Source of the DNA: Devosia elaeis
GTDB taxonomy: Bacteria; Pseudomonadota; Alphaproteobacteria; Rhizobiales; Devosiaceae
Length of the DNA stretch: 64,000 bases
Reading direction: 5' to 3'
Assembly: GCF_001650025.1 (NCBI RefSeq)
Contig: NZ_LVVY01000068.1
Span: forward strand, 1-64,000
The notes beneath the pieces are model-generated. The model saw only the letters and a list, made by a program, of their open reading frames with translations. It was not told where the DNA came from and made no database searches. Below are positions 1-64,000 of this stretch, one piece after another. The position numbers and the translations under genes are program-made. Positions within the stretch are counted from its first letter, which is position 1; the number at the start of each line of letters is the position of its first letter.

Positions 1-102
1 TTGCGTCTCGTTTTTAAATTCTGAGGCGGAATCCGCCTCGGGGCTTCCATCGACTAAGTAAACCCGGAGGTTTTTGAACCGTCCGGCGAAAGGGCCTGCC
101 TG

Positions 103-594
103 CTAGAGGGTCTGGTACATCACATAGGCGTCCACAAAGCCGTGGACGGGGTGCTCGAAGGCACCGGGCAGGGTGCCAACGATGTCGAAGCCGAGCTTCT
201 GCCACAGGGCCACGGCGCCCTTATTGGTGGAGACGACATGGTTGAACTGCATGGCCCGGAACCCGCGCTCGCGCGCCCGCTGCAGCGAATGGCGGCACAT
301 GGCGCTGGCGACGCCGCGCCCCTGGGCCGAAGCGGCGGTGACATAGCCGCAATTGGCGACATGGGCGCCGCCGCCATGGCGGTTGGCCATGAGGTAATAG
401 GTGCCGGCCACGTCCCCCTCGATTTCGGCGACGAAGACCTCGTGGGCCGGCATCATCCAGAAGGTGCGAATGGCCTCGTCGTCGAGGTCGCGGTCCACGG
501 CATAGGTCTCGCCGGCCGCGAAGACCGGCTTCAGCATGGCGAGGATGGCGGGCCAGTCGGCCTCAGCGGCGGGGCGGATCGTTATAGCGTTCAT
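103..594 (-). CDS. GNAT family N-acetyltransferase
   Basis: A 163-residue protein covering one complete GNAT fold, so a small-molecule or protein N-acetyltransferase using acetyl-CoA; the acceptor is unknown. The acetyl-CoA pyrophosphate loop is visible as QGRGVA at residues 91-96, followed by the usual helix, and the C-terminal strand region reads VALWQKLGF, which is typical of the family. The gene overlaps the 3' end of the MFS gene upstream on the same strand by about 30 bases, so the two are probably co-transcribed. An ATG two codons earlier (base 600) is equally possible. Family assignment is firm; substrate is not. Confidence 0.85.
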   Translation of the reverse strand: MNAITIRPAAEADWPAILAMLKPVFAAGETYAVDRDLDDEAIRTFWMMPAHEVFVAEIEGDVAGTYYLMANRHGGGAHVANCGYVTAASAQGRGVASAMCRHSLQRARERGFRAMQFNHVVSTNKGAVALWQKLGFDIVGTLPGAFEHPVHGFVDAYVMYQTL

Positions 595-1900
595 CTTCAT
601 CGATCGGGGGCACCCGGACCTGGCCGGGGGGCGGGATTTCGGGGGCGTGGGGGTGGTCGGCAATGCTGGGGCGATGACCCAGCTCGAACCGCCAGGCGGC
701 AAAGGCGAAGAGCAGCAGCGCCACGGCGACGCTGGCGCTGGCGGCGATGAAGGGGGCGCCGGGGAAGTAGTCATGGGCGCCGGGGGACGTGGTGTAATAG
801 GAGAAGATCTGGGTGGCCGCGAGCGGCCCGATAATGGTGGCCAGCGAGCTGGCGGCGTTGACGGCGCCCTGCAATTCGCCCTGGCTGTTGTCGGGCACCT
901 GCCGCGACAGCACGCCATTGATGGCCGGCGGCGCCAGGCCGCTGATCGTGCCCACCAGGATGAACAGGTAGAGGTGGTAGACATCGGCGGCGAAGGCGAT
1001 GCCGGCAAAGGCGGTCACCGCCGCCAGCAGGCCGATCATGGCCACGGCGGGCTCGCCCATGCCGCGCGACAGGGGACCGGCCAGCAGGGCCTGGCTGATG
1101 GCGAAGCCCAGCCCGAAGCCGCCCAGCGTCCGCCCGATGGCCGAGGAGGAGAAATTGAACATCTCGACCGTGAAATAGCTGAACACCGTGGGCAGGGCCT
1201 GGGCGGAGAGCTGGAAGAAGAACAGCACGCCCAGCAGCCACAGCACCGAGGGATATTTCTTCAGCGCCAGCACCGCGCCCAGCGGATTGGCCCGGCGGAT
1301 ATCGAATTTCCGGCGCGAGGTCTTGGGCAGGCTTTCGGGCAGGACCAGGAGGCCGAAGAGGAAATTGGCGAAGGCAAGCCCGGCGGCGGCGAAGAAGGGC
1401 ACGCGCGGGCCGATTTCGCCCAGCTCGCCGCCGATCACCGGGCCGATGATGAAGCCGAGCCCGAAAGCGGCGCCGATCAGGCCGAAGCGCTGGGTGCGCT
1501 TATGGGGCGGGGTGATGTCGGCCATATAGGCCGTCGCCGTCGCCAGGGCGGCCCCGGCAATGCCGGCGATGATGCGGCCCACGAACAGATACCAGACGAA
1601 GGGCGCGATCGACATCATCAGGTAGTCGAAGGTCAGGCCCAGCAGCGACAGCAGCAGGACGGGCCGGCGGCCGAAGCGGTCCGACAGATTGCCCAGGATG
1701 GGCGAGAACACGAATTGCATGAAGGCATAGGCGAAGACCAGGTAGCCGCCGATCACGGCCGCGTCGGCCACGCTGCCGCCCGTCAATTCCTCGAGCAGCT
1801 CGGGCAGGACCGGCACGATGATGCCCACGCCGATCATGTCGAGCAGAATGGTGATCAGAATGCAGGTCAGCGTCAGTCTGGAGCGCGTCGAAGCTTGCAT
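563..1900 (-). CDS. MFS transporter, TCR/Tet-like efflux type
   Basis: A 445-residue inner-membrane protein with the hydrophobic pattern of 12 membrane segments. Segment 1 carries D21 and the GVGIIVP stretch seen in the TCR/Tet drug:proton antiporters, and the loop after segment 2 carries the MFS motif A from G70 to R79 (GNLSDRFGRR). The length suits a single 12-TM exporter. The C-terminal tail is proline-rich and overlaps the start of the GNAT gene, an arrangement often seen for drug efflux with drug modification, but that link is inference. Substrate cannot be read from sequence. Confidence 0.88.
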   Translation of the reverse strand: MQASTRSRLTLTCILITILLDMIGVGIIVPVLPELLEELTGGSVADAAVIGGYLVFAYAFMQFVFSPILGNLSDRFGRRPVLLLSLLGLTFDYLMMSIAPFVWYLFVGRIIAGIAGAALATATAYMADITPPHKRTQRFGLIGAAFGLGFIIGPVIGGELGEIGPRVPFFAAAGLAFANFLFGLLVLPESLPKTSRRKFDIRRANPLGAVLALKKYPSVLWLLGVLFFFQLSAQALPTVFSYFTVEMFNFSSSAIGRTLGGFGLGFAISQALLAGPLSRGMGEPAVAMIGLLAAVTAFAGIAFAADVYHLYLFILVGTISGLAPPAINGVLSRQVPDNSQGELQGAVNAASSLATIIGPLAATQIFSYYTTSPGAHDYFPGAPFIAASASVAVALLLFAFAAWRFELGHRPSIADHPHAPEIPPPGQVRVPPIDEDERYNDPPRR

Positions 1901-1984
1901 GCGGTGGTTCGAACCTTCTTCTTGGACCGCTCCGGGGGCCTAAAGCTGCAATTGACACGCCGGGGCCGCGAAGCGCAAGGCCGC

Positions 1985-3157
1985 CTAATTGGTGGCGCCG
2001 GCCCGGTAGTCGTAAATCCAGCCCAGGCGCCGCAGATGGGCCCGCGGGCCCTGCGCCGCGATCACGGCATCCCGCGCCAGGCTCAGCGGCCAGGGCAGAT
2101 GGAAAATGCGGCCATTGCGTCCCGAAAGCGCTGCAACCCGCCGGGTCCGCTCCTGGCGCATCCCGGCATAACGGGCGAAGGCCTCGCCGGCTCCGTCCGT
2201 TTCCACCAGCAGGGGCGCGAGGACGGTGGCGTCCTCGATTCCCATGGCCGCGCCCTGCGCCTGGAACGGCACCATGGCGTGGGCGGCGTCGCCGATCAGC
2301 CCGATATTGCCCTGATGCCAGGCCGGGGCCTGCACCGTGTACAACGGCCATGGCGTCCATGTGCCGCCCGCCGCCGCCACGATGGCCTCGACGCGTGGAC
2401 CGGCCCGCGAGGGGCGCGGCTGGTGCGCGGGGTCCGGCTTGGCGCCGGGCATGAACAGGGCCAGGTTGACCTGGCGGCGATGCGGCAGGGGGTAGCAGAC
2501 CAGATGAAACCCGGTGCCGAAGAACACCGATACGCGATCCGGCGCGATCTGTCCGGAGACGAGGTCGAACGGCACCAGGGCGCGCCAGGCGATTCGCCGT
2601 CCGAACAGCGCATCGGGTCCGCCCAGGACGGCGCGCCGGGTCTGGGAGTGGACGCCATCGGCGCCGATAAAGGCCTCGGCGCGGCTGGTCCGGGCCTGGC
2701 CGTCGGCTTCGTCTATGGCCACGCTCACGCCGCGGGCATGGGAGACGACATCCCAGTGCCGGACGCCGAACAGGATGTCGATATTGGCGAAGCGCCGGCA
2801 GGCCTTGTAGAGCACGTCGGCCAGGTCCGCCCGGTGCATCACCGTATAGGGCGCGCCAAAGCGCTCGCGCATGATGGCGCCCAGCTCCATATGAGCGGCG
2901 GGCTTCTGGCTGCCGCGGGGATAGAGATCGAGCGCGGCCGGTTCGAAGCTCACGCGGTCCAGCGCTTCGCCCAGGCCCAGGCTGTCGAGGCAATGGCGGG
3001 CATTGGGGCTGATCTGCAGGCCCGCGCCGAATTCCTGGATGTCGGGGCTACGCTCGAGCACGACGACACTGGCGCCGAACTTGGCCAGGCCAAGCGCCAG
3101 CGTCAGGCCGGAAATGCCGGCTCCCGCGATGATGAAATTGCGGCCCGTGGCGGGCAT
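1985..3157 (-). CDS. FAD-dependent monooxygenase, salicylate-hydroxylase-like
   Basis: A 390-residue class A flavoprotein hydroxylase. The N-terminal Rossmann motif GAGISG lies at residues 12-17 with the acidic E35 at the end of strand 2, the DG motif is GADG at 165-168, and the second FAD motif GDAAHAMVPFQAQG starts at 289. These three sites define the aromatic-ring hydroxylases that use NAD(P)H and O2 (salicylate 1-hydroxylase, 3-hydroxybenzoate 6-hydroxylase, UbiH relatives). No catabolic genes flank it, so the substrate is open. It sits 84 bases upstream of the MFS gene on the same strand. Confidence 0.88.
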   Translation of the reverse strand: MPATGRNFIIAGAGISGLTLALGLAKFGASVVVLERSPDIQEFGAGLQISPNARHCLDSLGLGEALDRVSFEPAALDLYPRGSQKPAAHMELGAIMRERFGAPYTVMHRADLADVLYKACRRFANIDILFGVRHWDVVSHARGVSVAIDEADGQARTSRAEAFIGADGVHSQTRRAVLGGPDALFGRRIAWRALVPFDLVSGQIAPDRVSVFFGTGFHLVCYPLPHRRQVNLALFMPGAKPDPAHQPRPSRAGPRVEAIVAAAGGTWTPWPLYTVQAPAWHQGNIGLIGDAAHAMVPFQAQGAAMGIEDATVLAPLLVETDGAGEAFARYAGMRQERTRRVAALSGRNGRIFHLPWPLSLARDAVIAAQGPRAHLRRLGWIYDYRAGATN

Positions 3158-3165
3158 GGCATCAC

Positions 3166-3411
3166 TCAGGCGGCGTCGGCCTGGAAGATGGCGGAGGCAG
3201 GGTTGGCATGCCCGGCACCCAGTTCGGCCTTATAAACGTAGAGCGTCGAGCAATAGGGGCAGACGATTTCGTCTTCCTTGCCCATGTCGAGGAAGACATG
3301 GGGATGATCGAACGGGGGCAGGGCGCCGATGCACTGGAATTCCTTGGACCCGATCTCGATGGAACGCAGACCTTGCGTGTTGTGGAAATGCGGGGTCGAG
3401 CCGTGGGCCAT
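3166..3411 (-). CDS. NDUFS6-like zinc-finger protein
   Basis: An 81-residue protein of the CHCC zinc-finger family, related to the complex I accessory subunit NDUFS6. The metal ligands C27, H36 (or H38), C51 and C54 are in the family order, with FDHPHVFLDMG and VCPYCSTLYVY strongly conserved. It ends 8 bases before the monooxygenase start and is probably co-transcribed with it. I chose the ATG at 3411 because family members start MAxHxxPHFHN; an ATG 13 codons earlier (3450) is also open. A role in complex I zinc or FeS assembly is inferred from the family only. Confidence 0.85.
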   Translation of the reverse strand: MAHGSTPHFHNTQGLRSIEIGSKEFQCIGALPPFDHPHVFLDMGKEDEIVCPYCSTLYVYKAELGAGHANPASAIFQADAA

Positions 3412-3555
3412 GGTCGGAACCTGGGTGGTGGTTGGAATTGGCGCGACCATAGCCAAAGCCCCCGGGCAAGAAAAGGGCAAAGGCAGCGTCCGATTGTCCT
3501 TGATTTTGCCCCGCCAAGCCGCAAAACCCCCATCAGCAGCCAGAAGGATCGACCC

Positions 3556-4326
3556 ATGCCCCATTTCACGACATCAGGCCTCTCGCTCGCCTATGAAGTC
3601 CATGGCGCGGGCGCCCCGGTCCTTTGCGTCCATGGCTTTGCCTCCAGCGGCAAGGTCAACTGGATCGATACCGGCTGGGTGGAAACGCTTACCGGCGCCG
3701 GCTACCAGGCGATCACGCTGGACAATCGCGGCCATGGCGCGTCGGACAAGCCGCACGATCCCGAGCTCTATTATCCGAGCCAGATGGCCGACGACGCCAT
3801 TGCCCTGCTCGACCATTTGGGAATCGGCCGCGCGGCAGTGTTGGGTTATTCGATGGGTGCGCGAATCGCGGCCTTCATGGCCTTTTCCCATCCGGAGCGG
3901 GTTGCCGCGGCGATATTCGGCGGCATGGGCACCAATCTCATCAACGGCCTCACCGACGGCAATGACATCATTGCCGGGCTGCGGGCGCCCGATCTGTCGG
4001 ACCTCACCCGTCCCACGGCCCGGCAATTCCGCATCTTCGCCGATCATACCGGTTCGGACCGCGAGGCCCTGGCGGCCTGCATGGAGACCTCGCGCCAGCC
4101 CATGGCCCGCGCCGATGTGCGGCGGATCGAGGTGCCGGTCTTGGTGGCGGTGGGAGAGGCGGACGAAATGGCGGGCCGCCCCGAGGCGCTGGCCGAGCTA
4201 TTGCCGCATGGCGAGGCGGTTCTGATCCCCCGGCGCGATCACATGCGCGCGACCGGCGACAAGGTGTTCAAGTCCGCAACGCTTGAATTTCTGGGCAGGA
4301 CATTCCCGATTGCGCAGGAATCATGA
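3556..4326 (+). CDS. Alpha/beta hydrolase
   Basis: A 256-residue cytoplasmic alpha/beta hydrolase with no signal peptide. The oxyanion HG is at 26-27, the nucleophile elbow GYSMG places S99, and D203 and H229 (RRDHM) fit the acid and base of the triad. It resembles the small esterase/lactonase members such as 3-oxoadipate enol-lactonase, but substrate specificity is not readable. A longer frame runs upstream, but the ATG at 3556 has an AAGGA ribosome site at about 3544 and family alignment begins here. Divergently oriented from the zinc-finger gene. Confidence 0.85.
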   Translation: MPHFTTSGLSLAYEVHGAGAPVLCVHGFASSGKVNWIDTGWVETLTGAGYQAITLDNRGHGASDKPHDPELYYPSQMADDAIALLDHLGIGRAAVLGYSMGARIAAFMAFSHPERVAAAIFGGMGTNLINGLTDGNDIIAGLRAPDLSDLTRPTARQFRIFADHTGSDREALAACMETSRQPMARADVRRIEVPVLVAVGEADEMAGRPEALAELLPHGEAVLIPRRDHMRATGDKVFKSATLEFLGRTFPIAQES

Positions 4327-4407
4327 ACCAATCAGCCTGCTGGGGCTTTGTTTTATAGAACGATCTGGCTTATATCGTCATTTATCGATGAAGCGGAGTG
4401 CCACGCC

Positions 4408-5232
4408 ATGAGCGGCAGCCCCAAGAAGTCCGTCCATATCCAATCCGTGGACCCCGTTTGGGAAGCCGTGCGCGCCGGGGCGAAGCAGGTGCTGGATAGC
4501 GAGCCGTCATTGGCCAATCTGGTCCTGTCCAACGTGCTCAACCATGACAGTTTCGAAGATGCGCTCGCTCATCGCCTGGCATCGCGGCTCGATCACGAGG
4601 AAGTTTCCGCCGACATGATCCGGCAGGCCTTCGCCGAGACGTTGCGGGACGATCCGGCCATCGGGCAGGCTGCGCGCGTCGATCTGGCCGCGACGCTGGA
4701 GCGCGACCCCGCCTGCCATCGGGCGGTCGAGCCGCTGCTCTATTTCAAGGGCTATCAGGCCATCCAGACCCATCGTTTCGCCCACGCCATGCACCGCGCC
4801 GGCCGGCGGGACTTCGCGCTTTACCTGCAAAGCCGCTCCAGCCAGGTGTTCCAGGTCGATATCAATCCGGCCGTCGTCATGGGCAAGGGGATCATGCTCG
4901 ATCACGGCACTGGCCTCGTCATCGGCGAAACGGCATTGGTGGGCGACAATGTCTCCATGTTGCAGAACGTGACCCTGGGCGGCACCGGAAAGTCGGATCA
5001 GGATCGTCATCCCAAGATCGGCAACGGTGTGCTGATCGGCGCCGGCGCCAAGGTGCTCGGCAATATCAAGGTGGGCGATTGCTCGCGGATCGGCGCCGGT
5101 TCGGTCGTGCTCAAGGAAGTGCCGCCGCGCACCACGGTCGCGGGTGTTCCCGCAAAGGTGATCGGCGAGGCGGGTTGCGCCCAGCCGGCTCTGGTCATGG
5201 ATCAGATGGTTCTCGTTCACGACGCCAGTTGA
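4408..5232 (+). CDS. cysE: Serine O-acetyltransferase
   Basis: A 274-residue CysE, which acetylates L-serine with acetyl-CoA to O-acetylserine, the first committed step of cysteine synthesis. It has the helical N-terminal SATase domain (to about residue 145) and a left-handed beta-helix of hexapeptide repeats. The catalytic pair D151 and H166, and H201, align with the known active-site residues, and the TLGGTGK turn is intact. The start ATG at 4408 follows a GGAG at 4395. Sulfate activation genes (cysD, cysNC) lie about 46 kb away in this window. Confidence 0.95.
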   Translation: MSGSPKKSVHIQSVDPVWEAVRAGAKQVLDSEPSLANLVLSNVLNHDSFEDALAHRLASRLDHEEVSADMIRQAFAETLRDDPAIGQAARVDLAATLERDPACHRAVEPLLYFKGYQAIQTHRFAHAMHRAGRRDFALYLQSRSSQVFQVDINPAVVMGKGIMLDHGTGLVIGETALVGDNVSMLQNVTLGGTGKSDQDRHPKIGNGVLIGAGAKVLGNIKVGDCSRIGAGSVVLKEVPPRTTVAGVPAKVIGEAGCAQPALVMDQMVLVHDAS

Positions 5233-5346
5233 TTGAACGCAAGCGCGGCAAGGGCGTTTTACCCGGAAATGCCCGGTTCGGGCACTTGCCAGCGCCGGGA
5301 CAGGCACTAGATTGCCGGCTCAACGAAACCAGCAGGACATGCTCCC

Positions 5347-5565
5347 GTGAACCATCCCGAGATCATCAAGCTGCAGAAGTTCCTGCAGCAGAAGTTCAAC
5401 AACCGCAATATCGACGTGAGGCCACGCGCCAAGCTGAACGATTCCGTGGAAGTGTTCATCGGCGAGGAATCGATCGGCCTGATCCATGTCGATGACGAGG
5501 ACGGCGACAAGTCCTACATGTTCTCGATGTCGATCCTGGATATCGACCTCGAAGATCTGGACTGA
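5347..5565 (+). CDS. DUF3126 family protein
   Basis: A 72-residue acidic protein of the DUF3126 family, which is small, cytoplasmic and mostly confined to Alphaproteobacteria; no function is established. The sequence is a compact alpha-beta unit (LQKFLQQKF helix, then strands) ending in an acidic DIDLEDLD tail. The start is a GTG, preceded by AGGA at 5334; the nearby ATG at 5339 is out of frame and stops at once. It lies 114 bases after cysE and is followed by a strong hairpin terminator. Confidence 0.85.
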   Translation: MNHPEIIKLQKFLQQKFNNRNIDVRPRAKLNDSVEVFIGEESIGLIHVDDEDGDKSYMFSMSILDIDLEDLD

Positions 5566-5568
5566 CAG

Positions 5569-5591
5569 GGCCGCCCCCCTTCGGGGCGGCC
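5569..5591. terminator. Hairpin terminator between convergent genes
   Basis: Nine-base perfect arms (5569-5577 and 5583-5591) close a five-base loop, just after the DUF3126 stop and just before the stop of the opposite-strand gene. Position suggests it ends transcription from both sides. There is no long T-run. Confidence 0.6.
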
Positions 5592-5598
5592 GCTCAGG

Positions 5599-6276
5599 CT
5601 AAAGCGCGCCGATCTGGTCGAACCAGAGGGCCAGTTCCTGGTCGAAGCCGCGCCAATAGGGCAGGGCTTCGGCCCCGAAGCTCAGAACCGCTGCCAGGCC
5701 GCTTTGCAGGTGAATGGTGCGCAGACATTGCTCCGGCCGCCCCGGCTCCACGGCCTGGGCGCATTTGGCCACGAAGGGCATGGGCGAAAGCGGGTCGTAC
5801 CAGACCATTTCCCCGGCATAACCATCCCGCGGCACCAGGGCTTTCCCCACGAGGCCGGGTACGCCGCCCACGGTACCCTCTTCAAAATGATGCAGGTAGA
5901 CCGCGTCGAGCAGGGCGCTGCTCGGCCGGGCGCGGCTGCGCGGCAGCAAGGTCACGCCGACGGGGATCGGCGCCAGACCGGGTTCCAGCTCCAGCATGAA
6001 TTGCAGGTCGATCTGGCTGGCGAAGCCGGCCTTCATCTGCTCGCCATAGCGGAACCAGGTGGCGGGGATTTCCAGTTCCCGGCCGGCAATGGTCTGCTGC
6101 ACCGCATCGCCATCGCCTAGAGCTGCCACGGGGCGAGCGGGAATTTGGCCGGCCCGATCAACGAGATAGGCCAGCCCCACAGCCAGCAAAAGCACCAGAA
6201 CAGCTATGCCGGCCAGGTTGTAGGCCAGCGCACCACGCGTCTCCGCCGGGCCATTTGTGGATATCGGGGCCAGCAT
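5599..6276 (-). CDS. Hypothetical membrane-anchored protein
   Basis: A 225-residue protein I do not recognise. One membrane segment (about residues 18-36, LAGIAVLVLLLAVGLAYLV) near the N-terminus is followed by a periplasmic-looking domain of about 185 residues with two cysteines (C172, C184) that could form a disulfide. The frame remains open upstream but the longer version would cover the divergent gene at 6361, so I start at the ATG just before the membrane helix. It is divergent from the membrane protein gene at 6361 with an 84-base spacer. Confidence 0.7.
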   Translation of the reverse strand: MLAPISTNGPAETRGALAYNLAGIAVLVLLLAVGLAYLVDRAGQIPARPVAALGDGDAVQQTIAGRELEIPATWFRYGEQMKAGFASQIDLQFMLELEPGLAPIPVGVTLLPRSRARPSSALLDAVYLHHFEEGTVGGVPGLVGKALVPRDGYAGEMVWYDPLSPMPFVAKCAQAVEPGRPEQCLRTIHLQSGLAAVLSFGAEALPYWRGFDQELALWFDQIGAL

Positions 6277-6360
6277 TAACCAGTTTTCTCGCCTAGAGGT
6301 GACAGGCAATAGGGCGGTCAATATGCTTAATAAAGGGTAAATTCGGTAGCGAGGTGCAGC

Positions 6361-6681
6361 ATGACGAGGGAACTCCTGCTCGCGGCGTTCATCATGGGCG
6401 TGGGGCTGTGCGTTTCGGGAATGGCGACGCATCTCTATCAATGGCTCACCCGGCAGCCGGCCATGCTGCGCATGGATGGCAGCACCTATCTGGTCGCGCT
6501 CGGCAATCTGGTCATGAGCTTCGTTTGCGGTCCCTATATCATGCTGCAATATGGCTGGCGGCATGAGGAGGGCGGCACCATCTCGATGGCCTCGGTGCTG
6601 TTTTCGGCCCTGGTGGCCTTTGGCTGGGCCTTCATCACCGGGTTGCTGTTCATGAGCGCTTACGTCGCGTTGCGCTACTAA
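6361..6681 (+). CDS. Small conserved membrane protein
   Basis: A 106-residue inner-membrane protein with three predicted membrane helices (about residues 5-23, 43-64 and 77-101). The short loop between helices 1 and 2 carries conserved-looking HLYQWLTR. Such proteins occur widely in Hyphomicrobiales as uncharacterised families; I cannot assign a function. The frame is terminated by a strong hairpin at 6708-6736. GC content and codon use match the neighbours. Confidence 0.7.
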   Translation: MTRELLLAAFIMGVGLCVSGMATHLYQWLTRQPAMLRMDGSTYLVALGNLVMSFVCGPYIMLQYGWRHEEGGTISMASVLFSALVAFGWAFITGLLFMSAYVALRY

Positions 6682-6707
6682 TCCGTTGAACGGTCGAGAA
6701 AACAGCG

Positions 6708-6740
6708 AGGCCGGCTCCGCTCGCGCGGGCCGGCCTTGCT
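6708..6740 (+). terminator. Intrinsic terminator
   Basis: Eight-base arms AGGCCGGC (6708-6715) and GCCGGCCT (6729-6736) followed by TGCTCTTC. Lies 27 bases after the stop of the small membrane protein gene. Confidence 0.55.
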
Positions 6741-6785
6741 CTTCAGACCCCTGTCAGGGTTAGGCTTTGGGCGGGGTCCGGAAAC

Positions 6786-7406
6786 TCAGTGCATGTTCGC
6801 CGCGATGACGGTGACGCGGTCGTCGATCATGTCCACCCACTGGCCGGCATGGGCCTGGGACTGGCGCTTGATGTATTTGTAGGGCGTCTCGCTCCACAGG
6901 CGGATGGCGCCGTCCTGGTTGTCGAGGACGAGATCGCCACGATCGGTGCGGGCGATGAGGACGGCGTGGCCATTGCCGTTGGCTTCCTTGACCACGGCGA
7001 TCAGCAGGGTGGAGGGATGCCAGCCGGCGGCGATGAGGTCGCGGCGCTTGATCAGGGCGAAGTCTTCGCAATCGCCATAGCCGTTGGGATAGGTCCAGAA
7101 CTCGGCGACCTGATAGAGTTCCTCGTCGGTGACGGGGGTAATCGTTTGATTATAATAGGTATTTACGGAGACGAGCTGCTGCCAGTTGGCGTCGGTCAGC
7201 ACCGTGGCCGGCACGACCTGGTCGTGGGGGCGGCATTCGGCGGGACGGGACTGGCAGAATTCGAGATGGCCGACGGGAATGGAGGTGGTCCCGGCGCTGG
7301 TCTGGATGAAAGCGACATTGGTGAGGTCGATTGCCGCGGCGGGATTTGCCAGCATAATCAAAGCCGTAACGAGGCCCGCCAGCATTCCCTTCTTGTTCAA
7401 AGCCAT
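6786..7406 (-). CDS. Transglutaminase-like cysteine peptidase (LapG/BTLCP family), copy 1
   Basis: A 206-residue secreted protein of the bacterial transglutaminase-like cysteine proteinase family (peptidase C93), which includes LapG, the periplasmic protease that releases large adhesins. A signal peptide ends near ANPAAA (residue 25). The catalytic triad is intact: C113 in GDCEDF, H147 in NGHAVL, D162 in VLDN. A second member lies at 26827. The next gene upstream on this strand encodes a PilZ protein, and in LapG systems c-di-GMP controls activity, but no LapD receptor or LapA adhesin is in the window, so that role is inference. Confidence 0.88.
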   Translation of the reverse strand: MALNKKGMLAGLVTALIMLANPAAAIDLTNVAFIQTSAGTTSIPVGHLEFCQSRPAECRPHDQVVPATVLTDANWQQLVSVNTYYNQTITPVTDEELYQVAEFWTYPNGYGDCEDFALIKRRDLIAAGWHPSTLLIAVVKEANGNGHAVLIARTDRGDLVLDNQDGAIRLWSETPYKYIKRQSQAHAGQWVDMIDDRVTVIAANMH

Positions 7407-7562
7407 TGTGTAGTCTCCCTGATGGAGACCACATTAGGCGGGCGGTTTTAGGCCGATCCGAAAATTGCCGAGCAGTTTTTATGCGTGTTTTATCGAAGCC
7501 CTTAGGGCTGACTTAACCATGACATCCGGGGCGATTTGGCTAGCAGACTGTTAGCGTTGAGC

Positions 7563-8195
7563 CTAGTTCACACGCAGATTCTGCTGCACAACGTTTAGCA
7601 TTTCCTGGGCCGAGGCGAATTCGACGGCGACCCCGTTCTGGAAATGGCGGACGACGCGGGCGCGCATGCGGCCGAGCGTGATCGGCGTGCCCATGGCCGG
7701 GCGAACGTCGAGCTCGATGGCGGCGCCGGAGAGCGAGATGTCGATGATCTTGCAATTGTAGCGGCGGCCATCGTCGAGGACGACGGTGGAATGGCGGATG
7801 TCGGGCACGACGCGTTCGTGGCGCCGGTCCTCGGGCAGGTTGAGCAGGTCCTTGTTGGCCAGCCAGGTGAGCTGGGCCGCCATCTTGTCGCGTTTGCGGG
7901 GGGACGCGGCGATATCCATGACGAAGCCGCCATCGACCTGATGCAGGATGGTGCCCTCGATGCGGCCGATATGGTCGAGATAGGCGATGATGCGCTCGCC
8001 GACAATGCCGGCTACCGGGGCGATGACCACGGCATCGCCCGGCGACATGGACAGCACCTGGCAGGGGAATTCTCGGCGGTCGGCCAGCATGTAGCGGCCA
8101 AGGATGGATACCCGGACCCGCTGGAAACGCTGGTCCGCGGCCTTGATGGGGCCGGGGGAAGCGGATTGCGGCGCGGAATAGTCATCACTGAGCAT
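7563..8195 (-). CDS. Tandem PilZ-domain protein
   Basis: A 210-residue soluble protein with two PilZ-like halves. The C-terminal one (about 121-205) has the full c-di-GMP signature: RRHER at 124-128 and DISLSG at 152-157. The N-terminal one (about 22-100) keeps an R-rich start (R23, R26, R28) but its second motif is degenerate (SMSPGD), so it probably does not bind ligand. A c-di-GMP effector role is expected from the family; the target is unknown. It lies in the same direction as the LapG-like gene and the PAS-domain gene. Confidence 0.88.
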   Translation of the reverse strand: MLSDDYSAPQSASPGPIKAADQRFQRVRVSILGRYMLADRREFPCQVLSMSPGDAVVIAPVAGIVGERIIAYLDHIGRIEGTILHQVDGGFVMDIAASPRKRDKMAAQLTWLANKDLLNLPEDRRHERVVPDIRHSTVVLDDGRRYNCKIIDISLSGAAIELDVRPAMGTPITLGRMRARVVRHFQNGVAVEFASAQEMLNVVQQNLRVN

Positions 8196-8303
8196 AGGTC
8201 AACCTGTTCCACGCAGTCGGGGGAATCCACAGGAACCTAGCTGGTTTTGGTTAACGCTTGGTGAGACGGACCCCGCCGATTAGCGGCAAAGGCCCGATAT
8301 TGC

Positions 8304-8957
8304 TCAATTGTCGCGGCCGCCGTCGATGACGGCCAGGTGCGCATAGCGGCGCGCCGTGCGGCCATAGATGGTGGTGGGCAGGGCGGTGGGGGAGCCGGCG
8401 GTGAACTGTACGTCGTTGACGACACTGGACATGACCTCGCGCACCGTGTCCTCGGCGGAAATCTCGTCCGGCCAGATCAGCCGCAGGCCGGTGATGCGCT
8501 GTTCGAGCACGGGTTGCACGCCCAGCCAATAGGGCTCCTCCAGCGCGGTCATGGCGCCCAGGATGCGCGTGTGGGTCGAGCCATTGTGGCGCAGCGGCAT
8601 GAGGATGGTCTCGAAATTCACCTTGGTCTGCAGGGCGGTGGAGCCCTGGAAGGTGACGAGGGCGACGGCGTGGTCCTCGGTGACGGCGCGGATCAGCGTT
8701 TCCATGGCGTCGTTGTCGCGATCGTGCCAGAGGGCCGAGAAGGAGCGGCCCTTGAGTTCGCGGCAATAAGAGGTGCACAGATGCGAGCCGGCCAGGCGGA
8801 AGGAGAACCTGTCATGCTCGTCCAGTTCGAGAATGAAGGTATTGGCCAGGGCCTCGCGGATGCGGGTCGGGTCGATGTCGCGGCGATCCGGCGCGCTACG
8901 CGCACCGCGAATCGTGTTCCAATAGGTATAGAGCGTCGTGGTGCTCGGCATCTGCAT
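8304..8957 (-). CDS. PAS domain protein (PAS_5 / PF07310 type)
   Basis: A 217-residue protein of the alphaproteobacterial PAS_5 family, a stand-alone PAS-like sensor with no kinase or cyclase domain attached. It opens with LYTYWNTIRG and the RRDIDPTRIREAL segment that marks the family, then the PAS core (FRLAGSHLCTSYCREL). The true start is taken as the ATG at 8957; the only longer start would be a TTG at 9047 with no homology support. A full CtrA-type box lies about 100 bases upstream. Ligand and partner are unknown. Confidence 0.8.
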   Translation of the reverse strand: MQMPSTTTLYTYWNTIRGARSAPDRRDIDPTRIREALANTFILELDEHDRFSFRLAGSHLCTSYCRELKGRSFSALWHDRDNDAMETLIRAVTEDHAVALVTFQGSTALQTKVNFETILMPLRHNGSTHTRILGAMTALEEPYWLGVQPVLEQRITGLRLIWPDEISAEDTVREVMSSVVNDVQFTAGSPTALPTTIYGRTARRYAHLAVIDGGRDN

Positions 8958-9054
8958 GTTCAGGAACCCGGTCTGACTGGCCTCGGAAGACCTTCTCGGA
9001 GAGGGTCTGCCCGCAACGCTCCAACCATCGCAAAATGCCGAAGCCAATGCCCGC

Positions 9055-9069
9055 TTAAAGAAGAGTTAA
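9055..9069. promoter_or_regulatory. CtrA-type box TTAA-N7-TTAA
   Basis: A perfect TTAA / 7 bases / TTAA match in the divergent spacer between the PAS gene (start 8957) and the rhomboid gene (start 9143). CtrA is the cell-cycle response regulator of Alphaproteobacteria and binds this pattern. At the local GC content a perfect match is expected by chance far less than once in 64 kb (rough estimate 0.06). Another TTAA follows at 9072-9075. Confidence 0.5.
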
Positions 9070-9142
9070 GGTTAACGCCGGCCGCCGGATGTGGAAAAGT
9101 TAACGCGACCCCATATGGCGCCGGGTTTACAGGACGTCGTGC

Positions 9143-9877
9143 ATGAGTGAACAAGGCCAAAACCCCGGCGTGCCGGGCTCTCCGGCGCGAGAGCCGGTCT
9201 TCCTGCTGCCCGGCGCCGTTACGGTGCTCGCAGGATTGCTCATCGCCATTCACCTGGCATCAACCCTTGTTCTTAACGAGGACGGCCAGATCGAATTGAT
9301 GTTCTGGTTCGCCTTCCAGCCCTATCGCATCCTGCTGATGGCCCATGATCCGGGCCTGGCGGTCCCGCTGCTGTGGACGCCCTTCACCCATGCCCTGCTG
9401 CATGCCGGCTGGGACCATCTGCTGTTCAACACCGCCTGGCTGGTGATCTTCGCCACGCCGGTCGCCCGGCGCTATGGGGCAGTGGCGATGCTGAGCCTGT
9501 TCCTGGTCTCGGCGGCGGCGGGCGCGGCCCTGTTCGCGGCCACGACGCTCTATGAGGGCATCTACCTGATCGGCGCCTCGGGCGGGGTGGCCGGGCTGAC
9601 CGGCGCGGCCATCCGCTTCATCTTCCAGCCCATCCTGATGGGCCGGCATCCGGAGACCGGGGAGCCGGTCATGCTCGGGCGGCGGCTGGCCAGCATGAGA
9701 GAGGTCTTCACCAATCCGCCCTCGCGCTATTTCACCCTGATCTGGCTGATCCTCAACGCCGCCGTGCCGCTGGTGCCCGTGGTGACGGGCCAATCGCTGG
9801 CCGTGGCCTGGCAGGCGCATCTGGGCGGGTTTCTGGCGGGGTTTCTGCTGGTGGGGCTGTTCGAGCGGAAGGTGTGA
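9143..9877 (+). CDS. Rhomboid family intramembrane serine protease
   Basis: A 244-residue inner-membrane protease with a six-helix rhomboid core. The catalytic dyad is S146 in the GASGGVAG motif and H226 in QAHLGGF; H91 and N96 (HAGWDHLLFN) provide the oxyanion site. A loop of about 35 residues between helices 4 and 5 (about 165-195) is longer than in GlpG. Start ATG at 9143 lies close behind the divergent CtrA-like box. Cleaves membrane proteins within the bilayer; the substrate is not known. Ends 43 bases from the convergent DUF6886-like gene. Confidence 0.92.
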   Translation: MSEQGQNPGVPGSPAREPVFLLPGAVTVLAGLLIAIHLASTLVLNEDGQIELMFWFAFQPYRILLMAHDPGLAVPLLWTPFTHALLHAGWDHLLFNTAWLVIFATPVARRYGAVAMLSLFLVSAAAGAALFAATTLYEGIYLIGASGGVAGLTGAAIRFIFQPILMGRHPETGEPVMLGRRLASMREVFTNPPSRYFTLIWLILNAAVPLVPVVTGQSLAVAWQAHLGGFLAGFLLVGLFERKV

Positions 9878-9919
9878 GGGGCGTGGAGGCAAGCGGTCAT
9901 TCGAGCCGATGCGACGAGA

Positions 9920-10447
9920 TTATGCCCATCCTCTCGCGTTGCGCAGCCTGATGCCGCTGGCATGCAGCGTTGTTTGCCAAAGGCCCTTTAATGGAAGCAG
10001 GCTATCGACTACTCGGAGATCCACGCCCCGGGTGGCGAGCGCTGCCGGCAGATCGGAAAGCATATCGCAACGAAGGGGTTTCACCGCGATCCGGCTGACC
10101 CACATGCCTGCGTCCTGCAAATTTTCAAAGCTATCGTTGGGTAGGTGGTAGCGATGCAGGGCCGTGGTCGCTATTTCGCGAAGTCGGTCTCGCTCGATGT
10201 ATGCCACCGCGCGGTAGGCGCCCAACCACCTTGTCCTGTCAGCCTCGTTCGTTCGCTCGGTTGCTGAAATCAGGATGCGCGGGCAGTCGCGGGGGAAGAG
10301 GTACATAAAATCTACCCGTTCCTCGATTGCCCATACCAAGGCGCCATTCAACCATTCCATGCCGGGCGCGCGCTGAGACGGCACCAATACCGGACGCGGG
10401 ATGAAGGTAGAGATCGCAGCATCGTCGCTAAAGTGGAACAGGCGCAT
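9920..10447 (-). CDS. DUF6886-like protein
   Basis: A 175-residue cytoplasmic protein. It starts MRLFHFSDD and contains FIPRPVLVPS, EWLNGALVWAI and YLFPRDCPRI, a pattern I recognise as the DUF6886 family, which has no assigned function; the compact layout resembles RES/ART-like folds but I would not assign a reaction. The frame extends 13 codons upstream, but MRLFHFSDD matches the family start. The gene and the DMT exporter gene beyond look somewhat less GC-rich than their surroundings, which hints at later acquisition. Confidence 0.65.
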   Translation of the reverse strand: MRLFHFSDDAAISTFIPRPVLVPSQRAPGMEWLNGALVWAIEERVDFMYLFPRDCPRILISATERTNEADRTRWLGAYRAVAYIERDRLREIATTALHRYHLPNDSFENLQDAGMWVSRIAVKPLRCDMLSDLPAALATRGVDLRVVDSLLPLKGLWQTTLHASGIRLRNARGWA

Positions 10448-10744
10448 TCTGGCCGACTGAACCTCCGGTCTGCTGCGAAATGGCAACGACCTTAAGGTCG
10501 AAATCCTGCATTGTCATGACCGGTTTCGGGGGATGGCGAAGTGACGGCAAAACGACGGGAATGGGGTGGAAACTGTCAGTTGGCTCTTGGGTGCGAAACC
10601 ACCAAAGCGGACTTCAATCGCCGTCGCATCGGGACCGTTTGCGAAGGATGGCTTCTGGCTCTGCAACCATTCAGGCGCTGTGACTGCCGCAGGTTTCCAG
10701 CGTCATAGTCCCGGGTTTGTGCAGGGACCACGGATAGGCCGGCT

Positions 10745-11689
10745 TCATGCTGCGCTCGTCTGCGTCGCCTTGGCTCTACGCAGGTTCGCGGCGAATAGCG
10801 CCAGTGCGACACCGCCAAGAATTCCCACAGACGAAATCAGCAGGCGACCAGTCAGCGGCTCTCCGATGAACAGCGCGCCACCTGCCGCGGCAATGGCGGG
10901 AACCGTCAATTGGACGAATGCCGCGCTAGTACGGGTCATGCTCGGCAGCACGGTGTACCAAATGGCATAGCCTATTCCAGAAGCAATTGCTCCCGAGGCG
11001 ACTGCATAGGCCAGACCCGACGCGCTGCTCGTATGCGCCGGATCGGAAATTGCCACCAGCACGAGGGCAATCGGCAGGCAGCGAATGAAATTTCCGGCGG
11101 TATCAGCCAACGGCGCACGAGAGCTCTGTCCCAGCACGGAATATGCCGCCCAGGACATCCCTGCGGTGGCCATCAATGCCGTGCCGAGCAGCGGCGGCGC
11201 CACCAGTCCCGGCGCCACGAGAAATACCAGGGCAACAAAAGCAACGCCGAATCCGAGCCACTCCCAAGGCCCTGGCCTGTCACCTTTCAGAATGGCCCAT
11301 GCCAGCATGCCGACCTGCACGCTGGCGAAGAGGATGAGCGCGCCGGTCCCGGCCCCCAGCATGAGGTAGGCGATTGAGAAGGCCAGCGCGTAGCCGAACA
11401 AAGCTGCGGCCCCTCGCCAACTGCCACTGATTTCGATTCTCGCGTCACTATTCCTGCGCTCGCGGAAATAGAGGATTGCGGCCAAAGTCAGGGCTCCCGA
11501 CACGATCCGCACACCGGTATAGCCAGTGGCGTTCATATCTCCTGCGCCCAGCGCCAGCCTAGCCAGAACCGAATTGGCTGAAAAAGCGAGCAGCGCTATC
11601 GTCGCGAGCACGGCGACCCTCAACGCAGTATCCTTTTGGTCTCGGTCGGAAATGGAGCATAGCCCCGTTCTGACGCAACCACTAGCCAT
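10745..11689 (-). CDS. DMT superfamily exporter (EamA domains)
   Basis: A 314-residue inner-membrane protein with ten predicted helices arranged as two EamA repeats (about 25-150 and 165-305), the drug/metabolite transporter fold that exports amino acids, nucleobases or similar metabolites. The second repeat carries AFVQLTVPAIAAAGG and the GEPLTGRLL segment typical of the family. The N-terminus before residue 22 is polar and unlike family members, so the true start may be a little downstream. The 297-base spacer at 10448-10744 shows no gene I can support. Confidence 0.82.
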   Translation of the reverse strand: MASGCVRTGLCSISDRDQKDTALRVAVLATIALLAFSANSVLARLALGAGDMNATGYTGVRIVSGALTLAAILYFRERRNSDARIEISGSWRGAAALFGYALAFSIAYLMLGAGTGALILFASVQVGMLAWAILKGDRPGPWEWLGFGVAFVALVFLVAPGLVAPPLLGTALMATAGMSWAAYSVLGQSSRAPLADTAGNFIRCLPIALVLVAISDPAHTSSASGLAYAVASGAIASGIGYAIWYTVLPSMTRTSAAFVQLTVPAIAAAGGALFIGEPLTGRLLISSVGILGGVALALFAANLRRAKATQTSAA

Positions 11690-11813
11690 TGCAGAAAGCG
11701 GGGGCGACGCCAGGTGTGCAACACGCCATTTCGTCCGTTCGGTCGGCTGTCCGCATCCACAAATGGGGTCGCAACCCGCCGCTCATCCTTTGCTTGGTCT
11801 GACGGCGGGCTGG

Positions 11814-11836
11814 ATTGCCGGGACGAGCCCGGCAAT
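11814..11836. repeat. Intergenic palindrome
   Basis: Perfect nine-base arms ATTGCCGGG and CCCGGCAAT around a five-base centre, followed by GACGG. Resembles the short palindromic intergenic elements common in Hyphomicrobiales. Only one copy is evident in this window. Confidence 0.5.
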
Positions 11837-11996
11837 GACGGCGGGGATGGATCGGTGTTTTGCTTGTGCCGGGTGAGTTGCCGCTGGGCCCCTCATTCCA
11901 TCCTCTCAAGGGCAGGGCTATCGCATTTGGGCCATGTCTCGTGCTTGCCGGCACCCCCACCCATCCTTTTTATCGGCCCATATGCGGTAGCCATGC

Positions 11997-12018
11997 CCGC
12001 TTTCGCGGGAATGACTCC
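11997..12018. repeat. CCCGC-type intergenic repeat, copy 1
   Basis: A 22-base block beginning CCCGCTTTCGCGGG is identical to 18203-18224. The block holds a short internal palindrome (CCCGC / GCGGG). Confidence 0.65.
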
Positions 12019-12080
12019 GGAGTGAGAAGGCCTCCTCGAGGAACGCCCTCAGCAGGCAGGGGTGAGGCCGTGGGCTCGGG

Positions 12081-12530
12081 TTAGCCGTAGACGGCCTTGG
12101 GGTCGAAGAGGCGAGGCAGGCCGGTGTCTTCGAGATCGGCCGTATCGTCCGACAGGGTGACGCGGCGATAGAAGCAGGTCTTGCGGCCGGTGTGGCAGGC
12201 GGCGCCGCGGCCGGTCTGGCGGACGGTCATGACCAGGCAATCCTGATCGCAATCGGTGCGCAGTTCGACCACTTCCTGCATTTCGCCCGAGGTCTCGCCC
12301 TTTTTCCAGAGCGCCTTGCGGGACCGGGACCAGTAATGGGCGATGCCGGTTTCGAGCGTCAGCGACAGGGCCTCGGCATTCATATGCGCGACCATGAGGA
12401 TGTCGTTGGTGCCCGCTTCGGTGGTGACCACGGTGATGAGGCCATGGGCGTCGAAGCGGGGGGCGAAAATGGTGCCTTCCTCGAGAGCGGCGTGGTCGAG
12501 GGATTGCGGATCGGCAAAGGCAATGGTCAT
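12081..12530 (-). CDS. hisI: Phosphoribosyl-AMP cyclohydrolase
   Basis: A 149-residue stand-alone HisI, which opens the adenine ring of phosphoribosyl-AMP in the third step of histidine synthesis. The metal sites are intact: D93, D95 and D97 for magnesium (DCDQDC) and C94, C112 and C119 for zinc. There is no fused HisE domain, as usual in Alphaproteobacteria, and no other his genes are nearby. Upstream frames and start agree with the family length of about 130-150. Confidence 0.95.
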
Positions 12531-12664
12531 GGCCGGGGCTCCGGTTGCGATGGAGCGGCTTTAGCGCGGATGGGGGATGGGGGGAAGGGGGCGCCGGTGC
12601 CGAGGCTGTTCCCGGTTGTCAATCCCGGCTTGCGCTGCGCGGTGGGGCGATGGGCAGGTAAGGG

Positions 12665-12691
12665 CCCTCGGGTCGAGCCCGAGGGTGACGA
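12665..12691. repeat. CCCTCGGG palindrome, copy 1
   Basis: CCCTCGGG (12665-12672) and CCCGAGGG (12678-12685) flank TCGAG and are followed by TGACGA. The same element, one base different in the centre, occurs at 54237-54265. It sits between hisI and the 3' end of corA. Confidence 0.65.
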
Positions 12692-12724
12692 TCTGTGGTG
12701 GGGATGACACCAAGTATGCCAGCC

Positions 12725-13717
12725 TTACAGCCAGCCCTTCCGCTTGAAGAAGAGGTAGGGCAGGACGGCGAAGAGGATCATGAGGAAGATGGCGAAGGGA
12801 TAGCCGAAATCCCAATGCAGCTCGGGCATGATGTCGAAGTTCATGCCGTAGATCGAGGCCACCAGCGTCGGGGGCAGGAAGACGACGGCGGCGACCGAGA
12901 AAATCTTGATGATTTGGTTCTGTTCGAGATTGATGAGGCCCAGGGTGGCGTCGAGCAGGAAGCTGGCGCGGCCGTTGAGGCCACGGGCGTGTTCGCCCAG
13001 GGACAGCGCATCGCGCTGGATGACCTTGAGCAGGTAGCGGTTTTCCTTGCTGGCGGTGCGGCGCTGCGCGTCGTCCATGGCGGTGTGATAGGCGGTGAGG
13101 CGGCCCATGCTGACCAGGCTTTCCTGGATGAGATTGAGCAATTCGGCCTTGGTGCCGATCTTTTCGATCACCGCCTGGAGGTCGCGGGTCTTCTTGGAGA
13201 CATTGCGGGCCTTGTTGCGGAAAATCTCGCGGGAAATGTGGTCGACATCGGTGCCGACGCGTTCGAGCGCATCGGCCATGCGATCGATCAGCGCTTCGAG
13301 CAGGCCGAGCATGACATGCTCGCCGCTGCGCGGGGGATTGTCCTTCTGTCGGGCGGCGCGGATGCGATAGGCGGCGAAGGGGCGCGGATCGCACCAGCGG
13401 ACGGTGACCAGGGTATTGCCCTTGAGAATGAAGGTCACCGGCATCTTGATGACGTCGTCGCCGTCGAGATTGGCCAGGGCGGTCAGGGTGAGGAATTCGG
13501 CGCCGTCCTCGTGATAAAGCCGCGAGGAGAGCTCGATTTCGGCCATGTCGGCCTGGGACGGGACGGTGATGCCGAGCGCGCGTTCGATCGCCTGATCCTC
13601 CTCGAGGGTGGGATTGTGGAGATCGATCCAGACGAGGCCCGAGGCGTCACCGGCAAAGGGGGCTTCGGTCAGCAGGTCATCGATGCAGGTGAAGGCTTTC
13701 AGCATGGCTGGCTCCAT
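12725..13717 (-). CDS. corA: Magnesium/cobalt transporter CorA
   Basis: A 330-residue CorA family channel for Mg2+ (also Co2+ or Ni2+) in the inner membrane. A large N-terminal cytoplasmic domain is followed by two C-terminal helices; the signature GMN is at 291-293 at the end of helix 1, with the periplasmic MPEL loop after it, and the tail ends in basic KRKGWL. Length is normal. It lies between hisI and folE on the same strand, but the 195- and 173-base spacers suggest separate transcription. Confidence 0.94.
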   Translation of the reverse strand: MEPAMLKAFTCIDDLLTEAPFAGDASGLVWIDLHNPTLEEDQAIERALGITVPSQADMAEIELSSRLYHEDGAEFLTLTALANLDGDDVIKMPVTFILKGNTLVTVRWCDPRPFAAYRIRAARQKDNPPRSGEHVMLGLLEALIDRMADALERVGTDVDHISREIFRNKARNVSKKTRDLQAVIEKIGTKAELLNLIQESLVSMGRLTAYHTAMDDAQRRTASKENRYLLKVIQRDALSLGEHARGLNGRASFLLDATLGLINLEQNQIIKIFSVAAVVFLPPTLVASIYGMNFDIMPELHWDFGYPFAIFLMILFAVLPYLFFKRKGWL

Positions 13718-13890
13718 GGTTTGCCGGCGCTTCGCGCGCGCCGGTTCACCCGGGCGCTAGAGCGCTCTGCCGTAAGGATATGTCGATGCGTTCCGTAAAG
13801 AGGGATCGGTCATTGCCCGGCCGGTCTAGCCCGTTGGCGAAGGCTCCGCCAGCACAAAGTGCGGCCGGAGCGATGGAAAGGCGCGGCCGA

Positions 13891-14517
13891 TCAGCGGCGG
13901 CCGGCCACCATGGCGAAGAAGCGGTCCTGCTCGACGCGATCCTCGGCGAAGACACCGGTGAAACGGTGGGTGACGGTCTTGACGTCATGGGCCTTCACGC
14001 CGCGCATGGTCATGCACATATGCTCGGCCTCGAGCATGACGGCGGCGCCGCGGGGGCCCAGGTTCTCGTTGATGGCGTCGATGATCTGCGCCGTCATGGT
14101 TTCCTGGGTCTGCAGGCGCCGGGCGAAGACTTCCACCAGGCGGGCCAGCTTGGACAGGCCCACCACGCCCTCATGGGGCAGGTAGGCGATATGCGCCTTG
14201 CCGTAGAAGGGCACCATGTGATGCTCGCAATGGGCATAGAAGGGGATGTCCTTGACCAGCACGAGATCATCGTAGCCGCCGACCTCGCGGAAGGTCTTGG
14301 AGAGCACTTCGCGGGCGTCCTGGCCATAGCCGGCGAACAGCTCGCCATAGGCCTTGGCGACGCGGGCCGGGGTTTCCAGCAGGCCTTCGCGGTTCGGATC
14401 GTCGCCGGCCCAGGCGATCAGGGTGCGCACCGCGGCCTCGGCCTCTTCCCGGCTGGGACGGGGCGATGCCCCCGGCGTGGCGGGCACAGGCTTGAGCGGC
14501 TTGACTTGGGCATCCAT
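13891..14517 (-). CDS. folE: GTP cyclohydrolase I
   Basis: A 208-residue FolE type I enzyme, which converts GTP to dihydroneopterin triphosphate for folate synthesis. The zinc ligands C97, H100 and C168 are present within HCEHHMVPF and EHMCMTMRG, and the C-terminal tunnel motif TVTHRFTG is intact. The frame is open far upstream, but homology begins at this ATG (14517) and the upstream extension shows no family similarity. The gene is divergent from the FeS scaffold gene. Confidence 0.95.
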
Positions 14518-14667
14518 CGGGTCCGGCTCCTTAGCGTTGCGACCGCCCCTATAACGTGGGTTAAGGCGTGTCGGATCATGGCAGGAGCATTTCTCCTGAC
14601 AGTCCAGTGGAGACCTCCTATATAGAAGCGGAACGGGACCGGAACAAGAAACAGAATTGTCGCAAAC

Positions 14668-15120
14668 ATGGAACTGAGCGATCTCTATTCCGAACGCATC
14701 CTGGATCTGGCGGGAAATGCCCCTCAGCCGGGGCGGCTCGCCGATGCCGATGCGTCGGCCCGCAAGGTCAGCCGGGTGTGCGGCTCGATGATCGAGGTCG
14801 ATGTCGTCGTGCGGGACGGGGCGATCGCCGGCTATGGGCATGAGGTTTCGGCCTGTGCGCTGGGCCAGGTCTCGGCGGCGGTGGTGGCGCGGGAAATCGT
14901 CGGCACGCCGGTGGCCGAGTTCCTGGCCGTGCGGGCGCAGATGCACGACATGCTCAAGGATGGTGGACCGCCGCCGGGCGGCAAGTGGGACGATCTCAAA
15001 TATCTCGAACCGGTGCGGGACTATCCGAACCGGCATGTCTCGACATTGCTGGTCTTCGATGCGGTGGCGGCGGCGATCGAAAAGCTCGAGTCTTCTCAGG
15101 CTCTTGCGGCGCTGGGTTGA
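14668..15120 (+). CDS. SufU/NifU-like FeS scaffold protein
   Basis: A 150-residue protein of the IscU/SufU scaffold fold. Two of the three cluster ligands are present (C38 in RVCGS, C63 in SACALG), but the third position, normally cysteine in the RVxCxxL segment, is serine (S125 in NRHVSTLL). It therefore may not hold a cluster in the classical way, though the change looks typical of this alphaproteobacterial subgroup. Its stop overlaps the ATG of yidD (TGATG), so the two are translationally coupled. Confidence 0.82.
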
Positions 15121-15452
15121 TGGATCGAGTCATGTCGCTGTTCTGGCGGGTGGTGGATTTTCCATTCAAGGTCGCCGCCATTTTCCTCATCACGCTTTAT
15201 CGCTACACGCTCTCGGCCTTTACCGGGCGGACGTGCCGGCACCTGCCGACCTGCTCGGAATTCACCCGCGACGCGATCTGGACATTCGGTTTCTGGCCGG
15301 GCGGATGGATGGGGCTGGCGCGGCTCTGGCGCTGCCGGCCGGGTGGGACGCATGGCTATGATCCGGTGCCGGAAAAGCTTCCGGAGGCGGGCCGGTGGTA
15401 TCTGCCGTGGCGCTATGGACAATGGAGGGGAGAGAAGCATGACCATGCTTGA
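15120..15452 (+). CDS. yidD: Membrane protein insertion efficiency factor YidD
   Basis: A 110-residue YidD, a small amphipathic protein that helps YidC insert inner-membrane proteins. The hallmark YRYTLSAF, the three-cysteine [10 protein letters not shown] and the [14 protein letters not shown] segment are all present; a short C-terminal tail follows. Usually found beside rpmH and rnpA, so this placement between an FeS scaffold and a GFA gene is non-standard but known in Hyphomicrobiales. A start 12 bases later is possible. Confidence 0.92.
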
Positions 15453-15840
15453 GGGAAGCTGCCTATGCGGCGCGGTGGCCTATGCGGTGGAAGACGCGTT
15501 CCACGCCGCCTTCTACTGCCATTGCTCGCGCTGCCGGCGGGCGACGGGCTCGGCGTTCAAGCCGATGGCCGCGATCAAGACCGGAAGGCTGCGCCTGACC
15601 CGGGGCGAGGATGCCTTGCTGATCTACGGAACGCCGCCCGGCAGTCATGACGTACATTGCGGCGCCTGCGGCTCGTTCCTTTATTCGGTCATCGCCGATA
15701 ATGGCAACACGCATGTGGCCATGGGCACGCTGATCGATACGCCCTCGGTGAAGCCATCGTTCCACATGTTCGTGGGCTCGAAGGCCCCGTGGTACGAGAT
15801 CGGCGATGACCTGCCGCAATTCGAGGGGTTGCCGGGCTGA
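15439..15840 (+). CDS. GFA family (CENP-V/GFA) zinc protein
   Basis: A 133-residue protein of the glutathione-dependent formaldehyde-activating enzyme family. The zinc cysteines are all present: C8, C10, C27, C29, C32, C74 and C77 (SCLCGAV, CHCSRC, CGACG). Most GFA proteins are uncharacterised, so a formaldehyde role should not be assumed, although a class III alcohol dehydrogenase gene lies at 59847. Start ATG at 15439 overlaps the yidD 3' end by 14 bases and follows a GGAGG/GAGAG purine-rich site. Confidence 0.85.
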   Translation: MTMLEGSCLCGAVAYAVEDAFHAAFYCHCSRCRRATGSAFKPMAAIKTGRLRLTRGEDALLIYGTPPGSHDVHCGACGSFLYSVIADNGNTHVAMGTLIDTPSVKPSFHMFVGSKAPWYEIGDDLPQFEGLPG

Positions 15841-15933
15841 AGGCCATGTAAAGGCTGGAATTCCCGTCCATTCATGCTAAGCAGCGGCCTCGCGCCGTTT
15901 TAGCGCGACCAATCGATTTCATGGAGACTCAAA

Positions 15934-17925
15934 ATGTCGATCAAGGTGACGTTCCCCGATGGTGCTGCTCGCGACTATTCGCGCGGCACTACCGGCACCG
16001 AGATCGTGGAGGGAATCTCCAAGAGCCTGGCCAAGAAGACGGTGGCCATGAAGTGGAACGGCGTGTTGTCCGACCTGTCCGACGCGCTGGAAGACGATGG
16101 CCGTATCGAATTCGTGACGCGCGACAGCGGCAGCAAGGACGTGCTGGAACTGATCCGGCACGATGCCGCGCATGTGCTGGCCGAGGCGGTGCAGGAGCTG
16201 TGGCCCGACACGCAGGTGACGATCGGCCCGGTGATCGAGAACGGCTTCTACTACGACTTCTACCGTCCGGCGGGGCCGTTCACGGAAGACGAGCTGCGCG
16301 TCATCGAGAAGAAGATGGCCGAAATCGTCGAGCGCGGCGCCGTCTTCACCAAGGAAGTATGGAGCCGTGACCAGGCCAAGGACTGGTTCGAAGCCAAGGG
16401 CGAAGCATTCAAGGTCGAACTGGTCGATGCGATTCCGGCCGACCAGTCGATCAAGATGTACAAGCAGGGCCAGTGGATGGACCTTTGCCGCGGCCCGCAT
16501 ATGCGGAGCGTGAAAGATGTCGGCCAGGCCTTCAAGCTGACCAAGGTCGCGGGCGCCTATTGGCGCGGCGACAGCAATCGCGAGGTGCTGAGCCGCATCT
16601 ATGGCACGGCCTTCGCCACGCGCGAGGAGCTCGACGCCTATCTGACGATGATGGAAGAGGCCGAAAAGCGCGACCATCGCAGGATAGGCCGCGACCTCGA
16701 TCTGTTCCATCTGCAGGAAGAGGCGCAGGGCTCGGTGTTCTGGCATCCGCGCGGCTTCGTCATCTACAACCAGATGGAAGCTTATATCCGCCGGCGGCTC
16801 GGCAAATCCGGCTATCAGGAAGTCAAGACGCCGCAATTGATGCATGCCAAGTTCTGGGAACAGTCCGGGCATTGGGGCAAGTACCGCGAAAACATGTTCG
16901 TGGTGCCCGACCAGGTGCCCAATACCGAGGACGACCAGCCCATCTTCGAGGCCGGCGCTGACCTGCTGGCGCTCAAGCCGATGAACTGCCCTGCGCATGT
17001 GCAAATCTTCAACCAGGGCATCAAGTCTTACCGCGATCTGCCTCTGCGCATGGCCGAATTCGGTTGCTGTCACCGCAATGAGGCGCATGGCGCGCTGCAT
17101 GGATTGATGCGCGTGCGGCAGATGACCCAGGACGACGCCCATATCTTTTGCCGCGAGGACCAGATCCAGAGCGAGACCGAGCATTTCGTGCATCTGCTCT
17201 ATTCGGTCTATGGCCATATGGGCTTCGACAACGTGATCATCAAGCTGGCGACGCGGCCGGAAAAATTCGGCGGCACGATCGAGCGCTGGGACGCGGCGGA
17301 AAAGGCGCTGGGCGACGCCCTGCGCGCCACCGGCTACGATTTCGAGATCGCCGAGGGCGAGGGGGCCTTTTATGCGCCCAAGCTCGAATTCCATCTCAAG
17401 GACGCCATCGGCCGGTCCTGGCAGGTGGGCACGCTACAGCTCGATTACGTGCTGCCCGAGCGGCTCGACGCGACCTATGTGGCCGAGGATGGCAGCCGCC
17501 AATATGCGGTGATGCTGCACCGGGCCATCCTGGGCTCGCTGGAGCGGTTCATCGGCATCCTGCTGGAAAACTATGCCGGCAAGATGCCGATGTGGCTGGC
17601 GCCGACCCAGGTGGTGGTGGCTACCATCGTGTCGGAAGCGGATGATTATGCCCAAAAGCTGGTGAACCAGCTCAAGGCCGCCGGCATCCGCGCCGAGATC
17701 GACACGCGCAACGAGAAGATTAATTACAAGGTGCGCGAGCACTCGGTGCAGAAGGTGCCGCTGATGTTCGTGGTGGGCAAGCGCGAGGCCGAGGAGGGTA
17801 CCGTCTCGGTGCGCCGCCTCGGGACCGAAGGCCAGAAGGTCGAGCCGTTCATGGATGCCCTGGTCTCGCTGATGGCCGAGGCGACCCCGCCGGACCTCAA
17901 GGAAGAAGCCGAAAAGGCCGCCTGA
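15934..17925 (+). CDS. thrS: Threonine--tRNA ligase
   Basis: A 663-residue ThrRS that charges tRNA-Thr. The order is an N-terminal TGS domain (about 1-63), the editing domain with H76 and H80 of the HxxxH site, and the class II catalytic core with zinc ligand C352 (MNCP) and motif 2 (HRNEAHG), ending in the anticodon-binding domain. Full length. A 74-residue gene begins inside its stop codon (TGATG). The window's only tRNA is also tRNA-Thr, at 51053. Confidence 0.97.
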
Positions 17926-18149
17926 TGCCGCAACGTCCGTCCAACCGGGAAATGAAGGCCCTCTATCATCTGGGCGAGGACAAGGTCCTCGGCCCGGATG
18001 ACTTCAAGGATATCGGCGAAAAGACCTTTGCCGGCATGCTGAAGAAGAAGTGGGTGGAAGAGGTGGCGCCGGGCAAGTTCCGGACCACCGAAAAGGGCCG
18101 TATCATCCACGACGAGGAAGTCTATTTCACCGGGCGGTGGAAGCGCTGA
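17925..18149 (+). CDS. Small basic protein coupled to thrS
   Basis: A 74-residue basic protein of unknown function whose ATG overlaps the thrS stop, so it is translated from the thrS mRNA. It looks like a compact winged-helix-like unit: a helix (NREMKALYHLG), a second helix (EKTFAGMLKKKWVEEV) and a beta-hairpin ending in GRWKR. I do not recognise a named family. Nucleic acid binding is a guess from charge and shape. Confidence 0.7.
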   Translation: MPQRPSNREMKALYHLGEDKVLGPDDFKDIGEKTFAGMLKKKWVEEVAPGKFRTTEKGRIIHDEEVYFTGRWKR

Positions 18150-18165
18150 TTATTGCCAGACAGCT

Positions 18166-18224
18166 CCGCGAAAGCGGGGACCTTCGTTTATAAACAGAGG
18201 TTCCCGCTTTCGCGGGAATGACTC
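18166..18224. repeat. CCCGC-type repeat, inverted pair, copy 2
   Basis: Seventeen-base arms (18166-18182 and 18199-18215, one mismatch) form a long hairpin between the 74-residue gene and arfB. The right arm extends into the block identical to 11997-12018. It may also act as a terminator. Confidence 0.65.
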
Positions 18225-18287
18225 AGTGGAAATGACGGCGCATCGAAAAGGGCCTCTCGTCAAGGGTGAGTGCAGGAGCGGGTATCG

Positions 18288-18716
18288 ATGGCCGAACCGA
18301 TTCAGATCACCCGCTCCATTTCCATCGATCCGGCGGAGATCGAGGAAAGTTTCGTGCGGGCTTCCGGCCCGGGCGGGCAGAATGTCAACAAGGTGGCGAG
18401 CGCGGTGCAATTGCGCTTCGACCTCGTCAATTCCCCGAGCCTGTCCGAACCGGTGAAGCGCCGCGTGGCGGCCTTGGCCGGCAGCCGGCTAACCAAGGAC
18501 GGGGTGATCGTCATCACCTCCAATTCGCATCGCGACCAGCCGCTCAACCGCGCCGAGGCCCTGGCGCGGCTGGTGGCGCTGATCCGGGAAGGCGCCTATC
18601 CACCCAAGCCCCGCATCGCGACGCGGCCGACCCTGGCGTCGAAGAAGCGGCGGCTGGAGGGCAAGGCCAAGCGCTCCGAAGTCAAGCAGATGCGCGGGCG
18701 GCCGGGCGAGGAATAG
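18288..18716 (+). CDS. arfB: Alternative ribosome-rescue factor ArfB (peptidyl-tRNA hydrolase)
   Basis: A 142-residue ArfB (YaeJ/ICT1). It releases the nascent chain from ribosomes stalled without a stop codon. The catalytic GGQ is at 29-31 in SGPGGQNVNK, and the C-terminal tail is strongly basic (KKRRLEGKAKRSEVKQMRGR), as needed to enter the empty mRNA channel. The ATG at 18288 follows CAGGAGCGG and starts at the family N-terminus. It is a single gene after a repeat-bearing spacer. Confidence 0.95.
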   Translation: MAEPIQITRSISIDPAEIEESFVRASGPGGQNVNKVASAVQLRFDLVNSPSLSEPVKRRVAALAGSRLTKDGVIVITSNSHRDQPLNRAEALARLVALIREGAYPPKPRIATRPTLASKKRRLEGKAKRSEVKQMRGRPGEE

Positions 18717-18809
18717 GGGCTTGGTACGGCGTGTGTCGGTGCCGTTTATCCTGTCGGCAAACGGGGCACATATGGCCAGGTATGTCGTGCCTCCCGCACC
18801 CCCTCCCAT

Positions 18810-18899
18810 CCTCCCCCGTCAAGGGGGAGGTGCCACATCCAGTATGGGGCAAGTTTTGTACCCCACGCCGGCCCCGCACCCTCCCCCTTGCGGGGAGGG
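18810..18899. repeat. Two G/C-run palindromes
   Basis: CCTCCCCC/GGGGGAGG (18810-18830, five-base centre) and CCCTCCCC/GGGGAGGG (18879-18899) lie in the 283-base spacer between the convergent arfB gene and the gene at 19000. The two are related in sequence. They could serve as bidirectional terminators, and look like a short repeat family. No gene is supportable in this spacer. Confidence 0.55.
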
Positions 18900-18999
18900 C
18901 TGGGGAGGGGGGTGATCCTCTCGAACCTATGGGCCCATATGCAACAGCCCGCTCTTAAGGGCGAAGGGATATCGGCGGGCGCCGATATCCCAGCGTGCT

Positions 19000-20781
19000 C
19001 TATTTCGATTCCGCGCTGATATTGACCTTGCCGAGCAGGCTGGTCGGGTCGTCTTCGGCGGCCATGAAATCGGCGATGCCCAGGCCCGGATCGTCCTTGG
19101 CGGTGATGGCGATTTCGAGGGTTTTCGCGGTGCCGGAGACGAAGGCGGCCACGGCGTCGCCCATCTTGGCGGCATCGGCGACGCCGGCCAGGAGGCCGAT
19201 CACCGTGCCCTTGGCGAGATCGGCATAGATGGGGCGGAGCGTGGCCGGGTCGCCGCCCTGTTCGGTGGCGGCGATGGCAAGGATGAGATCGGCCAGGCCG
19301 TCGTCCACGACACTGGCATTGAGCGACTTCACCGCCACGCCCATGGCGGCGGCGAGGGCGGTGTTTTCGTTCAGGTCAAAGAGGTCGGCGGTGGCATTGG
19401 CGATGGTGCCCGCCAGGGTGACGCTGGCCAAATCCACGCCGGAGGCGGAGACTTCCTCGATATCGATGCTGTTCGTGGCCTCGTTCCAGGCGGCGGCGAG
19501 GCGGAAGCCGGCATCAACCTCGGTGATGCCCAGCGCGCGGAGCTGGTCCAGCGCCTCGTCGCCGGTATCCTCCGGCACGGGCGCCTGGATATTGCTGGCG
19601 GAGACGTCGAGGGCGGTCGGGATGCCGTTGCGATAGGCGCCCAGCGTCAGGTCGAAAGCGCCGACATTGACCTTGATGCGCGCGTCTTCGTCATCGGGAT
19701 CGGGAACGTCCACCGCGAGCCCGGACAGGGCGAAGCCTTCCATGGAGGGCATGAGCAGGCGCGCATTATCGTCGAACCAGGCGGCGTCCACATCGTCCGG
19801 CACGGTTTCGAGCAGGGCGATGGTGTTGCTGAGATCGGTCTGCTTGATGGTGAGATTGTCGAGCAGGACCGAGCCGTCGCCCTCGATCTCCACGTCGAGC
19901 CGGTTCATGGAAATCGACGGATAGACGCCCGGCGACATGCCGCCCATGACCATGCCGGCAATGTTGAAGCGCAAGGCGCTGCCATCTTCGACGCCCTCGC
20001 AGGACATGCCTTCAAAAGTCACTTCGGAGGTTTCGAAGGCGGTGAGGATATCGGCATACATGCGCACGAATTGTCCGATCAGGGCTGGGTCGAAATCGTC
20101 CGGATCGTCTTCCATGGCCTGAACCAAAGCCGTCATCTCGGCAAAGGAGGTCTTGAGCGGGCGGGCCTTGAATTCGGCGCCGGTGATGGCGCCGAAGGTG
20201 CAGTCAACATCCTCGGCGCGCATGGTGCCGCCCGTGGCGGAGAAATCGGTATAGATGGTCTCGATGGCGGGGCTGCCGGCCTCGACCAGGCCATAGACGG
20301 CCAGCATCTGGCCGATGTCGAAATTGGCGGCGGAGACGGCGCCGAAATCGGCATCGGTCTCGCCGGTCTCCATGAGGGTGCGGCCGAGGCTGACGCTGCC
20401 CGCCACCCCATCGACGATATCGGTGAGGACCAGGTCGGTGAAGGTCACGACTGCGCGGTTCTCGGTGTCGTCGCGCTGGGAGGTGACGGTGACCACGATT
20501 TCCGGCACCGTGATGCTGGTGGCGTCGAGTCCGGCCAGTTCATCGGCATACTCGGCCACCGCGCCGGCCAGGATGGCGGTGAGAGTTTCGTCGGAAATGG
20601 AGGAGTCGACGGTATCCACGACGGGGATGGAAATGGAGTAATCGACCTCGATCGCGGCGGGCGCGGCCTGCTTGCTCTTGGTCTTTTCCTTAGCCAGGGC
20701 CGGCGCGGCGGGCAGGGCGACGCTGAGCAGGCAGGCGGCGGCGAGAGCCGGCAGGCGCGAGGCTGGCGAATTGACGAACAT
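19000..20781 (-). CDS. Large secreted protein, hypothetical
   Basis: A 593-residue acidic protein with a clear signal peptide (about 1-30, ending AAPALA). The mature part is rich in D, E, T and A with regularly spaced strands and few motifs; only two cysteines (in VDCTF and MSCEG) stand out. It reads like an extended beta-rich periplasmic protein, and I cannot name a family. I start at the ATG at 20781, after a GGGAGAG site; the longer frame adds only polar residues before the signal peptide. Same strand as the next secreted protein gene. Confidence 0.75.
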   Translation of the reverse strand: MFVNSPASRLPALAAACLLSVALPAAPALAKEKTKSKQAAPAAIEVDYSISIPVVDTVDSSISDETLTAILAGAVAEYADELAGLDATSITVPEIVVTVTSQRDDTENRAVVTFTDLVLTDIVDGVAGSVSLGRTLMETGETDADFGAVSAANFDIGQMLAVYGLVEAGSPAIETIYTDFSATGGTMRAEDVDCTFGAITGAEFKARPLKTSFAEMTALVQAMEDDPDDFDPALIGQFVRMYADILTAFETSEVTFEGMSCEGVEDGSALRFNIAGMVMGGMSPGVYPSISMNRLDVEIEGDGSVLLDNLTIKQTDLSNTIALLETVPDDVDAAWFDDNARLLMPSMEGFALSGLAVDVPDPDDEDARIKVNVGAFDLTLGAYRNGIPTALDVSASNIQAPVPEDTGDEALDQLRALGITEVDAGFRLAAAWNEATNSIDIEEVSASGVDLASVTLAGTIANATADLFDLNENTALAAAMGVAVKSLNASVVDDGLADLILAIAATEQGGDPATLRPIYADLAKGTVIGLLAGVADAAKMGDAVAAFVSGTAKTLEIAITAKDDPGLGIADFMAAEDDPTSLLGKVNISAESK

Positions 20782-20888
20782 GGTTCTCTCCCGTTTCCAT
20801 CCGGAATTTCTGGTGAATGGCCTCAGCCTATTCAACAGCAAGATTTGTCATTGTCGAGACAGCGCGCCCCGATGCCTGCCGTTGACGG

Positions 20889-21848
20889 CTAATAGATCGA
20901 GGTCAGGAGCTCGATTTCCCGCTGGCTGCCCGGCTGGACCTGGACCTCACGGTTGTAGACCTGGTCTCCCAGCTTGGCGAGGACGAGATATTCGCCTTCG
21001 GACAGCACGGTGGAGGGGAAGGCGCTCCGTTCGGTGAAGATCGTGGTGCCATCGGTCGTCTTGACCGTCCACTCGACGTCGGCAATGGCCTCGCCGCCTT
21101 CCTCCGAGACCAGCTTGAAGGAAATTTCGGCGGCGTGGTGATAAAGGGTGGCATCGGTCAGCTGGCCCGGCTCGACGCGCAGATCGGCGCGGACCACGGC
21201 GTTGACGTCGCCGAAATGGGAGACGACCTGATAGGTGCCGGCGTTGAGCGTGACGATCTCGTTGGGCGGCACGTTCTCGGCCACCATCACGCGCTCGGCC
21301 GCCGAGGTTCCGGCGGTGAGGATGTCGAAGTGCAGCAGGCCGGGCGAAATGGCGATATCGCCGGTGACGGCGGAATTGAGCCTGATGGCGCCGGCGCCCA
21401 GGATGATGTCCATCTCATTGGGGCCGGGCGCGACCGAGAAGGCCTCGCTGATCTGGGCCTGACCATAGGCGACATGGACCATGTATTCGCCGGGCGGCAG
21501 TTCGAGCCTGGCGCTGCCGGCATCGGCCTTGGCCACCAGCGCCATTTCGCCATTGGCATCGGGCTCGGCCTCGAAGACGCGCCAGACCAGGCCTTCCTGT
21601 ATGGTGGTGCCGTCCTCGGTGATGCGGGCATTCAGCGTCACCGGCTGGGGCACATTGGTGAGGGCGGCGATGGCTTCGGTTGCGGCATTGGGCCCGGCGT
21701 CGGGGGCCGGCGGCGGCGCGCTCCGATCCGGACGCGGGCGCGGCAGGGGCGGAATTTCGGCGCTTTCCTGGGCCAGCGCCGGCGTGAGCGGAGGCGCCGA
21801 CAGGGTGGTGAAACCGATCACGATCGCTATGAGCGCTGCAAGACGCAT
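20889..21848 (-). CDS. Secreted beta-rich protein, hypothetical
   Basis: A 319-residue protein with a signal peptide (MRLAALIAIVIGFTTL, cleavage near ALAQ) and a proline-rich linker (about 32-50). The rest appears as three repeats of a beta-sandwich-like unit, each with a phrase of the type LPPGEYMVHV, LNAGTYQVVS and LSEGEYLVLA (G-x-Y-x-V), like carboxypeptidase-regulatory or PEGA-type domains. Likely periplasmic; function unknown. Lies 107 bases upstream of the 593-residue gene on the same strand. Confidence 0.72.
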   Translation of the reverse strand: MRLAALIAIVIGFTTLSAPPLTPALAQESAEIPPLPRPRPDRSAPPPAPDAGPNAATEAIAALTNVPQPVTLNARITEDGTTIQEGLVWRVFEAEPDANGEMALVAKADAGSARLELPPGEYMVHVAYGQAQISEAFSVAPGPNEMDIILGAGAIRLNSAVTGDIAISPGLLHFDILTAGTSAAERVMVAENVPPNEIVTLNAGTYQVVSHFGDVNAVVRADLRVEPGQLTDATLYHHAAEISFKLVSEEGGEAIADVEWTVKTTDGTTIFTERSAFPSTVLSEGEYLVLAKLGDQVYNREVQVQPGSQREIELLTSIY

Positions 21849-22040
21849 GAAGACTCCCGGGCCGCCGCATGGATGGTCGGCCGAATCCTGCCGGTACAGG
21901 TAGGCCGCGATTGGGGAAAAGCTGTGTCACAGTCCCGGCTGTTTTTAAACAGCCCATTGGCCCGGAGACGCTTTTTCGCAAACCGGCCTTTGCCCGTGGG
22001 GCAGGGACCGCTATCTGTCAGCCGAACCAAGGAGAGTATC

Positions 22041-22625
22041 ATGCCTGCCAATCCGGCCCTGCGCGACTATCTGCTCACCCGCCGCTCCGTGGGGCTGGCC
22101 TTCCTGCAGGAGCCGGGACCGTCGGCGGCGGAACTCGAGACGCTGCTGACCATTGCGACGCGCGTGCCCGACCATGGCAAGATCACGCCGTGGCGGCTGG
22201 TGATCTTTGCCGGGGAGGCGCGGCGCGCTGCAGGGGAGAAGCTGGCGACGATCGCGGCGGCGCGCTATCCCGGGCTGGACGAGCCGGGGCTGGAGATCGA
22301 GCGCAATCGCTTCCTGCCGGCGCCGCTCACCATCGGGGTGATTTCGACGCCCAAGCCGCATCCGAAAGTGCCGGAAATGGAGCAATTGCTGTCGGCCGGC
22401 AATGTGGCGTTCAACCTGGTGCACGGCGCCTATGCGCTGGGTTACGCGGCGAGCTGGGTGACGCGCTGGTTCACGTTCGACGCCGAGGCTGCGGCGATGC
22501 TGGGGGCGGGGCCGGGCGAGCAATTCGTGGGTTTCGTGCATATCGGGACGCCCGGCGCGGCGGTGGAAGACCGGCCACGGCCGGCCCTGGGCGAGGTGGT
22601 GACGCGCTGGGATGGCGGTAACTAA
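22041..22625 (+). CDS. Nitroreductase family FMN oxidoreductase (YdjA-like)
   Basis: A 194-residue nitroreductase, a homodimeric FMN enzyme that reduces nitro groups, quinones or related substrates with NAD(P)H. The FMN-binding RRS is at 14-16, VPDHGKITPWR gives the second FMN site, and GYAASWVTRWF the dimer helix. The short length groups it with the YdjA type. The ATG at 22041 follows AAGGAGAG, and the divergent secreted protein gene starts 192 bases away. Confidence 0.9.
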   Translation: MPANPALRDYLLTRRSVGLAFLQEPGPSAAELETLLTIATRVPDHGKITPWRLVIFAGEARRAAGEKLATIAAARYPGLDEPGLEIERNRFLPAPLTIGVISTPKPHPKVPEMEQLLSAGNVAFNLVHGAYALGYAASWVTRWFTFDAEAAAMLGAGPGEQFVGFVHIGTPGAAVEDRPRPALGEVVTRWDGGN

Positions 22626-22706
22626 GCGGTAGGTTTGGTTAACGCATTGTTAGCGGTCAATGATGCTAACCTGCGCATATCCTGATTCCCACGCGAAAGC
22701 CCAAAG

Positions 22707-23528
22707 ATGGGTGTGCAGCCGATATCCATACCGCAGAACCTGGCGAGCGCGCTGAACGCAGCGGGCAATCGCAGCGGGGTGGATTTCGGCTATCTGCTGC
22801 AGACGGCTGTGCGGGAAAGCAGCCTCAATCCGCAGGCCAGGGCCGGCACATCCTCGGCGGTGGGGCTGTTTCAGTTTCTCGAAGGCACCTGGCTACAGGT
22901 GATGAAGCAGGACGGGCCGCGCCTGGGCTATGGCGCCCATGCCGACCAGATCGAGGTGACGGCGAGCGGGGATTACGTGGTGCGCGACCCGGCGCGGCGT
23001 GCGCAAATCCTCAAGCTGCGTGAGGACCCGCAGATTGCCGCCGACCTGGCGGCCGCCTTTACCCGCTCCAATGGCGATTATCTCCATTCCGCCTTCGGGC
23101 GCATGCCCAGTCCGGGCGAATTGTACATCGCCCATTTCCTGGGCGCACAGGGCGCCGAGAAGATGTTCCGCGCCGGGCTGCAAAATCCCGAGCAAATGGC
23201 AGTGGACCTGTTTCCGCGCCAGGCGCAGGCCAACCAGGCGATCTTCTATGACCGCAGCGGGGCGCCGCGCAGCATCAGGCAGGTCTATCAGGTGCTGACG
23301 GCCAAGCATGAGGGTGGGGCCTCGGCCGGCTTTTCGGTGCAGCAAATGGCGGGGCAGGGTGGCAGCGAGGTGGTGCGCGAACCGGCGCCGCCGCCGATCC
23401 CCTCCCGCTTCTCCCGCGAGGACATGTCGTTTACCGGCCTGTTCCTGACCGATCCCAGGGATGGACAGGGCGGCGAAGAGAATGGCGAAGGCGGCGCGGC
23501 GTTCTTCACGCAGCTTTACAGCCAATAG
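22707..23528 (+). CDS. Lysozyme-like (SLT-type) peptidoglycan hydrolase
   Basis: A 273-residue protein with a lysozyme-like fold in its first ~190 residues. The catalytic glutamate is E37 in VRESSLNP, followed by SAVGLFQFLEGTW and the GELYIAHFLGAQGA region that marks the lytic transglycosylase/muramidase-like group of Hyphomicrobiales. No signal peptide is visible. The C-terminal ~60 residues are low-complexity and rich in G, P and E. It may be a flagellar or cell-wall remodelling enzyme; no flagellar genes are near. A partial CtrA-like match (22639-22653) lies upstream. Confidence 0.82.
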   Translation: MGVQPISIPQNLASALNAAGNRSGVDFGYLLQTAVRESSLNPQARAGTSSAVGLFQFLEGTWLQVMKQDGPRLGYGAHADQIEVTASGDYVVRDPARRAQILKLREDPQIAADLAAAFTRSNGDYLHSAFGRMPSPGELYIAHFLGAQGAEKMFRAGLQNPEQMAVDLFPRQAQANQAIFYDRSGAPRSIRQVYQVLTAKHEGGASAGFSVQQMAGQGGSEVVREPAPPPIPSRFSREDMSFTGLFLTDPRDGQGGEENGEGGAAFFTQLYSQ

Positions 23529-23931
23529 AAAGGGAAAGCCTCAATCCCGGTCGCCGATTTGGTGATGCGTTAAGAAGTCGGCGCTCTCATGAAATCCTGC
23601 CAGGAAGGGCAGAGGGCTGGAGGACAGAATGCGACATCAAGCCAGTGTGGCCGGGCAGGGACAGCCGCCGGTTCCCAGAGGTCTGGCCCTGCTCGGGCTC
23701 AGCGTACTGTCCTGGACGATGCTTGTGGGCCTGTGGCAGGGCCTGGCCGCGATCGGCACCGCGCTGGCGGGATAGAGTGCAATATCGAACCGCCTGAAGA
23801 GACGTATCCTGCCGCAGAATTGTGTGTGGGCAGGTTGCCAAGCAAGTCCAAATAAACAGGCTCACGAAACAGACTAGCGACAGCGCCGGCCGCATTCACT
23901 AATAATATTGCGGCCAACCGGGAGTGCGCTG
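23529..23931. other. Spacer before ugd holding a small gene
   Basis: This 403-base stretch is open except for a short 48-codon frame at 23629-23775. After that frame the spacer becomes AT-richer (CACTAATAATATTG near 23900), which fits a promoter for ugd, though no clear -35/-10 pair could be picked. Confidence 0.5.
23629..23775 (+). CDS. Small single-helix membrane protein
   Basis: A 48-residue frame that starts at an ATG five bases after a strong GGAGGAC ribosome site. It encodes a short polar N-terminus (MRHQASVAGQGQPPVPRG) followed by one hydrophobic helix of about 28 residues (LALLGLSVLSWTML, then VGLWQGLAAI). No family is recognised. The ribosome site and clean helix make it a plausible small membrane protein gene, upstream of ugd at a distance of 156 bases. 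Confidence 0.5.
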   Translation: MRHQASVAGQGQPPVPRGLALLGLSVLSWTMLVGLWQGLAAIGTALAG

Positions 23932-25275
23932 ATGAAAATCGCGATGGTCGGAGCCGGCTATGTCGGCTTGGTTACAGGCGTCTGTCTGGCCGATTTCGGC
24001 CATGACGTGGTCTGTGTCGACAATGACCGGACCAAGATCGAGGCGCTGCGGCGCGGCGAGATACCCATCTACGAGCCCGGCCTCGCCGAACTGGTCAAAG
24101 CCAATGTCGCGGCCGGCCGGCTGGTCTTCTCGGACGACCTTGCCGCCGCCGCACGGGCGGCTGAAGTGATTTTCGTGGCGGTGGGGACGCCATCGCGCCG
24201 GGGCGACGGCCATGCGGACCTGCGCTATGTGCATGCGGTGGCGCGGGACATTGCCGCCAGCGTCGAGGGCTTTACGGTGGTGGTCACCAAATCCACCGTG
24301 CCGGTGGGCACGGGGGACGAGGTGGCGGCGATCATCGCGGCGGCCAATCCCGAGGCCGACGTGGCCGTGGTGTCCAATCCCGAATTCCTGCGCGAAGGCG
24401 CCGCCATCGAGGATTTCAAGCGTCCCGACCGCATCGTGGTGGGCCTGGAGGACGAGCGGGCCCGTGCCGTGATGAACGAGGTCTATCGTCCGCTCTACCT
24501 CAACCAGGCGCCGCTGATGTTCACCGGCAGGCGGACGGCCGAGCTGATCAAATATGCGGCTAATGCCTTCCTGGCCATGAAGGTTACCTTCATCAACGAA
24601 ATCGCCGATCTGTGCGAGCGCACCGGGGCCGATGCGCAGCAGGTGGCGCGCGGCATCGGGCTGGACAAGCGGATCGGCCCGAAATTCCTGCATGCCGGAC
24701 CGGGTTTCGGCGGGTCCTGCTTTCCCAAGGATACGCTGGCCCTGGTCAAGATCGGGCAGGACAATGAAAGCCCGATGCGGCTGGTGGAAACGACCATAGC
24801 GATCAACGACCAGCGCAAGCGCGCCATGTCGCGCCGGGTGGTCGCGGCCTGCGGCGGGGAGGTACGGGGCAAGACCATCGGCGTGCTCGGCCTGACCTTC
24901 AAGCCCAATACCGACGACATGCGCGACGCGCCTTCCATCGACATCATCCGGGGCTTGCTCGATCGCGGCGCGCAGGTGGTGGCCTATGATCCGCAGGGCA
25001 TGGACGCGGCAAGGAGCGTGATCGAGGGCATCGCCTATGCCGAGAGCGCCTATGCCGTGGCCGAGGGCGCCGATGCGCTGGTGCTGATCACCGAATGGAA
25101 CGAATTCCGCTCGCTGGACCTCGACCGGCTGAAGGCGGCGATGCAGGTGCCGGTTTTCGTCGACCTGCGCAATGTGTACCGCCCCGAGGAAATGGCCCGG
25201 AACGGCTTCCACTATGTCGGCATCGGCCGGCCTGCCGGGTCTGTCCGGGCCGACCAGGCGGAGGCGGCCGAATAG
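23932..25275 (+). CDS. ugd: UDP-glucose 6-dehydrogenase
   Basis: A 447-residue enzyme that oxidises UDP-glucose to UDP-glucuronate with two NAD+. The N-terminal Rossmann GAGYVG is at 7-12, the catalytic cysteine is C263 in GFGGSCFPKDT, and the C-terminal NAD domain carries GLTFKPNTDDMRDAPS. The frame opens eight codons earlier, but the ATG at 23932 follows GGGAG and matches the family start. It feeds UDP-xylose synthase at 29147 and is followed after 20 bases by the phosphohexomutase gene. Confidence 0.95.
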   Translation: MKIAMVGAGYVGLVTGVCLADFGHDVVCVDNDRTKIEALRRGEIPIYEPGLAELVKANVAAGRLVFSDDLAAAARAAEVIFVAVGTPSRRGDGHADLRYVHAVARDIAASVEGFTVVVTKSTVPVGTGDEVAAIIAAANPEADVAVVSNPEFLREGAAIEDFKRPDRIVVGLEDERARAVMNEVYRPLYLNQAPLMFTGRRTAELIKYAANAFLAMKVTFINEIADLCERTGADAQQVARGIGLDKRIGPKFLHAGPGFGGSCFPKDTLALVKIGQDNESPMRLVETTIAINDQRKRAMSRRVVAACGGEVRGKTIGVLGLTFKPNTDDMRDAPSIDIIRGLLDRGAQVVAYDPQGMDAARSVIEGIAYAESAYAVAEGADALVLITEWNEFRSLDLDRLKAAMQVPVFVDLRNVYRPEEMARNGFHYVGIGRPAGSVRADQAEAAE

Positions 25276-25295
25276 GGCGACAGGAGCGAGGGGCC

Positions 25296-26723
25296 GTGAG
25301 CGGGGATGGGCTGAAGTTCGGCACGAGCGGGCTGCGGGGGCTGGCGACGGCGCTGGCCGGGCAAGCGGCGCGGCGCTATGTGCTGGCCTTTCTCGAGCAT
25401 GCGAGGCGGAAGGGGGAACTGGGCGATGGGCGGGTGTTCATCGGCCGGGACCTGCGCCCGTCGAGCCCCGCCATCGCAGAGGATTGCGCCATGGCCGTCG
25501 TGGCGGCCGGCCTGGTTCCGGTGGATTGCGGCGCCTTGCCGACGCCGGCCCTGGCCCTGCATGCCATGGCCGAGGGCGGGGCGGCCCTGATGGTGACCGG
25601 CAGCCATATTCCGGCGGATCGGAACGGGCTCAAATTCTACCTGCCCAGCGGCGAGATCAGCAAAGCGGACGAAGAGGGCATCCTGGCCTGCCTCGATGAA
25701 CGGGGGGTGCCGGACCGGCCGGTGCGCATGGCCGATGCCAGCGCCGAGGCGGCGGCGCGCTATCTGGCGCGGTGCGCCGGCCTGCTGCCGGAGGGGCAAT
25801 TGGCGGGATGGCGGATCGGCATATTCGAGCATTCGAGCGTGGCGCGAGACAGCCTGGGATTGGTGCTGCGGGCGGCGGGGGCGGAGACGATCGGGCTGGG
25901 GCGCAGCGGACATTTCGTGCCGGTGGATACCGAGGCGTTCGGCGATGCGCTGTTCGCGCCGCTGCCAGGCTGGCTGGATCAATATGGGCTCGACGCCGTG
26001 GTTTCGGCGGATGGCGACGGGGACAGGCCGCTGCTGATGGATGGCAGCGGGCAATTCGTGCGCGGCGACGTGCTGGGGCTGATCGCGGCGCGCTATCTGG
26101 GCGCGGACAGCGTGGTGACGCCGGTGACGTCCAATTCCGGCCTGGAGCGCAGTGGCTTTTTCGCCCATGTCATCCGCACCCGGGTGGGGTCGCCCCATGT
26201 CATTGCGGCCATGGCGGCGGCGCCGGACGCGGTCATCGGCTTCGAGGCCAATGGCGGCACACTTGTGGGGCGGAATATTCGCCTCGATGGCCGGGCCTTG
26301 CCGGAACTGGCGACGCGCGACGCCATGCTGCCGCTGCTCTGCGTGCTCGGTGCGGCGGCCCGACGGGGGCAGGGGATCGCCGAGCTGGTCGCGGGCCTGC
26401 CCTTGCAGGCGGCGCTGGCCGACCGGCTGCAGAATGTGCCGGATGCCCGTAGCGCGGTGTTTCTCGGGCGCCTGGCGGACGATCCCGCCTATGCGGAAGC
26501 GCTGTTCGCGCCGCATGGCATTGCGGAGCTGGTGCGGATCGACGGAATGCAATTTCGCACCGGGGCCGGGGAGATGGTGCATTTTCGCGCCTCGGGCAAT
26601 GCGCCGGAGCTGCGCTGTTATGTGGAAGCGGCCACGCCCGAGGCGGCGCGGGCGCTGCTGGACTGGGGACTGGCGACGGCGGCCCGCGAAATGGGGCTGC
26701 CACCGCCCGGCCCCCGAGCCTGA
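25296..26723 (+). CDS. manB: Phosphomannomutase/phosphoglucomutase
   Basis: A 475-residue alpha-D-phosphohexomutase. The phosphoserine is S103 in TGSHIP, the metal-binding loop is DGDGD at 239-243, the sugar-specificity loop is FEANGGT, and the phosphate-binding loop RASGNAPELR lies near the C-terminus, so all four domains are present. It likely makes mannose-1-phosphate (and possibly glucose-1-phosphate) for ManC at 47323. The start is a GTG at 25296 behind AGGAGCGAGG; a longer frame exists but overlaps ugd out of register. FEANGG in place of the GEMSGH form is a known variant. Confidence 0.88.
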   Translation: MSGDGLKFGTSGLRGLATALAGQAARRYVLAFLEHARRKGELGDGRVFIGRDLRPSSPAIAEDCAMAVVAAGLVPVDCGALPTPALALHAMAEGGAALMVTGSHIPADRNGLKFYLPSGEISKADEEGILACLDERGVPDRPVRMADASAEAAARYLARCAGLLPEGQLAGWRIGIFEHSSVARDSLGLVLRAAGAETIGLGRSGHFVPVDTEAFGDALFAPLPGWLDQYGLDAVVSADGDGDRPLLMDGSGQFVRGDVLGLIAARYLGADSVVTPVTSNSGLERSGFFAHVIRTRVGSPHVIAAMAAAPDAVIGFEANGGTLVGRNIRLDGRALPELATRDAMLPLLCVLGAAARRGQGIAELVAGLPLQAALADRLQNVPDARSAVFLGRLADDPAYAEALFAPHGIAELVRIDGMQFRTGAGEMVHFRASGNAPELRCYVEAATPEAARALLDWGLATAAREMGLPPPGPRA

Positions 26724-26826
26724 CGCGAGGCAGCGGGCCGATATCGGCATTTGAGACAAATTTTATCGAAATTGCGAACATCGCTGCAATTCGGCGCGGT
26801 CATCCTGGTGGCATCAAACATCTGGG

Positions 26827-27381
26827 ATGGCTCAAATGACGATCAGACTTGCAAAGGGGCTTGCCGGCTTGGCGCTGGCGGTCTCGCTCGGTGCCAGCCT
26901 GCCCGTGCAGGCTTCGGATGCGTTCGCCACGGCCAGGGGAGCGGCCGTGCAGCCGCTGGCCATGCAATATTTCTGCGCCCAGCACCCTTCGGAATGCCGG
27001 GGCGGCGGTGCCGGGCAGGTGGCGATGAATGCCGAGCTCATGACCCTGCTCAAGACGGTCAATGTCCAGGTCAATCGCAGCATCAAGCCGCGGCGCGAAA
27101 GCGCCGACAACTGGGCGCTGGCGCCGGAGGCGGGCGATTGCGAGGATTACGTGATCACCAAGCGCGCCCATCTCATCCGCGCGGGCGTGCCGGCCGGCTC
27201 GCTGCGCATCGCCTTCACCCATACAGGCCGGGGTCAGCCGCATGCTGTGCTGGTGGTGCGCTCCAGCGATGGCGATTTCGTGCTCGACAACCTGACCAAC
27301 AGCGTCAAGAGCCTGCGGATGAGCGGCTATAATATTCGCTCGATGTCTTCGGCCGATCCGCGCCGCTGGGTCGCCGGCTGA
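26827..27381 (+). CDS. Transglutaminase-like cysteine peptidase (LapG/BTLCP family), copy 2
   Basis: A 184-residue secreted member of the same family as the gene at 6786. A signal peptide ends near VQAS (residue 30). The triad is C105 in GDCEDY, H139 in QPHAVL and D154 in VLDN. It is not near-identical to copy 1; the two share the catalytic blocks but diverge between them, so they are older paralogues. It stands alone between the phosphohexomutase gene and a terminator. The start may be the ATG nine bases later. Confidence 0.87.
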   Translation: MAQMTIRLAKGLAGLALAVSLGASLPVQASDAFATARGAAVQPLAMQYFCAQHPSECRGGGAGQVAMNAELMTLLKTVNVQVNRSIKPRRESADNWALAPEAGDCEDYVITKRAHLIRAGVPAGSLRIAFTHTGRGQPHAVLVVRSSDGDFVLDNLTNSVKSLRMSGYNIRSMSSADPRRWVAG

Positions 27382-27406
27382 GATTTCCCATCATCATGCA
27401 GCCCAG

Positions 27407-27448
27407 CGGGGCGGTTTCGCCGGAGCGGCGGAGCCGCCCCGTGCTTTT
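27407..27448 (+). terminator. Intrinsic terminator
   Basis: Arms CGGGGCGG (27407-27414) and CCGCCCCG (27434-27441) with a GC-rich loop, followed by TGCTTTT, 26 bases after the stop of the LapG-like gene. Confidence 0.65.
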
Positions 27449-27653
27449 GCATGCAACCTTTTCCGGCATTGCCAGTTAGGCCGTCTGACGTGCCGGACAA
27501 GTGCAGTCCGGGGTTTTGCTTACGCGTTCACATTTTAACCCAACTTGACGAGCAGGCTTGCCAAGTCGGTTAATAGAATGCCAAGCTATTACGTTGACTT
27601 TTTCTTAATATTCGGGGCAATCATCTTCTGCGGCGTGTACGAGGAAAGCTGAA

Positions 27654-28019
27654 ATGCTGAGAATTTTCGGGACGACCCTGATTGCAGCTGCGCTGACCGT
27701 CTCCTCGGTCCATGCAGCGCCCGTGTCCGGATATGGGGACACGCTCGACGCTCAATTCGCCTCGCTCTATGCGGCGGCCTTCGCGGCCTGTACGCCCAGC
27801 GGCGGCGCGCCGGCCGACGCGGATGCCTGCGCGGCGGCGATCAATGCCTATTCGGCGGCACTGGTGGCGGCGGGCGTGCCGCTCGAGGTGGCGGTGGTCT
27901 CGTTCCAGGAATTGCGCGACGAGGTACGGGCCGCCGGTGGCGGAGCCGCCATCGATGCAGTGTTCGAGCAATTGCTGCCGGAAACTGAATCGGTCGGCGA
28001 AGAAGTCAGCCCCGGCTGA
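27654..28019 (+). CDS. Small secreted protein, hypothetical
   Basis: A 121-residue alanine-rich protein with a signal peptide (MLRIFGTTLIAAALTVSS, cleavage near VHAA at residue 22). Two cysteines in the mature part (in FAACTPSG and DACAAA) may pair. The mature chain is predicted to be mostly helical. It lies before the ExoY-type gene and after a 272-base spacer. No family is recognised; a secreted role is the only inference. Confidence 0.65.
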   Translation: MLRIFGTTLIAAALTVSSVHAAPVSGYGDTLDAQFASLYAAAFAACTPSGGAPADADACAAAINAYSAALVAAGVPLEVAVVSFQELRDEVRAAGGGAAIDAVFEQLLPETESVGEEVSPG

Positions 28020-28290
28020 TTGTGTAATAATTTCGAGAGCAATTGAGATGCCTTTGCTGGCGGCTCAATTTTCGTTTGTTGCGCGGTAGGTATTCAGCGC
28101 TGCATTTTCTGCACATCTGGTGTGATTTATTGTTCCGTAATCCCGCGATTGCCGGGATTTTATGGGCATTGCCGCAGTTTTTGCGCTTTTTACAATTAAC
28201 CAATTGCGTAACGGTTCTATGACAACTGCGTGACAATGTCGCAGCGGTGTGCAATCGTTTATGAGCGGTTAACGCGATCGGAATGCTGCG
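28020..28290. promoter_or_regulatory. AT-rich leader of the polysaccharide locus
   Basis: A 271-base spacer, visibly AT-richer than its surroundings, before the initiating glycosyltransferase gene. It holds an inverted repeat CTGCG/CGCAG (28226-28230 / 28240-28244), and TTTA-N7-TTAAC (28258-28273), a one-mismatch CtrA-like pattern 18 bases before the start. A one-mismatch pattern is expected by chance about twice per 64 kb, so it is weak. It probably carries the promoter and operators for the operon. Confidence 0.4.
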
Positions 28291-29073
28291 ATGGATGATG
28301 AATTCTCTAAGCGCGATGCACTTGCCGGTATTTCGCTAGGCGCTGGCTCCGGCCGGACCTATGCGCTCGACGTCTTCGACGTCGCGCCCGCGGAAAAGTA
28401 TCCCAGCGGGCTGCCCCTGCAGATGAGAGGGGGCGTTCCGCTGCTGCCGCCGCTGTCGCCGGCACGGCGGCTCAATCTCGTGGCCAAGCGCGGGCTCGAC
28501 CTGGTGCTCTGCGTCCTGGCGCTCGTCGCGCTGGCGCCGCTGCTGCTGGGCGTGGCGGCGCTGATCAAGCTGACCAGCCCGGGTCCGGTGCTCTTCGTGC
28601 AATATCGTCCCGGCTATGGTGGCGTGCGCTTTCCCCTGCTCAAATTCCGCACCATGCATGCCGATCGCGGCGATATGTCGGGCGTGGCGCAGACGCAGGC
28701 CAATGATCCGCGCGTGACCCGGATCGGGGCCTTCCTGCGCCGGACCAGCATCGATGAATTGCCGCAATTGCTCAATGTCCTGGCCGGACATATGTCGCTG
28801 GTGGGGCCGCGTCCGCATCCGGCCAATATGCGGGCGGCGGGCAAGCTCTACCAGGACCTGGTGCCCTATTACGACCTGCGGCTGGTGATGCGGCCGGGTC
28901 TGTCCGGCTGGGCGCAGGCCAATGGCTATCGCGGGCCGACGATCGACGCGCGATCGGCGCGGGCGCGGATCGAGCACGACATGGCCTATATCCAGAATTT
29001 CTCGCTCGCTCTCGATCTGCGGATCATCCTGATCACCCTGAGAAAGGAATTTCTCGGCGGCACCGGATTCTGA
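28291..29073 (+). CDS. Initiating sugar transferase (ExoY type)
   Basis: A 260-residue polyprenyl-phosphate hexose-1-phosphate transferase that loads the first sugar on undecaprenyl phosphate. One membrane segment (about 69-93) follows a basic KRGLD, then the catalytic cytoplasmic part has KFRTM at 118-122, DELPQL at 155-160 and GPRP at 172-175, all hallmarks of the family. The N-terminal ~60 residues are unlike the family core and appear disordered. It lies 73 bases before uxs. Sugar preference (galactose or glucose) cannot be read. Confidence 0.92.
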   Translation: MDDEFSKRDALAGISLGAGSGRTYALDVFDVAPAEKYPSGLPLQMRGGVPLLPPLSPARRLNLVAKRGLDLVLCVLALVALAPLLLGVAALIKLTSPGPVLFVQYRPGYGGVRFPLLKFRTMHADRGDMSGVAQTQANDPRVTRIGAFLRRTSIDELPQLLNVLAGHMSLVGPRPHPANMRAAGKLYQDLVPYYDLRLVMRPGLSGWAQANGYRGPTIDARSARARIEHDMAYIQNFSLALDLRIILITLRKEFLGGTGF

Positions 29074-29146
29074 CGCGCTCGCCCGTCCCGATATCGGCGC
29101 CGATAGGAGATAGAGGTCACGACGCCACTTCCTGCCCGGAGTTTCA

Positions 29147-30103
29147 ATGGCCAAACGCATCCTGATCACTGGGGGAGCCGGGTTCATCGGTTCGCATCTG
29201 AGCGAGCTTCTGCTCGAGGCCGGGCACGAGGTGCTGTGCGTCGACAATTTCTTCACCGGCACGCGGGGCAATGTGCTGCACCTGCTGGAGAACAGGCGGT
29301 TCGAGCTGATGCGGCACGACGTGACCCATCCGCTCTTCGTGGAAGTGGATGAAATCTACAACCTGGCCTGCCCGGCATCGCCCGTGCATTACCAGTTCGA
29401 CCCGGTGCAGACCACCAAGACCAGCGTGATGGGCGCGATCAACATGCTGGGGCTGGCCAAAAGGCTGCGGGTGCCGATCCTGCAGGCCTCGAGCTCGGAA
29501 GTCTATGGGGATCCGGAAATGCATCCGCAGCCGGAGGGCTATTGGGGCCACGTGAACCCGATCGGGCCGCGCTCCTGCTATGACGAGGGCAAGCGCTGCG
29601 CCGAAACGCTGTTCTTCGACTATCGCCGGCAGCACAACCAGAAGATCAAGGTGGTGCGCATCTTCAATACTTATGGACCGAAGATGCACCCCAATGACGG
29701 GCGCGTGGTCTCCAATTTCGTGGTGCAGGCGCTCAAGGGCCAGGACATCACCATTTATGGCGATGGCAGCCAGACGCGGTCCTTCTGCTATGTCGACGAC
29801 CTGGTGGCGGGCCTGGTGCGGATGATGGCGACCGAGGATAGCGTGACCGGGCCGATCAATATCGGCAATCCGGTGGAGTTCACCATCCGTCAATTGGCCG
29901 ACCTGGTGGTGGACATGGTCAATTCCGGCTCGAAGGTGGTCTATCGGGATCTGCCGACCGACGATCCGCGCCAGCGCCGGCCCGATATCGGCATGGCGCG
30001 CGCGGTGCTGGGCTGGGAGCCGAAGGTGCAGTTGCGCGAAGGGCTGGACAAGACCATCGCCTATTTCGAGACCCTGCTGGCGGCGGGAAAAGCGGCCCAA
30101 TGA
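29147..30103 (+). CDS. uxs: UDP-glucuronate decarboxylase (UDP-xylose synthase)
   Basis: A 318-residue extended SDR enzyme that converts UDP-glucuronate to UDP-xylose. The NAD-binding TGGAGFIG is at 8-15, the catalytic Y145 and K149 are in YDEGK, and the SSSEVYGDP and [15 protein letters not shown] segments are those of UXS rather than the glucose 4-epimerases. Its substrate comes from Ugd at 23932. The stop overlaps the ATG of fcl (ATGA). Confidence in the reaction is high. Confidence 0.92.
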
Positions 30104-31049
30104 GCATCCCGGATATTGTCTTCCCGCTGGAGGGGCAGCGGGTCTGGGTCGCCGGGCATCGCGGCATGGTGGGCAGCGCGGTGGTGCGGCGGCTGGCTGG
30201 GGAAGGATGCGTGCTGGTGGGGCTCGACGAACCCCGCGCCGATCTGCGCCGGCAGGATGCGGTCGAGGCGCTGATCGGGCGGCTGCGCCCGGATGCCATC
30301 GTCATGGCGGCAGCCAAGGTCGGCGGCATTCTGGCAACGAGACCTATCCGGCCGAATTTCTCTATGACAACCTGATGATCGAGGCCAATGTCATCGGCGC
30401 GGCGCATGCTCATGACGTCAAGCGCCTGTTGTTTCTCGGTTCGAGCTGCATCTATCCCAAAATGGCGCCGCAGCCGATCGAGGAGACGGCTTTGCTGACT
30501 GGGCCGCTGGAGCCGACCAACGAATATTATGCCATCGCCAAGATCGCCGGCATCAAGCTGGCCCAGGCCTATCGCCGCCAATACGGCCGGGACTATATTT
30601 CGGCGATGCCGACCAATCTCTATGGACCCGGCGACAATTTCGACCTGCAATCGAGCCATGTCCTGCCGGCGCTGATCCGCAAGGCGCATGAAGCGAAAAT
30701 GCGGGGCGAGGGCGAGCTGGTTGTCTGGGGAACGGGCAGCCCTCGACGCGAATTCCTGCATGCGGACGATTGCGCCGATGCGCTGGTTTTCCTGCTCAAG
30801 ACCTATTCGGACGAGGCGCATGTCAATGTCGGATCGGGGCAGGACCTGACCATTCTGGAACTGACCGAAATGGTCTGCGCGATCGTGGGGTTCGAGGGCC
30901 GCATCGTGCACGATCTCGGCAAGGCCGACGGCACGTCGCGAAAGCTGATGTCGGCGGAGCGGCTGCGGGCCATGGGCTGGGCGCCGCGGATCGGGCTGCG
31001 CGACGGCATCGCCCAGACCTATCGCTGGTTTCTCGATCATGTCGCCTGA
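30100..31049 (+). pseudogene. fcl: GDP-L-fucose synthase, frameshifted
   Basis: Two frames together make one complete Fcl. The first (30100-30375) gives the N-terminal NADP domain, from GHRGMVGSAVVRRL to AAAKVGGILA; from 30336 on, the family sequence continues in the next frame as NETYPAEFLYDN, then SSCIYP, with Y/K in NEYYAIAKIAGIK, to the stop at 31049. The expected LANETYPAEF needs one more base near 30335 (GCCAAC read as GCAAC). There is no slippery heptamer, so programmed shifting is unlikely; a true mutation and a sequencing error are both possible. If real, GDP-fucose synthesis from Gmd would be blocked here. Confidence 0.88.
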
Positions 31050-31833
31050 GGCGCATGAGGCACTGGCCGCCGCGCCATCCCACGACATGCTGGGCATGCG
31101 CCTCGATGCCATCGCGCCGGGGCGCTATATTGCGGAGATCGTGGAGGCCGGCGGACGCGGGGAGGGATTCTATTGCTGCATCGCCAATGTGCATATGTGC
31201 GTGCTGGCGCATGACGATCCCACGTTCCGGACCATCGTCAATGGCGCGCGCTATGTGATCCCCGACAGCACGATCCTGCAAAGGGCGCGCGCCCTGCGCC
31301 ATGGCGTGTCGGCCCCGCCGACGCTGCGCGGCGCCGACATGATGCTTGAAATTGCCCGTATGGCGGCGCGAAAGGGCGTCGCCGTCGGCCTTGTCGGCGG
31401 GCGCGACGAGGCGGCCCTGGCCGGGCTGATCGAACGGATGGTGGCGCAGATTCCGGGCCTTTCCATCGTCTATGCCTTTTCGCCGCCCTTTGCCGGCATG
31501 GATGAAGCGGCGGATGCGGCCATGGTCGCCGACATAAAAGCGGCGCGCCCCGGCGTGCTGTTTGTCGGCCTGGGATGCCCCAAGCAGGAGCGCTGGATGG
31601 CGGCGCATGTGGACCGGATTCCCGCCGCCATGCTGGGCGTGGGCGCCGCCTTCGACTTCAATGCCGGCGTGGTGCGGACCTCGCCGCAATGGGTGCACAA
31701 AGCCGGGCTGGAATGGGCCTATCGGCTCATGCGCGAACCCAGGCGCCTGTGGCGGCGCTATCTCACCACGTCGCCGCGCTTCCTGTGGCTCCTGTCGCGC
31801 GATGCGCTGGGCAGGCGGGGACGGGCGGGGTGA
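31039..31833 (+). CDS. WecG/TagA/CpsF family glycosyltransferase
   Basis: A 264-residue GT26 enzyme that adds the second sugar to a lipid-linked intermediate (for example N-acetylmannosamine or glucuronate). It has the IANVHM start near 48, D76 in VIPDST (catalytic region), GLGCPKQERW at 177-186 and GVGAAFDF at 200-207, all hallmarks. It overlaps fcl by 11 bases and ends in GTGA overlap with the flippase gene. The C-terminal ~25 residues are basic, as needed for membrane attachment. Confidence 0.9.
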   Translation: MSPEAHEALAAAPSHDMLGMRLDAIAPGRYIAEIVEAGGRGEGFYCCIANVHMCVLAHDDPTFRTIVNGARYVIPDSTILQRARALRHGVSAPPTLRGADMMLEIARMAARKGVAVGLVGGRDEAALAGLIERMVAQIPGLSIVYAFSPPFAGMDEAADAAMVADIKAARPGVLFVGLGCPKQERWMAAHVDRIPAAMLGVGAAFDFNAGVVRTSPQWVHKAGLEWAYRLMREPRRLWRRYLTTSPRFLWLLSRDALGRRGRAG

Positions 31834-33116
31834 ACGTGCAGGGCATATCGCAGCGGCCGGACGGGTGGATGGACAGGGTCGCGCGGCGCGGCGGCCCGAA
31901 ATTCTGGACCGTGCTGGACCAGGCCCTGGTGAGCGGCAGCAATTTCGTGCTGACGCTGCTGCTGTTCCGGCTGCTGGGCATCGACAATTTCGGGGTCTAT
32001 GCGCTGTTCTTCGTGGTGCTTACCATCGCGCAAACCATCCATCACTCCGCGGTGAGCACGCCGATGATGAGCATACTCCCGGGGCCGGAAGCGGCAGCGC
32101 ATGAGCGGGAAATCGCGCATTTCCTGGTCTTTCACCTCATCGTCAACCTGCCGCTGTCGCTGGTCGCGACCGCCGCGCTGCGCATCGCGGCAGGGCCGGC
32201 GATCGGTCCGGTGGAGGCCATCGCAACATTCCTGGCGCTGGCGCTGTTCCAGTTCCATGATTTCGTACGGCGCTATCTGTTCTCCGCCGAGAAGGCGTTT
32301 TACGGCTTTCTCGCGGATGGATTGCGCTATCTGTCGCTCCTCGTTGCGGTCGGCCTGGCTCTGGCGCTGCTGCCAGGCGACCAGCGGGTGGCCCTGGCGC
32401 TGTGGCTGACGGCGGCGGCCTCGCTCCTCTCCGTGCTGCTCATGGGCGGGATGGTGCTGCGCGCCGCCGATATCGGCGCGCCGGGCTTGCGGGCGGCGCT
32501 GGCCCGCTATGCGCGCCTGTCCTCCTGGCTGGGCTTCAGCGGCGCGCTGCAGGTGTTGAGCAGCAGCATATTCTATCTGGTGGCGGGCGGATTGCTGACG
32601 CCGGCGGCAGCGGGCATATTGCGGGCATCGCAGACGGCGACCAGCATTCTGCCCGTCATGCAGCAGGGGCTGGAAACCTACGTGCCCATGCGGGCGGCGC
32701 AACATTTCCGCGCGGCCGGACGAGATGGCCTGGCCGGGTTCCTGCGGCAGAGTTTCCTCCAGGCCTTCGCCTTCGCGCTGATCGTCGGCCTGCTCCTGGT
32801 CATCTTCGCCGATCCGCTGATGGCATTGCTGTTTCCGGGGGACCTGGCCGGCACGAACCTCGTCTTCTGGTTCGTGATCATCGCACTGGTCGAGGTGCTG
32901 GTGAGCTATATCCGTTTCTATTTCCGCAGCGTGCTGGATGTGGCGCCGGTCTTCTGGGCCAGCGCCGCCTCTGCGCTGGTGGCCATGGGGCTGGTCTATC
33001 CGCTGGTGTCGCAGATGGGGCTGGTCGGCGCGGCTCTGGGGATCCTAGCGGCGCGCATCGCCTTGCTGTCTGTGCTGGTCCTGTTTCTGGTCCGGCGTTT
33101 GCGGAGGCCGGCATGA
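31830..33116 (+). CDS. Polysaccharide flippase (Wzx-like, MOP superfamily)
   Basis: A 428-residue inner-membrane protein with about 12 helices, of the oligosaccharide-flippase type that moves lipid-linked repeat units to the periplasm. Sequence is poorly conserved within the family, so the call rests on the helix pattern, the N-terminal QALVSGSNFVLTLLLFRLLG segment and its location. The start is a GTG at 31830 that overlaps the WecG stop (GTGA). A later start at the ATG at 31869 is possible. The 3' end overlaps the next gene by ATGA. Confidence 0.82.
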   Translation: MNVQGISQRPDGWMDRVARRGGPKFWTVLDQALVSGSNFVLTLLLFRLLGIDNFGVYALFFVVLTIAQTIHHSAVSTPMMSILPGPEAAAHEREIAHFLVFHLIVNLPLSLVATAALRIAAGPAIGPVEAIATFLALALFQFHDFVRRYLFSAEKAFYGFLADGLRYLSLLVAVGLALALLPGDQRVALALWLTAAASLLSVLLMGGMVLRAADIGAPGLRAALARYARLSSWLGFSGALQVLSSSIFYLVAGGLLTPAAAGILRASQTATSILPVMQQGLETYVPMRAAQHFRAAGRDGLAGFLRQSFLQAFAFALIVGLLLVIFADPLMALLFPGDLAGTNLVFWFVIIALVEVLVSYIRFYFRSVLDVAPVFWASAASALVAMGLVYPLVSQMGLVGAALGILAARIALLSVLVLFLVRRLRRPA

Positions 33117-34450
33117 CGCTTTCGGCCGGCCCCGATATCGCGACGATGTTGCAGGCGTTTTTCCGGCATCTGAATGCGTCCGGCCTGCCCTATGTGGTGG
33201 TCGGCGACGTGCGCGACCTGCCGCATGACGTGCGGGGGGATGTCGATTTCGTGGTGCCGTGGCATCGGCTTGGGGCGGTCCAAGGCACCATCCGTGCCTT
33301 CGCCCAGGCGCAGGACGTGGACCTGGTGCAGGTGCTGCAACACGAGGCTTCGGCCTATTACACCTGCCTGGGCTGGGTCGGCCCGCGCGGCTATTGCGTG
33401 CTCAAGCTCGATTATTGCGGCGATTACATCCGGCGCGCCCGCCTGTTGCTGGGGGCTGAAACGCTGCTGGCGGGGGCGGAGAACATCGCCTTCGGCCCCG
33501 GTCTCGCGGATCATTTTAAGGTGCCGGGGGACGGGCCGGCCTTCGTCTATTATCTCTGCAAGCGGCTCGACAAGGGCGATCTGCCCGCGCGCAATGCCGC
33601 CTATCTCGAAGCGCTCTGGCGACGCTCGCCCGGCCCGGTGCGGGAGAGCCTGTCGGACATCTGGAGCGCGGCGGATGCGTCCCGCATCGAAAGACTGATC
33701 GGGGCAGGAAGCGCCATGCCCGCGGCGGATATTGTTGCGCTGCGACAGGCCCTCTATCGGCGACGACCCCGCCGCATGGGCGATGTTTTTCGCGATCTTG
33801 GGCGACGCACCAGCCGCGTGCTCCGGCCCACCGGCCTTTTGGTCGCGGTGCTGGGGCCGGACGGTTCGGGCAAGAGCCTGCTGATCGAAACGCTGCTCGA
33901 CCAGCAGAAGGACGGGTTTCGCCGCACGCACTTTTTCCACCTTCGCCCCAGGGTACTGGGGGCCAGCGCGGCGGCCCGCATTCCCAGCACCGATCCGCAT
34001 GCCCAGCCCGCCTATGGTCCGATCAAGTCGCTAGCCAAGCTGGGCTATATGACGGCCGACTATCTCCTGGGTCATTGGTTCAGGGTGCGCCCGGCCAAGG
34101 TGCGCTCGGGGCTGGTGGTTTTCGACCGCTATTACCACGACCTGCTCGTCGATCCGCGCCGTTCGCGCTATGGCGGGTCGGAATGGCTGGTGCGGCTGGT
34201 GGGGCTGGCGGTGCCCAAACCCGACCTGATGCTGGTGCTCGACGCCGAGGTCGATACGATCCTGGCGCGCAAGCAGGAGGTGACGCGGGCGGAATGCGTT
34301 CGGCAGGTCGCGGCCTATCGGGCGCTGGCCGATGGCCATGATTTCGTGCGGCTGATCGATGCCAACCAGACCCCCGAGGCGGTGGCGGCCGCGGCCAATC
34401 GGGCGATCGCCGGCTTCATGGCGGAACGGATGCGGCGGCGCCATGGGTGA
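33113..34450 (+). CDS. NTase-like / thymidylate-kinase-like two-domain protein
   Basis: A 445-residue protein of unknown role. The N-terminal part (about 15-120) has the look of a nucleotidyltransferase fold, with GDVDFVV (an aspartate pair) after VVVGDVRDLP. A linker follows, then a P-loop GPDGSGKS at 248-255 and a C-terminal half similar to thymidylate kinases, with FDRYYHDLL matching the DRY element and LDAEV in a Walker B position. Proteins of this layout occur in surface-polysaccharide clusters beside APH-like kinases, as here, but no reaction is known. The true dTMP kinase is unlikely because a housekeeping tmk lacks the N-terminal part. Confidence 0.72.
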   Translation: MTLSAGPDIATMLQAFFRHLNASGLPYVVVGDVRDLPHDVRGDVDFVVPWHRLGAVQGTIRAFAQAQDVDLVQVLQHEASAYYTCLGWVGPRGYCVLKLDYCGDYIRRARLLLGAETLLAGAENIAFGPGLADHFKVPGDGPAFVYYLCKRLDKGDLPARNAAYLEALWRRSPGPVRESLSDIWSAADASRIERLIGAGSAMPAADIVALRQALYRRRPRRMGDVFRDLGRRTSRVLRPTGLLVAVLGPDGSGKSLLIETLLDQQKDGFRRTHFFHLRPRVLGASAAARIPSTDPHAQPAYGPIKSLAKLGYMTADYLLGHWFRVRPAKVRSGLVVFDRYYHDLLVDPRRSRYGGSEWLVRLVGLAVPKPDLMLVLDAEVDTILARKQEVTRAECVRQVAAYRALADGHDFVRLIDANQTPEAVAAAANRAIAGFMAERMRRRHG

Positions 34451-35492
34451 GCTGGACGTATTGCGGGCGCAGCTATGGCCGGTGCTGCCGGCATCGGAGG
34501 GGCCGTATTTCGGCGTGCCCAAGGGCGAGACTCTACGCTGGATCCTGCCGAACGACCGGCGGGCCAGTGCGGCGGCCTTGGCGGGGTGGCGGCCCTATTC
34601 CCCCGCGTCGCGGCTGAAATTTGCGGCGTTCAAGGCGATGCTGGCGATATTGGGGCCGCAACATGTGCCGAAGGTTCTGGCTTTGGGAGCGCCGGAGGGC
34701 GGCGGCGCGCTTGCCGGGGTGCCGGTGGTCTATATCGGCACGCCGGGGCCGGAGCGAAAGGCGGTCATCCATCTGGTCGAGAGGGGCGCGGTGACGGCCA
34801 TCGCCAAGCTGGCCCTGGCGCCGGGCGCGCGGGCGGCGCTGGCGGCGGAGGCGGCCATGCTCAAGCGGCTGGAGCGGGAATTGCCGGACCTGGCCGCGCC
34901 GCGCCTGCTGCGGCGTGACGCGGAGCGGGGGCTTACGCTGCAATCGGTGCTGCCCGGCAGACCTTGCGGGCGGGCTTTCACCACGGCGCATGCGGAATAT
35001 CTGCTACGCCTGTGCCGGCCGGGGCAGTGCGACCTGGCCGCGGCGGCCGAGCCGATCCGGGCCTTCTGGGCCGATGCGGCAGGCGGCCCGCCGCCCGCGC
35101 TTCTGGCCCGCTGGGCGCAGGCGGGGCAGGGCGGAATGCCGCGCCTGTGGCTGCATGGCGATTTCGCGCCCTGGAACCTGCGCCGGCAGGGCGAAGAAAT
35201 CGCCGCCTATGATTGGGAGGCGGGGCAGGCGGAGGGCCTGCCGCTTCAGGATATCGCGCATTTCTTCACCATCCAGGCGCAGCTTTTCGCCGAGAGCCGG
35301 AGGCCGCTGGCGGCGATGCGCGCCAATCGCGCGGTGGGGCGCTATCTCGAACGGCTGGATCTGGATTGGGCACAGGGCCAGTGGTTGTTCGCCTATCACT
35401 GCCTCTGGGCCGCCCGTGCGGCGCGGGGGCGCGGCGACGTCGACGCGGCGGATTTTCTCCTCACGCAGTTCAGCCGGGAGATGGCGGCATGA
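34443..35492 (+). CDS. APH-like phosphotransferase
   Basis: A 349-residue protein with the aminoglycoside-phosphotransferase/kinase-like fold. The catalytic loop LHGDFAPWN places D240 and N245, and the metal-binding D257 is in YDWE; an ATP-binding K is plausible at AIAKLAL. Overlaps the preceding gene by 8 bases, and the following GT4 gene by 4. Such kinases act on sugars, choline or lipids as well as drugs; the operon suggests a sugar or glycan substrate. Not an antibiotic resistance gene on present evidence. Confidence 0.75.
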   Translation: MGELDVLRAQLWPVLPASEGPYFGVPKGETLRWILPNDRRASAAALAGWRPYSPASRLKFAAFKAMLAILGPQHVPKVLALGAPEGGGALAGVPVVYIGTPGPERKAVIHLVERGAVTAIAKLALAPGARAALAAEAAMLKRLERELPDLAAPRLLRRDAERGLTLQSVLPGRPCGRAFTTAHAEYLLRLCRPGQCDLAAAAEPIRAFWADAAGGPPPALLARWAQAGQGGMPRLWLHGDFAPWNLRRQGEEIAAYDWEAGQAEGLPLQDIAHFFTIQAQLFAESRRPLAAMRANRAVGRYLERLDLDWAQGQWLFAYHCLWAARAARGRGDVDAADFLLTQFSREMAA

Positions 35493-36703
35493 AGGTCCTG
35501 CTCTCGGCCTATGCCTGTGAACCCGGCAAGGGTTCGGAACCCGGGGTGGGCTGGCACTGGGCCATCGAGATCGCGCGGTTGGGGCACAGCGTCCATGTCA
35601 TCACCCGCGCCAATAACCGGCCGGCCATCGAGGCCGCCATCGGCGCCGGGGGGCTGCCCGAGACGCTCCGTTTCCATTATTGCGACCTCGGCCTGCGCTG
35701 GATCAGGCTGACCAAGACCTGGCTGCAGAGCCCCTATCTCTACTATTATTTCTGGCAGAAAACGGCCGCCGACCTGGCCGGGGCGCTCCATGCCGAGCTG
35801 GGTTTCGACATAGTGCACCACATCACGTTCGGCAGCGTGCGGCTGCCCAGCAGGATGGGCGAATTGGGTATCCCGTTCTGGTTCGGGCCGTTGGGTGGCG
35901 GGGAAACGGCGCCGCCAAACCTGCGAAAGCACTTTCCGCTGCGGGGCAGGATCGCCGACGGGCTGCGCGATCTCTCCAACTGGCTGATCCGCTTCGACCC
36001 GCTGATGCACCGCAGCTTTGCCGCGGCGGAGCGCATCCTGCTCAAGACCCCGGACAGTCTCTGGTGCATTCCGGCGCGCTATCGTCACAAATGCGTCGCC
36101 ACGCTGGAAATCGGCATCGACCCGAGCGCCATCGCCGTTTCCGGCCCCCGCCCGGCGGGGCGAGACAAGCGCGTGCTCTTCGTGGGCCGGCATCTCTACT
36201 GGAAGGGCATGGGCCTGGGTCTGCGCGCCTTCGCGCTGGCCCTTCAGCGCGAGCCCGACCTGCGCCTCACCATGGTGGGCACCGGCCCCGAGACCCGCCG
36301 CTGGCAGAAACTGGCACGCGATCTGGGCATCGCACATGCCGTTGCGTGGCGCGGCTGGCTCGACCGCGCGGCAGTGATGAAAAGCTATGCCGAGCACGAT
36401 CTTTTCCTCTTTCCAAGCCTGCACGATTCCAGCGGCAACGTCATCCTGGAAGCGGCAGCAAACGGCCTGCCGGTGCTGTGCTTCGATCTCGGCGGGCCGG
36501 GGATGATCGTGGATGAAGCCGTTGGCCGGCGCGTTTCGGCACGCGGTACCGAGGCTGAGGTAGTGCAGCGCCTGGCCGACGCGCTGCGGCTTCTTCTTGC
36601 CGCCTCCCCTGCGCCCGCCGATCTGGCGCATTGGGCGGCGCAGCGGACATGGAGAAGCGTGGTGACGGAAATTTACGCCGCACGGCCTCCAATGAAGGCG
36701 TAA
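35489..36703 (+). CDS. Glycosyltransferase family 4
   Basis: A 404-residue GT-B retaining glycosyltransferase. The N-terminal acceptor domain begins MKVLLSAYACEPGKGSEPG, and the C-terminal donor domain has VLFVGRHLYWKGMGLGLRAF and the E-x7-E region in GNVILEAAANGLPV. It adds a sugar to the growing lipid-linked repeat; donor unknown, but GDP- and UDP-sugars made in the window are likely. The ATG at 35489 overlaps the stop of the kinase gene by 4 bases. Confidence 0.92.
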   Translation: MKVLLSAYACEPGKGSEPGVGWHWAIEIARLGHSVHVITRANNRPAIEAAIGAGGLPETLRFHYCDLGLRWIRLTKTWLQSPYLYYYFWQKTAADLAGALHAELGFDIVHHITFGSVRLPSRMGELGIPFWFGPLGGGETAPPNLRKHFPLRGRIADGLRDLSNWLIRFDPLMHRSFAAAERILLKTPDSLWCIPARYRHKCVATLEIGIDPSAIAVSGPRPAGRDKRVLFVGRHLYWKGMGLGLRAFALALQREPDLRLTMVGTGPETRRWQKLARDLGIAHAVAWRGWLDRAAVMKSYAEHDLFLFPSLHDSSGNVILEAAANGLPVLCFDLGGPGMIVDEAVGRRVSARGTEAEVVQRLADALRLLLAASPAPADLAHWAAQRTWRSVVTEIYAARPPMKA

Positions 36704-36764
36704 AAATGGAAATCGCGGCGTTTCTCGCTAATCATAGGACGTGTCCGAAAGCTGAGGTTTAGCA

Positions 36765-38081
36765 GTGCATTTTCCACAAGCCGGAAACGACATCGATGCC
36801 GTGAGATCGCGGTTCCGGCCGTTTTCACCTTCAGCCTGGCGGGCGGCCTTTTTGGGCACGGGAATGCTGGGCGTGGCGCTGATCGCCGTGGCCACAAGCG
36901 GCAAGCTTTTCGAAACCCGGGAATCCTCGGAAGTTCTGATGAGCGCGGCAACAAATTCCACCATATTGCGTCTGCTCGCATTATTGGTCGCCGCCAGCAT
37001 TCTGGCTCCTCGCATCACTCGAATTTCCATTCCACGATCGCCGTATTTCAAAGCGTTTGGGCTATTCGCAATTATTTGTCTCGCTTCGACCTTTTGGTCG
37101 TCGTCGGCGCTTGCAACGATCGGCAAAGCCTCGGAATTGCTTGTGGGCTGGTTGATCGTCTGTTTTCTGTCGCGCGGAACTGATGGACGCGCTCGGCTGA
37201 TAGCGGCGTTGCACCTCGTTTTTTACTATATGGCAGCGCAAGTGGTCGTCGTGACCTTATTGTACGTATTGGGTGTTCCCGGATTTTCGGAGCGCGGCGC
37301 CGGCGGCATCACCGACCTGCTGGGCTCCAGAAGCGTGGCGCCGTTCATATCCGCCAATTCCCTGGGTTATTATTCCGCAGCGCTTATTCTCCTCGTGTTC
37401 GGGACGTTTTTGTCCAGCCGACTAAGATTGAGAACAGCATTCTTTCTGCTTTGCGTTTTTTCAATCACTCTGGTTAGCTCCGGAAGCAGGACGTCCCTTG
37501 TCATGGCGGTGCTTGGCATCCTGATTTTGTGGCTGAATGGGAAAAGGATGGCGATACTAGCGCCATTCGCTTTCTTGCTCCTGCTGGTATTGTCCGCGAA
37601 TTTCCATGCTGTGCTGGAATTTTTGCAAGGTGACGTCTCTGATAGCGTCTTTTTTACTTTGAGTGGCCGGACGGTGCTCTGGCAGGCGGCGATCGATGCC
37701 TGGCTTTTGAACCCCGTCATCGGCTACGGCTATGGGGTGGGAAGCCGGACGGCGTTCACGCTCGTTGATCTGCATGGTTTTGCGGCAGATATCTCTTCGG
37801 TCCATAACGGGTTTTTGGAAGTATTGCTTGGCGTCGGCGTGGTCGGTTTTGTACCCTGGGTAATCTCGGTACTTGGTCTGATTGCGGTCTTCCTGAAGTC
37901 CCGGCGCGATCCTGAAATTTTCAGTTATACAGGAGGCATCTGCATTGTCGTGTTTGCGACCACGGTGATGTCCTTGGGGGCGGGGGGCGCCATGTCCGAA
38001 CTGGTGCTGCTAATGCTGATCGCCTTCGCTCTCCATGCCAAAGTTAAAAATACTAATCACGACAGTGAACGCCGGATGTGA
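36765..38081 (+). CDS. O-antigen ligase/polymerase family membrane protein (copy 1)
   Basis: A 438-residue polytopic inner-membrane protein of the Wzy/WaaL family with about 11 helices and a large periplasmic loop. The hallmark near SGRTVLWQAAIDAWLLNPVI and the GVGVVGFVPW segment with SVHNGFLE are those of the PF04932 family. Starts at a GTG with GAGG ahead. Visibly lower GC than the neighbouring genes, a common sign of late acquisition for polymerase genes. A second family member is at 44640; which is polymerase and which ligase is not decided by sequence. Confidence 0.82.
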   Translation: MHFPQAGNDIDAVRSRFRPFSPSAWRAAFLGTGMLGVALIAVATSGKLFETRESSEVLMSAATNSTILRLLALLVAASILAPRITRISIPRSPYFKAFGLFAIICLASTFWSSSALATIGKASELLVGWLIVCFLSRGTDGRARLIAALHLVFYYMAAQVVVVTLLYVLGVPGFSERGAGGITDLLGSRSVAPFISANSLGYYSAALILLVFGTFLSSRLRLRTAFFLLCVFSITLVSSGSRTSLVMAVLGILILWLNGKRMAILAPFAFLLLLVLSANFHAVLEFLQGDVSDSVFFTLSGRTVLWQAAIDAWLLNPVIGYGYGVGSRTAFTLVDLHGFAADISSVHNGFLEVLLGVGVVGFVPWVISVLGLIAVFLKSRRDPEIFSYTGGICIVVFATTVMSLGAGGAMSELVLLMLIAFALHAKVKNTNHDSERRM

Positions 38082-38089
38082 CGCCCACA

Positions 38090-39274
38090 ATGCGCATACT
38101 TGTCCTGCATAACCTGTACCAGCAGCGCGGCGGGGAGGACGCGGTCGTCGAGGCGGAAACGGCTCTTCTCCGTGCCGGCGGACATGATGTGCGGATCGAG
38201 AAAGTTCACAACGATCAGATTGTCGGGTTCGCCAGCAAGGCAAAGGCGTTTGCCAATGCCGCCTATGATGCAGGGCGATATTGCTGGATGCAGGATATCT
38301 TGCAGGACTATCCCGCCGACATCGTCCACATACACAATTTTTTCCCTCTGCTGACGCCGGCTGTCCATGCTGCTTCGACCGATATGGGGGTGCCGGTTGT
38401 GCAGAGCCTGCATAATTTCCGGATAACATGTGCCAACGCCATGCTGCTGCGCGACGGCCAAATCTGCGAAAAATGCGTTGGAGGAAACAAACTCTGGGGT
38501 GTTTATCACCGCTGCTATCGCGGCTCGCTGCCGGGCTCGCTTGCGGTCGTGAACATGCAAATTCGAGCTCAGCGGGAATCTAGCTGGTTTCGCCATGTGC
38601 ATCGCTTCATTGCGCTGACCGAGTTCGGAAAAAACAAGTTCGTCCGTGCAGGTCTTCCGGCCGACCGCATTGTCGTGAAGCCGAATTTCCTGTCGATGGG
38701 TGCGCCTGTGCCCCGGGAGCCGAGATCGGGAGGCCTGTTTGTGGGGCGGCTGTCCGAGGAAAAGGGCGCGCACCTTCTGATCGAAGCCTGGCGCCATCTT
38801 CCCGACGTCGGCCTTACCATCGCTGGCGATGGCCCCGAACGGAAGCGCCTCGAGGCCACCGCGCCGGCCAATATCCGGTTCCTGGGGCAGGTGGACCCTG
38901 CCGAAGTGGCACGCGAAATGGCCAGAGCAGCATTTCTTGTCATACCGTCAATTTGCTACGAGGGCTTCCCGATGACGGTCGTAGAGGCGTTCTCTCGTGA
39001 ATTGCCCATTCTGGCGTCGCGCATAGGAGCGCTGGCGGAAATTGTCACGTCCGGAGCGAATGGGGATTTGTTCGAGCCGGGGCGCCCGGATAGCATTGTC
39101 GAAGCGGTGCGGCGCTTCCTGTCCGAGGCGTCCTATGGTCCGCGCCTCGGCGCAGGCGCTCTGAGAAGCTATTTGTCGCTTTATACCAGCGAGCGGAATC
39201 TGAAACAGTTAGAGACAATCTACGCCGAGGCCATCGAGCAGCGGGCCGCCGATATGGCGGCCAACAACGTTTAG
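38090..39274 (+). CDS. Glycosyltransferase family 4 (second)
   Basis: A 394-residue GT-B transferase. It starts MRILVLHNLYQQRGGEDAVV, has the donor-site GLFVGRLSEEKGAHLLIEAW and an E-x7-E-like ICYEGFPMTVVEAFSRELP. It may also start at the GTG at 38078 that overlaps the previous stop. Lower GC than the operon upstream, like its neighbour. It is the last plus-strand gene of the locus; the next genes are convergent. Confidence 0.92.
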   Translation: MRILVLHNLYQQRGGEDAVVEAETALLRAGGHDVRIEKVHNDQIVGFASKAKAFANAAYDAGRYCWMQDILQDYPADIVHIHNFFPLLTPAVHAASTDMGVPVVQSLHNFRITCANAMLLRDGQICEKCVGGNKLWGVYHRCYRGSLPGSLAVVNMQIRAQRESSWFRHVHRFIALTEFGKNKFVRAGLPADRIVVKPNFLSMGAPVPREPRSGGLFVGRLSEEKGAHLLIEAWRHLPDVGLTIAGDGPERKRLEATAPANIRFLGQVDPAEVAREMARAAFLVIPSICYEGFPMTVVEAFSRELPILASRIGALAEIVTSGANGDLFEPGRPDSIVEAVRRFLSEASYGPRLGAGALRSYLSLYTSERNLKQLETIYAEAIEQRAADMAANNV

Positions 39275-40200
39275 GCGGCGATGCACCAAGCCTGCTCGAG
39301 CCAGTAGGGGGAGCCGGCTGGCAAGGCCCATGCGCCCGCCGTCGTTTGTTCGGTGGCTGGGCCGTCAGCCGGCACTGTTCTGAGCAAATGAGCCGCCCCG
39401 GGAAGCAACAGTGTCACCGCGTCCGCTACGCGGTGGAGCGATGTGCCGGAAGTCAGGACGGTATCCGCGAAACGTTCGTCCGATAGATCGGATGGGCCAA
39501 CAACAATGGTAAAGTCATAGAATTGCCCGGTCGTTACCACCAGCCTTAGGGAGGACGTTGCCCGGGCCGCGCTGGGCGATTGTAGGGCCCGCTGGACGCT
39601 GGTCCGCGTGAGCGCGCTTGAGGCAGGAAGTGGCACATAGCTCGCGTCAAGCAAGGTGTGGCTCGCATTGCGCTCGAACAGACCCAGCCTGGAAACGTCG
39701 GGCAAGGTGCCGGCGATGACGGCCAGGAAGACGCCGGCGTGCCAGGTTTGGCCCAGGGCGGCGCTGGGGCCGGCGTTGTATTCGACGGGGTTGATGGCGA
39801 TTTCGCCATTGGCCAGGGCGGTGCCGGAGAAGCGCATGGTGACGGTGGGCAGGCCGTTGATGAGCTGGGTGGAGAGGACCTGGCGGCTGATGCCGGCGGG
39901 GGCCGAGGAGCTCATCAGTTCGGGCCGGCCGGCATTGGGGGCGTAATTGGTGGCGGCGGGCTGGATGAAGAGGCCGCGATTGGTGATGGCGGGAACATTG
40001 GGCGCGAAGCTGTGCCAATGGCCCGAGCGGTCCTGGGCCAGGCGCGGCGAGGGGCTGGCGCAGGAGAGCACGGACGCGCGCGCCACCGGCGCGCCGTCCT
40101 TCATGTAGCGGTCATTGCGGAAATCGAAGGCCATGACCGCATTGGCCGGCCACCAGGCCGGCGTCTTGCGGGCCGAGAGGCCGAGGGACAGCCTGGTCAT
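39271..40200 (-). CDS. GTA head-spike fibre-like protein (GhsB/phage spike-fibre type)
   Basis: A 309-residue protein with the FDFRNDRYMKDG start, then SFAPNVPAITNRGLFIQPAATNYAPN, a block found in phage and gene-transfer-agent head-spike or tail-fibre proteins. The remainder is beta-rich and ends WLEQAWCIAA. It lies immediately downstream (ATGA overlap) of the spike-base-like gene, the same order as ghsA-ghsB in Rhodobacter capsulatus. No other phage gene is in the window. Homology to RcGTA is my recognition of the pattern, not a search. Confidence 0.7.
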   Translation of the reverse strand: MTRLSLGLSARKTPAWWPANAVMAFDFRNDRYMKDGAPVARASVLSCASPSPRLAQDRSGHWHSFAPNVPAITNRGLFIQPAATNYAPNAGRPELMSSSAPAGISRQVLSTQLINGLPTVTMRFSGTALANGEIAINPVEYNAGPSAALGQTWHAGVFLAVIAGTLPDVSRLGLFERNASHTLLDASYVPLPASSALTRTSVQRALQSPSAARATSSLRLVVTTGQFYDFTIVVGPSDLSDERFADTVLTSGTSLHRVADAVTLLLPGAAHLLRTVPADGPATEQTTAGAWALPAGSPYWLEQAWCIAA

Positions 40201-40463
40201 CAGACGAGCCCCACAATGTCGGTGGCGCTGGTGCCGGTGGCGCGGACATGGGTGGCGCGCACGGGCAGGGCGGTGCCGGCAGGGAGATTGGCGAAGGTGA
40301 TCTCGGTGCCGGAGGCGAGCACCAGGCGGAGGGCGCCGAAGCCGCCCACATAGATGGCCCTTGTGGTTTCCGGCAAAGCGTTGGTGTCGTGCGGGACGAT
40401 GGAAAAGGCATGGACGGCGGGGCCCTCCATGCTGGGTTCGCGATTGGAATAGCGGTCGGCCAT
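40200..40463 (-). CDS. GTA head-spike base-like protein (Rcc01079/GhsA family)
   Basis: An 87-residue protein of the spike-base family. The blocks VPHDTNALPETTRAIYVGGFG and TFANLPAGTALPVRATHVRATGTSATDIV are characteristic of the RCAP_rcc01079 family, which forms the base of the head spikes of gene transfer agents. It starts 78 bases after gmd on the same strand behind a GAGAGGA site. It is the last but one gene before the plus-strand GT4 gene. In Rhodobacter these spikes bind capsule, so the location within a capsule-type locus is striking. Confidence 0.8.
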   Translation of the reverse strand: MADRYSNREPSMEGPAVHAFSIVPHDTNALPETTRAIYVGGFGALRLVLASGTEITFANLPAGTALPVRATHVRATGTSATDIVGLV

Positions 40464-40526
40464 GTCTGGTCCTCTCGGGTTGATGGACGCAAAGTATGGC
40501 CTGCGCCGTTCCGAGCGGGGATAAGT

Positions 40527-40540
40527 GGGCCGGCCGGCCC
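40527..40540. repeat. Perfect 14-base GC palindrome after gmd
   Basis: GGGCCGGCCGGCCC begins one base after the gmd stop on the minus strand. It could fold as a small hairpin, but there is no T-run, so termination is uncertain and readthrough into the spike genes is possible. Confidence 0.4.
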
Positions 40541-40541
40541 T

Positions 40542-41609
40542 TCAGGCGGGGCCGTTGGCGGCGGCCTGCCGGAGCAGGAGCAAATCCGCCTCGACCATTT
40601 CGCGGGCGAGGTCGCGCACCGAAATTTCGTGCGTCCAGCCCAGCTTCTGCCGGGCTTTTCCGGCATCGCCGAGCAATATGTCCACCTCGGTGGGGCGGAA
40701 ATAGCGCGGATCGACCTCGACCAGCACCCGGCCATTATCGGCGTCGATGCCTTTTTCATCCACGCCGCTGCCCTGCCATTGCAGGTTTATGCCGATATCC
40801 TCGAAGGCCCATTGTACGAAATTGCGCACCGGGGTGGTGGTGCCGGTGGCCAGCACGTAATCGTCGGGCTCGTCCTGCTGGAGCATCAGCCACATGCCGC
40901 GCACATATTCGCGCGCATGGCCCCAATCGCGCCGCGCATCGAGATTGCCCAGATAGAGCTTGTCCTGGCGGCCCAGGCTGATGGCCGCGACGGCGCGGGT
41001 GATCTTGCGGGTAACGAAGGTTTCCCCGCGCAGCGGGCTTTCGTGATTGAAGAGGATGCCATTGCTGGCATGCAGGCCGTAGGCCTCGCGGTAATTCACC
41101 ACGATCCAATAGGCATAGAGCTTGGCCACGGCATAGGGCGAGCGGGGATAAAAGGGTGTGGTCTCGCGCTGCGGGGTTTCCTGCACCAGGCCGTAAAGCT
41201 CGGAGGTGGAGGCCTGATAGAAGCGGGATTTGTTCTCGAGGCCGAGGATGCGGATGGCCTCGAGCAGGCGCAATGTGCCCAGGCCATCGGCATTGGCGGT
41301 ATATTCGGGGGTCTCGAAACTCACCTGGACGTGGCTCTGGGCGGCGAGGTTGTAAATCTCGTCCGGCTGGGTCTCCTGCATGATGCGGATCAGATTGGTG
41401 GAATCCGTCATGTCGCCAAAATGCAGGGTGAAGCGGGGATCGAGCTCGTGCGGATCCTGGTAGATATCCTCGATGCGGCCGGTATTGAACGAGGAGGAGC
41501 GGCGCTTGACGCCATGCACGACATAGCCCTTGTCCAGCAGCAGATGGGCGAGATAGGCGCCATCCTGCCCGGTAATGCCGGTGATCAGCGCGGTCTTGCT
41601 CTGGGTCAT
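40542..41609 (-). CDS. gmd: GDP-mannose 4,6-dehydratase
   Basis: A 355-residue SDR enzyme converting GDP-mannose to GDP-4-keto-6-deoxymannose. It has the [14 protein letters not shown] site (11-20), the catalytic STSE region at 135-138 and Y160/K164 in SPYAVAK. Its product is the substrate of Fcl, which here is frameshifted, or of other reductases. Length and motifs are normal. It is 60 bases downstream of the BY-kinase stop on the same strand. Confidence 0.96.
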
Positions 41610-41668
41610 GCCATGCCTTCCCTGTGGTTCGACCGGTTCGTTCGCGCCACCATTGCGCGCTGGACTGT

Positions 41669-43855
41669 TCAGGCTTCCTGGTAATATCCGCTATATTTGC
41701 GCAGGTAGGACCGTTCGGACCCGGCCTGCTGGTTGAGGACGGCGAGCAGGCGCGCATCGGGGCGCATCGCCTTGCCCAGCGCGTTGAGCACCTTGCCGGC
41801 TTCCTGTTGGCCGGTATGGGCCCAGCGCACGCAGAGCACGGCCACATCGGCATGCGGGGCGATGTATAGACCGTCGATCACGGGGCCGATGGGCGGAGTA
41901 TCGACCACGACGACGTCGAAGGTCTTGCGCGCCGCATCGAGCAGATCGACGAAGCGACTATTGGCCAGCAGGTGATCGGTGGGCGTGCCGCTGCGGCGGG
42001 CGCCGAAGATGACGGTGCAGCCGCTGAGCGGGTCGGTGGAGGCGAGCGCGGCCAGATTGGCGTCCGAGGTCGGCTGGCTGAGGAAATCGTTGAGGCCGGT
42101 CTGCGGCTCGAAATTCATATGGCGATGCACGCTGGGCTTGCGCAGGTCGCCATCGATCAGCAGCGTCCGGTGTCCGGACAGGGCATAGGATCGCGCCAGG
42201 GCGAGGGCGATCGTGGTCTTGCCTTCATTGGGCAGGGTGGAGGTCATCATCACCACCATGCCGCGGGTGGCCTCGCCACGGGTCGAGGTCCTGTTGGTCT
42301 GCTGTTCGGTGGCGGCGCGGATGCGGCGAATGGATTCGGCGAACATCGAGAGGGGCGCATTGACCACCAGATCGGCGAGGCTTTGCCCATCCACGGACGG
42401 GCGCGCCAAAGGCACGGTGGCGGCGACCGGAATCTTGAGCACGTTTTCGAGCTGCTCTTCGGTGGTGAAGCCGCCGATGAGGTTTTCGTAGAGGAAGGCA
42501 AGGCCGATCCCCAGGCCGATGGAGGCCAGGGCTGCGAGGCCGATGATCAGCATGCGATTGGGAAAGGACGGCGCGCGCGGGGTCAGCGCCACCGAGACGA
42601 CGCGGCTATCGGCGATCTGCAGGGTCGCCTGGGCGTCGAGGTCCTGAACGCGGGCCAGGACGGTCTGATATTGCGCGCGGGCCAGCTCGGCATTCTGCTG
42701 CAATTCGTACAGCTGGGCCAGGACGTCGGGCGGCAGCGAGCTGCCGAGCACCTGCTGGCGCAGGCGTTGGCGCATCGCGTCCTCTTCTTCCTGCGCCTGG
42801 GCCACCTGGCTCTGCAATTGCCCGATCTGTTCCCCGGCGGTGGAGCGCATCTCGGCCTCGATGCGCTGTAATTCGGCCCGAAGATCGATCGTGGTGGGGG
42901 ATTCGGCGGTGCCCGCCAGGCGGTTGGCCAGGCTCTGGCGCTGTTGCTCCAGCGCCGAAAGGGCGTCGGATTCGAGCGTGGCGACCAGGTCGGCCCAATT
43001 GTTGGCGGTCAGCTCGGCCTGGGCCTGATCGAGGCTCAGGGCAGATTGCTGGCGGGCTTCGGTGAGCTGGCGGATATTGGCCTGCATCGCGGCCAGGTCG
43101 GTGCGGCCGCTATCCTGGATGATGCGGTCCATATTGCCGGAGACGAAACTGTCGAAGGAGCCTTCCGAAGCGACGATCGCGGCACGGGCGTCGTTGACGC
43201 GCGATTGCAGGATATCGCGCGAGGCAAGGACGCTTTCCACCTTCGAGGAAATCTGGTCCTGGATGTAGATATTGGCGGTGGCATTGGCCAGCTCCGCCGC
43301 CTTGGCGGGATCGCGCGAGCGCACCTGCAGGGAAATGAGATAGGTGAGGCCCCGGCGCTGGACCGAGACGGCGCCGGCCAGCTTGGATAGCGACTGGTTG
43401 AGCGCCTCCTCGCCGGTGGGCAGATCGGGCGTGGCCAGGCGCAGAAAGCTCAGGATGCGGTCGGAGAGACCGAGCGAGACGCCGAATTCGTCGTCGGTCA
43501 ACAAGGTCTGGTCCGAGATGACCTTGAGCAGGATATTGTCCGACCGCATGATCTCGACCTCGCTGTCGATGCGCGCGTTTTCGGCCGAGCTGCTCAATAG
43601 GGGGGCGGAGGGGTCCAGCAGGTTCTTGTTGCTGGGATCGACCATGATCAGGGTCGAGGCGGAGTAGATCGGGGTCAGCGAGAAGACGATTATGGTTGCG
43701 CCCAGGACGCCGATGAGAACGGTCAGCGCGATCAGCCTGGCCTGGCGGCGAAGCAGGCGTAAAATGCCGCGCAGATCGATTTCTTCTTCAGGCATTACAG
43801 AATCCCGCTGCGGAAATGGCTGTCTGGTGAAGTTCTCTGCCGGCTCATGCTGCAT
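41669..43855 (-). CDS. Polysaccharide co-polymerase / BY-kinase (Wzz-Wzc type)
   Basis: A 728-residue protein with both parts of a Wzc: an N-terminal Wzz domain (two membrane helices at about 40-62 and 434-456 with a long coiled periplasmic region between) and a C-terminal bacterial tyrosine kinase. The kinase has Walker A with K546 in NEGKTT, Walker A' [11 protein letters not shown] at 565-575 and Walker B VVVVDTPP at 648-655. The C-terminus has a tyrosine cluster (Y717, Y721, Y724, Y725) for autophosphorylation. It controls chain length and export. Starts at 43855, in TAATG overlap with the phosphatase gene; the ATG at 43795 with GGGA ahead is an alternative. Confidence 0.94.
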
Positions 43856-44643
43856 TATGACGGATTATTGACATCAACTCTAAGAAAATCTTGCTTCTGG
43901 TTACCATCAAGACGCAGTGCGGTGAGTATGCCGGTGGCGAAACATCCCGTGTCGATATTGATGTTACCCGCCGCGATCACCGGTTGGGGCGAGGGGGTAT
44001 GGCCATGGACCACCAGGTCCCAGGAATCGTCGGGCAGGGGCGCGAGCGCCTGCCGGTCCCAAAGCAGCACGGTCTCGTCCTGCTCGGCGAGGGTCAGGCC
44101 GGGTTGCGCGGCGGCGTGCACGAACAGGACCGGGCCCACCTGCGCCAGGACCGGCAGATGTTCGAGAAAATCGATGTGATCGCGCGGGACATAGGCGTCG
44201 AGCAGGGCCTGGCGCTCCCGGCGTCCGGCATCGGCATAAAGGCTCGCATCGATGCCATAGGATTGCAGGGTGGCGAGCCCGCCCAGTTCGAGCCAGCCAT
44301 TGTCCCGTCCCGGATTGGCGAGATGGGCGAGCATCATGATCTCATGGTTTCCGGCCAGGCAAATCCTGGTGAAACCCGCCGGCGGCGGCTGCATCAGGGC
44401 GTCGATGACTGGGGCCGATTGCGGGCCCCGGTCGACGTAATCGCCTAACATGACCAGCACTTTCGGCCCTTCGACCCTCCGAGCGTCCGCGATGATCTGT
44501 TGTTGCAGAAGCTGAAACTGCTCGAAGCAGCCATGCACGTCCCCGATGGCGTAGAGCGCAGCGGGCATTTCTGGGATATTGAGCCGAGGCCGGCCATTGG
44601 CCGGGCCGCGCGCGGGACGGGCGAGGCGATCGAGCCAGCTCAT
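43855..44643 (-). CDS. Metallophosphoesterase, PPP-type protein phosphatase
   Basis: A 262-residue PPP-family phosphatase with the three signature blocks GDVHG (34-38), GDYVDRG (67-73) and GNHE (98-101), plus FVHAA and VHGHTPS that complete the two-metal site. Related to ApaH and Ser/Thr phosphatases. It is sandwiched between the BY-kinase gene (overlap 1 base) and an O-antigen-ligase-like gene (overlap 4 bases), so it might reverse phosphorylation of the polysaccharide machinery in place of the usual Wzb-type enzyme. That role is inference. Confidence 0.88.
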   Translation of the reverse strand: MSWLDRLARPARGPANGRPRLNIPEMPAALYAIGDVHGCFEQFQLLQQQIIADARRVEGPKVLVMLGDYVDRGPQSAPVIDALMQPPPAGFTRICLAGNHEIMMLAHLANPGRDNGWLELGGLATLQSYGIDASLYADAGRRERQALLDAYVPRDHIDFLEHLPVLAQVGPVLFVHAAAQPGLTLAEQDETVLLWDRQALAPLPDDSWDLVVHGHTPSPQPVIAAGNINIDTGCFATGILTALRLDGNQKQDFLRVDVNNPS

Positions 44644-46073
44644 GGCTTGCCCTGCCGGATCGGTTGCCAGATCGTGGCGAGGCCGCAGGCCAGGATGGCC
44701 AGGAAGATCAGCGTGTTGGCGGCCACCTCCATGCTGAAATCGGCCAGGGAATGCACCGCGGAGGTTACGGTCACGGCGATGGCGGCGGCCTGTGGCGCGG
44801 TGTCGAGCCGGCTGCGGCTGCCGCGAAAGCGGATGGCGATGGCTACGAAGCCGGCGGCAACCAGCAGGATCGGGATCGATCCGGCGATGATGCCCAGCTC
44901 ACTCCACAGGGCCAGATAGGTGTTGTGCGCGCGGGACCAGACATAATCGGCGCTGACCGGCAATTGATGCACCAGGGGAAAGGCCGCCTCGAAGCTGCCG
45001 CCGCCCCAGCCGGTCCAGGGGCGCAGGGCGATCATGTCGAGCACCTGCGCATAGAGCCCGGTCCGGTCGCTGGCGGCGCCTTCGGTTTGGAGGAGCCGGT
45101 CAAAGAGCAATTCGCCCGAGGTCAGGATCGCATAAAGGCCGGCCAGGGCGAGGGCCGGCACGCCGACAAGGATGGCCGAGCGCAGTCCCTTGCCCTTGCT
45201 CGCCATCATGAAGAGGCCCAGCGTGGCGCCGATGATCGCCGCGACGAGGCCCATGCGCGATTGCGTGGCGAGGATCGCCATGAGCAGGAAAAGTATGCTG
45301 AGCCCATAGAACAGCAGCGCGCCGGCATTGCCGACGATCCGCCCATCATCGGCATGCTGATGGCTGCGTTCCGATATCCGGCCGGCAAATTGCACACTGG
45401 CGATCACCGTGCCCATGGCCAGGAAGGTGGAAAAGGAATTTCGATTGACGAAAGTGCCGGTGGCCATGCCGTGATAGGCCCATTTGTCCATGCCCAGAAC
45501 GGTGTCGCCGCTATGCAGGGCGATCATGCCGTAGAGAGCATAGGCCATCACGATGGCGAGCAGGCCATCGAGCATGAGTCGCCGCCTTCTGCTGTTGGCG
45601 AGCACCTGGATGGCCAGGAACACGAAAAGCGCATAGGCAAGCTGCCGGGTCAGCATCAGCCAGGTCATCCCGGGCGCGACCGATGCCGTATCCAGGACGA
45701 TGCTGCCCGCCGGCAGGTCCAGTGTGCGATACCAGCCGAACCAGGCGCCGAAGGGAAGCACCTGCAGCAGCAGGGCGACGGCGACCAGGCCCATGGCGAG
45801 CGCCGGCCATTTCAGTCTGGCAATGCCGACGCGCAGAGGCTCGCCGCGCCAGGCCAGCAGCAGGACATAGGACAGGCATGCCAGGCCGATTATCACGGCG
45901 ATGACGCCCCACAGGACCGGGCGATTGCTCGCCAATGGCAGCGGCGCAAGCGCCACGAGCGCCAGGAGCACGAAGAAATAGGCCCGGTTGATGGCATATT
46001 GTCCGCTCCGGGCGCCGGTGTGGCGCGTCCTGCGGCTGGTCTGGTTGAGATTTTCCATGGGCAGACTGGTCAT
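44640..46073 (-). CDS. O-antigen ligase family protein (copy 2)
   Basis: A 477-residue polytopic inner-membrane protein of the same family as 36765, with about 12 helices and a periplasmic loop. It has RTGLYAQVLDMIALRPWTGWGGGSFE and SRAHNTYLALWSELG, the PF04932 pattern with the critical histidine/arginine region. The stop overlaps the phosphatase start by ATGA, and its own start overlaps the upstream gene by one base (TAATG). GC content matches the surroundings, unlike copy 1. Confidence 0.85.
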   Translation of the reverse strand: MTSLPMENLNQTSRRTRHTGARSGQYAINRAYFFVLLALVALAPLPLASNRPVLWGVIAVIIGLACLSYVLLLAWRGEPLRVGIARLKWPALAMGLVAVALLLQVLPFGAWFGWYRTLDLPAGSIVLDTASVAPGMTWLMLTRQLAYALFVFLAIQVLANSRRRRLMLDGLLAIVMAYALYGMIALHSGDTVLGMDKWAYHGMATGTFVNRNSFSTFLAMGTVIASVQFAGRISERSHQHADDGRIVGNAGALLFYGLSILFLLMAILATQSRMGLVAAIIGATLGLFMMASKGKGLRSAILVGVPALALAGLYAILTSGELLFDRLLQTEGAASDRTGLYAQVLDMIALRPWTGWGGGSFEAAFPLVHQLPVSADYVWSRAHNTYLALWSELGIIAGSIPILLVAAGFVAIAIRFRGSRSRLDTAPQAAAIAVTVTSAVHSLADFSMEVAANTLIFLAILACGLATIWQPIRQGKP

Positions 46074-46741
46074 TACGGTCCGGTCCAGGCTCGTTCAAGG
46101 GCGCCGACGAAGCGCTGCTGGGCACGCGGGGGCAGGGATTCGACGATGGCGCCGATGCGGTCCCGCGCTTGCGGATTCTGCGCATAGAGCGCGGCCACGC
46201 GGTCAACGCGCGCAGTTTGGACCAGAAGGCGGATATCGTCTTCGTAGGTGGCGAGCGTTTCGGGTTCGAGGGCCGCGAAATGCTGCTCGGCCAGCATCAG
46301 GCGGTCCTCGGCGATCCAGCCTTCCGCAGGCGCGGTGGCGCGGGACATGCGGATGGCCGCATTGAGCGTCGCCTCATCGCCCTCTTGGATGGCGGCCAGC
46401 GCGACGATGAGCCAGCCGTAACCCGAAGCTGGGGTGGAGTGGAGGATGTTCTCGGCGATCGCCCGGCAGGTCGCCGGGATGCCGGCGCGCACATCGTCTT
46501 CGAGGTAGCGCAGGGGCAGGGCATCGGGATTGGCGAGAACGGTTTCGCAATCGGCGAGGAGCAGGTTCTGCGCCGAAACCGAGAAGGGCGTGGGCGGCGT
46601 TTCCATGGTCCAGTGCGAAACCCGCTGCGCCGGGCTGTCTCCGGAGAGAAGCGGCGCGGATTCGACATTGACGACGAGGACGCCGAGCAGGGCGGTCAGG
46701 ATGCCGGCAATGGCCGGAATAACCAGGTCCGTTCGGTTCAC
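46073..46741 (-). CDS. Membrane-anchored hypothetical protein of the polysaccharide operon
   Basis: A 222-residue protein with one N-terminal membrane helix (about 5-24) and a mostly helical periplasmic domain of about 190 residues, with two cysteines (in LLADCET and PATCRAI). The repeated A/L-rich helices resemble TPR-like folding, but no motif is certain. It is translationally coupled to the O-antigen-ligase-like gene. I start at GTG 46741; a longer TTG frame is not supported. It may be a polymerase accessory protein, by position only. Confidence 0.6.
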   Translation of the reverse strand: MNRTDLVIPAIAGILTALLGVLVVNVESAPLLSGDSPAQRVSHWTMETPPTPFSVSAQNLLLADCETVLANPDALPLRYLEDDVRAGIPATCRAIAENILHSTPASGYGWLIVALAAIQEGDEATLNAAIRMSRATAPAEGWIAEDRLMLAEQHFAALEPETLATYEDDIRLLVQTARVDRVAALYAQNPQARDRIGAIVESLPPRAQQRFVGALERAWTGP

Positions 46742-47015
46742 ATCCGCCCGCCATCTATGGGAAAGGAAGACTGGATTGCAGCCGCGGCGGGGGCAGGGCG
46801 CGAGGGGGTCGGCCGGGGTGAACAAGAGGGCGGATTATGCACGTCGGTCTCCAGCCATAGGTTCACCCTCAACTGTGCCGGTATTGTGTTGATAAGTCGT
46901 TCCGGCGCCGGCAGCTAGTAATCCGGATGGCGTTAGTGTCCGTCATCCGCGATCATTTTCCGAGAGGGATAATGTGTGCTTGCCGCGACGGTTGCAGATC
47001 GCGGCCATCGCGGGG

Positions 47016-47240
47016 TCATTCTCCGCGCCGGCCGCTCTCCTCGAGGGCGGCTTTGAACCGCTTCAGGGTCTCCTGATCCGCACCGGGTGGCGGGGTGGCT
47101 GGATGCTGGTTGGGTTCGGGTGCCGGAGCGGGACGGCGCTGGCGCCGATCGCGCCAGAGGACGTAGAGCACAAGAAGGCCCGCTGCCGTTATGACGGCGA
47201 AGCTCAGGATATTGGCCCATGTCCAGATCGTGTCGCGCAT
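47016..47240 (-). CDS. Small single-helix membrane protein
   Basis: A 74-residue protein: a membrane helix near the N-terminus (about 7-27, ILSFAVITAAGLLVLYVLW), then a basic RDRRQRR stop-transfer and a proline-rich, charged cytoplasmic tail. It starts at the ATG at 47240 in preference to the longer frame. Lies 83 bases downstream of manC. A spacer of 274 bases (46742-47015) to the next gene shows no supportable coding frame. Function unknown. Confidence 0.55.
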   Translation of the reverse strand: MRDTIWTWANILSFAVITAAGLLVLYVLWRDRRQRRPAPAPEPNQHPATPPPGADQETLKRFKAALEESGRRGE

Positions 47241-47322
47241 GAGCAATATAGGCTGATATCTTCGACCCAAGAGCAAGGCGCGGCCGCTATTAGGCTTAAT
47301 CGGCAACGTAAATTGGGCGGCG

Positions 47323-48747
47323 TCAGAGGCGACCGAATTCGTCCTCGATGCGGATGATGTCGTCCTCGCCGAGATAGGAGCCGGTCTGCACCTCGATCAG
47401 TTCGAGATCGATCTTGCCCGGATTGGCGAGGCGATGCACGCAGCCCAGCGGCAGGTAGATGGACTGGTTTTCCGACAGGGTGGTGACGTTCCCGTCCACG
47501 GTCACCTCGGCGGTGCCGCGCACCACGACCCAATGCTCGGCGCGATGGTGGTGCTTTTGCAGGCTCAGCTTCTTGCCCGGCCGGACGAAGAGCAGCTTCA
47601 CCTGGAACCGGTCGCCATTGAGGATGGAGGAAAAGCCGCCCCATGGCCGATAGGCGGTGCGGTGAATTTCGGTCAGTGCCGAGGTGTCCTTGCGCGCGCG
47701 CAAACGCTTGACCATCTCGCCCACCCTCTGGGCCTCCGACAGGCGGCCGACATAGATGGCGTCATTGGTGGCGATGACGGCGATATCCTCGAGGCCGGTG
47801 ACGGCGACATGAGCGTGGTCGCTGATCACCAGCGAGCCGGAAACCTCGCTCAAGGTCACCTGGCCGCTGGTGACGTTGCGGCCCTCGTCCTGGGTGCCGT
47901 TCTTCCAGACCGCGTCCCAACTGCCCAGGTCGGACCAGCGGAAATCGACGGCGACCACGGCGGCTCGCTCGGTCTTTTCGAAAATGGCGTAATCGACCGA
48001 AATATTCGGCGCCCGGGCGAAGGCGGCCTCCTCAAGGCGAATGAAATCGAGGTCCTCGCGCGCGCCGCGCACCGCGGCGCCGGCGGCTTCATGCATGTCG
48101 GGCGCCAGCCTCCCGGCCTCAGCGAGAAAGGCGCGCGCGCCCAGCATGAACATGCCCGAATTCCAGAGATAGCCGCCCTCGGCCAGCATTTCGACCGCGC
48201 GGGCGGCATCTGGCTTTTCGACGAAGCGTTGCACCGGCCGGGCCTCGCCGCCGACAACGGCGTCGGACTTGATATAGCCAAATCCGGTTTCCGGATGGGT
48301 CGGATTGATCCCGAACGTGACGAGCTGGCCAGAGCCGGCGGCCGCGATCGCCTGGTCCACGGCCAGCCAATAGCCGGCATCGGCGGTGACGTTGTGATCG
48401 GAGGGCAGGACGTGGATCACCGCTTCCGGGCCGAAATGCTGGACGATGAAGCAGGACGCGGCGGCAATGGCCATGGCGGTATTGCGCGCAACCGGCTCCA
48501 GCAGGACCCCGGCCAGCGGAGCGCCGATCTCGGCGGCCTGTTCGCCAACGAGGAAACGATATTCCGAATTGGTGATGATTACGGCGGGCGCATAGCGCGG
48601 GTCCGCCACGCGCTGGAGCGTTTGCTGGAACAGGCTGGTGGGGCCGGTGAGGGGCAGGAACTGCTTGGGGCGGGCCGCGCGGGACATGGGCCAGAGCCTT
48701 GTGCCCTGGCCTCCGGCGAGTATCAGGGGGACGACGACAGAACTCAT
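47323..48747 (-). CDS. manC: Mannose-1-phosphate guanylyltransferase / mannose-6-phosphate isomerase
   Basis: A 474-residue bifunctional (type II) enzyme. The N-terminal GT-A-like domain has LAGGQGTRLWPMSR (about 10-23) and FVEKP for GDP-mannose formation, and the C-terminal cupin (from about 340) has QKHHHRAEHWVVVRGTAEV for the isomerase that makes mannose-6-phosphate from fructose-6-phosphate. Together with the mutase at 25296 it supplies GDP-mannose for Gmd. The ATG at 48747 follows GGGAGA. Confidence 0.95.
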   Translation of the reverse strand: MSSVVVPLILAGGQGTRLWPMSRAARPKQFLPLTGPTSLFQQTLQRVADPRYAPAVIITNSEYRFLVGEQAAEIGAPLAGVLLEPVARNTAMAIAAASCFIVQHFGPEAVIHVLPSDHNVTADAGYWLAVDQAIAAAGSGQLVTFGINPTHPETGFGYIKSDAVVGGEARPVQRFVEKPDAARAVEMLAEGGYLWNSGMFMLGARAFLAEAGRLAPDMHEAAGAAVRGAREDLDFIRLEEAAFARAPNISVDYAIFEKTERAAVVAVDFRWSDLGSWDAVWKNGTQDEGRNVTSGQVTLSEVSGSLVISDHAHVAVTGLEDIAVIATNDAIYVGRLSEAQRVGEMVKRLRARKDTSALTEIHRTAYRPWGGFSSILNGDRFQVKLLFVRPGKKLSLQKHHHRAEHWVVVRGTAEVTVDGNVTTLSENQSIYLPLGCVHRLANPGKIDLELIEVQTGSYLGEDDIIRIEDEFGRL

Positions 48748-49024
48748 AGACTTGATGTCTCCCGAGGCTGGATCGGCCAAGTGAATATATGTCTATTTTG
48801 TAATAATGTCGCTGCGATTTATACGCGCGTGCGCGCTTGGTTAATCCGTGCGACCCGGCAAATACTGGCCGGCGCTCAATATTTCGGGTGCTCTACCTTC
48901 GCTGCGGCTGCTTTTCCGCCGGAGGCGCCCGCCGGGCCGTGGGGTTGCGTCGCGGGGCTTTTATGGTGAACCGTTCCTTAAACTTCCCATCATAGGGTGG
49001 GCGCGCTTGTGTGGAGTGGCGTGC

Positions 49025-50221
49025 ATGATCGGTTATCAGGCCTTTGCGGATCTCTCGCGGTCCAGCGACAGCAATGAGCGCGGGCACACCGCCCATCTTG
49101 CCGCCATGGCCTATCTCGGACATCGCGGCCCGGCCGACGAACATGCCGCGCTCTATGCGGCGCTGATCGGCTTTCTGGACGATCCTTCGGTCAAGGTGCG
49201 CGCGGCTTTGGCCTATGGGCTGCTGCATTCCCCCGAGGCGCCGCGGCCGATCATCCTGGCGCTGTTGCAGGACAGCCCGGTGATCTCGCGGGCGGTGCTG
49301 CAATATTCACCGCTGCTGGTCGATGCCGATCTGATGCCGATCGTGCGCGGCGGCGATGCCTCAGCGCTGCTGGCCATTGCCCAGCGCACCACCATCAGCC
49401 CGCGCATCGCGGCCGCCATGGTGGCGCGCGGCGACCAGGCGCTGACGCTGCGCCTGCTGCGCCGGCACGATATCGCTTTCGCTCCCGACCTGCTGGAGGG
49501 GCTGGCCATGTCGGAGGGCGGGGTCGCAGCGCTCCGCGGGGCGCTGTTGGGCCGGCCGGACCTGCCGGCATCGGCGCGGCTGCTGCTGGTGCGCCGCGTC
49601 GCCGAGGGCTTGCGCGAATGCCGCATGGTCAAGGGCGCGCTGGCGCCGGAGCGGCTGGAGCGGATCCTGCGCGACGGCAACGATACGGCCATTTCGGTTA
49701 TCGGCGAGGCGCAATGCACCGATCTTGAATTCGTCGACCGATTGGTGGCCAACGACCAGCTCAGTACGCGGCTGCTGCTGCATGCGGTGGTGACGGGCCA
49801 TGTGTTGTTCTTTTCAGCCTGCCTGGCTTCGCTGGGCGCGGTGACGCGCGAGAAGGTCTATGTGCTGCTCGAAAGCGGCAGCCGCCCGGCGCTCAATGCG
49901 CTCTTCATCCGCTGCGGGCTCCAGCCGGCCATCGCGCTATTGTTCGTGCGCATGATCATGCATGCCCGAAGCGCCGACCTGTCCGACGACCTGGCGGCAC
50001 GCCATTACGTGGTGACGGCGCTGACCGAGGAATTGCTCGCCGAACATGACGGCGATATCCCGCTCGAGATGGAAGAGGCCTTCACCTATCTCAGCGAGCA
50101 GAACGTGGCCCTGGCGCGGCAGGCGGCCCGGGGCGTCATGCGGGCCTTTGCCGAGAGCCGGGACGCCGTGCTGCCGCTACCCGAGCCCGCCGCACCGCGG
50201 CTGCAATTGCCGGCGGCGTGA
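49025..50221 (+). CDS. DUF2336 family protein
   Basis: A 398-residue helical protein of the alphaproteobacterial DUF2336 family, an all-helical HEAT-like repeat protein of unknown role. The repeat pattern is visible (LIGFLDDPSVKVRAALAYGLLHSPEAP). It is divergent from manC across a 277-base spacer that contains an AT-rich stretch (48781-48815), probably two promoters. The frame is open for 59 codons upstream, but the family starts at the ATG at 49025. Confidence 0.85.
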   Translation: MIGYQAFADLSRSSDSNERGHTAHLAAMAYLGHRGPADEHAALYAALIGFLDDPSVKVRAALAYGLLHSPEAPRPIILALLQDSPVISRAVLQYSPLLVDADLMPIVRGGDASALLAIAQRTTISPRIAAAMVARGDQALTLRLLRRHDIAFAPDLLEGLAMSEGGVAALRGALLGRPDLPASARLLLVRRVAEGLRECRMVKGALAPERLERILRDGNDTAISVIGEAQCTDLEFVDRLVANDQLSTRLLLHAVVTGHVLFFSACLASLGAVTREKVYVLLESGSRPALNALFIRCGLQPAIALLFVRMIMHARSADLSDDLAARHYVVTALTEELLAEHDGDIPLEMEEAFTYLSEQNVALARQAARGVMRAFAESRDAVLPLPEPAAPRLQLPAA

Positions 50222-50243
50222 CGCCGGTGCAGCCGCTGAAGGG

Positions 50244-51011
50244 CTAAAACCGGAACTGTTCGGTGAGGACGCGTTCCTCGAGGCTGGTGCCGGGATCGAA
50301 CATCAGCGTCACGTGATGGCTGCGGTCCTCGGTGACCGTTACCTCGCGCACATTCTGAAATTCCACATTGTCGGCCACGGCGCTGACGGGGCGCTTTTCG
50401 GCCTCCCGGGTGAGGAATTTCACCACGGCGCGATTGGACAGGATGGCGCCACGCCAGCGCCGGGGGCGGAACGGAGAAATCGGCGTCAGCGCCAGGAGCG
50501 GCGCCTCGATCGGCAGGATCGGGCCATGCGCCGAGAGATTATAGGCAGTCGAGCCGGCGGGGGTGGACAGGATGGCGCCGTCGCAGATTAGTTCGTCGAG
50601 CCGCACCTGGCCATCGACCAGGATTTGCAGCTTGGCCGCCTGGTAGGACGAGCGGAAAAGCGAGACTTCGTTGATCGCCAGGGCCGAGCGGGTGATGCCC
50701 TCGGCATCGAGGACCTGCATGGAGAGCGGGTAAATCCTGGTGCGTTGCGCGGCGGCCAGGCGCTCGATCAGGTCGTTCTCGTTGAAGTCGTTCATCATGA
50801 ACCCGACCGAGCCGAAATTCATGCCATAGGTGGGAATGCCGCGATCCATCACCTGGTGCAGGGTTTGCAGCATGAGCCCGTCGCCGCCAAGGGCCACTAC
50901 GATCTCCGCCGCGCTCAAGGGGCTTTCGCCATAGCGCTGGCGCAGGCGATCGGCGGCGATGTCGGCCGCTGGCGTCTTGTTGGTTACGAAGCAAATTCTG
51001 GGGTCCGCCAC
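50244..51011 (-). CDS. nadK: NAD kinase
   Basis: A 255-residue NAD kinase that makes NADP from NAD and ATP or polyphosphate. The signature GGDG is at 42-45, with the NE/D motif in FNENDLIERL and the glycine-rich STPAGSTAYN of the family. The start is a GTG at 51011 behind GGGAGG; the frame continues into the tRNA gene and cannot be real there. Divergent spacing to tRNA-Thr is 41 bases. Confidence 0.93.
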   Translation of the reverse strand: MADPRICFVTNKTPAADIAADRLRQRYGESPLSAAEIVVALGGDGLMLQTLHQVMDRGIPTYGMNFGSVGFMMNDFNENDLIERLAAAQRTRIYPLSMQVLDAEGITRSALAINEVSLFRSSYQAAKLQILVDGQVRLDELICDGAILSTPAGSTAYNLSAHGPILPIEAPLLALTPISPFRPRRWRGAILSNRAVVKFLTREAEKRPVSAVADNVEFQNVREVTVTEDRSHHVTLMFDPGTSLEERVLTEQFRF

Positions 51012-51052
51012 GCAGCCGCCTCCCGAACACTGCATCCCCGGCGTGCAGCCCG

Positions 51053-51128
<76 letters not shown>

Positions 51129-51417
51129 ATCGGCATGGCGTTTAGCATCGCTTTGCGGCGAGCGGCAACAGCGATTGCGCGGCAGGCGCTCTCCCTCGCG
51201 CGAAATGGTGGAAATTTTTATTCTGTGCCGAGCCGGCTTGGCGCATTGTCAATCGCCTGCGGGGGCCTGGCTTGGACCCCTTTCGCACGACTTGGATCAT
51301 TGCCGCACAATTTTGCCTCAAGCCCTTGTAACCCCAGCATTTCCGGCACTTTCTGGCTTGAATGAGCCTTCGGCGAAGCGGTACTTACGGCCGGTGACAT
51401 GCCGAGGCCAGATTGCA

Positions 51418-52326
51418 GTGACCCAGACCCGTTTGACGCATTTGCAGGCGCTGGAAGCCGAGAGCATCGAAATCCTGCGCGAGGTGGCTGCGAGCTTCGA
51501 ACGGCCGGTGATGATGTATTCGATCGGCAAGGATTCGAGCGTCCTGCTGCACCTGGCGCGCAAGGCCTTCTATCCCAGCAGGATTCCGTTTCCGCTGCTG
51601 CATGTCGATACCACCTTCAAGTTCCGGGAGATGATCGCGTTCCGCGACCGGACCGCGGAAGAATATGGCTTCGACCTCATCCGTCACACCAACCAGGATG
51701 GCGTCCGGGACGGCATAAATCCGTTCGACCATGGATCGTCCCGCTATACCGACATCATGAAGACTGCCGCTTTGCGGCAGGCGCTCAATGCCGGAAAATA
51801 CGACGCGGCCATCGGCGGGGCGCGGCGTGACGAGGAAAAGAGCCGCGCCAAGGAGCGCATCTTCTCGCACCGCAATGCCAGCCATGCCTGGGATCCCAAG
51901 AACCAGCGCCCCGAACTCTGGCGCACCTTCAACACGCGTCTCAATCCGGGCGAGAGCATGCGCGTCTTCCCGATCTCCAATTGGACCGAGCTCGACGTGT
52001 GGACCTATATCTATTCGGAAAACATCCCCATCGTGCCGCTCTATTTCGCGCGGCCCCGGCCGGTCGTGGAGCGGTCGGGCACGCTGATCATGGTCGATGA
52101 CGAGCGCCTGCCGCTCCTGCCCGGCGAAAGGCCGCGCGAGGAAGTGGTGCGCTTCCGCACGCTGGGCTGCTATCCGCTGACCGGCGCCATTCGCTCCGAT
52201 GCCGCCGACCTTCCCTCGATCATCATGGAAATGCAGGCCAGCCGCACCTCCGAGCGGGAAGGGCGGCTCATCGATTCCGATTCCGTCGGCTCGATGGAGA
52301 AGAAGAAGCAGGAAGGGTATTTCTGA
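51418..52326 (+). CDS. cysD: Sulfate adenylyltransferase subunit 2
   Basis: A 302-residue CysD, the ATP-pyrophosphatase subunit that activates sulfate to APS with CysN. The PP-loop SIGKDSS is at 35-41, and FKFREMIAF and [17 protein letters not shown] are hallmark segments. The length equals the E. coli protein. The start is a GTG at 51418, ten bases after an AGG; longer frames upstream lack homology. It is followed after 2 bases by cysNC. The 289-base leader shows no firm regulatory site. Confidence 0.95.
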
Positions 52327-52328
52327 GC

Positions 52329-54215
52329 ATGAGCGTAGCCATGGCCAGCCCCAATACTGATCTCGACCTCTGGCTCGCCCAGCAGACGGACAAGTCGTTG
52401 CTGCGCTTCCTGACCTGCGGTTCCGTCGACGACGGCAAATCCACCCTGATCGGCCGGCTGCTCTATGACAGCCAGCTTGTGCTGGACGATCAATTGGCGA
52501 GCCTTAAGAAGGAAAGCCATAACCGCATCGTGGGCGAGGAAGGCATCGATTTCTCGCTCCTGGTGGACGGGCTGGCCGCCGAGCGCGAGCAGGGCATCAC
52601 CATCGATGTCGCCTATCGCTTCTTTTCCACCGACAAGCGCAAGTTCATCGTCGCGGATACGCCCGGTCACGAGCAATATACCCGCAACATGGCCACCGGC
52701 GCCTCCAATGCCGATCTTGCCCTGGTGCTGGTCGATGCGCGCAAGGGCGTTCTGACCCAGACGCGCCGCCATTCCTTCATCCTGTCGCTGATCGGGGTGA
52801 AGCATGTGGTGCTGGTGGTCAACAAGATCGACCTGGTTGATTACGACCGGGCGGTGTTCGAGCGCATCGCGGCCGAATATCGCGCCTTTGCCGAGCCGCT
52901 GGGCTTCAAGACACTGGCGGCGGTGCCGGTCTCGGCCCTGCGCGGCGACAATATCCTGCGCCCCAGCGCCCATACGCCCTGGTATGATGGCGCGGCCTTG
53001 GTGCCCTATCTCGAAGAGATCGCGGTGTCCGAAGATCGCTCGGCCCAGTCCTTCCGCTTTACGGTGCAATGGGTGAACCGGCCCGATCTCGATTTTCGCG
53101 GCTTTTCGGGCACGATCGCATCCGGGACCGTCGCGGTGGGCGATGACGTGCTCATCGCCTCGTCTCGAAAACCGGCGCGGGTCAGCCGGATCGTGACTAT
53201 GGATGGCGACCTGACCCGGGCCGTGGCCGGGCAGGCGGTGACGTTGGTGCTCGACCGTGAGGTGGATGTCTCCCGCGGCGACGTGCTCTCGCATCCGGGC
53301 GAGACGCCGGAATTCTCCAATCAGTTTCAGGCCAGGCTGGTCTGGATGAACGAGGAAGCGGCCTTTCCCGGGCGCTCCTATCTGCTCAAGATCGGCGCGC
53401 AGACCGTGCCGGCCACGATCACCGACCTGAAGTACCGCACCAACGTCAATACGCTGGAGCGGAGCGCCGCGACCAAGATCGATCTCAATGAAGTGGCGAC
53501 GGTCACCATTGCCACTGACAAGCCTATTGCCTTCGATCCCTATGCGGCCAATGCGCTGACCGGCGGCTTCATCCTCATCGACAGGCTGTCCAACGCCACT
53601 TTGGGGGCAGGGGCCATCGAGTTCGGCCTGCGCCGGGCGCAGAACCTGACCTATCAGAATTTCGATGTGAACCGGGAGGTTCGCGCCCGGATGAAAGGGC
53701 AGGCGCCCCGTATCGTCTGGTTCACCGGCCTGTCCGGCTCGGGCAAGTCCTCCATTGCCAACCTGCTCGAAAAGCGCCTCACCGCCGAGGGCCGTCACGC
53801 CTATATCCTGGATGGCGACAATGTGCGGCACGGGCTCAACAAGGATCTCGGCTTCACCGAGGCGGCGCGCGTCGAAAATATCCGCCGGGTCGCCGAAGTC
53901 GCGCGGCTGATGGCCGATGCGGGGCTGGTTGTGCTGGTCTCGTTCATCTCGCCCTTCGAGAAGGAGCGCCGCCTGGCCCGCGAAATCGCCGGCGATATCG
54001 ACTTCACCGAGGTCTATGTCGATACCCCGCTCGACGTCTGCGAGGCCCGCGATCCCAAGGGCCTCTACAAGAAGGCGCGCGCCGGCGAGATCAAGAATTT
54101 CACCGGCATCGATTCTCCGTTCGAAGCACCGAGCAATCCCGAACTGGTGCTGCATGGCGCGGAAGAAGAGCCGGCGGTACTGGCGGATCAGTTGCACGGC
54201 TGGCTGAAGTTTTAG
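52329..54215 (+). CDS. cysNC: CysN-CysC fusion: sulfate adenylyltransferase GTPase subunit and APS kinase
   Basis: A 628-residue fusion. The N-terminal translational-GTPase-like CysN has the G1 GSVDDGKST at 31-39, DTPGHEQ and NKID; the C-terminal APS kinase has its own P-loop GLSGSGKSS at 467-475 and DGDNVRHGLN. It is the NodQ-like layout common in Hyphomicrobiales. With cysD it makes PAPS, for cysteine synthesis or, in some bacteria, for sulfation of surface glycans. No sulfotransferase gene is in the window. A palindromic repeat follows the stop. Confidence 0.96.
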   Translation: MSVAMASPNTDLDLWLAQQTDKSLLRFLTCGSVDDGKSTLIGRLLYDSQLVLDDQLASLKKESHNRIVGEEGIDFSLLVDGLAAEREQGITIDVAYRFFSTDKRKFIVADTPGHEQYTRNMATGASNADLALVLVDARKGVLTQTRRHSFILSLIGVKHVVLVVNKIDLVDYDRAVFERIAAEYRAFAEPLGFKTLAAVPVSALRGDNILRPSAHTPWYDGAALVPYLEEIAVSEDRSAQSFRFTVQWVNRPDLDFRGFSGTIASGTVAVGDDVLIASSRKPARVSRIVTMDGDLTRAVAGQAVTLVLDREVDVSRGDVLSHPGETPEFSNQFQARLVWMNEEAAFPGRSYLLKIGAQTVPATITDLKYRTNVNTLERSAATKIDLNEVATVTIATDKPIAFDPYAANALTGGFILIDRLSNATLGAGAIEFGLRRAQNLTYQNFDVNREVRARMKGQAPRIVWFTGLSGSGKSSIANLLEKRLTAEGRHAYILDGDNVRHGLNKDLGFTEAARVENIRRVAEVARLMADAGLVVLVSFISPFEKERRLAREIAGDIDFTEVYVDTPLDVCEARDPKGLYKKARAGEIKNFTGIDSPFEAPSNPELVLHGAEEEPAVLADQLHGWLKF

Positions 54216-54236
54216 GGCTTGTCCTTTGCACAGGTC

Positions 54237-54265
54237 GTCACCCTCGGGTCAAGCCCGAGGGTGAC
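54237..54265. repeat. CCCTCGGG palindrome, copy 2
   Basis: Twelve-base perfect arms (54237-54248 and 54254-54265) with a five-base centre lie between the convergent cysNC and ROK genes, so it may act as a bidirectional terminator as well. The core matches the element at 12665-12691. Confidence 0.65.
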
Positions 54266-54290
54266 GAGCCGTGGTGTTGGTATTGTTCCA

Positions 54291-55556
54291 TCAACCCGCC
54301 GCCCGTACCGCCGATGCCAGCCCGGCGAATTCGTTCTGGTCGATATCGCTGAGCGTTTTCATCATCAGTCCGCGGAAGATCGGTTCCTTCTCGTCCAGAT
54401 GGGCCATGATCCGGGGCATGCCGTTGATCTTGACGATCAGCGAGGCGCCGAGCGCGGTTTCGATTTCGGGGCGCATGAGGTTCAGTGCCCGGGCGCCGGG
54501 CCCCACGATCAGGATATGGCTGGGGTCGAACATGGCGAGCATGCGCGCCAGGCCGTAGCCGATGGCCCTGCCGGCGAGGTTGAAGCCATGGGTGGCGGTG
54601 CGCTCCCCGGCTTCGGCGCGCTGGATCAGCGATTCATATTGCTGCGCCGGGACGGCCGGGGCAGGGGATGCTGTTTCGGGCACCGAATAGGCGGTGCGCA
54701 ACACGCCGTAATCGGCGGCATAGGCCTCGATGCAGCCGCGCATGCCGCAGCGGCAGAGCGCGCCGTTGGGCACGTGGTTCATGTGGCCGAACTCGGTGGC
54801 GCCCTCGTCGCCGCGCCCGGTGATCTGACCATGCAGGCTCATGCCCATGGCCACGGTGGAGCCGAGGAAGACGGTGGCCACGCTGGCATCGAGCAGGTCG
54901 GGATCGAGCCAGCGTGTCCCCTCGGCCAGCAGGCGCCCGCGCTTATGCAGGCTCACCGGCAGGCCGATATGGGCTTCGAGTGAGCTGGCGAAGGGCGATC
55001 CGGCCAGGCCCTGGATGGGCGACCATTTGAGCCCGCCGCCGTCGCGGTCCAGAATGCCCTGCACGGAAATGGCCACGCGCCGCAGCGCGCCCGATGCCTT
55101 GGGGGTGCGCTCGCGCAGCAAGGCGAGCTTTTCCAGGAGGAAGACATCCGGAGCGGTCTGCCGGAAAGTGGTCGGCGTCACCTCTGTTTCGATCCGGTCC
55201 ACCAGGATGCCGGCATAATCGACCAGCGACAGGCGCGCCTTGTTCACGTCGATCTCGAACAGGGCGACATAGGCGGCCTTGCGCTGGAAGCCGACAAGAA
55301 TGGCGGGGCGCCCGCGGGTGCGGCCGTCGCCGCGTTCGGCCGCCGGCATTTCCTCCACCAGGCCCTGCGCCAGGAGGTCCTGCATGATGGCGGTGACGCT
55401 GGCATGGCTGAGGCCGGTGCGGACGGCAAGAGCCGTTCGCGATTGGGGGCCGCCTGCACGCAATGCGTCTAAAATCAGCCCCCGGTTCTGCCGCCGGACG
55501 CTGTCACTATCGCTGACGGAACGCGTCAAACAGCCTACTCCCTCATCCGGGTTCAC
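54291..55556 (-). CDS. ROK family transcriptional regulator
   Basis: A 421-residue NagC/XylR-type repressor. An N-terminal winged helix (about 20-75, SRTALAVRTGLSHASVTAIMQDLL) is followed by a sugar-kinase-like ROK domain with the zinc signature LCRCGMRGCIEAYAA; the ATP-binding loop is present in part. It is divergent from xylF, so it likely senses the transported sugar and represses xylFHG. It starts with a GTG at 55556. The effector is inferred to be xylose or a related sugar. Confidence 0.9.
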   Translation of the reverse strand: MNPDEGVGCLTRSVSDSDSVRRQNRGLILDALRAGGPQSRTALAVRTGLSHASVTAIMQDLLAQGLVEEMPAAERGDGRTRGRPAILVGFQRKAAYVALFEIDVNKARLSLVDYAGILVDRIETEVTPTTFRQTAPDVFLLEKLALLRERTPKASGALRRVAISVQGILDRDGGGLKWSPIQGLAGSPFASSLEAHIGLPVSLHKRGRLLAEGTRWLDPDLLDASVATVFLGSTVAMGMSLHGQITGRGDEGATEFGHMNHVPNGALCRCGMRGCIEAYAADYGVLRTAYSVPETASPAPAVPAQQYESLIQRAEAGERTATHGFNLAGRAIGYGLARMLAMFDPSHILIVGPGARALNLMRPEIETALGASLIVKINGMPRIMAHLDEKEPIFRGLMMKTLSDIDQNEFAGLASAVRAAG

Positions 55557-55598
55557 ACCTCAACATTGCTTGCCGGAAAATCGCAACTGCTGATTTAG

Positions 55599-55611
55599 TT
55601 CGGAGCCCGAA
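55599..55611. promoter_or_regulatory. Candidate operator in the ROK/xylF spacer
   Basis: A palindrome TTCGG-AGC-CCGAA sits 43 bases upstream of the ROK start and just before TTGACA (55619-55624), a possible -35 box for xylF. Position suggests the ROK binding site. A second inverted repeat GAGCA/TGCTC follows at 55656-55674. No binding evidence. Confidence 0.4.
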
Positions 55612-55679
55612 ATTGATGTTGACATGCCGCGGAACGCCATGCGAGAGCTTTTTTCGAGCAGCAAAATAATGCTCAACGC

Positions 55680-55720
55680 GCGAGGGCGCTTGCCCTCGCA
55701 ATTCGGGCAGGGCGCTGCCC
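55680..55720 (+). promoter_or_regulatory. Two hairpins in the xylF leader
   Basis: GCGAGGGC/GCCCTCGC (55680-55699, four-base loop) is followed five bases later by GGGCAG/CTGCCC (55705-55720, four-base loop). Both are in the predicted 5' leader, just before the ribosome site GGGAGGAC. They may stabilise the mRNA or regulate translation. Confidence 0.5.
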
Positions 55721-55734
55721 ATGGGAGGACAGAT

Positions 55735-56769
55735 ATGAATAAGTTCGCAGCGGTCCTGCTTGCCTCGACCGTCCTTGCCGGTTCGGCCATCGCGCAGGAC
55801 CAGATCGTCGTCGGCGTGTCCTGGAACAATTTCCAGGAAGAGCGCTGGAAGACCGATGAAGGCGCCATCAAGGCCGCTCTCGAAGCGGCCGGTGCGCAAT
55901 ATATCTCGGCCGACGCGCAATCGTCGGCGTCCAAGCAGCTCACCGATATCGAAAGCCTGATCAGCCAGGGCGCCGATGCCATCATCGTCCTGGCCCAGGA
56001 CAGCGACGCCATCGGGCCGGCCGTGGCCGCCGCGGTGGCCGAGGGCATTCCGGTGGTCGGCTATGACCGCCTGATCGAGAATCCCGACGCCTTCTACCTC
56101 ACCTTCGACAACAAGGAAGTGGGCCGCATGCAGGCGCGCGGCGTCTTCGAAGTGCAGCCGGAAGGCAATTACGTCTTCATCAAGGGCAATTCCGCCGACC
56201 CGAATGCCGATTTCCTGTTCGAAGGCCAGATGGAAGTGCTCAAGGACGCCATCGATGCCGGCACGATCAAGAATGTCGGCGAGGCCTATACCGAGAACTG
56301 GAATCCCGAAGTCGCCCAGGCGAACATGGAACAGTTCCTGACCGCCAACAACAACGACGTTGACGCGGTCGTGGCCTCCAATGACGGCACGGCCGGCGGC
56401 GCCATCGCGGCGCTCGCCGCCCAGGGCCTGGCCGGCTCGGTGCCGGTTTCCGGGCAGGACGGCGACCATGCCGCGCTCAACCGCATCGCCCTCGGCACCC
56501 AGACGGTGTCGGTGTGGAAGGATGCGCGCGAGCTGGGCAAGAAGGCCGCCGAGATCGCCCTGGAACTGGCCGGCGGCACGGCGCTGGACGGCGTGACCGA
56601 CGCGGTCAAGTTCTCCGACGGCCCCAATGGCGTCGAGATGAATGCGGTGCTTCTGGCGCCCGTGCCGATCACCCAGGACAATCTCAACGTCGTCATCGAT
56701 GCCGGCTGGGTCTCCAAGGACGTGGTCTGCCAGGGCGTTGCCGCCGGTTCGGTCGCCGCGTGTAACTGA
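55735..56769 (+). CDS. xylF: Sugar ABC transporter substrate-binding protein (XylF-like)
   Basis: A 344-residue periplasmic binding protein of the pentose/ribose class. A signal peptide ends at AIAQ (about residue 21). The mature protein has two lobes with [20 protein letters not shown] and [16 protein letters not shown], which are strongly XylF-like, and two cysteines at the C-terminus. The ATG at 55735 follows GGGAGGAC. Xylose is the likely ligand by family; xylose use would fit with UDP-xylose production nearby but is not required for it. Confidence 0.88.
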
Positions 56770-56797
56770 GACTGAAACCGGATAAACTGGTTGCAAG

Positions 56798-56827
56798 GTG
56801 CCGCGGCGGCCGCGCTGCGGCACTTTT
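56798..56827 (+). terminator. Hairpin with T-run between xylF and xylH
   Basis: Arms GTGCCGC (56798-56804) and GCGGCAC (56817-56823), followed by TTTTGT. A partial terminator here would give more binding protein than permease, a pattern common in ABC operons. Confidence 0.6.
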
Positions 56828-56880
56828 GTGATCGGACCGCGTCCCGCTTGTCCGGGGCGTCGCCTCCACGGGAGATTTTG

Positions 56881-58200
56881 ATGGCCGAGCAGCATGCCAT
56901 GACGACCCCCGCGCATCCCAGCAGCTTTGCGCAAAGTCCCCTTCAACGCTTTCTGAGCGCCACCGAGGTGGATACGCGCCTGCTCGGCATGATCGGCGCG
57001 CTTGCCATCATCTGGGTGGGTTTCAACATCTTTTCGGGCGGCCTGTTCCTCACGCCGCGCAACCTTTGGAACCTGTCGGTGCAGACCGCTTCGGTCGCCG
57101 TCATGGTCACCGGCATGGTGCTGGTCATCGTCACCCGCAATATTGACTTGTCGGTGGGCTCTATTCTCGGCCTGGTCGGCATGGTGATGGGCGTCATGCA
57201 GACGCAGATCCTGCCGGTGCAGCTCGGGCTGGGGCTCGGCCATCCGATGATCTGGATCCTGTCGCTGCTGATCGGCATCGCGGTGGGCGTGGGCATCGGG
57301 GCGCTGCAGGGCACGATCATCGCCTATCTCAAGGTGCCCGCCTTCATCGTCACCCTGGGTGGCTATCTCGTCTGGCGCGGCGCCGCCTGGTGGGTCACGG
57401 CCGGCCGCACCGTGGCGCCGATGGATTCGACCTTCCAACTCATGGGCGGCGGGCCGTTCGGCTCGATCGGCGCGCTCTGGAGCTGGGTCGTCGCCGTTAT
57501 CGCCTGCGCCGCCATCATCATCGGGCTCTATTTCGGCCGCCGTCAGCGCCGCCGCTTCAATTTCCCGCAGCGCCCGGTCTGGGCCGAAATCACCCTGGCC
57601 TTGATCGGCTGCGGCGCCACGATCGGCGCGGTCGCGGTGGCCAATGCCTATCCCTGGCCGGTGCGCATCGCGCAGAATTTCGCCAATGCCAACGGCATTG
57701 CGGTGCCCGAAGGCGGGCTGTTCGTTTCGCATGGCATCGCCATTCCGGTGCTGATCGCGGTGGGTGTCGGCGTCGCCATGACCTTCCTCACCACCCGCAC
57801 GCGCTTCGGCCGCTATGTCTATGCCATGGGCGGCAATCCCGAGGCGGCGGAACTGGCCGGCATCAATACACGCTGGGTAACGGTCAAGATTTTCATGCTG
57901 ATGGGCGCGCTCTGCGCCATCGCCGCCGCCATCTCCACCGCGCGCCTCAATGCCGCCACCAATGCGCTGGGTACTCTGGACGAGCTCTATGTCATCGCCG
58001 CCGCGGTGATCGGGGGCACCTCGCTGGCCGGTGGCGTCGGCACGGTAGCCGGGGCGCTTCTGGGCGCCTTGGTCATGCAATCGCTGCAATCGGGCATGGT
58101 GCTGATGGGCATCGACTCACCCCTGCAATCGATCGTCGTCGGTATCGTTCTGGTTTTCGCGGTGTGGCTCGACACGCTCTACCGCCGGAACAAGTATTAG
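56881..58200 (+). CDS. xylH: Sugar ABC transporter permease (XylH-like)
   Basis: A 439-residue inner-membrane permease, longer than the ~390-residue E. coli XylH. It has the [16 protein letters not shown] signature of the family near the first helices, about 10-12 helices overall, and the [12 protein letters not shown] coupling segment near the C-terminus. The longer length comes from a middle part with RRQRRRFNF. The ATG at 56881 follows GGGAG. It lies between xylF and xylG with 10 bases to the latter. Confidence 0.9.
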
Positions 58201-58211
58201 GAGTCCCGATC

Positions 58212-58994
58212 ATGCTGGACACCAGCACGCCACTGGTCGAAATGACCGACATCTCCATCGCGTTCGGCGGCATCCGCGCGGTCGATCGCGCCTCCATCAG
58301 CCTGCATCGGGGCGAGGTCGTGGGCTTGCTCGGCCATAACGGAGCCGGCAAGTCGACGCTGATCAAGATCCTGTCCGGCGCCTATCGCCGCGATGCGGGC
58401 GAAATCCGCATCAATGGCGAGACCGCCACGATCAACAATCCGCGCGACGCCAAGGCCTATGGCATCGAGACGATCTACCAGCAGCTTGCTGTCGCCGACA
58501 ATGTCGATGCCGCCGCCAATCTGTTCCTGGGCCGGGAAATCACCACCGCGCTCGGCACGCTCGATGATGCGGCCATGGAATCCAAGGCGCGCGAGGTGAT
58601 GGGGCGGCTCAATCCCAATTTCCGCCGCTTCAAGGAGCCGGTCAAAGCGCTTTCGGGCGGCCAGCGGCAATCGGTGGCCATCGCCCGCGCCATCCTGTTC
58701 AATGCCCGCATCCTGATCATGGACGAGCCGACCGCCGCGCTGGGGCCGCAGGAAACCGCGCAGGTGGGCGAGCTCATCAAGCAGCTCAAGGCCGACGGCA
58801 TCGGCATTTTCCTCATCAGCCACGATATCCATGACGTGTTCGACCTGGCGGACCGGGTGGTGGTGATGAAGAACGGGCAGGTGGTGGGCCAGGCCAAGAC
58901 CAGCGACGTCACCAAGGACGAGGTGCTGGGCATGATCATCATGGGCAAGGTGCCGCCCGGCGCCACGCCCGGCCCGGGAGCCATTCGCGACTGA
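58212..58994 (+). CDS. xylG: Sugar ABC transporter ATP-binding protein (XylG-like, single domain)
   Basis: A 260-residue ATPase with one ABC domain: Walker [11 protein letters not shown]-loop YQQL, signature LSGGQRQ, Walker [11 protein letters not shown] and H-loop SHD. The E. coli XylG has two such domains (~510 residues), so here the protein must work as a homodimer, as in FrcA-type systems. It completes a full ABC importer. No sugar isomerase or kinase follows, so catabolic genes must lie elsewhere. Confidence 0.9.
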
Positions 58995-59045
58995 TCGCGT
59001 TGTCCCTGGGCCGGCAGCCTCGCCGGCCTGTTTCAGCCCGGTAAG

Positions 59046-59783
59046 ATGGCCAAGCCCGCCGCCCGCACCACACGCCGCCGCAAGGTCGCGGCCAGGACCG
59101 ACCGCACCAAGCCTTTGCAGGGCCGGGCGCTGGATCGGCTGATGCCGCGCCATGCGCCGTTCTATTTCGGTCTGGCCCTGGGCGGCCTCACCTTCGCGCT
59201 CTCGCTCTGGCTGGTGCCGAAATTCGCCGTGAGCCTGGGCAGCAATGCCCTGTTCATCGGCTTCCTGCTACTCACCTTCTTCAAGATGCCGCACCTGACC
59301 GCGGAATATCTGCGGGAACATGCCCGGGAGGAGGACACGCCGGCCGCCGGGATTTTCCTCGTCGTCCTTATTGTCGTGGTGGCCTCGATCGTCTCGCTTT
59401 TCGTGGCGCTCGGCAGCGGCGACAAGCCCGATCCCTGGGAAGTGACGGCCAGCATCGTCTCGGTGCTGCTGGGCTGGTTCACAGTGCAGGCCATGGGCGC
59501 GCTACACTACGCCTATGAATATTACCAGGAGCCGGCAACCGGCGAGAACGGCGCGGTGGAGGGCGGGCTGGAATTCCAGGGCGACGACGACCCGGACGGC
59601 TACGACTTCATGTATTTTTCCTATACGGTAGGCACTTCGGTCGCCACGTCCGATACCAAGACGACGAGCGGGGCGATGCGCCGGCTCGTCGGCGTCCACC
59701 TGGTTTTTTCCCACCTCTACAACACCATCATCCTGGCCGCGGCGGTCAATGTCATGCTCAGCCTGGGGGCAGGGGGCGGCTGA
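59046..59783 (+). CDS. DUF1345 membrane protein
   Basis: A 245-residue inner-membrane protein of DUF1345. About five helices are predicted; a basic N-terminal tail ([18 protein letters not shown]) lies in the cytoplasm, and the conserved [22 protein letters not shown] motif lies between the last helices, resembling a channel pore loop. Function not established. It lies 51 bases after xylG on the same strand but is likely not part of the sugar operon. Confidence 0.85.
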
Positions 59784-59846
59784 CGGTTGCGGGATTCGGC
59801 CGGCGCATGGCATCATCGTGGCAAAGAACCAAGAAGGATGCCCCTC

Positions 59847-60974
59847 ATGAAGACTCGCGCCGCCGTCGCCTTTGAAGCCGGAAAGCCCTTGCAGATCGTC
59901 GAGGTCGACCTGGAAGGCCCCAAGGCGGGCGAGGTCCTCATCGAGATCAAGGCGACGGGCATCTGCCACACAGATGACTTCACCCTGAGCGGCGCTGATC
60001 CGGAAGGGCTGTTCCCGGCTATCCTGGGCCACGAGGGTGCCGGCGTGGTGGTCGATGTCGGTCCGGGCGTCACCAGCCTCAAGAAGGGCGATCACGTCAT
60101 TCCGCTCTACACGCCCGAATGCCGCGAGTGCTATTCCTGCCGCTCCGGCAAGACAAACCTGTGCACGGCCATTCGCGCCACCCAGGGCCAGGGACTGATG
60201 CCGGACGGCACTTCGCGCTTCTCCTTCGAAGGCAAGCCGATCTTCCACTACATGGGCTGCTCGACCTTCTCGAACTATACTGTTCTGCCCGAGATCGCCG
60301 TGGCCAGGATCGATGAGGCGGCGGCCTTCGACAAGGTCTGCTATGTCGGTTGCGGGGTGACCACCGGGATCGGTGCCGTCATCAACACGGCCAAGGTGGA
60401 AATCGGCGCCACGGCGGTGGTGTTCGGCCTGGGCGGTATCGGCCTCAACGTCATCCAGGGCCTGCGCCTGGCGGGCGCCGACATGATTGTCGGCGTCGAT
60501 CTCAACAATGCCAAGAAGGAATGGGGCGAGCGCTTCGGCATGACCCATTTCGTCAATCCCACCGAGATCGGCGAGGATATCGTTCCCTATCTGGTCAACC
60601 TTACCAAGCGCCGGGGCGACCTGATCGGTGGGGCCGACTACACCTTCGACTGCACCGGTAACACCAAGGTTATGCGTCAGGCGCTGGAAGCCAGCCATCG
60701 CGGCTGGGGCAAGTCGGTCGTTATCGGAGTGGCCGGGGCCGGGCAGGAAATTTCCACCCGCCCGTTCCAGTTGGTCACCGGCCGCACCTGGATGGGCACG
60801 GCCTTTGGCGGTGCCAAGGGCCGCACCGATGTGCCGAAAATCGTCGACTGGTATCTCGACGGCAAGATCGAGATCGATCCGATGATCACCCACACGCTGC
60901 GCCTCGAAGACATCAATAAAGGCTTCGAGATGATGCATGCGGGCGACAGCATCCGCTCCGTCGTGGTGTACTGA
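59847..60974 (+). CDS. frmA: S-(hydroxymethyl)glutathione dehydrogenase (class III alcohol dehydrogenase)
   Basis: A 375-residue zinc-dependent dehydrogenase that oxidises the formaldehyde-glutathione adduct. Catalytic zinc ligands are in [14 protein letters not shown] and GHEGAG, the structural-zinc cysteines are in [15 protein letters not shown], and GLGGIG is the NAD site. Highly conserved. The ATG at 59847 follows AAGG by nine bases; an ATG three codons earlier is too close to it. No S-formylglutathione hydrolase follows; the next gene is a different hydrolase. Confidence 0.96.
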
Positions 60975-60995
60975 CGCCGGCTTCGGGGGGCGGCC

Positions 60996-61946
60996 ATGCT
61001 CAAGCCAGTCCTGCTCGGCGCCGGGTTTCTCGCCGGCCTCGCCGCCCTCTATGTCGCCATTGGCGGCTTCCTCATCGCGCACGATCTGTCGGCTACTCTG
61101 CATGTGGGTGCGGCCACGGCGCAGGGCAGCGGCTGGCCGGCGCCGCAGGGGCCGGCCGATATCGGCTATGCCGGCGATCCCCGCGCCGCCTATGATTATG
61201 CCTTCAGCGATATCGGCGTGGCCGGCCCGCTGGGGGATATGCCGGCCTGGCTGATTCCGGCCGCTGGCGGGACGGGGGCGTCCCGCTGGGCCATCTTCGT
61301 GCACGGGATCGGGGGGCGGCGCGAAAACGGCTACCGCTTCCTGCCGGTGCTGCATCAGGCCGGCCTGCCGACGCTGATGATATCCTATCGCAATGACGAA
61401 GGCGCGCCCGCAGACCCCTCCGGTGCCTACGCCTTCGGCCTTACCGAATGGCAAGATCTCGACGCTGCCGCCCAATATGCCCTGGCCAATGGGGCGAGCG
61501 ATCTGGTCCTCATTGCCGAATCCATGGGCGGTGGCATTGTGGGGCAGTTCCTGCGCCATTCGGCCCATGCCAGTGCGGTCTCGGCCATCGTGCTGGATGC
61601 GCCGGCGCTGGATTTCCGGGCCATCGTCGCGGCGACGACGGGGCATATGGGCCTGCCCCTGGCGCCGGTCCTGGCCAATGTGGGCCTGTGGCTCTCCGGT
61701 TTCACCATGCCGTTCCGGCTGGGCGAAGCCGATGTGCGTCCGGAGCTGGGGGGCTTTGCCGGCCCGCTCTTCCTGTCCCACGGCGGGGCCGACAGTATCG
61801 TGCCGGTATCGGGCAGCGATGGCTTGTTGTCCCGTCGTGTTTCGGTTACCGATTATCTGCGCACCCGGGCCGACCACATCCAGTCCTGGCACGAGAATCC
61901 CGGCCGCTATGACGCGGCACTGGCGGCATTTCTCGGGAACCTGTAG
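60996..61946 (+). CDS. Alpha/beta hydrolase, membrane-anchored
   Basis: A 316-residue hydrolase with an N-terminal hydrophobic helix (about 4-28) that is either an anchor or an uncleaved signal. The nucleophile elbow is AESMGGG, the oxyanion FVHGIGG lies about 85 residues earlier, and the acid and base are plausibly in HGGADSIVP and RADHIQSWHENP. It resembles the BAAT/dienelactone-type peptidase-like group more than S-formylglutathione hydrolase. Substrate unknown. Follows frmA by 21 bases. Confidence 0.8.
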   Translation: MLKPVLLGAGFLAGLAALYVAIGGFLIAHDLSATLHVGAATAQGSGWPAPQGPADIGYAGDPRAAYDYAFSDIGVAGPLGDMPAWLIPAAGGTGASRWAIFVHGIGGRRENGYRFLPVLHQAGLPTLMISYRNDEGAPADPSGAYAFGLTEWQDLDAAAQYALANGASDLVLIAESMGGGIVGQFLRHSAHASAVSAIVLDAPALDFRAIVAATTGHMGLPLAPVLANVGLWLSGFTMPFRLGEADVRPELGGFAGPLFLSHGGADSIVPVSGSDGLLSRRVSVTDYLRTRADHIQSWHENPGRYDAALAAFLGNL

Positions 61947-62126
61947 GCGGCGCTGAGCGTCCGTTTGCCAGGACGCTATGAATGAACCCGGCTTCATCGC
62001 CTCCCCTCCTTGAGAGGGAATGCTTGTTCGGATTTCTTTCCCGATTTACCCCACACCGTTTTGCCCTCAGGGGCCGACCGAGTGCAATTTGACATGCCTT
62101 TACAATGGAGGCTTCCAGGACCAACC

Positions 62127-62678
62127 ATGACCATTCACGCCGACAATCTCTTCATCCTCACGGGCGCGCCGGGCGCCGGCAAGACCACGCTGCTCGATGC
62201 GCTGGCGGCTCATGGCCTGCGTGTCGGGCGGGAGGCCGCGCGGGCCGTCATCCAGGTGCAGAAGGCCATTGACGGGCCGGCCCTGCAATGGCGCGATCCC
62301 GCCCGCTTTGCCGAATTGATGCTGGACCGCGATATCCAGACCCATGAAAACCTCCGCCTCGATCCGGCGCCCGCCCTCTGCGACCGTGGCATTCCGGACC
62401 TCGTGGCCTATGGCCGCATCCTCAGGCTCGCCGAAACCGACCACTTCGCCCGCGCCGCAGCGCTCTATCGCTACAACTCAAAAGTGTTCTTCGCGCCGCC
62501 TTGGCGCGAGATTTATGCCGACGATGCCGAACGGATCGAGGGTTGGGAACATGCCCAGCGGATTTACGGGCCGATGCGTGACGCCTATGCCGAACTCGGC
62601 TATCGCATCGTGGAGCTGCCCAAGGCGCCCGTGACCGACAGGCTCGCTTTCGTGCTCGACGAGATCGCCCATGCCTGA
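62127..62678 (+). CDS. AAA family ATPase/kinase-like protein
   Basis: A 183-residue P-loop protein with GAPGAGKTT near residue 12 and EAARAVIQVQ, then DRGIPDLVAYG, similar to the AAA_28 group of nucleotide-kinase-like ATPases. The role is unknown; phosphorylation of a small molecule is possible. It overlaps the DUF188 gene by 8 bases. The ATG at 62127 is preferred to a longer frame without homology. Confidence 0.8.
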   Translation: MTIHADNLFILTGAPGAGKTTLLDALAAHGLRVGREAARAVIQVQKAIDGPALQWRDPARFAELMLDRDIQTHENLRLDPAPALCDRGIPDLVAYGRILRLAETDHFARAAALYRYNSKVFFAPPWREIYADDAERIEGWEHAQRIYGPMRDAYAELGYRIVELPKAPVTDRLAFVLDEIAHA

Positions 62679-63135
62679 CCCTGCCATTTTCGTCGATGCC
62701 GATGCCTGCCCGGTCAAGGAGGAGGCGAAGCGCGTGGCCGAGCGGCTCGGGCTCGTCATCACCTATGTCAGCAATGGCGGTATTCGCCCCTCGCGCGATC
62801 CCATGGTGCGGGTCGTGGTGGTGCCGACCGGCGCCGATGCTGCCGATGACTGGATCGTCGAACAGGCCCAGCCCAACGACATCGTGCTGACGGCCGACAT
62901 TCCCCTGGCCAGCCGCGCCATCGACAAGGGCTGCCATGTGCTGGGTTTTACCGGAAAACCTTTCACGCCCGCGTCCATCGGCATGGCTCTCGCCATGCGC
63001 GATCTCAAGCAGCATCTGCGCGAGACCGGAGAAATCCAGGGCTACAATCCGGGCTTCCGGCCCGCCGATCGCTCCGCCTTTCTCAGCGCGCTCGATACGC
63101 TGGGGCGCAAGGCGAAAAGCCTTGCCGGTAAGTAG
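62671..63135 (+). CDS. DUF188 (YaiI/YqxD) family protein
   Basis: A 154-residue protein of the YaiI/YqxD family, which has a PIN-like fold. It has FVDADACPVKEEA at the start, SNGGIRPSRDP in the middle and NDIVLTADIPLASRAI with three of the acidic residues expected for a nuclease site. Its exact target is not established. Coupled to the upstream P-loop gene. Confidence 0.9.
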   Translation: MPDPAIFVDADACPVKEEAKRVAERLGLVITYVSNGGIRPSRDPMVRVVVVPTGADAADDWIVEQAQPNDIVLTADIPLASRAIDKGCHVLGFTGKPFTPASIGMALAMRDLKQHLRETGEIQGYNPGFRPADRSAFLSALDTLGRKAKSLAGK

Positions 63136-63215
63136 TTCTTAAGTTTTCACGAGGGGAATATTAACCATAATCGCAAATTGTGAGACCCGCCTAAACCTTT
63201 GTTGCGGGTGTTGTC

Positions 63216-64000
63216 TTGCGTTTGCTGCGTGTGCTGTCCGTCACCGTTCTGCTGGCTGCGGCCATGGCCGGTTGTGCCAAGCCGCCCAGCCAGAACGACC
63301 ACTTCGCGTCCGGCCCGCTCGCCTTCCAGGATCAGACCATTACCGGCAGCGTCCGCCAGAGCGCCAGTGCCCGCCTGCAGCAGCCCATGCCCGATCGAAT
63401 CGTGTCCCATGGCGCGCTGGCCGGGCGCACCCTCGAAGTCGCCACCACCGCTGACATTATCCTCAAGCCCGGCGAGGTCATCCTGACCTTCGACGACGGC
63501 CCGCGCGCCGGCAAGACCCCGGCCATTCTCGATGCGCTCGATGCCCATGGCGTCAAGGCGACGTTCCTGATGCTGGGTTCGGCGGCCAGCGCCAATCCGA
63601 AGCTGGCGCAGATGGTCGCCCAGCGCGGCCATAGCGTGGGCAGCCATACCTATAGCCATGTCGATCTCAACACGCTGAGCCGCCAGGCGGCGTTGGACGA
63701 GATTGCCCGTGGCGAGGCCGCCGTGGCCGAGGCGCTGGCCGGGGCCGGGCAGGGGCTCTCGCCCTTCTTCCGCTTCCCCTATCTGTCCCAGTCCGGCTAT
63801 CTGCGCACCAGCCTCCTGCAAGGCGATGTGGTGGTGCTGGACGTCGATATCGACAGCAAGGATTATTACCGCGAGCCCGGCGCCGTGGTAGCGGCGCGCA
63901 CCCTCGATCGGCTCGAGGCGCGCGGCAGCGGCATCATCCTCTTCCATGACATTCACCAGCGCACGGTCGACATGCTGCCAGGTTTCCTCGACGAGCTCGC
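63216..64000 (+). CDS. Polysaccharide deacetylase, lipoprotein-like, cut by window end
   Basis: At least 261 residues of a NodB-type carbohydrate esterase family 4 enzyme. The motifs appear in order: TFDDGPR (catalytic D, metal D), HTYSHVDL (metal HxxxH), RFPYL, DVDIDSKDY and ILFHDIH. The N-terminus (RLLRVLSVTVLLAAAMAGC) is a lipoprotein signal with cysteine near residue 17. It deacetylates peptidoglycan or a secreted glycan; the polysaccharide locus makes the latter plausible. The start is a TTG at 63216 as my best guess (a GTG at 63231 is an alternative). The C-terminus is missing. Confidence 0.85.
   Translation, partial: MRLLRVLSVTVLLAAAMAGCAKPPSQNDHFASGPLAFQDQTITGSVRQSASARLQQPMPDRIVSHGALAGRTLEVATTADIILKPGEVILTFDDGPRAGKTPAILDALDAHGVKATFLMLGSAASANPKLAQMVAQRGHSVGSHTYSHVDLNTLSRQAALDEIARGEAAVAEALAGAGQGLSPFFRFPYLSQSGYLRTSLLQGDVVVLDVDIDSKDYYREPGAVVAARTLDRLEARGSGIILFHDIHQRTVDMLPGFLDEL

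Follow-up and report, generated by a model that had tools for sequence, protein, structure and literature searches.

Why would genes for the head spike of a gene transfer agent (GTA) be found among the genes that build a cell's own polysaccharide coat, in a genome in which no GTA capsid gene was found? The question is raised by two adjacent genes of Devosia elaeis, ghsA (40200..40463, minus strand) and ghsB (39271..40200, minus strand), in a window of 64,000 nucleotides, by which we mean the whole stretch of DNA that was analysed. The answer that we favour, with a probability of about three in four, is that they encode a head spike of the type known from the Rhodobacter capsulatus GTA (RcGTA), which lies in the polysaccharide locus of its receptor, would grip the cell's own coat and has been orphaned here by loss of the GTA capsid.

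The first gene encodes a head-spike base protein of 87 aa with a predicted beta fold like the RcGTA jelly roll, and the second a head-spike fibre of 309 aa, in which an N-terminal plug-like peptide is followed by an all-beta body. Both ORFs are intact, overlap by one base and give a single match each in the whole genome. The original prediction placed the pair 78 bases downstream of gmd on the same strand, and this holds: the GDP-mannose 4,6-dehydratase gene (40542..41609, minus strand; Pfam PF16363, E = 8.4e-157) is the immediate upstream neighbour of ghsA across a gap of 78 bp (40464..40541, minus strand), in which no sigma-70-like promoter or intrinsic-terminator-like match was found and the RNA fold was unremarkable (z = -1.2). 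Beyond gmd, Pfam matches identified a Wzc-like chain-length determinant/tyrosine kinase (41669..43855, minus strand; Wzz and GNVR) and a Wzy_C O-antigen ligase/polymerase family protein (44640..46073, minus strand). On the other side, a GT4 glycosyltransferase gene (38078..39274, plus strand) runs convergent with ghsB, their stops sharing a 4-base overlap, and is preceded by a Wzy_C family polymerase/ligase gene (36765..38081, plus strand); farther out on the plus strand are genes for a sugar transferase (28291-29073), an NAD-dependent epimerase (scanned stretch 30360-31049; GDP-fucose synthase-like by sequence reading), a WecG-type glycosyltransferase (31039-31833) and a Polysacc_synt flippase (31860-33116; barely above the cut-off), all again by Pfam. 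Polysaccharide-type families were thus assigned to 9 of the 10 flanking ORFs scanned, and the tenth (46073-46825) was without a Pfam match. The claim that no other GTA genes lie in the window was likewise sustained, as its ORFs gave no match at E 1e-3 to any of 24 ORFs called in an intact Devosia GTA region, a set with some spurious antisense calls, or to 14 GTA/phage proteins, while a second GTA region, used as a positive control, was matched by 19 of the same 24. With these 24 + 14 query proteins, no phage structural genes of a prophage tail or spike module were seen beside the pair, which is, like the RcGTA spike genes, an adjacent pair outside the GTA cluster, the remnant of the latter lying on contigs C91 and C63. 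The position of this Devosia spike gene pair within a surface-polysaccharide locus is therefore confirmed.

The identity of the base protein was established from sequence, profile and predicted fold. GhsA matched Rcc01079 (PDB 6tb9) as a single sequence (phmmer E = 6.8e-9) and as a 23-sequence profile (E = 1.6e-23), matched PHROG 12296 with E = 2.3e-26, and its predicted fold superimposed on 6tb9 with TM values of 0.89/0.92 and an rmsd of 1.3 A, in agreement with the earlier call of a GhsA/Rcc01079-like spike base. The companion call of a GhsB-like fibre was supported by profile only: as a single sequence, GhsB found no Pfam, PHROG or meaningful PDB match and, among phages, only a part-match to Azospirillum phage Cd, whereas an 18-sequence profile that includes it matched Rcc01080 with E = 2.1e-11, collinear over chain residues 44-295. 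In a two-sequence comparison, the window GhsB matched another member of this set with E = 1e-28 and 32% identity. The GhsB model (pLDDT 83.7) resembles phage tail-fibre and other phage structural proteins in BFVD (with E values down to 7.3e-10 and query TM values reaching 0.59 among the matches listed), and against solved structures Foldseek returned low-TM matches only.

PMC7296036 describes how, in RcGTA, the peptide IALGLGLGL of the fibre is held in the base pentamer. Residues 2-10 of GhsB (TRLSLGLSA; 40171..40197, minus strand) are in register with this plug peptide and keep three of its five positions, namely leucines 4, 6 and 8, residues 2 and 10 being T and A. An alternating-hydrophobic motif within the first 22 residues occurs in 36 of 45 fibres (44 from Devosia and one from another family, chosen without three doubtful fibre ORFs and the fibre-less loci) versus 19% of random windows of the same proteins; a looser pattern was matched by 42 of the 45 versus a 26% background, and beyond the Devosia set by 19 of 33 candidate fibre ORFs, a weaker result, several of the 33 being doubtful. 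The bodies of the fibres are diverse: among 51 fibres scanned (the 45 and six others), domain matches at E up to 0.01 comprised 13 Lipase_GDSL_2, 4 CBM_4_9, 2 Laminin_G_3 and 1 SASA, with the window GhsB matching none of these families. By sequence reading, a GDS motif is present in the fibres of three loci (L056, L091 and L094) and an AGQSN motif in that of L059. Some spikes may therefore deacylate the polysaccharide, given the GDSL/SGNH or SASA esterase or lectin-like domains found in part of the fibres.

The separate GTA structural cluster that the original prediction proposed to look for was found as a remnant on C91 and C63; the capsid gene and an intact cluster were absent. The GTA capsid is missing from this genome (G000), whose completeness is 99.99%, and the sole GTA_TIM match in it is partial. 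At the cluster site, terminase residues (aligned 35-156) are followed in a single ORF (L033 16191-18308) by gp15 from residue 614 onwards, the gp15 end being on C63. With no GTA capsid gene and this terminase-gp15 fusion, no functional alphaproteobacterial GTA (capsid plus intact structural cluster) is found and a canonical GTA cannot be built here; the window pair cannot serve one in this genome now and looks like an intact but orphaned part. Two HK97-type capsids (PF05065; L224 on C79 and L225 on C77) are probably those of prophages, and neither gave a phmmer match to the GTA capsid at E up to 10.

Such losses are not confined to this genome. In-frame terminase-gp15 fusions were found in six Devosia genomes (L033 of G000, L063, L064, L065, L148 and L149) in the part of the 75 genomes in which they were sought. 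The junction of terminase residue 156 with gp15 residue 614 is common to this genome, G011, G027, G031 and G076, and G015 joins terminase 156 to gp15 residue 84. Other capsid-less genomes keep most of the terminase with the gp15 end only (G009 and G079) or part of the terminase with the gp15 end (G001); no gp15 turned up in G016 or G017. The five same-junction genomes stand apart in a 60-genome rpoB tree (G015 excluded; support values not given), among capsid-intact relatives, and G009, the sister of G011, is also capsid-less. For the gp15 and terminase parts, the trees largely agree with species affinity (G011 with G005, 86% and 99%; G015 with G010, 89% and 96%), with the oddity that the terminase part of G031 groups with G009. 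The junctions fall within short shared codons (GAR then ATC or CTG), and the deletions span about 14.3 kb (12.7 kb for G015) in G010 coordinates, so that the fusions look like the product of recurrent microhomology deletion. The fused copies did not evolve faster in relative-rate counts (3 versus 6 for G011/G005; 2 versus 5, or 13 versus 16 with another outgroup, for G015/G010). No earlier report of these fusion deletions was found in the open-licence literature searched.

Across the genus, the spike goes with the GTA capsid. Defined by reading of capsid matches as at least 70% identity, full length and no stop, an intact GTA capsid is present in 40 of 54 ghsA-plus versus 6 of 21 ghsA-minus Devosia genomes (p = 5e-4), and in 39 of 50 versus 6 of 18 of the more complete genomes (p = 1e-3), by statistics that ignore phylogeny; counting against our reading are the six ghsA-minus genomes with an intact capsid. 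Values of dN/dS lay between 0.09 and 0.43 among the defined values of 17 overlapping pairs, some with dS near saturation, and in all 16 overlapping pairs that have both genes, one of them near zero, the fibre dN exceeded the base dN. These values suggest genus-wide purifying selection on the spike genes, as distinct from selection specific to the time after GTA loss. A case for selection after GTA loss from G076, G017 and G087 (dN/dS 0.09-0.32) was dropped, as G017 (62% complete) and G087, which holds a gp15 piece, are fragmented drafts. Separately, G016, in which neither GTA capsid nor gp15 was found, and G080, which has the capsid, share 15.2 kb at 99.9% identity (L040/L072), which points to GTA loss in the very recent past or to a mixed assembly. 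We considered that the locus had been transferred from one to the other and dropped the idea, since they also agree at 100% over a 422-bp rpoB fragment, so that the two are near the same strain or G080 is mixed.

The strongest rival, to which we assign somewhat less than an even chance, holds that the pair in this genome is a leftover of the lost GTA and heading for decay. The replacement of the cluster by the terminase-gp15 fusion and the absent capsid agree with it, as do G011, where the same deletion is accompanied by a fibre ORF of 157 aa, and capsid-less G079, where no fibre was matched near ghsA. However, both window ORFs are intact, the capsid-less genomes G001, G015, G016 and G076 keep fibre ORFs of 309-577 aa, and damaged spikes occur in GTA-plus genomes too, G025 having a stop in ghsA and G007 a fibre split over two frames, and no fibre match being found in G012 and G069.

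We then asked how general the polysaccharide address is. ghsA is present in 54 of the 75 Devosia genomes searched, with one match in 53 and two in 1; of these 55 matches, the window and 53 others were read, the additional one of G081 being left out. Two or more ORFs of polysaccharide families were found in 43 of the 48 long loci (12 kb or longer, out of the 53) versus none of 17 control stretches (p = 1.4e-11), or none of the 11 controls in Devosia alone (p = 1.6e-8), the controls being chosen, non-random stretches 0.18-2 Mb away on the same contigs. The profiles behind this count were built partly from the spike loci; when window proteins alone served as queries, the threshold of two hits was reached by 44 of 57 spike loci and by none of 7 controls or 5 GTA loci. 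Among the five exceptions, L036, L039 (with ghsA at the contig end) and L077 had one hit each, and L075 and L095 none, the last being phage-like by ORF reading, with a ghsA detected by PHROG profile only and missed by BLAST. The neighbours themselves vary: in 49 loci (50 less L039), the immediate upstream gene was an epimerase/GDP-mannose dehydratase in 9, Wzz/Wzc in 5, ManC-type in 4 and none of these in over half; the downstream gene, likewise scanned in 49, was GT4 in up to 13 and GT2 in 4. The address is thus conserved and the neighbours are not. Random, unlinked positions of the pair in relatives had been named in advance as grounds for rejecting the prediction, and the linkage stood: it is general in the genus Devosia. 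A same-strand upstream gene lies within 200 bp in 27 of 50 Devosia loci, and co-expression of spike and polysaccharide genes, also anticipated originally, is plausible from this spacing.

The co-location of spike and coat genes is strong; the further proposal of a matched key and lock inherited together was not supported. With rpoB distance removed, fibre similarity did not track locus gene content (partial Mantel r = 0.068, p = 0.12, n = 34, with a coarse measure of gene content), and the base protein gave about the same value (0.064, p = 0.19). The set of 34 leaves out fibre-less loci, loci shorter than 14 kb, fibres longer than 900 aa and genomes without an rpoB sequence, and retains G020, whose fibre is doubtful, and G011, whose fibre is short.

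The linkage recurs outside the genus. In a class-wide sample, at least 9 of 384 further genomes carried ghsA, a lower bound because at most 13 candidates per genome were scored. Judged by profile counts and ORF reading, five of the 10 places belong to polysaccharide loci (2-4 profile hits in each of L117-L120; a single hit together with ORF reading in L121), three are prophage-like (L115, L116 and L122), and two, near a murA-like gene, are neither (L113 and L114). One genome, G107, has two ghsA copies, at L114 and at L115. A named scan yielded 45 ghsA loci, 36 of them outside Devosiaceae and counted without matched controls; with profiles again built partly from the spike loci, 13 had at least two polysaccharide hits, 4 one, 8 phage/GTA hits and 11 neither, with some redundancy (L247 and L113 share one contig, and L243/L244 come from a single genome). 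None of the 45 scored for both polysaccharide and phage/GTA, the absence of phage hits being relative to 14 query proteins, and L260, L265 and L268 are phage-like by ORF reading. Of the 11 with neither, Pfam identifies L240 as a polysaccharide locus, L231 has GT2 and GtrA neighbours, and the single gene scanned in each of L245, L252 and L264 showed no polysaccharide family. In some lineages a GTA-like structural cluster is the alternative address: ghsA directly follows a GTA-like capsid gene in Hephaestia (L248) and Sphingomonas jejuensis (L258), and is placed between the TerL and portal genes in Brevundimonas and two Caulobacteraceae (L263, L266 and L270). Finally, 101 phage records contain GhsA relatives at E up to 1, and a polysaccharide hit was found in 0 of 15 fetched viral loci.

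These surveys bear on a second rival, which we regard as unlikely, namely that polysaccharide loci are recombination hotspots tolerating a phage-derived spike pair, so that the linkage has no functional meaning. Neighbours and gene order that differ between relatives, and a fibre type that does not follow locus content beyond rpoB, are what such hitchhiking would give. Against it stand the 43 of 48 loci of polysaccharide pattern, the near-constant single copy, the low dN/dS, the operon-like spacing in just over half of the Devosia loci and the recurrence outside the genus. That the spikes instead decorate the heads of a resident prophage is improbable. In its favour are the two HK97-type capsids of the genome, the GhsA relatives in phages, and G079, which lacks a GTA capsid and has ghsA together with a prophage-type capsid that shares 46% identity with that of the GTA. 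On the other side, the two capsids here gave no match to the GTA capsid (phmmer, E up to 10), whereas the ghsA-carrying prophage-like region L116 has a GTA-like one (E = 4e-94), and across the genus ghsA goes with the GTA capsid.

Comparison with known systems places the pair closest to RcGTA, whose Rcc01079/Rcc01080 genes lie next to the capsule genes rcc01081-01086 (PMC10218006) and whose head spikes bind the capsule in experiments (PMC7296036, PMC10218006). Shared with it are a homologous base and fibre, adjacent genes, a position away from the GTA cluster and polysaccharide genes beside them; Devosia differs in genus and order, in its polysaccharide genes and in the lack of a GTA capsid here. 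The spike base of phage Carin1 (PDB 8cjz; E = 2.1e-6, TM 0.68) and the PHROG 12296 phage proteins are related to GhsA as well, but are encoded by phages. In Hephaestia, S. jejuensis and Brevundimonas bacteroides (L248, L258 and L263), in contrast to Devosia, the spike gene is inside a structural cluster with GTA-like TerL, portal and capsid, belonging to GTAs or prophages; two gp15-like ORFs scanned from these clusters had Phage-tail_3 in both, Rcc01698_C in one and no GTA_TIM match. Adjacency and co-regulation of spike and capsule genes have already been stated for R. capsulatus (PMC10218006), so the novelty here is the breadth of the linkage; no earlier report of a genus-wide one was found in the open-licence literature searched.

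On the favoured reading of an RcGTA-type spike orphaned in its receptor's locus, and by analogy with RcGTA, five GhsA subunits would form a base on the capsid vertex, into which one GhsB would be plugged through its alternating-leucine N-terminus; the all-beta body of GhsB would then attach to the surface polysaccharide of the cell itself, an initial and reversible hold on kin. Devosia and several further Alphaproteobacteria keep this pair in a variable polysaccharide locus and not in the GTA cluster, often close behind a same-strand gene, so that the adhesin would travel, and probably be transcribed, with the genes of its receptor. Deletion of the GTA capsid genes in this genome would have left the pair intact but orphaned. 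More tentatively, the spike pair may be, in many Alphaproteobacteria, a mobile specificity cassette in the receptor's cluster and not in that of the particle; recombination at the polysaccharide locus would then exchange coat and adhesin together and keep delivery among kin, and the cassette would outlive repeated, nearly site-specific GTA deletions.

GTA loss, pseudogenization and the idea of cheaters have been discussed in PMC10883770, the main text of which does not use the word spike, and collapsed GTA clusters beside intact spikes bear on that idea. The field has yet to explain why GTAs deliver DNA mostly to kin; were the adhesin gene a resident of the variable coat locus throughout a genus and in other orders, natural locus variants and gene removals would make GTA kin recognition testable.
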